Assembly (NCBI GenBank): GCA_030430025.1
Contig: JAUIGR010000027.1
Coordinates: 1-32,528, forward strand
Reading direction: 5' to 3'
DNA: 32,528 nucleotides
DNA from: Gammaproteobacteria bacterium
GTDB taxonomy: Bacteria; Pseudomonadota; Gammaproteobacteria; Xanthomonadales; Marinicellaceae
Part shown: positions 1-32,528 of the stretch, in pieces
How positions within the stretch are numbered: position 1 is the first letter of the stretch
Layout of the letters: each line of letters begins with the position of its first letter
Made by a program: the position numbers and the translations under genes
Notes under the pieces: model-generated
Seen by the model: the letters and a program-made list of their open reading frames with translations, nothing else
The model's database searches: none
Told to the model about the DNA's origin: nothing

Positions 1-236
1 TTTGCTGATGTTTTTTGACCTTACTTGAGCCTGATGGCTCAAGGTGGCACCTCCCTGTGCCACACCATCGACCATAAAAAAGTTTCTGGAAAACTTTTTC
101 ACGTTAGCCTGAGAGCCGCATGGAAGCAGCGAATAAAAATGCATCGTGACACCTGTTTCCTGGTCGAAAAAATGTGCAAAATTGAAGCAACTCTGTATAT
201 TTAACAATAAGTTATGCATTTTTCAGGTTCGACTAA
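1..236 (+). repeat. Structured dispersed repeat, copy 1 (cut by window edge)
   Basis: This is the right-hand three quarters of the ~311-bp repeat seen complete at 6756-7066 and 15901-16212. It ends in the same TTTTTCAGGTTCGACTAA terminus. It keeps the CTTGAGCC/GGCTCAAG hairpin, the GTGGCAC/GTGCCAC hairpin and the long TCGACCA (68-74) / TGGTCGA (161-167) pairing. It is closest to the copy at 15901-16212, with only about eight to ten differences by eye. The left end lies outside the window. I do not recognise a named family; the inverted ends and the absence of a conserved gene suggest a non-autonomous MITE-like element. Confidence 0.85.
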
Positions 237-536
237 TTACTTAAGTGATTCTCTCAGAACGGCACATTCTACATCAAAAATGCACTTACACAGGAGGGAT
301 ACCTAGAACTAGCTGCCTGTTGACCCCTATTATCTATAAGGCAGTGCTATTATGAATGTATTGATTTTCTTTATTCTCAACATCACTTCTATTATAATAT
401 CGGCGCCATTCAGCTACCTGCTACGGGAGCAAGGCCAATGATAAAGTTTTGTCCGTCATTTGACAATCTCCATGCTGTCAAGTCATGACAAAATCAGGCA
501 TAAGCCAGTTCATCCAAACCAAACGGAGAGTGTAAG
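237..536 (+). promoter_or_regulatory. Leader/promoter region of the pdh operon
   Basis: No convincing gene lies in these 300 bases. Candidate sigma-70 -10 boxes are a perfect TATAAT at 393-398, with a weak TTTATT 17 bp upstream, and an extended TGC-TATTAT at 345-353. A large imperfect dyad spans 447-493: TTTTGTC (447-453) pairs with GACAAAA (487-493), and TTGACA (460-465) pairs with TGTCAA (476-481). It could be an operator or an mRNA hairpin just before pdhA. A 29-codon hydrophobic reading frame at 352-441 is discussed as a finding. Promoter positions are inferred by eye. Confidence 0.4.
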
Positions 537-1619
537 TTGACTACTGTTGCATCATTTGATATCGATTATCTGCAATACCTGTCACCCAATGGTGATTTGG
601 TCGGTGATAAGAAACCTAGTATCGCCAGTAATTTTGAACATCTGAAATCCATTTACGAATTGATGGTTATGACTCGTACTTTTGACGCCAAAGCGGTTGC
701 TCTACAAAGAACGGGAAAAATGGGAACCTATGCCTCTTGTTTAGGGCATGAAGCAGTCCACATTGGCATTGGCGCAGCGATGGAAGAATCAGATGTTTTT
801 GCTCCAATGTATAGAGAATACGGAACCCAATTCTACCGTGGCGTCAAAATGTCCGAGGTTTTGATGTATTGGGGTGGTGATGAAAGGGGCTCAAATTTTT
901 CAGGACCTAAACACGATTTTCCCTGGTGCGTACCCATCGCAACACAATGTATGCATGCAGCGGGTGCTGCGCTTTCGTTCAAATTAAGAAAAGAAAAAAG
1001 AGCTGCTGTCAGTGTGGTTGGTGATGGTGGCAGTTCAAAAGGTGATTTCCTTGAAGCCATCAATGCGGCCAGTGCTTTCCAGTTACCTATGGTACTGATG
1101 ATTGTTAACAATCAGTGGGCCATATCTGTACCACGTAAGAAACAAAGTGCAGGCAGAACACTTGCACAAAAGGGAATCGCAGGTGGTTTACCATCTGTTC
1201 AAGTTGATGGTAACGATTATATTGCAGTTTATACCGCCGTTAAGTCTGCACTTAAAAGAGCCAAAGAAGGCAAAGGAGCTTCGGTCATTGAAGCCATCAC
1301 TTATCGACTCAGTGACCATACCACAGCAGATGATGCCAGCCGATATCGCCCTAATGAAGAAGTAGATAATGCTCGTGAGTTTGAACCCATCAAGCGTATG
1401 CGCACCTATCTGATAAAACAAAATCAATGGAACGAAAATCTAGAAAACCAACTACTCAACACATGTAAAAAAGAAGTCGATAAAGCAGTAGAACAATATT
1501 TAAATGCCGAACCACTTAATGTCACAGACATGTTTGATTATATGTATGCTGATCTGCCACATGACTTGGAGGCACAACGTCGCTATGCTTTAGAAATGGA
1601 GGAAAAATCAAATGGCTAA
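537..1619 (+). CDS. pdhA: Pyruvate dehydrogenase E1 component, alpha subunit
   Basis: Thiamine-diphosphate subunit of the 2-oxoacid dehydrogenase complex; with the beta subunit it decarboxylates pyruvate and passes the acetyl group to lipoyl-E2. The 360-residue length is normal for this heterotetrameric E1 type. The ThDP motif starts at GDG (162-164) and ends at NN about 28 residues later, in VNNQWAISVP. The following TLAQKGIAGGLPSVQVDGND stretch resembles Gram-positive-type PdhA more than branched-chain E1 alpha, so pyruvate is the preferred substrate call, though a branched-chain enzyme is not excluded. The start is TTG, chosen because GGAG (525-528) sits about 8 nt upstream and no in-frame ATG is nearby. 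It overlaps pdhB by 8 bp. Confidence 0.88.
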   Translation: MTTVASFDIDYLQYLSPNGDLVGDKKPSIASNFEHLKSIYELMVMTRTFDAKAVALQRTGKMGTYASCLGHEAVHIGIGAAMEESDVFAPMYREYGTQFYRGVKMSEVLMYWGGDERGSNFSGPKHDFPWCVPIATQCMHAAGAALSFKLRKEKRAAVSVVGDGGSSKGDFLEAINAASAFQLPMVLMIVNNQWAISVPRKKQSAGRTLAQKGIAGGLPSVQVDGNDYIAVYTAVKSALKRAKEGKGASVIEAITYRLSDHTTADDASRYRPNEEVDNAREFEPIKRMRTYLIKQNQWNENLENQLLNTCKKEVDKAVEQYLNAEPLNVTDMFDYMYADLPHDLEAQRRYALEMEEKSNG

Positions 1620-2592
1620 AGTTACAATGGTAGAAGCTGTCACAATGGCATTGGCATATGAGTTGAAAAATGACAAAGACGTTGTTATTCTTGGAGAAGA
1701 TGTTGGTATCAATGGCGGTGTTTTCAGAGCCACTAATGGTCTGGCTCAAAAATTTGGTGAAGAACGTGTTATTGATACTCCATTAGCTGAAGCCATGATT
1801 GCTGGATTGACTGTCGGCATGGCTACTCAAGGCATGAAGCCAATTGCAGAAGCACAGTTCATGGGATTTATTTACCCCATGGTTGAACAAATCATCTGTC
1901 ACGCTGCCCGTTTTCGTAATAGAACACGTGGAAGAATGACCTGTCCTTTAGTGATTCGGGCCCCTTATGGTGGGGGCATTCATGCTCCAGAACATCATTC
2001 AGAAAGCACTGAAGCCATGTTTGCACACATGCCTGGCATTCGTGTAGTTATACCCTCATCACCAAGCCGAGCATACGGTTTATTATTAGCAGCTATCCGC
2101 AACCCAGATCCAGTATTATTCCTTGAACCTAAACGTGTTTATCATCTTAACAAAGAAGAAGTAGAAGACGATGGTGAAGAATTTCCTTTAGACATGTGCT
2201 ATGTGCTACGTGAGGGCACTGACCTGACGCTAGTTTCTTGGGGAGCCATGATGAAAGAAACAATGGAAGCAGCAGAGCAACTAGAGACCCAAGGGGTTTC
2301 TGTCGAAGTGATCGATGTTGCTACAATCAGTCCTTTAGACATGGATACGATACACGAATCAGTAGCCAAAACTGGTCGATGTGTGATTATTCAGGAGGCT
2401 GCTCGTCACTGTGGTGTGGCTTCAGAGATCGCAGCCAACTTAGCAGACCAAGGTCTCTATAACTTACATGCACCTGTTAAACGAGTGACTGGCTATGACA
2501 CTATCATGCCTTTATTTAAAATGGAGAAAAAATACATGCCATCCACTGCCAGAATTTTAGACACTGTGAACAAAGTATTGGAGGTCTCATGA
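1612..2592 (+). CDS. pdhB: Pyruvate dehydrogenase E1 component, beta subunit
   Basis: Transketolase-like beta subunit that completes the E1 active site and contacts E2. It is 326 residues, the usual size. Visible family signatures are LGEDVGINGGVFRAT near the N-terminus, ERVIDTPLAEAMIAGLTVGMA, the APYGGGIHAPEHHSES loop, and a C-terminal transketolase domain with LVSWGAMMKET. The ATG lies inside the end of pdhA, 9 nt after the GGAGG at 1599-1603, so translation is probably coupled. The 3' end overlaps the E2 start by 4 bp (ATGA), which together with the stoichiometry of the complex argues for one operon. Confidence 0.9.
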   Translation: MAKVTMVEAVTMALAYELKNDKDVVILGEDVGINGGVFRATNGLAQKFGEERVIDTPLAEAMIAGLTVGMATQGMKPIAEAQFMGFIYPMVEQIICHAARFRNRTRGRMTCPLVIRAPYGGGIHAPEHHSESTEAMFAHMPGIRVVIPSSPSRAYGLLLAAIRNPDPVLFLEPKRVYHLNKEEVEDDGEEFPLDMCYVLREGTDLTLVSWGAMMKETMEAAEQLETQGVSVEVIDVATISPLDMDTIHESVAKTGRCVIIQEAARHCGVASEIAANLADQGLYNLHAPVKRVTGYDTIMPLFKMEKKYMPSTARILDTVNKVLEVS

Positions 2593-3851
2593 GCATTTTC
2601 AAATTACCTGATTTAGGTGAAGGGTTACCAGACGCTGAGATCGTTGAATGGCATGTCAAAGTCGGTGACACAGTAGAAATTGATCAACCCATGGTCTCTA
2701 TGGAAACAGCCAAAGCTGTTGTTGACGTCCCAGTACCCATCAGTGGCGTAGTCAGTAAACTTTATGGCGAACCTGGGGATGTCATCGATACAGGTGCACC
2801 ACTGATTGAATTCAATACAGACAATAAACAAACTCAAACCGATTCACCTGCTCAACTGCGAGCAGAAGCAGAAAAAGTATTGAAAGATCTGAATGAGGAA
2901 GCCAGTAATAAAAAAGAAGAACCTGTAGGGACGGTTGTCGGTCAAATGGAAACCTCTGATCACGTGGTTGACTCAATGCAAAGCTTTGGTGGAAAAAAAG
3001 CGGCACCAGCTGTTCGCGCATTAGCAAAAAAATTAAAAGTTGATCTAAACCTAGTTGAAGCTACCGGCGCTGGTGGTGTCATTCGCCCCAGCGATGTCAA
3101 AAAAGCAGCAACCACTCAAACTGCTATAGCTGAAGATAGCCCAAAAATCGAGGCACTTTCTACCGTCTTGAAAACAACACCAGCAAAAGCAGACTCAACA
3201 GAAACTAAGATCACAGGAAACTGGGAACAAGTCAAAGGCTCTCGTCGAACAATGGCTCGTGTTATGACTGCATCACATGCAACTGTTGTACCTACTACCA
3301 TAATGGATGATGCCGATATCCATGCTTGGCAACCAGGTCAAGACATCACTGTGCGATTGATACGTTCATTAGTTGTTGCAGCTAGGGCAGAACCTTCACT
3401 GAATGCTTGGTTTGATGGTGAAAAGCTGGCACGACGTATGATCAAACACGTAGATGTAGGAATCGCCGTTGACACCGAAGACGGATTGTTTGTTCCAACC
3501 CTGAGAAATTGTGACTCCCTGGAAGCACCACAAATCAGGGAAGAAATGAATTTGATAAAAACCCAAGTAAAAACCCGTAGTATCCCGCCTGAAGCGATGA
3601 AGGACTATACCATCATGCTATCAAATTTCGGCGTTTATGCAGGTCGATACGCGACACCGGTCATTACACCTCCTTGTGTAGCCATCATTGCTGCCGGAAA
3701 GTTATCACATGATGTGGTTCCTATTATGGGCGGTATGGAAGCACACCGCATAATTCCTCTGTCATTGACATTTGATCATCGGGCAGTCACTGGTGGCGAA
3801 GCAGCTCGATTTTTAGCTGCTATGATTAGAGATCTGTCCTTGCCCAATTAA
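2589..3851 (+). CDS. pdhC: Dihydrolipoamide acyltransferase (E2) of the pyruvate dehydrogenase complex
   Basis: Core acyltransferase that carries the acetyl group on a lipoyl lysine and hands it to CoA. Domain order over 420 residues: one lipoyl domain (about 1-78; lipoyl Lys42 in METAKAVVD), an acidic Ala/Glu-rich linker, a peripheral-subunit-binding domain (about 136-172, APAVRALAKKL...GGVIRPSDV), then the catalytic domain (about 215-420). The catalytic motif reads DHRAVTGG, so His is kept but the Asp of the common HxxxDG is Thr; Asn is also known there in some E2p enzymes. There is one lipoyl domain, not the three of E. coli AceF. No E3 (lpd) follows, so E3 must come from elsewhere. Confidence 0.87.
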   Translation: MSIFKLPDLGEGLPDAEIVEWHVKVGDTVEIDQPMVSMETAKAVVDVPVPISGVVSKLYGEPGDVIDTGAPLIEFNTDNKQTQTDSPAQLRAEAEKVLKDLNEEASNKKEEPVGTVVGQMETSDHVVDSMQSFGGKKAAPAVRALAKKLKVDLNLVEATGAGGVIRPSDVKKAATTQTAIAEDSPKIEALSTVLKTTPAKADSTETKITGNWEQVKGSRRTMARVMTASHATVVPTTIMDDADIHAWQPGQDITVRLIRSLVVAARAEPSLNAWFDGEKLARRMIKHVDVGIAVDTEDGLFVPTLRNCDSLEAPQIREEMNLIKTQVKTRSIPPEAMKDYTIMLSNFGVYAGRYATPVITPPCVAIIAAGKLSHDVVPIMGGMEAHRIIPLSLTFDHRAVTGGEAARFLAAMIRDLSLPN

Positions 3852-3869
3852 GAAAACACCTTCATCAAT

Positions 3870-3903
3870 AAAACGCTCAACAACTCAGTTGGGCGTTTTT
3901 TTT
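3870..3903 (+). terminator. Rho-independent terminator of the pdh operon
   Basis: AAAACGCTCAAC and GTTGGGCGTTTT form a stem around a six-base loop, followed by a run of eight T. It lies 18 nt after the E2 stop codon and separates the pdh operon from hvfA. Confidence 0.9.
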
Positions 3904-4045
3904 GTAAGGAAATATGTTATCAAAGGTCTGTATCTATACTTTTTCGATCATTCTTTAACTGACATTTAATAAAATATGTGTCAATATACCGAACGTAAAC
4001 TTAACAACAAAATGGTTTACCATAACTTTAAACTAACATTCCTTC

Positions 4046-4050
4046 GGAGG
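4046..4050 (+). promoter_or_regulatory. Strong ribosome binding site of hvfA
   Basis: GGAGG seven bases before the ATG at 4058 is one of the strongest Shine-Dalgarno sequences in the window; hvfB behind it has only a weak AAAGAA. This fits a precursor peptide made in excess over its maturation enzyme. I could not fix a promoter in 3904-4045: CTGACA (3959-3964) with CAATAT 17 bp on is weak. Confidence 0.7.
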
Positions 4051-4057
4051 AAAAACA

Positions 4058-4474
4058 ATGAAAGATATTAAACTAAAACCTGTAACTGCTGCAGTAGCGG
4101 CTGCGATCACATTGGTAGGTACAAGCTCTATGATCAACGACAATCCATTTGGTCAAACAGATTTAGTACAGGGCTATCAAAACGCCGAAGGTCATGCCAT
4201 TAAATTTGATGGTAAAGACGGTGAAGGCAAATGTGGCGAAGGTAAATGCGGTGACGATAAAAAAGCCGAAGGCAAATGTGGCGAAGGTAAATGCGGTGAC
4301 GATAAAAAAGCCGAAGGCAAATGTGGCGAAGGTAAATGCGGTGACGATAAAAAAGCCGAAGGCAAATGTGGTGAAGGCAAATGCGGCGACGACAAAAAAG
4401 CCGAAGGCAAATGTGGCGAAGGTAAATGCGGTGACGATAAAAAAGCCGAAGGCAAATGTGGTGGCAGCCAATAA
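4058..4474 (+). CDS. hvfA: HvfA-type copper-binding RiPP precursor with 11 EGKCG cores
   Basis: Precursor of a ribosomally made, post-translationally modified peptide. In the Haemophilus Hvf system the cysteines of EGKCG motifs are converted to oxazolone/thioamide groups that bind copper; that is known of the family and inferred here. The 138 residues comprise a short basic start, a hydrophobic Ala-rich segment (about 8-24, signal/export-like), a leader to about residue 55, then five units of EGKCGEGKCGDDKKA and a final EGKCG before GSQ. This gives eleven EGKCG motifs, and all eleven cysteines of the protein lie in them. The DUF692 enzyme gene starts 6 bp downstream. The modified peptide is likely periplasmic. 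Confidence 0.88.
   Translation: MKDIKLKPVTAAVAAAITLVGTSSMINDNPFGQTDLVQGYQNAEGHAIKFDGKDGEGKCGEGKCGDDKKAEGKCGEGKCGDDKKAEGKCGEGKCGDDKKAEGKCGEGKCGDDKKAEGKCGEGKCGDDKKAEGKCGGSQ
4223..4465 (+). repeat. 45-bp in-frame tandem repeat, five units plus a partial unit
   Basis: Units begin at 4223, 4268, 4313, 4358 and 4403, with a partial unit from 4448. Each encodes EGKCGEGKCGDDKKA. Units 1, 2, 3 and 5 look identical at the DNA level. Unit 4 (4358-4402) differs at several third-codon positions only, so the peptide is unchanged. Unit number could vary by slippage or recombination without breaking the frame. Confidence 0.95.
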
Positions 4475-4480
4475 AGAACC

Positions 4481-5347
4481 ATGAAATTATCTGAGCTTCA
4501 AGGCGCAGGTATTGGTTTGAGACGGGGATTGATTTCCCCGTTTCAATCCTACCTAAAAAATCATGGTTCTTTAGACCATGTCAGTTTCATGGAAGTCGCT
4601 CCTGAAAACTGGATTACTGTTGGTGGGCAGTCCAGGAGAGACTTCTTAATTTTTGCTGAACAATACCCTATCGTCTTACATGGTCTTTCTTTGTCAATTG
4701 GGGGACCAGATCCTTTAAATGAAACCCTAATTAAGCAAATTAAATCATTCAAACACGACCTACAGTCACCGCTGTATTCAGAACATTTATCTTACTGTAC
4801 TGATGGAGGGCAGCTTTACGACCTAATGCCCATACCTTTTACTTACGCTGCAGCTAAATATGTGGCTGATCGTGTGATGCGAGTACAAGACATATTAGGT
4901 GAACAAATGGCATTAGAACATGTTTCTTACTATTTAACCCACCCAGGTGCAGAAATGTCAGAAATAGAGTTTATTAACACTGTATTAGAAAAAGCTGACT
5001 GTTTATTACACCTTGACGTAAATAACATATACGTGAATGCTATTAACCATTGCTATGATCCTTATCAATTTTTAGACGCGCTCCCTCACAATCGTATCGC
5101 ATATATTCACATTGCTGGACATTACGACGAAGATGAAGATCTAAAAATCGATACACATGGGGCTGATGTGAAAGACGATGTCTGGGAAATTCTTGATTAC
5201 ACTTACAAAAATTTTGGCATATTTCCCACCTTATTAGAACGTGATTTCAATTATCCGCAAGTCAATCAACTACTTTCTGAAGTGAATCGTATTCACAATG
5301 CCCAACAAGTTTACAATAAGAGCAATGTCCAACAAGCCGGACTTTAA
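4481..5347 (+). CDS. hvfB: DUF692 multinuclear non-heme iron oxygenase (HvfB/BufB/MbnB family)
   Basis: Peptide-modifying oxygenase expected to act on the cysteines of the adjacent precursor together with its DUF2063 partner. It is 288 residues with a TIM-barrel-type fold expected for the family. Family motifs visible in order: VLHGLSLSIGG (His67), YSEHLSYC (Glu101, His102), LEHVSYYL (Glu146, His147), LHLDVNNIYVN (Asp179, Asn182), YIHIAGHYD (His210, His214), then DTHGADV and LLERDFNYP. These polar residues are the candidate metal ligands; I do not assign each to an iron. The start is 6 bp after hvfA and it overlaps hvfC. It is cytoplasmic, with no signal peptide. Confidence 0.92.
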   Translation: MKLSELQGAGIGLRRGLISPFQSYLKNHGSLDHVSFMEVAPENWITVGGQSRRDFLIFAEQYPIVLHGLSLSIGGPDPLNETLIKQIKSFKHDLQSPLYSEHLSYCTDGGQLYDLMPIPFTYAAAKYVADRVMRVQDILGEQMALEHVSYYLTHPGAEMSEIEFINTVLEKADCLLHLDVNNIYVNAINHCYDPYQFLDALPHNRIAYIHIAGHYDEDEDLKIDTHGADVKDDVWEILDYTYKNFGIFPTLLERDFNYPQVNQLLSEVNRIHNAQQVYNKSNVQQAGL

Positions 5348-6092
5348 GCAACTTCAAATTGATTTTGCAGCACATATTCGCCACCCAGCGGAAGTGCCTG
5401 CTCCAATCGGCATAGAAAACAGACGTTTGGTTATATACCGTAAACTTTTTATCAATAGTTTATCAAACTTGATAGCAAGTACTTTTCCAGTCTTACATAG
5501 CTTATATTCAAATAATGATTGGCAACAATTGATACGGGATTTTTTTCAGCCTGAATTAAACAAAACACCTCACTTTCCAGAAATTCCTCGAGAGTTTCTT
5601 GCTTTCATACAATCTAAAACATTAACTGCTGGTGATAAACCATTCTTGCAAGAACTCGCTCTTTATGAATGGCTAGAATTACACTTAGACAAACATTTAC
5701 AAAAGATTGATTTTATAGCAAAAAACAGTAACGATCTGAACAACCAGATACCTGTCATCAACCCCATATCTTCTCTCAATGCCTTCAACTATCCTGTTCA
5801 TCAAATCAGTATAGATTTTCAACCTCAACACCCACTCGAACAAGCTGTATTTTTGTTATTATGGAGAGACCAGACAAATCAAGTTCGGTTCACAGAGCTG
5901 AATGCCATATCTGCCATGTTATGGGAAAATTTGAAAAACAACCCAAATAATAAGTCAGGTCAAGAGATTCTGAATGAAATAGCTATAAAAACCCAGTCAT
6001 CAGACATGACAGGATTCATTGAGTTTGGTTTGCAATCACTCAATAGATGGCAAAGGCAAGGCATTATCTGCGACACCAGGAATCAGTCATGA
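5325..6092 (+). CDS. hvfC: DUF2063 RiPP-maturation partner protein (HvfC/BufC family)
   Basis: Partner of the DUF692 oxygenase; members are thought to bring the precursor leader to the enzyme. An N-terminal DUF2063 region (about 1-100) is recognisable: DFKQLQIDFAAHIRHP, then RRLVIYRKLFINSLSNLIAS and the FPVLHSLY stretch, with EIPREFLAFI further on. The rest is less conserved. I place the start at the ATG at 5325 (MSNKPDF, 255 residues) because AAGAG lies just upstream and the family begins about there. An in-frame ATG at 5298 would add nine residues. It overlaps hvfB by 23 bp and shares ATGA with the next gene. Confidence 0.87.
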   Translation: MSNKPDFKQLQIDFAAHIRHPAEVPAPIGIENRRLVIYRKLFINSLSNLIASTFPVLHSLYSNNDWQQLIRDFFQPELNKTPHFPEIPREFLAFIQSKTLTAGDKPFLQELALYEWLELHLDKHLQKIDFIAKNSNDLNNQIPVINPISSLNAFNYPVHQISIDFQPQHPLEQAVFLLLWRDQTNQVRFTELNAISAMLWENLKNNPNNKSGQEILNEIAIKTQSSDMTGFIEFGLQSLNRWQRQGIICDTRNQS

Positions 6093-6754
6093 ATGCATCG
6101 TTACAAATTCAAAACATCATCATCAATCTAATCAGTCGATTAAATTCTATCGGACAGTGGCTTCCTCCATTTTTTTTAAGGGCTATCTTATTCTGGGAGT
6201 TCTGGGAGTCTGGTATCGAAAAATACAAAGGTGACAACTGGTTCAACCATATCCAAAAAAACTTTCCTTTCCCTTTTGATAAAATTCCTGCTGATATTTC
6301 TTGGTTTATGGCCACATGGGGAGAAATAGTCTTTTCAATATTGCTGCTACTGGGTTTATTTACACGTTTTGCAGCGTTATCATTAATTGTTATTACAGCT
6401 GTCGCTACAGCAGCCGTACACTGGCCAACTGAATTCAACTCACTATCAGAATTATGGCAAGGCTATGCCATTAGTGATAATGGACATGGTGATTTCAAGC
6501 TACCTTTGCTATTCGTTATCATGTTGATGCCGCTGTTATTCAATGGTGCTGGTAAATTCAGTATAGATCACCTCATAGCCATATTAACCGGAAACCATGT
6601 TGGAAACATACGCTCTGATTTCATATCTAAAGGATTGGCTTTTTCTGTATTAGGTCTGACTCTGTACTTTGTAATGCCAATGTTAGGGCTGATTTTATTT
6701 GTTATTGGCTTAGTACTGATGTTATTGGATCGATTCATCACACCCAGAGCCTAA
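6089..6754 (+). CDS. hvfX: DoxX-family membrane protein of the Hvf operon (HvfX-like)
   Basis: Inner-membrane DoxX-type protein, about 221 residues from the ATG at 6089, which overlaps the hvfC stop (ATGA) and follows AGGA by 8-9 nt. Frame-mates upstream of this ATG lie inside hvfC and are not part of the gene. Hydrophobic segments: FFLRAILFWEFWESGIEKY, a helix containing the WGEIVFSILLLLGLFTRF core that is typical of DoxX, one near AALSLIVITAVATAAV, one at LPLLFVIMLMPLLF, and a C-terminal pair around LTLYFVMPMLGLILFVIGL. DoxX genes are regular fourth members of DUF692/DUF2063 copper-peptide operons; the biochemical role is not known to me. A structured repeat begins 2 nt after the stop. Confidence 0.85.
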   Translation: MNASLQIQNIIINLISRLNSIGQWLPPFFLRAILFWEFWESGIEKYKGDNWFNHIQKNFPFPFDKIPADISWFMATWGEIVFSILLLLGLFTRFAALSLIVITAVATAAVHWPTEFNSLSELWQGYAISDNGHGDFKLPLLFVIMLMPLLFNGAGKFSIDHLIAILTGNHVGNIRSDFISKGLAFSVLGLTLYFVMPMLGLILFVIGLVLMLLDRFITPRA

Positions 6755-6755
6755 C

Positions 6756-7066
6756 TAATCAGCCCTGAAAAAATCCTTCCTGGCCTTTTCCAACATCGGT
6801 CAAAAAACACTTAAGCGCAAAAGTGTGATTTTGCTGATGTTTTTTTGACCTTACTTGAGCCTGATGGCTCAAGGTGGCACGTCCTTGTGCCACACCGTCG
6901 ACCAGAAAAAAGTTTCTGGAAAACTTTTTCACGTTAGCCTGAGAGCCGCATGGAAGCGGCGAGTAAAAAAGCATTGAAACACTTGTTTTCTGGTCGAAAA
7001 AATATGGATATTGTAATAAATTTATCTTATACAACAATAACTTATGCATTTTTCAGGTTCGACTAA
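6756..7066 (+). repeat. Structured dispersed repeat, copy 2 (full length)
   Basis: Complete ~311-bp copy in the 20-nt zone after hvfX, between two convergent operons. Ends: TAATCAGCCCTGAAAAA on the left and TTTTTCAGGTTCGACTAA on the right, an imperfect inverted repeat. Internal pairings: GGTCAAAAAAC (6798-6808) with 6839-6850; CTTGAGCC (6854-6861) with GGCTCAAG (6866-6873); GTGGCAC (6874-6880) with GTGCCAC (6887-6893); TCGACCAGAAAA (6898-6909) with TTTTCTGGTCGA (6986-6997), a perfect 12-bp helix; AAAAAGTTT (6907-6915) with AAACTTTTT (6921-6929); GCCGC (6945-6949) with GCGGC (6956-6960). No unambiguous target duplication is visible. Confidence 0.93.
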
Positions 7067-7145
7067 ATAGACGATCAACGTATCATAGACATTTTTGCAA
7101 AAATCCAACCATGACAAAAAGACAACCAGATATCGATTCACAACG

Positions 7146-8369
7146 TTATAGTATAGCTAATGGGGGTGCTTTTTCCTTCTTGCCATTCAACAACCAACCC
7201 AAAGGTGTAGATCTGACCAAAACGACATAGCTCAACAAGCCCATAGCTAAAGTCACTGAACAGCTAATAACAAATTGACTCATCATTCCCCACTCACTGT
7301 CCAACAAATAAAACTGTAACCAAAATAATATCGGTATATGGATTAAATAAATCCAATAGCTAGCATCAGTCCAAAGTTTTAAATATCGATTACTGCGATT
7401 TAACCAACGTTGACCTAGCAATAAACAAAAAACCGTCATGTACATAGCCACCACTGCCTCTGCCAAAGCTACCGGAAAGTGGTCCCAACTCATATTACCG
7501 ACAACACCCATTAGCATCGCTACCTGAGGGTCAATAACTTTGGGCAAAGTGCTATAAAAATAGATAAAAATAGCAACAGAAACTAACAATAACAGGTACT
7601 TATAAGGTTGCCATGATATCAAAGTGTTGCGTTTCTGTTGCATCAAACCACCAAGAAAGAAAAACATACCATAAAACAGCAATGCCCACCACTGTGGTAT
7701 GACTTGTTCTGGTGCAGGATGGGGAGCAGATACTTGAAATAAACCTATAGCCATTAGCAAAGGAAAAAACAACAACAATACCGGAGGATACAAACACCGT
7801 GACCAGAAACGCCAACTAAAAACCTTTAATTGATAAAGCAATGCTACCAAAATAATAAACAGATACAGATAATACAAAAACCACAAATGCATAAATGAAA
7901 AAGGTGATTCAGGTGGTTTGGGTAAATTGAACATCATTTTGATAAAGGTCATAACAGGTGACAACTGCTCAACATTGGCAATAGCCCAAGAGATAATCAC
8001 ACCAACTAACCAAGCTAAAAATGGTAGAAATAACAACAGCGGCAATAAAATACGCAAACTGCGATGTTTCAAAAAACCCAAAACACCACGCTTTTCTAGC
8101 AACATCAAGGCAAAGTAACCTGCAATCAAGAAAAACAAAGGCATACGAAACAAATGGCTAAACCAACCGACGAAATCAAAACCCCAATGATATTCACCAC
8201 TGGCCGTGAACCAGATGTTTTGCATCAAAGGACCATAAGCCAGCGCCGCATGAAACACCACCCCAAGCAGCATCGCCAAAGCCCTCAGGTTATCCATATA
8301 ATGCAAGCGCTGATAATCACTGCCGGCTGTGTCTGTATTTTGTGTATTAATCACTCTTATTGACCTCAT
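7146..8369 (-). CDS. OpgC/MdoC-like membrane acyltransferase (acyltransferase family 3)
   Basis: Integral-membrane O-acyltransferase of 407 residues, with about ten predicted hydrophobic helices. The N-terminal RLHYMDNLRALAMLLGVVFH carries the expected histidine (family motif RxxxxLRxxxxxxVxxxH), and HLFRMPLFFLIAGYF is the second family block. The DASYWIYLIHIPILFWLQ block near the C-terminus is also typical. The closest recognisable type is the OpgC/MdoC-like group that modifies periplasmic glucans, but the substrate cannot be read from sequence. The start codon overlaps the ABC permease stop (ATGA), so it is the last gene of the ytrA-like operon. The C-terminus ends in a short basic tail. 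Confidence 0.82.
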   Translation of the reverse strand: MRSIRVINTQNTDTAGSDYQRLHYMDNLRALAMLLGVVFHAALAYGPLMQNIWFTASGEYHWGFDFVGWFSHLFRMPLFFLIAGYFALMLLEKRGVLGFLKHRSLRILLPLLLFLPFLAWLVGVIISWAIANVEQLSPVMTFIKMMFNLPKPPESPFSFMHLWFLYYLYLFIILVALLYQLKVFSWRFWSRCLYPPVLLLFFPLLMAIGLFQVSAPHPAPEQVIPQWWALLFYGMFFFLGGLMQQKRNTLISWQPYKYLLLLVSVAIFIYFYSTLPKVIDPQVAMLMGVVGNMSWDHFPVALAEAVVAMYMTVFCLLLGQRWLNRSNRYLKLWTDASYWIYLIHIPILFWLQFYLLDSEWGMMSQFVISCSVTLAMGLLSYVVLVRSTPLGWLLNGKKEKAPPLAIL

Positions 8370-9040
8370 AGGATATCCTTTTTATGTAATTGCAAGTAAA
8401 AAGTCACTGTCACAATCAACACGGCCAACAACAATTCAGTCAAAATAAAACCCAATGAAGTACTATTCCAAACCGCTACTTCACCACCCAAATAAGGGTA
8501 AATACCATCAAAACTACCAGCCCAAAACATAAACAAAGACGCAGAAACATTGGTCAGTGTGATCACTATGATTGTGATCTTTTCCGACCCTGAAACCAAC
8601 GCCACCCCGAAAACCAAAAGAAAAGACAAAAGTAGTTGTAATAGAACAATCACTGCTATTGGAATCAAGCCATTGGTTAAATGATCATAGGTATAAAAGA
8701 CCAATAAGGTGGACAGCATAAGAATCAACCAAGCAGTCAAGTACGCACCTAAATTAAAGACCATTTTAGCCACGGTATAGTCACGAATAGTCACTGGTAA
8801 GCTCATCACAAATGGCAAAGTTTGTTCTTTACGTTCATTAACCACCGATGAAAACACCAATAAAGCACCAATCAAAATCACCATAGTTAATAACAATGAT
8901 AATGCCAGATAAAAAGCTTTAATACTTTCCACTGAAAACACCGTCACTGACAGCAACCCCATCAAACCAAACCAAACAAAAGTACGATGATGTAACATCC
9001 AATCTTTTCTGATCAGTGCTTTAACAACGGATTTTTTCAT
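8366..9040 (-). CDS. ABC transporter permease, YtrC/ABC-2 type
   Basis: Six-helix permease of about 224 residues paired with the ATPase encoded just upstream. The longer open frame to 9142 overlaps the ATPase. I take the ATG at 9040 (MKKSVVKALIRKDW) because it overlaps the ATPase stop as ATGA and starts like many ABC-2 permeases, with a short amphipathic KDW helix. Hydrophobic segments: FVWFGLMGLLSVTVF, FYLALSLLLTMVILIGALLV, AYLTAWLILMLSTLLVF, LIPIAVIVLLQLLLSFLLVF, IIVITLTNVSASLFMFW and FILTELLLAVLIVTVTFYL. The element VVNERKEQTLPFVMSLPVTI is the usual cytoplasmic loop of this family. Substrate unknown. Confidence 0.83.
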   Translation of the reverse strand: MKKSVVKALIRKDWMLHHRTFVWFGLMGLLSVTVFSVESIKAFYLALSLLLTMVILIGALLVFSSVVNERKEQTLPFVMSLPVTIRDYTVAKMVFNLGAYLTAWLILMLSTLLVFYTYDHLTNGLIPIAVIVLLQLLLSFLLVFGVALVSGSEKITIIVITLTNVSASLFMFWAGSFDGIYPYLGGEVAVWNSTSLGFILTELLLAVLIVTVTFYLQLHKKDIL

Positions 9041-9960
9041 GCTGTTACTCCTTGCTCTTTTGCAAGCCGACTGGCCTGCACTTCTGAAACAAAAATTTCT
9101 TCTAAAGTCATATTTTCTATCGCTTGAACCGTGGCACCGCATTGCTGGTATTGTTCAACTAAATCATTACTGAACTGCTTTGTGGTGATGATCGCTTGAT
9201 GCCCTGTCCTGCGCTGTTCAACTACTCTTGTGATATATGGCAGCTTTGTATCTTCCGATAACAGTAGCCGCAAACGCCGCCAAGATTCTAAATAGCTTTC
9301 TTTATCCTGTGATGCAATGATTTGACCTTTATCAATGAAGGTGATTTGATCAGATAGTTGCTCGATATCTTGAGTATTGTGAGAAGAAAACAGAATACTG
9401 CGATCACCTTCAAGCAGGACATCCATCAATTCATTCAAAACCTCATGCCTAGCCACTGGATCTAAACCTGTGGTTGGTTCATCCAAAATTAATAGTTTAG
9501 GTCGTCTAGCCAACATCAGTAACAAAGCCGCTTTTACCCTTTGTCCATGAGAAAGTCCTTTGATTGGGTGATCAGCTAATAAATCAAATCTTTTGAGCAA
9601 AGTTCGGGCATAACTTTCATCCCATGATTTATAGACCGATCTGATATAATTCATGTGCCATTGTAAAGTACACTTACCATAAAGGCGCAAATCCTCAGAA
9701 GCATAGCCAATATCCCACTTAGCTGTCACCTGATGTTCTGGCATCTGATGTCCCAGTACCTCAACCAAACCAACATCTTGTTGAATCAACCCCATCAAGA
9801 TTCTGATGGTAGTCGACTTACCTGCACCATTAGGACCAATAAAACCCATGATTTGGCCAGTTTCTAAAAACAAGTCTAGGTTAGCCAATTGAAAATGAGG
9901 ATAGCTTTTATTCATTCCTTGTACCTTGATAGCCAAACTTGATGATTTAAGATCAATCAT
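9037..9960 (-). CDS. ABC transporter ATP-binding protein (YtrB-like)
   Basis: Cytoplasmic ATPase, 307 residues. Walker A is GPNGAGKST (about 42-50), the signature is LSHGQR, Walker B with its glutamate is LLILDEPTTGLDP, and the H-loop is SSHNTQDIEQLSDQ. The C-terminal 80 residues (after the VARHEVLNELM core) form the small extra domain common in YtrB/CcmA-like exporters. It overlaps the regulator gene by 8 bp and the permease gene by 4 bp. GntR/YtrA-controlled ABC systems often respond to cell-wall or membrane stress; that is family knowledge, not visible here. Confidence 0.9.
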   Translation of the reverse strand: MIDLKSSSLAIKVQGMNKSYPHFQLANLDLFLETGQIMGFIGPNGAGKSTTIRILMGLIQQDVGLVEVLGHQMPEHQVTAKWDIGYASEDLRLYGKCTLQWHMNYIRSVYKSWDESYARTLLKRFDLLADHPIKGLSHGQRVKAALLLMLARRPKLLILDEPTTGLDPVARHEVLNELMDVLLEGDRSILFSSHNTQDIEQLSDQITFIDKGQIIASQDKESYLESWRRLRLLLSEDTKLPYITRVVEQRRTGHQAIITTKQFSNDLVEQYQQCGATVQAIENMTLEEIFVSEVQASRLAKEQGVTA

Positions 9961-10363
9961 TACCCTGCTCCATAGTCAATTTTTCATTCTGTTGTTGATG
10001 TAAGTCCAGTAATCGTTTTTGTAATTGCTCAACAGCTAAGCCTAATGACTCAGCAATGATCATTGCTTCTTTTAAGTGTTCATTCATTTCTTGCTCCTTT
10101 AACTGGCCAGAAAGATTATTAATCTGCGCCACAAAAGACCCCTTACCTTGTTGAGTTACAATCACTCCTTCACCCTCCAATTCTTGATAAGCACGTTTGA
10201 CAGTGATCACACTGACCTTGGCTGCTACTGCAAGCTCTCTGATGGAAGGCAGTTTTTCACCAAGAGGCCAGTCACCTGAAGTAATGCGTTGTTTGATTTG
10301 ATTGATGATCTGCACATACATGGGCCGGCCATCGGTCTGCGACAAGATAAAATCAAAGGTCAT
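9953..10363 (-). CDS. GntR-family transcriptional regulator, YtrA subfamily
   Basis: DNA-binding repressor of 136 residues. The winged-helix domain (about 10-80) contains PMYVQIINQIKQRI, GEKLPSIRELAVAAKVSVIT and VKRAYQELEGEGVIVTQQGK, the standard GntR pattern. The short C-terminal helical tail (about 95-136) lacks a large ligand domain, which is the hallmark of YtrA. It is the first gene of the minus-strand operon, 8 bp overlapping the ATPase gene. A dyad matching its expected binding mode covers its own promoter at 10365-10414, so autorepression is likely. There is no clear Shine-Dalgarno before the ATG. Confidence 0.9.
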   Translation of the reverse strand: MTFDFILSQTDGRPMYVQIINQIKQRITSGDWPLGEKLPSIRELAVAAKVSVITVKRAYQELEGEGVIVTQQGKGSFVAQINNLSGQLKEQEMNEHLKEAMIIAESLGLAVEQLQKRLLDLHQQQNEKLTMEQGND

Positions 10364-10364
10364 C

Positions 10365-10421
10365 TGTGTATACTGTATATATTAAATAATCACAGTATAC
10401 ACATATATACACAGTTGGCAA
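10365..10421 (-). promoter_or_regulatory. Promoter and dyad operator of the ytrA-like operon
   Basis: Read on the minus strand, TTGCCA (10416-10421) and TATACT (10394-10399) are spaced 16 bp, a good sigma-70 promoter. The region is covered by an inverted repeat: TGTGTATACTG (10365-10375) and its perfect complement CAGTATACACA (10393-10403). A further half-site-like TATATACACAG (10404-10414) lies in the spacer. The -10 box is inside one arm, so binding of the YtrA-type protein would block RNA polymerase. Confidence 0.8.
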
Positions 10422-10500
10422 GAAATCATAGAAAAATCATTAATTTCTTAATAACCACTCCGCTAAGGAGTTTTATTAAAATTGAAAAATAGGTATGTAC

Positions 10501-10810
10501 TTAGTCGAACATGAAAAATGTATAACGTATTATTAAACATGAAGAGTTACGTCAACCTTGCACATTTTTTCGACCAGGAAACAGGTGTCACGATGCATTT
10601 TTATTCGCCGCTTCCATGCGGCTCTCAGGCTAACGTGAAAAAGTTTTCCAGAAACTTTTTTCTGGTCAACGGTGTGGCACAAGGACGTGCCACCTTGAGC
10701 CGTTAGGCTCAAGTAAGGTCAAAAAACATCAGCAAAATCACACCTTTGCGCTTAAGTGTTTTTTGACCGATGCTGGAAAAAAACAGGAAGGACTTTTTCA
10801 GAACTGACTA
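10501..10810 (-). repeat. Structured dispersed repeat, copy 3 (full length, inverted)
   Basis: Full ~310-bp copy in reverse orientation. It begins TTAGTCGAAC at 10501 and ends TTTTTCAGAACTGACTA at 10810, 32 nt behind the stop of the adenosyltransferase gene. The helices of the other copies are kept: the 2nd hairpin changes only its loop (TGAT to TAAC) and the GCCGC/GCGGC stem is perfect. The flank GACTACTTA is shared with the solo end at 14276-14313. Confidence 0.93.
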
Positions 10811-10841
10811 CTTATAAATAACTGAAGGGATAGACATCATC

Positions 10842-11366
10842 TCACCTACCCGCTTGCCAAAGTACTTCATCTTGGTCATTGAGGCTTCTGGCTAAAACAA
10901 ATAAATAATCAGATAACCGATTAAGATATTGCATCACTTCTGGTTCAATCTGATGTTCAATGGCTGCTTGCCAGGTTTTGCGCTCAGCACGGCGGCAGAC
11001 GGTTCTGGCTAAATGGCATTGGCTACCACTTGGATTACCAGCAGGTAAGATAAACTGTTTCAATGGGTTCAAATGTTCTTGCATCTCATCAATCCACTGC
11101 TCCAATTGATCGATATCGCTTGTTTTAAGTAAATTGCCTTTGTACTGAGCGACTTGAGCACCCAGATCAAAAAGCTTGTGTTGCACCTCTGACAATTGCT
11201 GATCAATAACCTCGTCGTCATTTAAACTACGCAAAACACCAACCATAGCATTGGTCTCATCAATGTCTCCAATCGCATCACATAACAGATCACTTTTAGC
11301 TATTCGAGTGGCATTGGCCAACCCCGTTTCTCCAGTGTCACCGGAGCGAGTATAAATTCTTGTCAT
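10842..11366 (-). CDS. Cob(I)yrinic acid a,c-diamide adenosyltransferase, PduO type
   Basis: ATP:corrinoid adenosyltransferase that makes adenosylcobalamin from reduced cobalamin. The ATP-binding N-terminus RIYTRSGDTGETGLANATRI is diagnostic, followed by GDIDETNAMVGVLRS. The C-terminal half has the CRRAERKTW and YLNRLSDYLFVLAR helices typical of PduO/MMAB. From the ATG at 11366 it is 174 residues. An upstream TTG at 11378 would add MPDK, and neither has a good ribosome binding site. It is divergent from gcvT. No B12-dependent enzyme lies in the window. The symbol is left open (cobO, pduO and mmaB names are all in use). Confidence 0.9.
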   Translation of the reverse strand: MTRIYTRSGDTGETGLANATRIAKSDLLCDAIGDIDETNAMVGVLRSLNDDEVIDQQLSEVQHKLFDLGAQVAQYKGNLLKTSDIDQLEQWIDEMQEHLNPLKQFILPAGNPSGSQCHLARTVCRRAERKTWQAAIEHQIEPEVMQYLNRLSDYLFVLARSLNDQDEVLWQAGR

Positions 11367-11382
11367 TTTGTCTGGCAAAGCT

Positions 11383-11411
11383 GTGATTATAATGGTTCTG
11401 TCATGTATAAT
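11383..11411. promoter_or_regulatory. Divergent -10 elements between the adenosyltransferase gene and gcvT
   Basis: A perfect TATAAT for gcvT lies at 11406-11411, and a perfect minus-strand TATAAT (ATTATA on +) lies at 11386-11391 for the opposite gene. Their -35 boxes are poor (GTGATT for gcvT), so activation or overlapping regulation is possible. Only about 80 bp separate the genes, leaving no room for a glycine riboswitch. Confidence 0.5.
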
Positions 11412-11449
11412 TCGCTCAATTTTCCAATCTATTGGATAGACAATTACAC

Positions 11450-12517
11450 ATGAAAAAAACGGTTTTGAATGAAGCTCACCGCAAAGCGGGAGCGAAGATG
11501 GTTAATTTTAACGGCTGGAACATGCCCATTAACTATGGTTCACAAATCGAAGAACACCATGCCGTACGTACTGACGCAGGTATGTTCGATGTTTCGCACA
11601 TGACAGTGGTTGACATCGAAGGATCAGAAGCCACCAACTTCTTGTATCGGCTACTGGCTAATGACATTAAAAAATTAAATACCAATCAGGCCATGTACAG
11701 CACCATGCTCAACGAACAGGGTGGCGTTATAGATGATTTGATTGTATACAAGCTATCAGACACTAATTATCGCATAGTGGTCAATGCGGGTACCAGAGAC
11801 AAAGACATTGCTTGGTTTGAAAAACAAATAACGGCCTTTGATGCCATCATGACTGAGCAAACAGATACCGTGATGATTGCTGTTCAAGGACCCAATGCCA
11901 TTAAAAAGTTGCAACCATTGCTTGATCTCGATCTTTCCGACACCAAACGATTCTATGCCAACTACAATGACCACATATTTGTTGGTCGGACTGGCTATAC
12001 TGGAGAAGACGGTGTTGAAGTCATGATAGCTCCTGAAGCTGCTGGGGCATTGTGGCAACAATTAATTGATGCTGGAGTTAAGCCATGCGGTTTGGGTGCT
12101 CGAGATACCTTGCGGCTGGAAGCTGGTATGCATTTGTATGGCCAGGATATGGATGAAAACATCACCCCTTTGGAATGTGGTTTGGGCTGGACCATTCGTA
12201 AAAATGATGACAGTTTCATCGGTGCACAAGCACTGAACAACTTAAAAACAAAAGGTGTAGATAAAAAGTTAGTTGGTTTGGTTTTAAACGGACGCGGTAT
12301 ATTGCGTCATGACCAAACTGTCAGTGATGAAGCGGGTTCTCAAGGCATCATCACCAGTGGTGGTTTCTCCCCATCAACGGGGAAAGCCATTGCCATGGCT
12401 GTAGTTGATACAAACATGAGCGATCCTGTATCGGTGGCTATACGTGAAAAAACTTTGCCTTGTCATGTTGTCAACTTACCTTTTGTCAGAAATGGCAAAT
12501 CATTAATAGAGGAATAA
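11450..12517 (+). CDS. gcvT: Glycine cleavage system T protein (aminomethyltransferase)
   Basis: Transfers the methylene group from the H-protein-bound aminomethyl to tetrahydrofolate and releases ammonia. It has 355 residues from the ATG at 11450, the usual size; the TTG at 11432 would add only a non-conserved MDRQLH. Folate-binding family motifs seen: GWNMPINYGSQIEEHHAVR, DVSHMTVVDIEG, GGVIDDLIVYKL, GRTGYTGEDGVEVM, GLGARDTLRLEAGMHLYGQD and the ITSGGFSPSTGKAIAMA C-terminal barrel. gcvH follows after 3 bp. Confidence 0.95.
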   Translation: MKKTVLNEAHRKAGAKMVNFNGWNMPINYGSQIEEHHAVRTDAGMFDVSHMTVVDIEGSEATNFLYRLLANDIKKLNTNQAMYSTMLNEQGGVIDDLIVYKLSDTNYRIVVNAGTRDKDIAWFEKQITAFDAIMTEQTDTVMIAVQGPNAIKKLQPLLDLDLSDTKRFYANYNDHIFVGRTGYTGEDGVEVMIAPEAAGALWQQLIDAGVKPCGLGARDTLRLEAGMHLYGQDMDENITPLECGLGWTIRKNDDSFIGAQALNNLKTKGVDKKLVGLVLNGRGILRHDQTVSDEAGSQGIITSGGFSPSTGKAIAMAVVDTNMSDPVSVAIREKTLPCHVVNLPFVRNGKSLIEE

Positions 12518-12520
12518 ATC

Positions 12521-12910
12521 ATGAGTTACGTACCTGATAATTTGTTATATACAGCCAGTCACGAATGGTTGGAAGAGTTAGATAAAGGCATCTATCGTAT
12601 AGGCATAACCGATTTTGCTCAAGATCAATTAGGTGACATTGTTTTTGTTGAACTACCGAAAGAAGGTGGATCCTATGCACAGGAAGATGAATGTGGTGTT
12701 GTAGAGTCTGTAAAAACAGCATCAGACATCTATTGTCCAATAGTAGGCACTGTCATTGCTGTCAATGATTCTCTGGAGGACTCACCTGAGTTAATTAACG
12801 ACTCACCTTACGATGATGGTTGGATATTTGAAATAGAAATTGATGAAGATGCCGATCTAGACCACCTGATGTCTGCAGAAGATTACAGAGAATCAATAGA
12901 AGAAGACTGA
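12521..12910 (+). CDS. gcvH: Glycine cleavage system H protein
   Basis: Lipoyl carrier that shuttles the aminomethyl intermediate between the P, T and L proteins. It has 129 residues. The lipoyl-lysine motif is GVVESVKTASDIY, with Lys65 as the attachment site, and HEWLEELDKGIYRIGITDFA is typical of the N-terminus. GAGGA lies just before the ATG. It sits between gcvT and gcvPA with 3-bp and 2-bp gaps, so the three genes are one operon. Confidence 0.96.
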   Translation: MSYVPDNLLYTASHEWLEELDKGIYRIGITDFAQDQLGDIVFVELPKEGGSYAQEDECGVVESVKTASDIYCPIVGTVIAVNDSLEDSPELINDSPYDDGWIFEIEIDEDADLDHLMSAEDYRESIEED

Positions 12911-12912
12911 CC

Positions 12913-14265
12913 ATGCCTTTCATTCCCCATACTGACGATGAAATTAAAGAAATGCTCAACACCATTGGTGCTGAAAGCATCAATCAGTTATTCGACGAAA
13001 TACCCAAAAATCTGATCTCATCTCAACTGGACCAGATTCCAGGACGCATGACTGAACATGAAGTGACTCAACACATTAGGGAACTGGCAAAAAAAGACGG
13101 CACGCCTCATTGTTACGCTGGAGCTGGTGCCTACGAACACCACATCCCAGCTGCTGTTTGGCAGATCACTACTCGAGGCGAGTTTTACACAGCATATACA
13201 CCATACCAACCTGAAGTCTCTCAAGGCACGTTACAGGTAATATATGAATACCAAAGTATGATGGCTCATTTAACCGGGATGGATGTATCCAATGCTTCGA
13301 TGTATGATGGTGCATCTGCTTTAGCTGAAGCCATATTAATGGCTGTAAGGGCTAATCGAAATAGCACTTCCAAAATTATTCTTGTTCCGAAAACTGTTAA
13401 TCCTATTTATCGACAAGTTGCTCATAATATAGTTAAAAATCAAAACATTAAACTGGTTGACATTGATTTTAATAAAGAAACTGGCCTAACTGACATCAAT
13501 ACTTTGGATGCTCATGCACAAGATGATATTTGTGCTGTTGTCATTCCTCAGCCGAACTATTTTGGCTTGTATGAAGATGTTCACACCTTAACAAATTGGA
13601 CGCACCAACAAAAAGCCATGGCTATTGCTCTAGTGAACCCCTCTTCGCTGGCATTATTATCTGCACCAGGCAATTGGGGTGAGCAAGGTGCCGATATCTG
13701 CTGTGGAGAAGGCCAGTCCATGGGCATTCCGTTGTCATCAGGGGGACCATACTATGGCTTCCTAACCTGTAAAGAAAAACTCATACGTCAAATGCCAGGC
13801 CGCATTGTTGGAATGACCGAAGATTTGGATGGAAACCAAGGCTTTACGCTTACTTTTCAAGCACGTGAACAACACATCAGGCGAGCTAAAGCCACATCAA
13901 ACATCTGTACCAATCAGGGATTAATGGTGACCGCTTCCACTATTTATATGTCAATGCTTGGTTCAGAAGGGTTACGCAATGTGGCGAGCAACTGTGTGTA
14001 CAATACAGAGCAGTTGAAACAAAAGTTAGTCACTGCCGGGTTTGAATTGATCTTTGATGGCAAGAACTTCCATGAGTTTGTCATTGGTGTGAATGATGCT
14101 GAAAAAATAATCACTCAAATGGCTGCCAAAGGCTATGTTGCAGGGGTCAACATATCTAACCAATACCCAGAGTTAGGACAATGTTTATTACTGTGTGTCA
14201 CCGAAACAAAAACCAACAATGATCTTGATCAATTTGTCGAGACACTGCGTACTTGTCATCAATAA
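12913..14265 (+). CDS. gcvPA: Glycine dehydrogenase (decarboxylating), subunit 1 of the split P protein
   Basis: N-terminal half of the pyridoxal-phosphate glycine decarboxylase in its two-subunit form; 450 residues is typical of GcvPA. Recognisable blocks: MPFIPHTDDEIKEML, LISSQLDQIPGRMTEHEV, GAGAYEHHIPAAVW, TAYTPYQPEVSQGTLQVIYE, ASMYDGASALAEAILMA, and GPYYGFLTCKEKLIRQMPGR. The PLP-binding lysine is in the other subunit, so this protein is inactive alone. No gcvPB follows: the next 100 bases hold a repeat end and then an unrelated gene, so gcvPB must lie elsewhere. ATG is 2 bp after gcvH, with GAAGAAGA ahead of it. Confidence 0.95.
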   Translation: MPFIPHTDDEIKEMLNTIGAESINQLFDEIPKNLISSQLDQIPGRMTEHEVTQHIRELAKKDGTPHCYAGAGAYEHHIPAAVWQITTRGEFYTAYTPYQPEVSQGTLQVIYEYQSMMAHLTGMDVSNASMYDGASALAEAILMAVRANRNSTSKIILVPKTVNPIYRQVAHNIVKNQNIKLVDIDFNKETGLTDINTLDAHAQDDICAVVIPQPNYFGLYEDVHTLTNWTHQQKAMAIALVNPSSLALLSAPGNWGEQGADICCGEGQSMGIPLSSGGPYYGFLTCKEKLIRQMPGRIVGMTEDLDGNQGFTLTFQAREQHIRRAKATSNICTNQGLMVTASTIYMSMLGSEGLRNVASNCVYNTEQLKQKLVTAGFELIFDGKNFHEFVIGVNDAEKIITQMAAKGYVAGVNISNQYPELGQCLLLCVTETKTNNDLDQFVETLRTCHQ

Positions 14266-14275
14266 ATAGTTGAAT

Positions 14276-14313
14276 CTGAAAAAGGCCAGGATGGACTTTT
14301 TCAGGGTTGACTA
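14276..14313 (-). repeat. Solo left end of the structured repeat, behind gcvPA
   Basis: CTGAAAAAG (14276-14284) and CTTTTTCAG (14296-14304) form a perfect 9-bp stem, followed by GGTTGACTA. Read on the minus strand it matches the first ~38 bases of the full repeat (TAGTCAxxCCTGAAAAAGTCC...TTCAG). It lies 11 nt behind the gcvPA stop and could serve as a transcript-end hairpin, although no T run follows. Confidence 0.75.
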
Positions 14314-14378
14314 CTTAACCATAGCAAAAAGAGAGCCAAAAATCGAAGGCAACAAATAAACAATGCTAAAATCAAGTC

Positions 14379-14891
14379 ATGATTAAAAATCTACTTGATA
14401 AAATTTTCTTTGCAGTTGGTGTGATTATATTTTTACAAATACCTCATTTCATTAACCAATATGCTCAACGCATGGGTGGTTTTATCGACTCACAAAAGGA
14501 GCAAATTGCCGAATATCAGGCGATTGCCAACCGACATTTTGATGGGAACCTTAATGCTTATATTAATAGATTAAAAACCAATAGTGATCCAGCTATCATC
14601 GCATCAGCGGATCAAATAGAACACAGCTTATCCAACAGTCAAAAAATGAGCGCTGAATTACTGGTATATCAACAAGAACCACTTTGGTATCAAATGCCCT
14701 ACTTTTTCGGTCACATGCGAGTCAACCTAGCCAAAGGTACGTTTTATCAATTCCAACCTGGATTACCCATTAACTTATGGGCTTGGGGTTATGGACTCAT
14801 TGGTGGTTTGTTATTCAGCCTTTTATTTAGTAGCATCACCAAAACACCCACAGCCATTCAGAAACTCAGAAACAAACGACAGTTGAATTAA
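14379..14891 (+). CDS. DUF2937 family membrane protein
   Basis: Small membrane protein, 170 residues, of unknown function. It begins with a hydrophobic helix (about 9-25, FFAVGVIIFLQIPHF) followed by INQYAQRMGGFIDSQKEQIA, which is the family's most conserved stretch. A helical periplasmic-type middle and a second membrane helix (about 133-154, LWAWGYGLIGGLLFSLLFSS) follow, and then a basic tail. The orientation suggests both ends face the cytoplasm. It stands alone between gcvPA and the convergent vanW-like gene. The ribosome binding site is weak. Confidence 0.8.
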   Translation: MIKNLLDKIFFAVGVIIFLQIPHFINQYAQRMGGFIDSQKEQIAEYQAIANRHFDGNLNAYINRLKTNSDPAIIASADQIEHSLSNSQKMSAELLVYQQEPLWYQMPYFFGHMRVNLAKGTFYQFQPGLPINLWAWGYGLIGGLLFSLLFSSITKTPTAIQKLRNKRQLN

Positions 14892-14953
14892 ACCAAATAA
14901 GCCTTGTTCCAGAAGCGCTTTGCCTTACTAATCGATTCGAGGGTATGAGATGA

Positions 14954-15790
14954 TCAAACCAAATCATAACCATCAAAGTTATATTTCACTTCCGCACGGT
15001 TTGAGACAACATACTCTGAATGAGTTTGATGACCTCCATTCTTTCTATCATATACTTTACGCCAAAGTTGATTTGATCGATAGATTTTATCATTGGCTTC
15101 CTCGAAACGATGGCCAACTTCAAATACACTGTATGAATACCGTTGCACTGAATCACATCTTATTTCCCCATTCAAACATTTAGCATCAAGCCATAGATTG
15201 ATTTGATAATGATTCTCGGTGTTATTTCTGACTCGTAAATCTCTATAGTTATACATAACAGTCGCTCCACTAGCGAATGGCAAGATACGTCCTTGATCTG
15301 GAAAAGGGTCAAAACTATGATGGTGCCGTTCGATAATTTCCAGTGGTGTATGCAAAAATAACCAGTACAATAGATTAGATGCCTGGCAGATTCCACCACC
15401 CACTCCCACTTGAACTTTTCCCTGTGATAATTCAATTCCAGGTAGGAAACCCCGGCGAATTGAAGGCTTGCCTACCAGTTTACAAAATGAGAACGTCTCA
15501 CCAGGCTTAATAACCAACCCATTGATCATTTTTACAACCACCTTTAGACTCTGAATTTTATTGAGTTGAAGTGTTTTATTTTCCTTTGAAGATAATTGTT
15601 TGATTAACACACTCTGATGCTTTTTTACTCGGAACTTCAGTCTTTTGCTGCCCTTATCATGGGCATACGCATAAGGATCTAGAATCCAGGATAACCGCCT
15701 TTCTACACGCTTAATAAAAACCACCAAGTGATATAAAATGGGGTGATAAGTAGCAAGTGACTTTTTAATGAAAGAAGGACGTCTTATCAT
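14954..15790 (-). CDS. VanW family protein
   Basis: Protein of the VanW family (PF04294), first noted in vancomycin-resistance clusters; its activity is unknown. Read from the ATG at 15790 it is 278 residues, near the usual size. Motifs: VIKPGETFSFCKLVGKPSIR, RRGFLPGIELSQGKVQVGVG and GGICQASNLLYWLFLHTPLE, followed by RHHHSFDPFPDQGRILPFAS. These are the diagnostic core. No signal peptide is evident at the N-terminus, which is basic. There is no vancomycin-resistance context, so no resistance role should be inferred. Confidence 0.88.
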   Translation of the reverse strand: MIRRPSFIKKSLATYHPILYHLVVFIKRVERRLSWILDPYAYAHDKGSKRLKFRVKKHQSVLIKQLSSKENKTLQLNKIQSLKVVVKMINGLVIKPGETFSFCKLVGKPSIRRGFLPGIELSQGKVQVGVGGGICQASNLLYWLFLHTPLEIIERHHHSFDPFPDQGRILPFASGATVMYNYRDLRVRNNTENHYQINLWLDAKCLNGEIRCDSVQRYSYSVFEVGHRFEEANDKIYRSNQLWRKVYDRKNGGHQTHSEYVVSNRAEVKYNFDGYDLV

Positions 15791-15900
15791 AACTAAGATA
15801 ATTGACAAAAGGTTCAGCTATATATTTTGCTGGTATCAGACCGCCCCAGATAAGAAAACGTATCAACATCAAAGACAAAAGATTCTTATTGCGCTATAAC

Positions 15901-16212
15901 TAGTCAGTCCTGAAAAAGTCTTTCCTGGCCTTTTCCAGCATCGGTCAAAAAAACACTTAAACGCAAAAGTGTGATTTTGCTGATGTTTTTTGACCTTACT
16001 TGAGCCTGATGGCTCAAGGTGAGCACGTCCCTGTGCCACACCATCGATCATAAAAAAGTTTCTGGAAAACTTTTTCACGTTAGCCTGAGAGCCGCATGGA
16101 AGCAGCGAATAAAAATGCATCGTGACACCTGTTTCCTGATCGAAAAAATGTGCAAAATTGAAGCAACTCTTTATGTTTAACAATAAGTGATGCATTTTTC
16201 AGGTTCGACTAA
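15901..16212 (+). repeat. Structured dispersed repeat, copy 4 (full length)
   Basis: Full ~312-bp copy lying 30 nt beyond the stop of the minus-strand cyclophilin gene. It carries the compensatory pair relative to copy 1: TCGATCA (16044-16050) pairs with TGATCGA (16137-16143), where copy 1 has TCGACCA and TGGTCGA. The GTGGCAC hairpin is broken here by an inserted base. It begins TAGTCAGTCCTGAAAAAG and ends TTTTTCAGGTTCGACTAA. Confidence 0.93.
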
Positions 16213-16241
16213 CGACAACAAAATTACCTTCTTTCAATCTC

Positions 16242-16739
16242 TTAAACGTATTCAGCCCACTCTTTGACACGCTCAACTTGTGCTTCCAACAAAGCATCTA
16301 CATCACCAGAAAGCGTTATCGTTTTAATTTCATCTCCTCCTTCAATGGCATCAACCACCGCCTGATCATTAGCAGAGATTACTTCTCCAAATACTGAATG
16401 TTTACCATCCAACCACGGCGTAGCCACATGTGTGATAAAGAACTGACTGCCATTCGTTCCTGGACCTGCGTTAGCCATTGACAATACACCTGGCTTATCA
16501 TGCTTCAAAGAAGTATCAATTTCATCTTCAAATCGATAACCAGGGCCTCCTGTACCGGTTCCAATTGGACAACCTCCTTGTATCATAAAATCTGGAATCA
16601 CACGATGGAAACTCAAATTATCATAAAAGCCACTTTTGGCTAAGTTAACAAAATTTGCAACAGTTATTGGCGTCTTATCCGCTGTCAAATTAAGGTTAAT
16701 ATCCCCCTTATTGGTTTGAATAGTTGCTTTGATTTGCAT
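16242..16739 (-). CDS. ppiB: Peptidyl-prolyl cis-trans isomerase, cyclophilin type
   Basis: Protein-folding enzyme that isomerises peptidyl-proline bonds. It has 165 residues with no signal peptide, so it is cytoplasmic. Catalytic and substrate-binding residues are visible: [20 protein letters not shown] (catalytic Arg), [20 protein letters not shown], and [12 protein letters not shown] (Trp, His). This is the E. coli PpiB type. It is a single gene with a divergent neighbour (16924) and a structured repeat behind it. Confidence 0.93.
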
Positions 16740-16923
16740 GTCAATATTCCAGATTAAAAAAACTATGTGGGGAAAATATTATTTTTTTCAAGTACTGAAG
16801 AACTAACAACATATGATCAAATGTCAACCATGAAAGAAAAAAGTCAAATAAAGGCAATAATTTACGATTGATAGAAAACAAGGAAATCGTTTAAGATGCT
16901 TGGCAAATAAATAAGAGTGTTTC

Positions 16924-18189
16924 ATGAAAAAATATATCATTTGGTCGATGATGGTAACCTCATTGAGTGTCGCAGCTGATATCAGACAAAACATCGAATC
17001 AATTGAACCACAAATGTTAGAGTGGCGACGTGATTTTCACCAACATCCAGAGCTCAGTAATGAGGAGTTTCGTACCAGTGATATAGTAACCAAACACTTA
17101 GAGTCCCTCAATATGAACGTTAAAACCAAGATCGCTCATACTGGTGTGGTTGGTTTGCTTGATAGTGGTAAACCAGGACCTCTCATTGCTTTAAGGGCTG
17201 ATATGGACGCACTGCCCGTCACAGAGCAAACCGACGTTCCATTTGCCTCAAAAGTCAAAGCACAGTACAGAGGTGAAGAGGTAGGAGTGATGCATGCCTG
17301 TGGACATGATACTCATGTGGCCATGCTAATGGCTGCGGCTGAAGTCCTGGCTCACAATAAAGATGAATGGCAGGGAAAAGTCATGTTTATTTTTCAACCT
17401 GCTGAGGAAGGTACCCTAGGCAATGACCCTGCTGGTGCTGAGTTGATGCTACAAGAAGGTATTTTCGACAAAACAAAACCCGAAGCTATCTACGGAATAC
17501 ACGTCACTTCTTCTTTGCCGTCTGGTGTGATCGGATTCAGAACTGGACCTTACATGGCTGCAGTAGATGACTTCGAATTGGTAGTCAAAGGGTTGCAAAC
17601 TCATGGTTCTAGGCCTTGGGGTGGTATCGATCCAATAGTCACATCAGCCCAAATCATCAATTCTGTTCAAACCATCATATCTCGTCGTACTGATATCACT
17701 AAAGCACCTGCTGTTGTTTCCTTTGGAGCCATCAAGGGAGGTATCCGGAACAATATTATTCCCGATGACGTCACTATGGTCGGTACCATTCGTAACTTCG
17801 ATATGGATATTCGTAAAGACATACATAATCAACTCAATGACATCGTTCACCATATCGGACAGGCCAACCAGGCAAAAATCGAATTCAAAATCAATCACGG
17901 GTATCCTGTCACCATCAACGACCCCGAACTGGGCCAACGCATGCTACCAACCCTCAACCAAGTGTTTGGAGAGCAAATGGTCATTGACCCTGGCCTGATT
18001 ACAGGTGCAGAAGATTTTTCATATTTTGCAAATGAAACACCTGGCTTATATTTTTTCATGGGTGTCACACCAATTGACCAGGATTATAAAACAGCAGCTT
18101 CTAATCACTCACCTTTGTTTTACGTTGATGAATCAGCACTTATTAAGGGAGTAGAAGCCTTCGTCTCACTGGTACAAAATCACAACTGA
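16924..18189 (+). CDS. Exported M20 family amidohydrolase (M20D, hippurate/IAA-amino-acid hydrolase-like)
   Basis: Metal-dependent hydrolase of N-acyl amino acids or related amides. It has 421 residues, beginning with a signal peptide (MKKYIIWSMMVTSLSVAADI, cleavage probably after SVA). Metal-site motifs: MHACGHDTH (His124, Cys126, His128), QPAEEG (catalytic Glu161 and ligand Glu162), GIHVTSSLPSG, and SNHSPLFYVDE near the end. The dimerisation domain carries RTGPYMAAVDDFELVVKG. This is family M20D by its HACGHD pattern. The substrate is unknown. The lipoprotein gene starts 1 bp after its stop, so the pair is probably co-transcribed; together they suggest amide/ester scavenging in the periplasm. 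Confidence 0.9.
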   Translation: MKKYIIWSMMVTSLSVAADIRQNIESIEPQMLEWRRDFHQHPELSNEEFRTSDIVTKHLESLNMNVKTKIAHTGVVGLLDSGKPGPLIALRADMDALPVTEQTDVPFASKVKAQYRGEEVGVMHACGHDTHVAMLMAAAEVLAHNKDEWQGKVMFIFQPAEEGTLGNDPAGAELMLQEGIFDKTKPEAIYGIHVTSSLPSGVIGFRTGPYMAAVDDFELVVKGLQTHGSRPWGGIDPIVTSAQIINSVQTIISRRTDITKAPAVVSFGAIKGGIRNNIIPDDVTMVGTIRNFDMDIRKDIHNQLNDIVHHIGQANQAKIEFKINHGYPVTINDPELGQRMLPTLNQVFGEQMVIDPGLITGAEDFSYFANETPGLYFFMGVTPIDQDYKTAASNHSPLFYVDESALIKGVEAFVSLVQNHN

Positions 18190-18190
18190 C

Positions 18191-19519
18191 ATGAATAAGC
18201 CATCAAAACCATATTACATGGGGCTGATATCATTAAGCTTTTTTTTATTGATTGGTTGTCAAATAAGCAGAAAACCAGATCTGGGTCGACTATACATCGA
18301 CCATGCTAATGACCAAAGTAATACACCACTAATTATCATTCATGGCACGATGGGTAGCAAACTACGTGATAGAGAAACACAAGAAGAGTTTTGGATTGGT
18401 AACCTAAAAAAATTGGCATTTTCTAATTACCGTGATCTGGCCTTAGAAATTGATACGGAAACATTAACCAACAAACCAGATGAACTCGAACCATACGAAA
18501 TACTTGATTCTGTTTCTGGAATGAAAATATATGAAGATCTGATTAACATTCTGACTAAATATGGCGGTTATCAGCTCAATCTTACAGCAAGCACAAAACA
18601 GCCTGGGAGAAACTTATATATTTTTACATATGATTGGCGGCAAGATAATGTAGCTTCTGCACAACAATTAGCCTCTTTCATCTCTCAAGTCAGAGCTAAC
18701 AATGAAAATAAACAGGTAGATATTGTTGCTCATTCAATGGGGGGATTGATCAGTCGGTATTATTTTCGTTACGGTGGTCAAGATGTTCTTGAAAAAAAAA
18801 CATTCATACCTAACTCCCAAGATCACAACGTACGTCACGCCATATTTCTTGGAACACCTAATTTAGGATCAGTTTTATCTGTCAATCGTTTTGTCAATGG
18901 CTTTCAATTTAACGTCAGAACCATCCCCATAGAGGTGCTCATTACATTACCAAGCGTATATCAACTACTGCCTTTTGATCAAGATCCTTGGTTGTATAAC
19001 ACCTTAGGCGAAGCAGTTGATTTGAACCTATATGACATAGCCACATGGCAAATGTACCAATGGGGTGTATATAATCTTGAAGTCCAACAACAAATCAATA
19101 AATATCACCCTGGTGAACTAGACACATATATTTCGTTTTTTAATAAACAACTCCAACGAGCTGAAAAATTCTGGCAAGCATTATCAGTATCACAAAAGGA
19201 ACCTTTCCAAAAATTCGTAGTATTGGGTGGTGATTGCCAATCAACTACTGACAACTTGATTCTTGAATATGTAAACAGTCAAGTGATGTTACACGCCAAA
19301 CCCAATCAAATAGTTAACCCCAGTCCAGAAATCGACTATCGATTATTAATGATGTCACCTGGAGACGGTCATGTAACTAAAAGTTCTCTTCTTGGTAGAA
19401 CACAAAGTGAATCATTTAACATCCCAATCAAATACCCTATTTTGCTTTGTGAAGACCACCTAAAACTAACCAAAAATATCAATTTTCAGGACAATCTCTT
19501 ACACATACTCTTGCAATAA
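18191..19519 (+). CDS. Lipoprotein lipase/acyltransferase, LCAT-like alpha/beta hydrolase
   Basis: Alpha/beta hydrolase of 442 residues anchored by a lipobox: the N-terminal hydrophobic segment ends LLIGC, with Cys23 as the lipidated residue and Gln at +2. The oxyanion loop is PLIIIHGTMGSKLRDRET (about 47-64), and the nucleophile elbow is VAHSMGG with Ser182. The family block YDWRQDNVASAQQLASF lies ahead of it. DGHVTKSSLL near 400 is the likely region of the catalytic His. The length and order resemble the LCAT/phospholipase group (PF02450). It starts 1 bp after the amidohydrolase. Substrate (phospholipid or neutral lipid) is not known. Confidence 0.85.
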   Translation: MNKPSKPYYMGLISLSFFLLIGCQISRKPDLGRLYIDHANDQSNTPLIIIHGTMGSKLRDRETQEEFWIGNLKKLAFSNYRDLALEIDTETLTNKPDELEPYEILDSVSGMKIYEDLINILTKYGGYQLNLTASTKQPGRNLYIFTYDWRQDNVASAQQLASFISQVRANNENKQVDIVAHSMGGLISRYYFRYGGQDVLEKKTFIPNSQDHNVRHAIFLGTPNLGSVLSVNRFVNGFQFNVRTIPIEVLITLPSVYQLLPFDQDPWLYNTLGEAVDLNLYDIATWQMYQWGVYNLEVQQQINKYHPGELDTYISFFNKQLQRAEKFWQALSVSQKEPFQKFVVLGGDCQSTTDNLILEYVNSQVMLHAKPNQIVNPSPEIDYRLLMMSPGDGHVTKSSLLGRTQSESFNIPIKYPILLCEDHLKLTKNINFQDNLLHILLQ

Positions 19520-19527
19520 TAACTTGA

Positions 19528-19974
19528 TTAAGAAGCCTGATGAGATTCAGCAAAAGATTTAAAATCTTCCAAATATTGACATGACTGTTTTTGAAACATC
19601 GATTTTGGCATAAACCAAGACATCAGTTTCATCACACCAGAAAATTTAAACTCATGATCCGCTGTCCAAACAGTATGACCAGCATCATCTTCTCTGAAAT
19701 GATTTTCCACCAAATTCCAAACACCTTTGGCTTCATAAGTAGCATCAAAGCGCTCAGGGAAATCATAATTAACGATGGTTTCGATCATCTCCAACTCTCG
19801 TTTTCCCATTTTGTAATGAAGCTTCATTTGAGCCCCTTCACGCCCTGGATCGCCACCTAGCAGCTCAAAGGATATCAACCCTTTCTGCCAATATTTCATG
19901 TTATCTGGATTGTCCAGTAGCTCAATAACACGTTGACGTGGTAAATCAATGGTTACTTTATTTTGATATTTCAT
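19528..19974 (-). CDS. SRPBCC family protein
   Basis: Small hydrophobic-ligand-binding or stress-type fold protein, 148 residues. Visible features are the N-terminal beta strand KYQNKVTIDLPRQRVIELLD and the motif DNMKYWQKGLISFELLGGDP, with WTADHEFKFSG farther on and a C-terminal amphipathic helix. Function is unknown; members range from START-like to polyketide cyclases. It is convergent with the lipoprotein gene, with only 8 bp between stops and no terminator. Confidence 0.75.
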   Translation of the reverse strand: MKYQNKVTIDLPRQRVIELLDNPDNMKYWQKGLISFELLGGDPGREGAQMKLHYKMGKRELEMIETIVNYDFPERFDATYEAKGVWNLVENHFREDDAGHTVWTADHEFKFSGVMKLMSWFMPKSMFQKQSCQYLEDFKSFAESHQAS

Positions 19975-20191
19975 GTCATTTCATTTCATTAAATTTAGAT
20001 TTTCTAAAATAGATTCTTTAACCTATGGTGCATTCAGGAAAGAACTGATCGCTTTCCAATGAAAATCCTATTTTTTCATTCGCAATAATCAAAAATTTCT
20101 CTTACTTTTTGTGGTACCTACCTAATTTGCCTATTAATATCAAATGTAGCAAAATTTGCTGCAAATACAACACGGATATTCTTTAGCACCA

Positions 20192-22306
20192 TCATTCCAA
20201 TTCAGCAAGCACGCAACGCAAAGTACCATAATCGTATAAACCGTCCAGAGCGTCATAAACAGGCTTGAGTTTCTTATCATCCAAATATTCCGTCATTTCG
20301 GCTGTTTGAATGATATATTCAATTTCATTATCATCTAATCCAGTGACGTCTCTTTTGTCAACCAAACCAACAGCAATGGCTTGAGATAAATGCATATAAA
20401 CCGTATTGATATTCAAATCAAGAATATCTGCCACTGCTTCAGCATCTTTATGCTCTAAAAAATGGTCCAAAGTTACATTGACAACTTCTTCTAATCGATT
20501 ATCCAACTTCTCTGGCAAAGGGTTATCTTTGATAACTTGAATAAATTGTTTCCCGTACTTGGCTAATTTGTATTCGCCAACACCTTGCACATACATAAAT
20601 TTTTCGCTTTCAATGGGTCGCTTACGAACCATTTCTAGCAAAGAAGCATCAGAAAAAATGACATACGGTGGCACACCATGCTCAGCAGCCAAATTAGTTC
20701 TTAGTGTTCTCAACGCTTCCCATAAAACCTGATCATGACGACCAAGATCCACTTCATCTTTTTTCTTGGTCTTATTTTTCGCTTTAACCACTTCCCTGAT
20801 ATAAAAGGGTTCATCTCCCCTAAGTATGGGTTTGGCTTTTTGATTCAATTGCAACGACCCATATGCTTCATCAACATCAATATAACCCTTGCTCACCAAT
20901 TGACGATATAACCGTCGCCACCAAGTTTTGAGATGGTCTTTACCAATTCCAAAAATTGACAACTTATCATGTTTCAACTTTTTAACACGTTCATCAGAAT
21001 CATTACCTAAAAGTAAATCAATCAAATACATCATACCAAATTGATGACCCGTGTGATGAATTGCTGACATCGCCATTTGTGCTTCTCTAGAAGCATCTGT
21101 TCTTTCTGGTGGATTGAGGCAATTATCACAATTGCCACAAGGTTTTGGCAACACTTCATCAAAGTAATTCAGTAATGTCTGACGTCTGCATTCAAGCTGT
21201 TCACACAAGTCAACCAATGCATCTAGTTTGTCATGCAAAACCTGTTTATGATCATCACCTGCTTCAGATTCCCTGATAAATTGGCGCTGCATGACCACAT
21301 CCTGATAATTATAGGCCATCCAAGCATTAGAAGGTTCACCATCTCGACCAGCTCGACCAGTCTCTTGGTAATAAGACTCGATATTTTTAGGCATGGAAAA
21401 ATGCGCTACAAACCTTACATCAGGTTTATCGATACCCATACCAAAAGCAATGGTTGCAACGATTATGATGCCTTCTTCCCGTAAAAATTGAGCCTGATTT
21501 GCTTGTCTAATTTTGTTGGACAAACCAGCATGATACGGTAAACTCTTACGACCTTGCTTATTCAGAAATCCAGCCACTGATTCCACTTTACGACGAGATA
21601 AACAATACACGATACCCGCATCATCTGGATGATTTTCCCTAATAAAACGCCAGAGCTGCTGTTTACCATTTTCCTGTTCTTCAATAGCATATGTGATATT
21701 AGGACGATCAAAACTAGATACAAAAACCTCCGCGTTTTCCAGCCTTAACTCTTTAATGATTTCATCCCGAACTTTTTTATCTGCGGTTGCTGTCAATGCA
21801 ATACGAGGTACATCAGGAAATAATTCATGTAAAGTCGAAAGCTGTTGATACTCTCTCCTAAAATCATGCCCCCATTGGGAAACACAATGGGCCTCATCTA
21901 TTGCAAATAAACCAATATCAACAGTTCGCAAAAATGCTTGCATCTCATCACTAACCAAACGTTCAGGAGACAAATAAAGCAAATCTAATCGACCATCAAT
22001 GATTTGTTGTTTAACGCACTCCTCTTCACCTAGAGACAATGTAGAATTAATATATGCCGCTTTCACACCGAGTTGTAACAAGGCATCGACTTGATCTTGC
22101 ATTAAAGCAATTAATGGAGAAACAATAACCCCCACACCTTTTCTGACAATCGCCGGAATCTGGTAACACAAAGATTTACCTCCACCTGTAGGCATCAAAA
22201 CCAAAGCATCCTGACCAGATACGACTGTCTCGACAATGGCCTTCTGCTGACTACGAAATGCATCGTAACCAAAAACTTCCCTAAGAATTTTAACCGCGTC
22301 TGTCAT
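20192..22306 (-). CDS. recQ: ATP-dependent DNA helicase RecQ, long form with a C-terminal HTH domain
   Basis: 3'-5' helicase of the RecQ family; acts in recombination and replication-fork repair. It is 704 residues, about 95 longer than E. coli RecQ. Motifs: Gln20 (Q-motif), Walker A PTGGGKS (39-45), DEAH (137-140) in FAIDEAHCVSQWGHDFRREY, helicase domain 2 with FGMGIDKPDVRFVAHFSMPK and QETGRAGRDG, then four cysteines (CRRQTLLNYFDEV, CGNCDNCLNPP) of the zinc-binding RQC domain. An HRDC domain follows (about 520-600: LRTNLAAEHGVPPYVIFSDA), then about 90 residues resembling an HTH_40 domain (AEAVADILDLNINTVYMHLS). It is a single gene; the stop lies 217 bp from the SRPBCC gene. Confidence 0.95.
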   Translation of the reverse strand: MTDAVKILREVFGYDAFRSQQKAIVETVVSGQDALVLMPTGGGKSLCYQIPAIVRKGVGVIVSPLIALMQDQVDALLQLGVKAAYINSTLSLGEEECVKQQIIDGRLDLLYLSPERLVSDEMQAFLRTVDIGLFAIDEAHCVSQWGHDFRREYQQLSTLHELFPDVPRIALTATADKKVRDEIIKELRLENAEVFVSSFDRPNITYAIEEQENGKQQLWRFIRENHPDDAGIVYCLSRRKVESVAGFLNKQGRKSLPYHAGLSNKIRQANQAQFLREEGIIIVATIAFGMGIDKPDVRFVAHFSMPKNIESYYQETGRAGRDGEPSNAWMAYNYQDVVMQRQFIRESEAGDDHKQVLHDKLDALVDLCEQLECRRQTLLNYFDEVLPKPCGNCDNCLNPPERTDASREAQMAMSAIHHTGHQFGMMYLIDLLLGNDSDERVKKLKHDKLSIFGIGKDHLKTWWRRLYRQLVSKGYIDVDEAYGSLQLNQKAKPILRGDEPFYIREVVKAKNKTKKKDEVDLGRHDQVLWEALRTLRTNLAAEHGVPPYVIFSDASLLEMVRKRPIESEKFMYVQGVGEYKLAKYGKQFIQVIKDNPLPEKLDNRLEEVVNVTLDHFLEHKDAEAVADILDLNINTVYMHLSQAIAVGLVDKRDVTGLDDNEIEYIIQTAEMTEYLDDKKLKPVYDALDGLYDYGTLRCVLAELE

Positions 22307-22478
22307 ATTAAATGATTGTAAACAATAGACAGATTGAATTCAAGATAACTGCCATATTGGCTTATTGAAAAAATGTCTCAATTCAGTTTGATGATATCTG
22401 ATTTATCAAACCATGAAATCAGCACCAAAAACACACTCAAAGCATGATTTTGTAGATCATACATAGGACAAAAGACAC

Positions 22479-22508
22479 ATGACAAAAACACCACGTGTCA
22501 TCTAGAAT
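22479..22508 (+). promoter_or_regulatory. Putative sigma-70 promoter of the M13 peptidase gene
   Basis: ATGACA (22479-22484) and TAGAAT (22503-22508) are spaced 18 bp, with the start codon about 30 bp after the -10. A TGACA/TGTCA dyad with an 11-base spacer covers the -35 region. Inferred by eye; no experimental support. Confidence 0.5.
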
Positions 22509-22537
22509 AAGATCCTATTTTAAACGAGATACGACTA

Positions 22538-24583
22538 ATGAAGAACACATTACTTGCCATGAGCATGACAATGAGCATACTGCCTATGAGTCTCATTGCT
22601 GCCGAAAGCGTCACGAATAACAAAGCCAAAGAAAACAAAGCACTTATCTCTGGTATTGACCAGAGTAACATGAATCCACTGGTTAGGCCACAGGATGACT
22701 TTTACCGCTACATGAATGGAACTTGGTTGACTCATTTTGAATTGCCAGCTGACAAATCTAATTATGGCGCATTCACTAAACTGGCAGAAGAAAGTCGTGA
22801 ACATGTCCAAGCCATCATCAATGATGTTTCCAAAGGAGATAACGAATCTGGCAGTGATGAACAAAAGATTGCCGATATTTACAGAACTTATATGGACACT
22901 GAAACATTGGAAAAAAAAGGACTAAAGCCTATCGCTAATGAACTCAAAAGAATCAGAGACATCAATGACAAGGAGACCCTGTCAGAATATATGAGTTACG
23001 CGGATATTTACAGTACTGCACCGATCGGCATGTATGTATATATTGACCAAAAACAATCTGATCAGCACATTGTTTACATAGCACAAAGCGGCCTCGGCTT
23101 ACCTGACCGTGACTATTATTTTAAAGACGACGAAAAATCAAAAGAAATACAACAAGCTTATATCAAACATATTGCTAACATGTTGAGTCTGGCTGGTATC
23201 AAAGACAGTGACAAAAAAGCCTTAAAGATATATTCCATTGAAATGACATTGGCCGAAGGTCAATGGACTCAAATTGAAAACCGTGATAGTGAAAAGACTT
23301 ATAACAAAATGACTTTTGATGAGTTGACAACCAAAATACCTGAAATTAACTGGGATGCATGGCTTAAAAACAGCATGATCGACCAACCCGATCATGTTGT
23401 TGTTGCACAACCATCTTATTTAGCCACTGTAAATAGTGCATTACACCACTTCAATATAGATGACTGGAAAGACTACTACACCTTCCATTTACTCAGCAAA
23501 ACCGCCACTTATCTCACTGAAGCCTTGGACAAAGAAAACTTCAGCTTTTATGGAACTGTACTATCTGGCACAACAGCACAAGAACCTCGATGGAAACGCG
23601 GTGTCGACCTGGTTAATGGCATTGCTGGAGAGCTGGTCGGTAAAGTCTATGTCAAAAAACACTTCCCAGCAGCGGCTAAAAAACGAATGGTTCAATTGAT
23701 CGAAAATCTGCGCACCGCTTATGGCGAAAGCATCAAGGAACTGGAGTGGATGAGTCAAGAAACCAAGAAAAAAGCCTTGGAAAAACTGGCCAAATTTGAC
23801 CCTAAAATTGGTTATCCTGATGTCTGGCGTGACTACAGCAAAATGAATATTCAGAATCAAGATTTGATTGCCAACATGAAAGAAGCCACACGTTTTTTGA
23901 CCCACAGAAACCGCAGTAAGCTAGGCCAACCGATTGACCGCAACGAATGGGCTATGAATCCGCAAACTGTCAATGCTTATTATAACCCAACAAAAAATGA
24001 AATCGTTTTCCCAGCAGCCATTCTACAACCTCCTTTTTTCAATCTTGAGGCTGATGAGGCAGTGAACTACGGAGCCATTGGAGCTGTGATTGGACATGAG
24101 ATGGGTCATGGCTTTGATGACCAAGGTTCTAAATATGATGGTGATGGTAATTTAAAAAATTGGTGGACTGATGAAGATCGAAAACAGTTTGAATTACGAA
24201 CCAATCAATTAATTAAACAATATGATGCCTTCACAGTAGTTGATGGTACCCATGTCAAAGGTGAATTTACTCAAGGTGAAAACATTGGTGATTTAAGTGG
24301 ACTATCAATCGCCTATAAGGCATTCAAAAACAATCATCCAGACAGTCCTGTTATCGATGGGTTGACGGGTGATCAAAGATTCTTCATGGGTTGGGCTCAG
24401 GTGTGGATGCGTAAATACCGCAATGAAGAATTATTGAAACGAATTGACACCGATCCACACTCACCATCCGAATTTCGGGCCAATGGTATTTTGCGCAATT
24501 TACCAGAGTTTTACCAAGCATTTGATGTCAAACCAGGTGATGGTATGTATCTTAATCCTGAAGAACGCGTCAAAATCTGGTAA
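22538..24583 (+). CDS. pepO: Exported M13 family metallopeptidase (PepO/neprilysin-like)
   Basis: Zinc endopeptidase of the neprilysin family, 681 residues. It has a signal peptide (MKNTLLAMSMTMSILPMSLI, then AAES, cleavage near A22-23), so it is periplasmic or secreted. The zinc site HEMGH (520-524) lies in VIGHEMGHGFDDQGSKYDGD, and the third ligand is Glu581 in GENIGDLSGLS, with Asp585 supporting. The family blocks NAYYNPTKNEIVFPAAILQP (about 485-504) and the C-terminal MGWAQVW...DPHSPSEFRANG are present. Members cleave short peptides. It has its own promoter and is followed by a terminator hairpin. Confidence 0.93.
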   Translation: MKNTLLAMSMTMSILPMSLIAAESVTNNKAKENKALISGIDQSNMNPLVRPQDDFYRYMNGTWLTHFELPADKSNYGAFTKLAEESREHVQAIINDVSKGDNESGSDEQKIADIYRTYMDTETLEKKGLKPIANELKRIRDINDKETLSEYMSYADIYSTAPIGMYVYIDQKQSDQHIVYIAQSGLGLPDRDYYFKDDEKSKEIQQAYIKHIANMLSLAGIKDSDKKALKIYSIEMTLAEGQWTQIENRDSEKTYNKMTFDELTTKIPEINWDAWLKNSMIDQPDHVVVAQPSYLATVNSALHHFNIDDWKDYYTFHLLSKTATYLTEALDKENFSFYGTVLSGTTAQEPRWKRGVDLVNGIAGELVGKVYVKKHFPAAAKKRMVQLIENLRTAYGESIKELEWMSQETKKKALEKLAKFDPKIGYPDVWRDYSKMNIQNQDLIANMKEATRFLTHRNRSKLGQPIDRNEWAMNPQTVNAYYNPTKNEIVFPAAILQPPFFNLEADEAVNYGAIGAVIGHEMGHGFDDQGSKYDGDGNLKNWWTDEDRKQFELRTNQLIKQYDAFTVVDGTHVKGEFTQGENIGDLSGLSIAYKAFKNNHPDSPVIDGLTGDQRFFMGWAQVWMRKYRNEELLKRIDTDPHSPSEFRANGILRNLPEFYQAFDVKPGDGMYLNPEERVKIW

Positions 24584-24598
24584 AAAAGCATATCCCAC

Positions 24599-24628
24599 AA
24601 AAAAGCCGCTAACAATTGGCGGCTTTTT
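24599..24628 (+). terminator. Rho-independent terminator behind the M13 peptidase gene
   Basis: AAAAAGCCGC and GCGGCTTTTT pair across a TAACAATTG-type loop, and the stem ends in T5. It lies 15 nt after the stop codon. Confidence 0.88.
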
Positions 24629-24983
24629 GTATTCAATATTGATTCAAACACCTGCTTGATAATTTTAATTTTAGCTCTCAGATCAGGTTATTAGTTAACA
24701 CTATTGAGTTAAATGCTGCTGGCACTACTTTTTTCCTATAACAAGGCAGAAGTCGTGATCTGTGGTTACTCCACATAAGTAGACTGATAACGCAGTTGTA
24801 AGGGAAAAAGCAGTCCAGACCCTAGATACAATCCGAGATTTGTAATCCATGAGCTGATTGGAACGCTGAGGTGTGTAAAAATATTTAAAAAACTTGACCA
24901 GTTTTTCAAAAAAAACATAATATAACGGACGGGGGAAATGTGTAGAGTGATAAATCCATCAAAATATTAACTGGAGGAATGCA
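24629..24983 (+). other. Intergenic region with a folded ~84-bp element and the protease promoter
   Basis: 355 bases without a gene. An inverted repeat of about 14 of 15 bases encloses 24728-24810: CTTTTTTCCTATAAC (24728-24742) and GTTGTAAGGGAAAAAG (24795-24810), with an inner TGTGG/CCACA hairpin (24761-24765, 24771-24775). A likely sigma-70 promoter follows: TTGACC (24894-24899) and TAATAT (24918-24923), spaced 18 bp. No open frame over 30 codons on either strand looks real. Confidence 0.5.
24894..24923 (+). promoter_or_regulatory. Putative sigma-70 promoter of the subtilase gene
   Basis: TTGACC, 18-bp A/T-rich spacer and TAATAT. The -10 lies about 60 bp before the TTG start codon. The TATAAC at 24921-24926 overlaps it as an alternative -10. 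Confidence 0.55.
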
Positions 24984-27900
24984 TTGAAACCTCAGCTTAA
25001 ACCCCTTGTTGCAGCCATCATAGTCTGTAACACAGCATCCGCCGACTTACCTCTAATAACCAGCCACACTCCAACAACGAAACAAATCAAAGAAGCCATA
25101 AATGACAACAGCTTGATTTTGGCAACAGGCATCTTTGACCCTAAAAATGAACAGTTGAATTTTCAAACTCAAGGCATTGTCGCTCACCCAGCCAAACACT
25201 ATGGTATCATTCAATTTGATCAAGGAGCTGTCCAACCAGATTGGCTGACAGCCCATGGATTTTCAATCATTCAGCATTTGAAAAATAATGCTTTTGTGGT
25301 CAATTGGCAAAAAACGGATCACTCCCTTTTAACTAAAAACAATAACATTCGCTGGTTCGGCCCATACCAAAGCGGCTTTAAAGTTTCACCTAATTTATGG
25401 AAAACACACCGAACTGTACAATCAGAATACCCAATAGAAATACAGACATTCAAGGATTATCCAGTAGAAAAGATACCTGATTTGATCAAAAAATTAATAC
25501 CTAACGCCCTTCCCATTGAACACACCATCCCTCGTACCGATCATCGAGCAGCCTTCAAGGTCTCAGCTGATGATCTTGATCAGGTTATTAATGTATTGGC
25601 ACAAAGTGAAGCTGTCCAATGGATTAACTTATACCGATATGGACGATTTTTTAATGAAGATGCTGTACCTGCCATTCAAGATACCAGCAGTAACCTCAAC
25701 GACCAAAGCATTTTTGACCATGGGATATATGGAACCGGACAAATTGTCGGAGTCGCAGATTCTGGTCTTGATCGTAATGAAGATTGGTTTGTTCATCACG
25801 ACAATGGCTCTATATTAACCACCGCCATGACTGATGCGGAAAACACTGTACCTCCACAAACAGGAACGATTCAACCGAACAATAAAGTCGTTGCTTACTG
25901 GGTCATGCCTGGTGCAGCTGCCTACGATCACCCTTCTGCCAGTTATCATGGCACCCATGTTACCGGTTCCATAGCAGGTGACAGTGCCAATCAAAATAAC
26001 GGCAGTGTCTCTTCTCCAACTCAATCAGGATACGATCCGGACGATGGCATGGCTCCTAATGCCCAAATATTATTCCAAGATATTGGTAATGATAATGGTG
26101 TAACAGGTCTTCTTGGTTCTTCTTCAATATGGCAACAAGCATATGATGGAGGGGCGCGAATTCACAGTAACAGCTATGGTTTTACTACATTAGGAGAATA
26201 TACATCCCCTGACCAAAATCTCGATCAAACGTTAAGAAGCCTAGAAAACATGATCATTCTTGTCGCTGCAGGCAATGATAATGGATTGAATAACAGTATA
26301 TCATCACCGGGGAACTCCAAGAACGGACTGACAGTTGGCGCTTTGGGCCATGGCAACAGCAGTTCTGTAGCAAGTTATTCCAATCGGGGGTTGACTGATG
26401 ATGGCCGGTTAAAACCTGACATTTCAGCAACAGGAACAGCAATCACTTCAGCAAGTGGTGACAGTAACAACTCTAATTCTATCGATTTAAACCCTTCCAA
26501 AAAGAACCTGAGTGGCACATCAATGTCAACTCCGATCACAGCTGGTGCTACAGCGCTGTTACGTCAATATTTCACCGATGGCTTTTACCCAAAAGGCAGT
26601 AAAAATTTAGCTGACCATTATCAACCAAGCGGATCATTGATGAAAGCTTTGTTATTGAATGGCTCTAACACAGACTCCGGCTTTAATTATCGGCATACAG
26701 GATGGGGACGACCCTGGCTTGATAACACATTGTACTTCAACGGCGATTCTAGAAAAATCAAATACTGGGATGTCACTCATCAAAGTGGCCTCAGCACAGG
26801 TGAATCCGCTACTTATTATGTAGATGTTTTGTCTGGAGAAGAATTCAGGGCGACGCTGACTTGGTATGACTTACCAGGACCAACAGGATCCGGCGTGACA
26901 CTGGTTAATGACCTTAATCTCACTGTTGTAGCACCGGATGGCACTTACTTAGGTAATCAGTTTGATGGTGCCATTCAGGCTGTTTCACAAACAGGAGGTT
27001 CCCCAGATACCATCAACACTGTTGAACAAGTGAGATTGACTAACCCACAATCAGGTACCTACGAAATTACTGTCTCAGCACCAGATGTTCCTGGTGATGG
27101 TGAATTTAGTTCAGACCGACAGGGTTATGCTTTGGTTGCTGGTGGTGCCCTAGGCAGTAATGCACCATTGATCATTGGGGATCCGACTGATCTGACTGTC
27201 GATAACAGTGACATCAACGGTATCGATTTAAGTTGGGTAGAAGCAAACAATGCAGATTATTATGAAATTTATCGTGCCAATGGCACTTGTCAAAATCATG
27301 AACCTGGTACCATGCGGCTGGTTGGACAAGCCACTACCACAGTATTTTCAGATGCCGACACCTATGGTGGTTATGATTTTGCCTACCAAATCAGAGCATT
27401 CAATGCAGATGATGCCAGCAATTTGAGTAACTGTGTAGATGCCATCTCTTCGCAAGTCTGTCCAATACCACCTGAATTTGATACGACATCCGCTCAAATC
27501 ACTCAAACTGTCAATGATCAATGTCAGATTTCAATCGGTTGGAATCAAGGCAGCAGCTTTTGCCCTAATGATCCTAATGTTTCATACCTCATTTATCGGG
27601 GTACTGAACACAATTTCATCCCATCAAATCAAAATCTGGTTGGCACAACAAACGACTCATCATTTGATGATACAACAGTCCTTGGAGGACAACCCTATTT
27701 TTACAGGATCACAGCAATTAATAACAATAATGAAACACCCTTCTCTCCTGAACTGGGTGGAATGGCAACAGGAACAACTTCTGCTCAAACAGGAACAATA
27801 ACTGATAATGTAGATGACAGCCTTTTGATGGCAACAGGTGGTGGGACTTGGTCTATCTCTAATGATCGAGCCAATAGCGGTTTATTGAGCTACAGAAGCA

Positions 27901-28385
27901 CATATGAAGGTGCTACAACATACACGAGTAATACCTGCGCTCGTATGTATTCGCCTGAAATCAGTATTCCAAACACAGGTAATCCAAGTATTGAGTATCA
28001 AGCTTGGTGGCAAATTGAAGCTCAGTGGGATGGTGTCGTGGTTGAAATTTCAACTGACGGAGGAAACAATTGGCAAGATTTACCACCAACAGGAGGTTAC
28101 CCAAGTGATTTCAGTTTAACACAAAATCCACCTATCAATGATTGCGGATATCCAAGCACTCAGGGTGCTTTTGGAGGTGCTTCTAATGGCTTTGAAGCGA
28201 TTGAACACGACTTAAGTAGCTATGCAGGGGAAACTGTTCTTATTCGTTGGAGCTTCTCAACTGATCCTGGTTATGAAGAAGAAGGCATGTACATTGATGA
28301 CATTAACTACATTGATGTCTACACAGCTAATCAATGTGGGGTGGACAGTGATTTGATTTTTAAAGATGGTTTTGATGAACTGTAA
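24984..28385 (+). CDS. Secreted S8 family serine peptidase (subtilase) with Fn3-like domains
   Basis: Large exported protease, 1133 residues. It starts at TTG, with GGAGG (24973-24977) six bases before; no usable ATG exists. Signal peptide is about 1-21 (KPLVAAIIVCNTASA), then a long propeptide-like region to about 225. The catalytic triad is Asp259 (VGVADSGLD), His322 (YHGTHVTGS) and Ser513 (SGTSMSTPITAGA). A PPC-like stretch (about 590-720; VTLVNDLNLTVVAPDGT) follows the catalytic domain, then two fibronectin-III-like regions (about 735-930, each with a cysteine pair), and a jelly-roll-like module (about 945-1115, MYIDDINYIDVYT). The protein ends CGVDSDLIFKDGFDEL, a short acidic tail that recurs in secreted proteins of related bacteria. 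Confidence 0.9.
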   Translation: MKPQLKPLVAAIIVCNTASADLPLITSHTPTTKQIKEAINDNSLILATGIFDPKNEQLNFQTQGIVAHPAKHYGIIQFDQGAVQPDWLTAHGFSIIQHLKNNAFVVNWQKTDHSLLTKNNNIRWFGPYQSGFKVSPNLWKTHRTVQSEYPIEIQTFKDYPVEKIPDLIKKLIPNALPIEHTIPRTDHRAAFKVSADDLDQVINVLAQSEAVQWINLYRYGRFFNEDAVPAIQDTSSNLNDQSIFDHGIYGTGQIVGVADSGLDRNEDWFVHHDNGSILTTAMTDAENTVPPQTGTIQPNNKVVAYWVMPGAAAYDHPSASYHGTHVTGSIAGDSANQNNGSVSSPTQSGYDPDDGMAPNAQILFQDIGNDNGVTGLLGSSSIWQQAYDGGARIHSNSYGFTTLGEYTSPDQNLDQTLRSLENMIILVAAGNDNGLNNSISSPGNSKNGLTVGALGHGNSSSVASYSNRGLTDDGRLKPDISATGTAITSASGDSNNSNSIDLNPSKKNLSGTSMSTPITAGATALLRQYFTDGFYPKGSKNLADHYQPSGSLMKALLLNGSNTDSGFNYRHTGWGRPWLDNTLYFNGDSRKIKYWDVTHQSGLSTGESATYYVDVLSGEEFRATLTWYDLPGPTGSGVTLVNDLNLTVVAPDGTYLGNQFDGAIQAVSQTGGSPDTINTVEQVRLTNPQSGTYEITVSAPDVPGDGEFSSDRQGYALVAGGALGSNAPLIIGDPTDLTVDNSDINGIDLSWVEANNADYYEIYRANGTCQNHEPGTMRLVGQATTTVFSDADTYGGYDFAYQIRAFNADDASNLSNCVDAISSQVCPIPPEFDTTSAQITQTVNDQCQISIGWNQGSSFCPNDPNVSYLIYRGTEHNFIPSNQNLVGTTNDSSFDDTTVLGGQPYFYRITAINNNNETPFSPELGGMATGTTSAQTGTITDNVDDSLLMATGGGTWSISNDRANSGLLSYRSTYEGATTYTSNTCARMYSPEISIPNTGNPSIEYQAWWQIEAQWDGVVVEISTDGGNNWQDLPPTGGYPSDFSLTQNPPINDCGYPSTQGAFGGASNGFEAIEHDLSSYAGETVLIRWSFSTDPGYEEEGMYIDDINYIDVYTANQCGVDSDLIFKDGFDEL

Positions 28386-28420
28386 AGCACTTATTCATAC
28401 TTTGTAGTGATGAAATCATA

Positions 28421-28455
28421 AGGATACACCCACTTAATTAATGCGGGTGTATCCT
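28421..28455. terminator. Hairpin between the subtilase and DUF4124 genes
   Basis: AGGATACACCC (28421-28431) and GGGTGTATCCT (28445-28455) are a perfect 11-bp inverted repeat with a 13-base loop. It lies between two convergent operons, but no T run follows on either strand, so it may be a transcript-stability hairpin or a Rho-linked end rather than a classical terminator. Confidence 0.5.
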
Positions 28456-28600
28456 CTGTAACATCATGATCGATGACTGTAACAGTCTGCTTCATATTAT
28501 ATAGATGACTATTTAACCAACGGTTCTTTAATCTTTGGTAAGTACAACCATTTTAAAAATTGTTTTATAACTTGAGTGACGCTCAAACCCTCATAAATCA

Positions 28601-29230
28601 CTATTCACTATCGATACCCATATACTTCCGATATTTTGCCAATTCACCATCATATTTCGTCATCGTCTCACCAATTTCGACTTTTTTATCCGCTATAAAC
28701 TGTTTTTGATACTCAATCTGCTCCTTGAGTTTATCAATCTGAGCTAAAAATGCTTGAGAAACAACTTGACCATTGCGTTCCCTATCAGCTGCACGTTTAA
28801 GTAAATCTTCATGATTCTTCTCCTGAATAACCAAATTCTCTTCAGCCATTTCAATGTTTCTAGTTAATGAATCTAAACGTTCCTGCTTCAATCTAATGAT
28901 TTGATCTTCTGAAGAATACGACTTCAAAATGGCATTACGCTCCTTTTCAAGCCTTTTAGCTTCCAACAACTTTTGCTCAGCTAACTCTTGGGCCTGCTTT
29001 AGCTCAGCAGCTTTCTGTAGCTTTTCTTCTGGAGTCAAATCACGATTGATACTTTCTGTTACTACACCTTGATCATTCATTTGTTCTCGAGCATATTTAT
29101 TATGCTCTGGTGGCACCTTATCACTATAATGCACTTTACCGTTTTCATCGACCCATTTATAAAGCTTGGCCGTTATTCCTGTACCAATAACCATAACCAA
29201 CAAAAAACTCATTAACACTCGCTCTTTCAT
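28601..29230 (-). CDS. DUF4124 domain protein with coiled coil
   Basis: Exported or membrane-anchored protein of unknown function. From the ATG at 29230 (after GAGG) it is 209 residues. A hydrophobic N-terminal helix (about 5-20) is followed by the DUF4124 motif YKWVDENGKVHYSDKVPPEH, then a long charged coiled-coil region (about 55-195) rich in K, E, Q and L heptads. The longer open frame to 29278 is an extension into the upstream gene. It starts 2 bp after the AmpE-like gene's stop, so the two are coupled. No catalytic motif is visible. Confidence 0.82.
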   Translation of the reverse strand: MKERVLMSFLLVMVIGTGITAKLYKWVDENGKVHYSDKVPPEHNKYAREQMNDQGVVTESINRDLTPEEKLQKAAELKQAQELAEQKLLEAKRLEKERNAILKSYSSEDQIIRLKQERLDSLTRNIEMAEENLVIQEKNHEDLLKRAADRERNGQVVSQAFLAQIDKLKEQIEYQKQFIADKKVEIGETMTKYDGELAKYRKYMGIDSE

Positions 29231-29232
29231 TT

Positions 29233-30042
29233 TTACCTCACTGAAAATAAAACCAGCAATGCAACAAACACAAGCCAAACAACCAACATTCGTTTCAACA
29301 CCGACAATGTAGTTCGCATCACTTGCATTGTTGTTTCTTCTTTGCTTTCTAATTCTTCATATTCAATATAATCATACATTGCGTCATACAAGTATTGACC
29401 TCGTAACTCTTGAATTGTTTGCCAATTTAAAAAAAGTTTACATTTTTTCCATACTTTTTCGAAATCAGTCGCCACCGCCAATGATAATGACATGACTATA
29501 ATGACAGGAAATTGCATCACTGAGAGCAATCGACTAGCCAAATAACACATGGATTGATCTGTATCAAATAACACATGTATGCGCTCACCTATCCGGTAAA
29601 CTAAAGCACCCCATAATCCAAAGAACAGATACCAAAAAAATACACCAAACCAACGATGCAATGCCGCGTCAGTCATCGCCCGAATTATGGTTTCGTGTTC
29701 ACTGTTGCTTCCTAATTTCAATTCTTTCAATAAAACATTGTCAGCCAAATCGCTATCCATAGCTTTCGGACCTAAGCACAAATAGAGAACAAAGACATGA
29801 ACCAATAAAAAGCAAGCACTGTGTGGATGTGGTGACTGAACCTCTAGCCATTCAACCAAAAACCAAAGCATTAACAATGGCAATATGATCATTACTAAAT
29901 AGCGAGACCAAGTGACATCAAGCTTAATTTCTTTCAATAAAAACCTATTGACTGATTTTAAAAAATCAAATGATAACAACCACTTTGGTTTTTCTACCCA
30001 ATGAAAAAGAGCAAAGGCAATAATGATAGCCAGTAATGTCAT
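29233..30042 (-). CDS. ampE: AmpE-like inner-membrane protein
   Basis: Polytopic protein, 269 residues, similar to AmpE/CobD-type regulators of beta-lactamase induction. Recognisable are the FALFHWVEKPKWLLS N-terminus, VHVFVLYLCLGPKAM, and ALHRWFGVFFWYLFFGLWGA with the RW..FW pattern typical of AmpE. Other helices lie at SRYLVMIILPLLMLWFLVEW, FPVIIVMSLSLAV and the C-terminal RMLVVWLVFVALLVLF. There is no ampD or ampC here. Its place between rlmD and a DUF4124 gene suggests an operon of loosely related functions. Assignment to AmpE is by similarity of pattern, not a proven function. Confidence 0.65.
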   Translation of the reverse strand: MTLLAIIIAFALFHWVEKPKWLLSFDFLKSVNRFLLKEIKLDVTWSRYLVMIILPLLMLWFLVEWLEVQSPHPHSACFLLVHVFVLYLCLGPKAMDSDLADNVLLKELKLGSNSEHETIIRAMTDAALHRWFGVFFWYLFFGLWGALVYRIGERIHVLFDTDQSMCYLASRLLSVMQFPVIIVMSLSLAVATDFEKVWKKCKLFLNWQTIQELRGQYLYDAMYDYIEYEELESKEETTMQVMRTTLSVLKRMLVVWLVFVALLVLFSVR

Positions 30043-30091
30043 AATAACCGAATAATAAAGTAAAGATAATCTTTACATCATTGTACCACGT

Positions 30092-31414
30092 TCAAGGTCT
30101 TGAAAAAATCGCCATCGATTCAACATGTGAAGTATGAGGAAACATATCCATAACACCCGCTTTATCCAGTGTAAATCCCAGTTCATTAACCAGTCGGTCT
30201 GTATCCCTAGCCAAACTGGCAGGATGACAGGATATGTAAACCAGCGTTTTAGCTGGCGTGGCGGCAATCAGTGGCAAAACTTCCCAGGCTCCGCTTCTCG
30301 GTGGATCAATTAATACTTTTGTAAATGGTTGTTTAAACCAAGTGGACTGACTATGATTTTTTGTTAAATCCGCACAATGGAATGACGCATTCAAATCATT
30401 TATAGCAGCATTGTATCCAGCCCGCTCTACTAAACGTTCATCACCCTCAACACCAACGACCTGAGCAGCAATTTGGGCCATGGGCAAAGTAAAATTACCC
30501 AATCCACAAAATAAATCCAAAACCACATCTTCCCTTTGAATAGCCATGGCATCGAGCGCCTGATGGATCATTTTTTCATTCATTTTCCGATTAACCTGGA
30601 TAAAATCATTGGGTAAAAAGTGATAACGAATACCAAAATGATCTAAAGAAAAAAACAATTGTTTATCGAGATAAGGTATCAATGGCTTGACAGTATCAGG
30701 TCCTTTAGATTGCAGAAAAAACATCAAATCTCGATCAGAGCCAAAAGATTTAACCAAAGTAAAATCTTCATCAGACAAGGGTCTCAAATGCCTAATAATA
30801 ATAGAAATTCCATTATCGCCTAATGAACATTCAAGTTGTGGAATAAATGCTTTAACAGACAGTCTTGCTATCATCTCAGACAAAGGTTTGATTAAGTCAG
30901 CCAGTGGCTTCTCCAATACTTCACAAAAATCCATTCTGGCAACAAATCGGCCATTTTTCTCGCGAAAACCGACCAACACCTCTTCTCGTGCTTTAACCCA
31001 CTTAACACTCAAACGCGCTCGTCTGCGGTACTGCCAATGAACATCAGTAAGTGGTGACAGCCATTCTTTAGGCATCACCTTGGCCATTTTCAACAGGTTA
31101 CTCTTGAGTGTATTGAACTTAAAGTCAATCTGCTTATCCTCAGCCAAATGCATCACAGTACATCCATTACAAACCTGATAAAATGTACACTTAGGAGTAA
31201 TTCTATCAGGAGATGAGTCAATGATTTGTTGTGCTATGGCTTCATTAAAACGCCTAGTCTTTCGCGTTAGTTTGGCCCACACTCGCTCACCAGGTAAGGC
31301 ATTTTGCACAAAGACCACTTTATCGTTCCATTTCGCCACTCCTCTTCCATCATGACTTAAATCCTCTATCACCATTTCAATAGGCTCTTGAGGTAATTTC
31401 CTTGATCTTGCCAT
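30092..31414 (-). CDS. rlmD: 23S rRNA (uracil-1939-C5)-methyltransferase RlmD
   Basis: SAM-dependent methyltransferase that modifies U1939 of 23S rRNA. 440 residues is the normal length. The N-terminal TRAM domain has EMVIEDLSHDGRGVAKW, and the [4Fe-4S]-type cysteines are Cys76, Cys82, Cys85 (CTFYQVCNGC) and Cys164 (RMDFCEVL). The SAM motifs are DLFCGLGNFTLPMA and VGVEGDERL, followed by DPPRSGA and the catalytic Cys396 in VYISCHPASLARD. The C-terminal SHVESMAIFSRP is conserved. It follows the DUF1318 gene by 23 bp and precedes the AmpE-like gene by 49 bp. Confidence 0.96.
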   Translation of the reverse strand: MARSRKLPQEPIEMVIEDLSHDGRGVAKWNDKVVFVQNALPGERVWAKLTRKTRRFNEAIAQQIIDSSPDRITPKCTFYQVCNGCTVMHLAEDKQIDFKFNTLKSNLLKMAKVMPKEWLSPLTDVHWQYRRRARLSVKWVKAREEVLVGFREKNGRFVARMDFCEVLEKPLADLIKPLSEMIARLSVKAFIPQLECSLGDNGISIIIRHLRPLSDEDFTLVKSFGSDRDLMFFLQSKGPDTVKPLIPYLDKQLFFSLDHFGIRYHFLPNDFIQVNRKMNEKMIHQALDAMAIQREDVVLDLFCGLGNFTLPMAQIAAQVVGVEGDERLVERAGYNAAINDLNASFHCADLTKNHSQSTWFKQPFTKVLIDPPRSGAWEVLPLIAATPAKTLVYISCHPASLARDTDRLVNELGFTLDKAGVMDMFPHTSHVESMAIFSRP

Positions 31415-31437
31415 TTAGTTGATATTTTTTAAGCGCT

Positions 31438-32043
31438 TTATTTAGTCTGCCATTGACCTGCTTCGTTTTGATATTTCCAGCCTGATTTAGCTTGTTTTGT
31501 CCATTGTTTGACAAAAGCCTCACGGATCTGATCTTCCCACTCTGGATGGCCGTTAGCTACCGCAATTTCTCGATACAAAGCGTCTCGATCACGATTTTCA
31601 TCAGCAACCAGCTTGTTAACCACTTGCCTATCTTTTAAACCCAAACTTGATGCATCAACAACAGCAACCAAACCAGCATTGGTAAAACCTACTGCTTGAT
31701 TATCTAAAAAAGGCTTCAAACTATTCTCATAACGTCCTTTGATCCGATCACGCAAAACTGTAATCGCAGGAGAAGAAACATTGATATCTGCCTCTTGAGC
31801 ATGCGCTGTGCTAATAATCCAACTCACTGGATTAACATGCTTGACAATGGTTTTTAACATGGGCATCAAAGCACCCTGTTCATTACTGGCTTCTGGTTCT
31901 TTACCAGTATTTTGATCATCACCTAAAATGTCTTTCACTACTTCTTCAGCAGCAGACTCCACTTCGGCCGCTGGAAAATACACATTGATAGTGACACAAG
32001 CCGCCACCAGAGCGAAACAAACCATCAATATAGACTTTTTCAT
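31438..32043 (-). CDS. DUF1318/YdbL-family lipoprotein
   Basis: Envelope protein of unknown function, 201 residues. A lipobox-like signal ends LVAAC (Cys16, Val at +2), followed by VTINVYFPAAEVESAAEEVV. A middle linker (about 45-85) ends in ISTAHAQEAD, which looks like a second signal-peptidase site. The DUF1318 core runs from about 92: SPAITVLRDRIKGRYENSLK, GLVAVVDASSLGLKDRQVVN and IAVANGHPEWEDQIREAFVK, ending in GWKYQNEAGQWQTK. It is the first gene of the probable DUF1318-rlmD-ampE-DUF4124 operon. Confidence 0.85.
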   Translation of the reverse strand: MKKSILMVCFALVAACVTINVYFPAAEVESAAEEVVKDILGDDQNTGKEPEASNEQGALMPMLKTIVKHVNPVSWIISTAHAQEADINVSSPAITVLRDRIKGRYENSLKPFLDNQAVGFTNAGLVAVVDASSLGLKDRQVVNKLVADENRDRDALYREIAVANGHPEWEDQIREAFVKQWTKQAKSGWKYQNEAGQWQTK

Positions 32044-32135
32044 AAAAACCTCTGAAGTTCAAATGCTTGCATTATAAATCAAGTCAGTGAATCTGTGCTG
32101 AATGTTATTATTCAACTTTTAATTTGGTCTATTAA

Positions 32136-32294
32136 TTAGTCAGTCTTGAAAAAGTCCCTCCTGGCCTTTTTCAGCATCGGTCAAACAATACTGAAACACA
32201 AAAGTGTGATTTTAGTGATGCTTTTTGACCTTACTTGGGCCTGGCTTATTCAAGGTGAACACTCCCAAGTACCATACCTCGACCAGAAAACTGC
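32136..32294 (+). repeat. Structured dispersed repeat, copy 5 (decayed left half)
   Basis: TTAGTCAGTCTTGAAAAAG and the next ~150 bases follow the left half of the family, including the CTTTTTCAG hairpin, the GGTCAAA...TTTTTGACC pairing and CTCGACCAGAAAA. Many changes have broken the second and third hairpins, and similarity stops near 32294. It seems an older, truncated copy. Confidence 0.8.
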
Positions 32295-32438
32295 TCACAA
32301 GACAAATATCAGCTTAAGCATGAGATTTATCTTAATGAGATCTTTGCATAAGTCAAAAATTTATGAAAATTTGAACTTCTTTTCCGTTAATTAACGATGG
32401 TCTTGGTGTTCTTTTATAAATATTTGAGGAGTTATACC

Positions 32439-32528
32439 ATGAGAATACCATTACAACTGTCTTTGTGTCTGCTGTTAACATCATTCAGTCTACAGTCCTT
32501 GGCCGGAACTTTTCAAGGTTCAGGTTTT
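32439..32528 (+). CDS. Exported protein, N-terminal fragment
   Basis: GAGGAG (32426-32431), seven bases before the ATG, is a good ribosome binding site. The thirty codons present encode a typical signal peptide: a short basic start (MRIPL), a hydrophobic core (LSLCLLLTSFSL) and a likely cleavage site SLA/G. The reading frame is open at the window edge, so the identity of the mature protein is unknown. Confidence 0.75.
   Translation, partial: MRIPLQLSLCLLLTSFSLQSLAGTFQGSGF

Follow-up and report, generated by a model that had tools for sequence, protein, structure and literature searches.

The repeat of about 311 bp that recurs in the window (the whole analysed stretch of DNA, 32,528 nucleotides) is almost certainly a MITE-like mobile element, judging from its ends and target duplications. 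Its core is very probably constrained at the level of the single-stranded hairpin with a GGA loop, and its payload appears to be a structured RNA rather than a protein. As a whole, the repeat may be a MITE moved in trans that carries CsrA/RsmA-binding RNA hairpins, an explanation to which we give an even chance.

Copies, ends and mobility of the repeat

The first-pass annotation had described copies at 1-236, 6756-7066, 10501-10810, 15901-16212 and 32136-32294, with inverted ends and about six internal hairpins. All five copies were confirmed, the inverted ends were as described, the full end reading [TANNTA]GTC-N4-CTGAAAAA, and six to seven hairpins could be drawn (A to E plus two of an inserted module). 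The "solo end" reported at 14276-14313 is actually a complete 43-bp element (14269-14311, + strand) with both ends present. This mini element is of the hairpin D type, with a CAGGATGG loop, and its targets are TAAATA (14263-14268) and TACTTA (14312-14317). Copy 1 (1-233, + strand) is the R-end part of an element of about 306 bp, truncated by the contig start, with its R end at 219-233 and a target copy TAATTA at 234-239. Copy 2 is a complete 306-bp element (6758-7063, + strand, L to R) with its GGA-loop core on the - strand. Its left target hexamer, TAACTA (6752-6757), includes the TAA stop of the upstream ORF 6047-6754, and the right one, TAAATA (7064-7069), is one base off the left. Copy 3 is a complete, inverted 305-bp element (10504-10808, - strand) with TAAGTA on both sides along the element, and copy 4 is a complete 307-bp element (15903-16209, + strand); the coordinates of copies 2 to 4 exclude the target duplications. 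Copy 5 (from 32139, + strand) is diverged and retains the L end and a core that can be followed to about 32290; its R end was not found at up to 3 mismatches. Two of the window copies are overlapped on the - strand by ORFs of 96 and 108 aa. At 4058-6754, the window encodes a small protein in which EGKCGDDKKA is repeated in tandem (15-nt period); three ORFs that overlap one another (4481-5347, 5298-6092 and 6047-6754) come after it, and the whole resembles an operon for a copper-binding bufferin-type peptide.

The genome from which the window comes (G000; 3.08 Mb, 114 contigs) was compared with those of relatives. The search of genome and relatives proposed in the first-pass annotation found at least 102 places in G000 that match the structure model and related copies in 6 of 33 family genomes. 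All 40 scored places in G000 (40 of 216 candidates) matched the repeat at ≥87% identity. The end pattern TANNTAGTCNNNNCTGAAAAA occurred at 320 sites in G000 at ≤1 mismatch, compared with 1 site for the reversed control pattern. The dense recurrence seen in the window is thus far beyond chance, and a chance repeat is ruled out by these end sites and the 40 scored matches. Among 18 genus genomes, the end pattern was frequent only in G000, G005 (42 sites) and G014 (20 sites); the remaining genomes had 0 to 4 sites and the controls 0 to 4.

In an alignment of 39 full copies, the ends are sharply defined as GTCARYCCTGAAAAA (L) and TTTTTCAGGTTCGAC (R), with TANNTA outside. As in a MITE, terminal inverted repeats of 15 bp (GTC-N4-CTGAAAAA) are present at both ends, and the target hexamers are often duplicated. 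The hexamers were identical on both sides in 21 of the 36 copies in which both were read, compared with 7.3 after shuffling; of the 78 end pairs in 1.53 Mb, 43 had the same TANNTA on both sides, compared with 10.9. The elements are short and multicopy, with lengths spanning 43 to about 309 bp. Of the 78 end pairs, 18 measure exactly 43 bp and 31 fall at 305-307 bp, and minor clusters lie around 110 and 246 bp; the 23 short pairs include doubtful ones, such as one that is hairpin D inside a longer copy. Among the 39 aligned copies, 7 (L036, L042, L048, L049, L050, L051 and L054) abut another element end, with one TANNTA common to both, as if element ends were themselves favoured targets. Many contigs of G000 start or stop in or near a copy (for example, C31, C36, C37, C38, C39, C42 and C43). 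Since contigs, including the one that begins at window position 1, end at copies, the repeat has probably fragmented the assembly, so that the copy number is underestimated.

On contig C2, a 246-bp copy flanked on either side by TATTTA lies inside an insertion sequence. The C2 flanks plus one TATTTA aligned to C53, which carries another copy of the hosting insertion sequence, over 237 of 237 positions (88.6%, 1 gap). The mapping of empty sites suggested in the first-pass annotation thereby yielded one site, with a single TATTTA. Site-specific recombination with 6-bp overlaps was also considered, since the flanking hexamers often differ, but it is not favoured because most of the differences are single-base and because transposase frames occur in elements with the same ends.

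The copies of 43, about 246 and about 306 bp have their ends in common with two insertion sequences that contain transposase frames. One (C45:9513-10977) has TAATTA on both sides and two R-type ends, and the other (C2:10850-12468) has an R and an L end; both carry the target TAATTA and the 15-bp ends. Pieces of their frames match PF05598 (DUF772) and PF01609 (DDE_Tnp_1), domains in common with IS5-type insertion sequences, and both elements are probably IS5-like. A 6-bp TANNTA duplication is not known to be the usual one for IS5 groups. The two elements are autonomous-type relatives with matching ends, as expected for a MITE, although their transposase frames, the only ones seen, are in both cases split or decayed. 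Nothing inside the C45 element matched the MITE, and the C2 element matched it only through the inserted module. Among the 18 genus genomes, relatives of the C45 protein were found only in G000 (5 matches, two of them weak). The target duplications, the empty site and the same-ended insertion sequences bear out the earlier suggestion of a MITE, and the presence of such insertion sequences elsewhere in G000 supports its movement in trans. Mobilization in trans by a same-ended transposase is therefore likely.

With our own ORF calls, 75 of the 78 paired elements could be placed: 49 in co-directional, 21 in convergent and 5 in divergent gaps, compared with 369, 106 and 138, respectively, among background gaps of ≥50 nt. 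Where the flanking genes are co-directional, the element started a median of 34 nt past the upstream stop and ended 138 nt before the next start, and it overlapped the end of the upstream frame in 13 of 49 cases. A bias of the GGA strand relative to the genes was considered as proof of an mRNA role but did not replicate. In a first look, the GGA strand ran along the genes in 19 of 24 cases; with more copies and an improved gene caller, it did so in 19 of 35 (core ≥100 nt) or 27 of 43 (any core match). A post hoc split gave 23 of 26 for elements without the module and 11 of 23 for those with it. The test fixed beforehand for new contigs gave 3 of 6 for each class, one 43-bp match sitting within a 306-bp copy, and the relatives gave 5 of 11. 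The GGA strand is not reliably aligned with gene direction.

Hairpins and GGA loops in the core and the module

The core hairpins A to D fold on the strand opposite to that read in the first-pass annotation (R to L). In copy 2, all four lie on the - strand. Hairpin D (6764-6793) has the loop AGGAA at 6777-6781, which is of the C-AGGAN-G type; hairpin C (6798-6850) has a long stem and an inner stem; hairpin B (6854-6873) has a freely varying tetraloop that serves as an internal control; and hairpin A (6874-6893) has the hexaloop AAGGAC at 6881-6886, an ANGGAN loop. Hairpin E (6898-6997) is an inverted repeat, TCGACCAGAAAA / TTTTCTGGTCGA, enclosing the inserted module (6907-6967, + strand). The module forms two hairpins, P2 with the loop CTGGA (6916-6920, + strand) and P4 with the hexaloop ATGGAA (6950-6955, + strand).

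The core was aligned in 33 copies from 5 genomes, comprising 10 of the 39 G000 copies and 23 from relatives (G014 [11 copies], G005 [10 copies], G004 and G001), with four partial or edge copies left out. In this alignment, 93.7% of the cells were paired, and double changes were found in 24 of 46 pairs, compared with 7.8 after shuffling; none of 500 shuffles was as high. When the structure was slid by 1 to 3 columns, the paired cells dropped to 35-51%, a comparison in which the true position has an advantage because the structure was drawn from one aligned sequence. Single copies folded with z-scores of -4.6 to -9.2. The G000 copies alone are on average 90% identical and covary slightly. The paired sites thus covary and the copies are not confined to one strain, contrary to what, by the first-pass annotation, would have refuted the RNA role suggested from the fold.

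In loop A, the columns are A (32 of 33 copies), any base, G (31), G (32), A (33) and any base. Loop D, closed by C-G, reads A (32 of 33), G (33), G (32), A (33) and any base. The complete GGA is present in 30 of 33 copies in loop A and in 32 of 33 in loop D. In contrast, loop B, which lies between them, has 16 different sequences in the 33 copies. The 43-bp mini element is in effect only hairpin D. According to the available parts of the sources, the CsrA/RsmA signature is ANGGAN in a hexaloop, a 5-nt GGA loop also being bound (PMC3791407), and the CsrB repeat is CAGGA(U/A/C)G, with RUACARGGAUGU as the SELEX word (PMC7652899). Loops A and D both have the form of such a site, GGA in a hairpin loop within ANGGAN or CAGGA(U/A/C)G. 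Shine-Dalgarno mimicry was rejected, as loop A fixes an A two bases ahead of GGA and frees the base directly before it, unlike AGGA.

A diverged set of 22 matches (21-85 bits) was found in 21 further loci of G005, G004 and G017. Ten of these had GGA in loop A and 13 had it in loop D; no match had it in loop B, and one of the 22 spanned neither A nor D. The loss of GGA in many diverged copies indicates that the signal belongs to spreading lineages and not to every copy. Among hairpins with distinct stems, GGA was not enriched in G000 (15 versus 17.6 expected), while values of 7 versus 1.7 in G011 plus G002 and 6 versus 1.5 in G004 came from stretches partly picked around module matches.

The class of about 306 bp corresponds to the class of about 246 bp plus some 60 nt that interrupt the hairpin E loop (7 and 6 examples, respectively). 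The same module interrupts the transposase gene of the C2 element. With a model built from 10 copies, the module was found in 28 of 33 family genomes. In a sample of the order, 18 of 61 genomes matched, among them 12 of the 53 that lie outside the family; the matches outside the family were weak (≤45 bits among the matches listed). The 39 chosen loci contained 62 module matches, of which 53 are distinct in stems and loops. GGA was present in the P2 loop in 49 and in the P4 loop in 50 of the 53, across 26 and 22 different stems, although the model was seeded with GGA loops and weak matches lean toward GGA. The loops are CNGGA (P2) and ANGGAN (P4), with the base preceding GGA free. Pairing in the model-fitted alignment was 98.1%, compared with 71.0% after shuffling. 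The module is unrelated in sequence to the MITE core, but NGGA loops are common to both; loops A and D lie on one strand and the module loops on the other.

In 11 of 12 scanned loci (L250-L255 and L258-L262 from other families of the order and L257 from G009; L260 is the exception), a tRNA or tmRNA gene lay no more than about 1.5 kb from a module-like GGA hairpin, and partial tRNA copies lie beside them at some loci (L251 and L252). In own-family loci of the same scan, a tRNA was nearby in only 2 of 14. Arrays of GGA-loop hairpins on both strands were seen at L020, L025, L019 and L024 (G011, G004, G002 and G009) and resemble the paired arrangement of REP sequences.

CsrA/RsmA as a candidate partner and alternative readings

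CsrA/RsmA was proposed as the partner of the GGA loops because it is the only binder known to us with exactly the signature of loops A and D. For this assignment, the arguments for and against seem to us evenly balanced. From the sequence we infer a course of transposase-driven movement, transcription, CsrA binding and an effect on the host. An IS5-like DDE transposase would read the 15-bp ends, move the repeat in trans and duplicate the 6-bp TANNTA, and the element would accumulate directly past stop codons. Once transcribed, hairpins A and D would present ANGGAN and CAGGANG loops to the host CsrA/RsmA, and the form of about 306 bp would add the module hairpins as binding loops on the other strand. 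The copies would then be dispersed CsrA sites that act as local handles in mRNA 3' regions, and at least 100 of them summed would make a diffuse CsrA sink. That two sequence-unrelated families, the MITE and the module, evolved or captured CsrA-type loops and so form a dispersed transposable CsrA sink is a tentative idea, which we hold to be somewhat doubtful. If it is true, binding a global regulator is how a selfish element spreads or earns its keep.

On the host side, csrA was matched in 35 of 41 genomes, including G000, where the frame runs without a stop through and past 33 residues. It was not matched in G008, G010, G014, G018, G040 and G048. Loss of csrA did not cleanly track loss of the repeat, as csrA-negative G014 is repeat-rich (13 core copies and 31 module matches in an assembly that is 94% complete in 460 contigs) and csrA-negative G018 has no repeat. 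The Rfam CsrB model reached its cutoff in 0 of 31 genomes. Its sole subthreshold place (24 bits) was in G004, between long ORFs, and is a candidate CsrB-like sponge RNA of 312 nt (L182:1501-1812, equal to G004:C7:232421-232732, - strand). This candidate has 15 GGA and 7 CAGGA(T/A/C) on the matched strand, and these words may therefore also serve an ordinary sponge RNA in the genus. A scan of 1.86 Mb of G000 for a CsrB-like cluster gave one segment past the threshold, which is coding-like in appearance. Rfam had no gathering-level match to any family in the window, a CsrB-type sponge included, and at E values up to 10 it gave only chance-level matches to unrelated families in 6700-7120.

Several observations count against CsrA. 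The strand bias is not reliable, the module loops lie on the opposite strand, GGA is lost in old G005 copies and is not enriched among the distinct-stem hairpins of G000, and G014 is rich in repeats without a csrA match. The stems are also long, and the P4 loop can in some cases shrink to 4 nt. According to a review, CsrA may be disfavoured where the structure is very stable (PMC7652899), and a 4-nt GGA loop was bound weakly in the RsmN paper (PMC3791407), both as given in the available parts of these sources.

The repeat could instead be a purely selfish MITE, with hairpins that are stable 3' structures or template-switch palindromes and GGA loops that have no protein partner; as 3' structures, the hairpins might protect or insulate transcripts, a role also ascribed to REP- and ERIC-like repeats. 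The stable folds, the placement after stop codons, the missing strand bias and the decay of old copies all agree with this, but it leaves unexplained the fixed A and GGA beside bases free to be any of the four in the same loop, the free tetraloop of hairpin B and the matching NGGA loops in the unrelated module, and we consider it rather unlikely. It is improbable that the hairpins are read as single-stranded DNA or RNA by a mobilization protein (e.g., of the REP type) with GGA as its mark, since the 15-bp ends and the 6-bp duplication already account for movement of the MITE and the loop words coincide with those of CsrA and match no transposase mark known to us by name. Such reading would suit the module especially, which lies in the hairpin E loop and in a transposase gene, as if targeting hairpins, and near or in partial tRNA genes in distant genomes, and the array loops occur on both strands. 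Shared ancestry of a recent, unconstrained family is very improbable as the source of the GGA pattern: it fits the high identity of the G000 copies and their little covariation, but across genomes the stems and loop B changed and GGA did not, the adjacent N took all four bases, and in the module (with a model seeded with GGA loops) the stems differ throughout and NGGA stays.

If CsrA does bind, a global posttranscriptional regulator directly gains binding sites, or is buffered, through transposition. The pattern of a fixed GGA and a free N offers a sharp mutational test of the proposed CsrA/RsmA binding, and the forms of 43, about 246 and about 306 bp are natural variants.

Comparison with known systems

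A TA target with Correia ends was not found in the repeat; the whole hexamer TANNTA matches, and the end sequence differs from the generally known Correia end. Like Correia/NEMIS, RUP and ERIC, the repeat is small and non-autonomous with terminal inverted repeats. Transcripts of those elements fold and can affect mRNAs, and they have TA termini, an IHF site and RNase III processing, whereas a 6-bp TANNTA and GGA loops are found here; CsrA does not appear in the available part of that text (PMC2229807).

In Coxiella, the MITEs QMITE1 and QMITE2 gave rise to the sRNAs CbsR3, CbsR13 and CbsR16. The repeat resembles them in being a non-coding MITE with terminal repeats, direct repeats, strong RNA folds and short and long forms. 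QMITE copies are expressed as small RNAs, and QMITE direct repeats are 2-3 or 7-9 bp, compared with TANNTA here; the word CsrA is absent from the available part of the paper, on which these statements rest (PMC5896051). Our literature searches gave no paper that describes CsrA-type loops in a MITE or links a MITE family to CsrA/RsmA, and the word CsrA is absent from a further MITE paper (PMC10969869). That bacterial MITEs fold and sometimes become small RNAs is already known.

With the CsrB/CsrC and RsmX/Y/Z sponges, the repeat shares GGA hairpin loops of the CAGGA(U/A/C)G and ANGGAN types. According to the available parts of the sources, those sponges are dedicated regulated genes with many sites (PMC7652899, PMC3791407), unlike the dispersed mobile repeat described here, which has two candidate sites per core copy.

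REP sequences with GTAG or CGTC tags are, in the available part of the source, likewise short intergenic palindromes and possible mRNA stabilizers, but the present repeat has inverted ends and a target duplication (PMC3733652). The 43-bp mini elements are close in size to REP palindromes (20-40 bp) but have inverted ends and flanking TANNTA.
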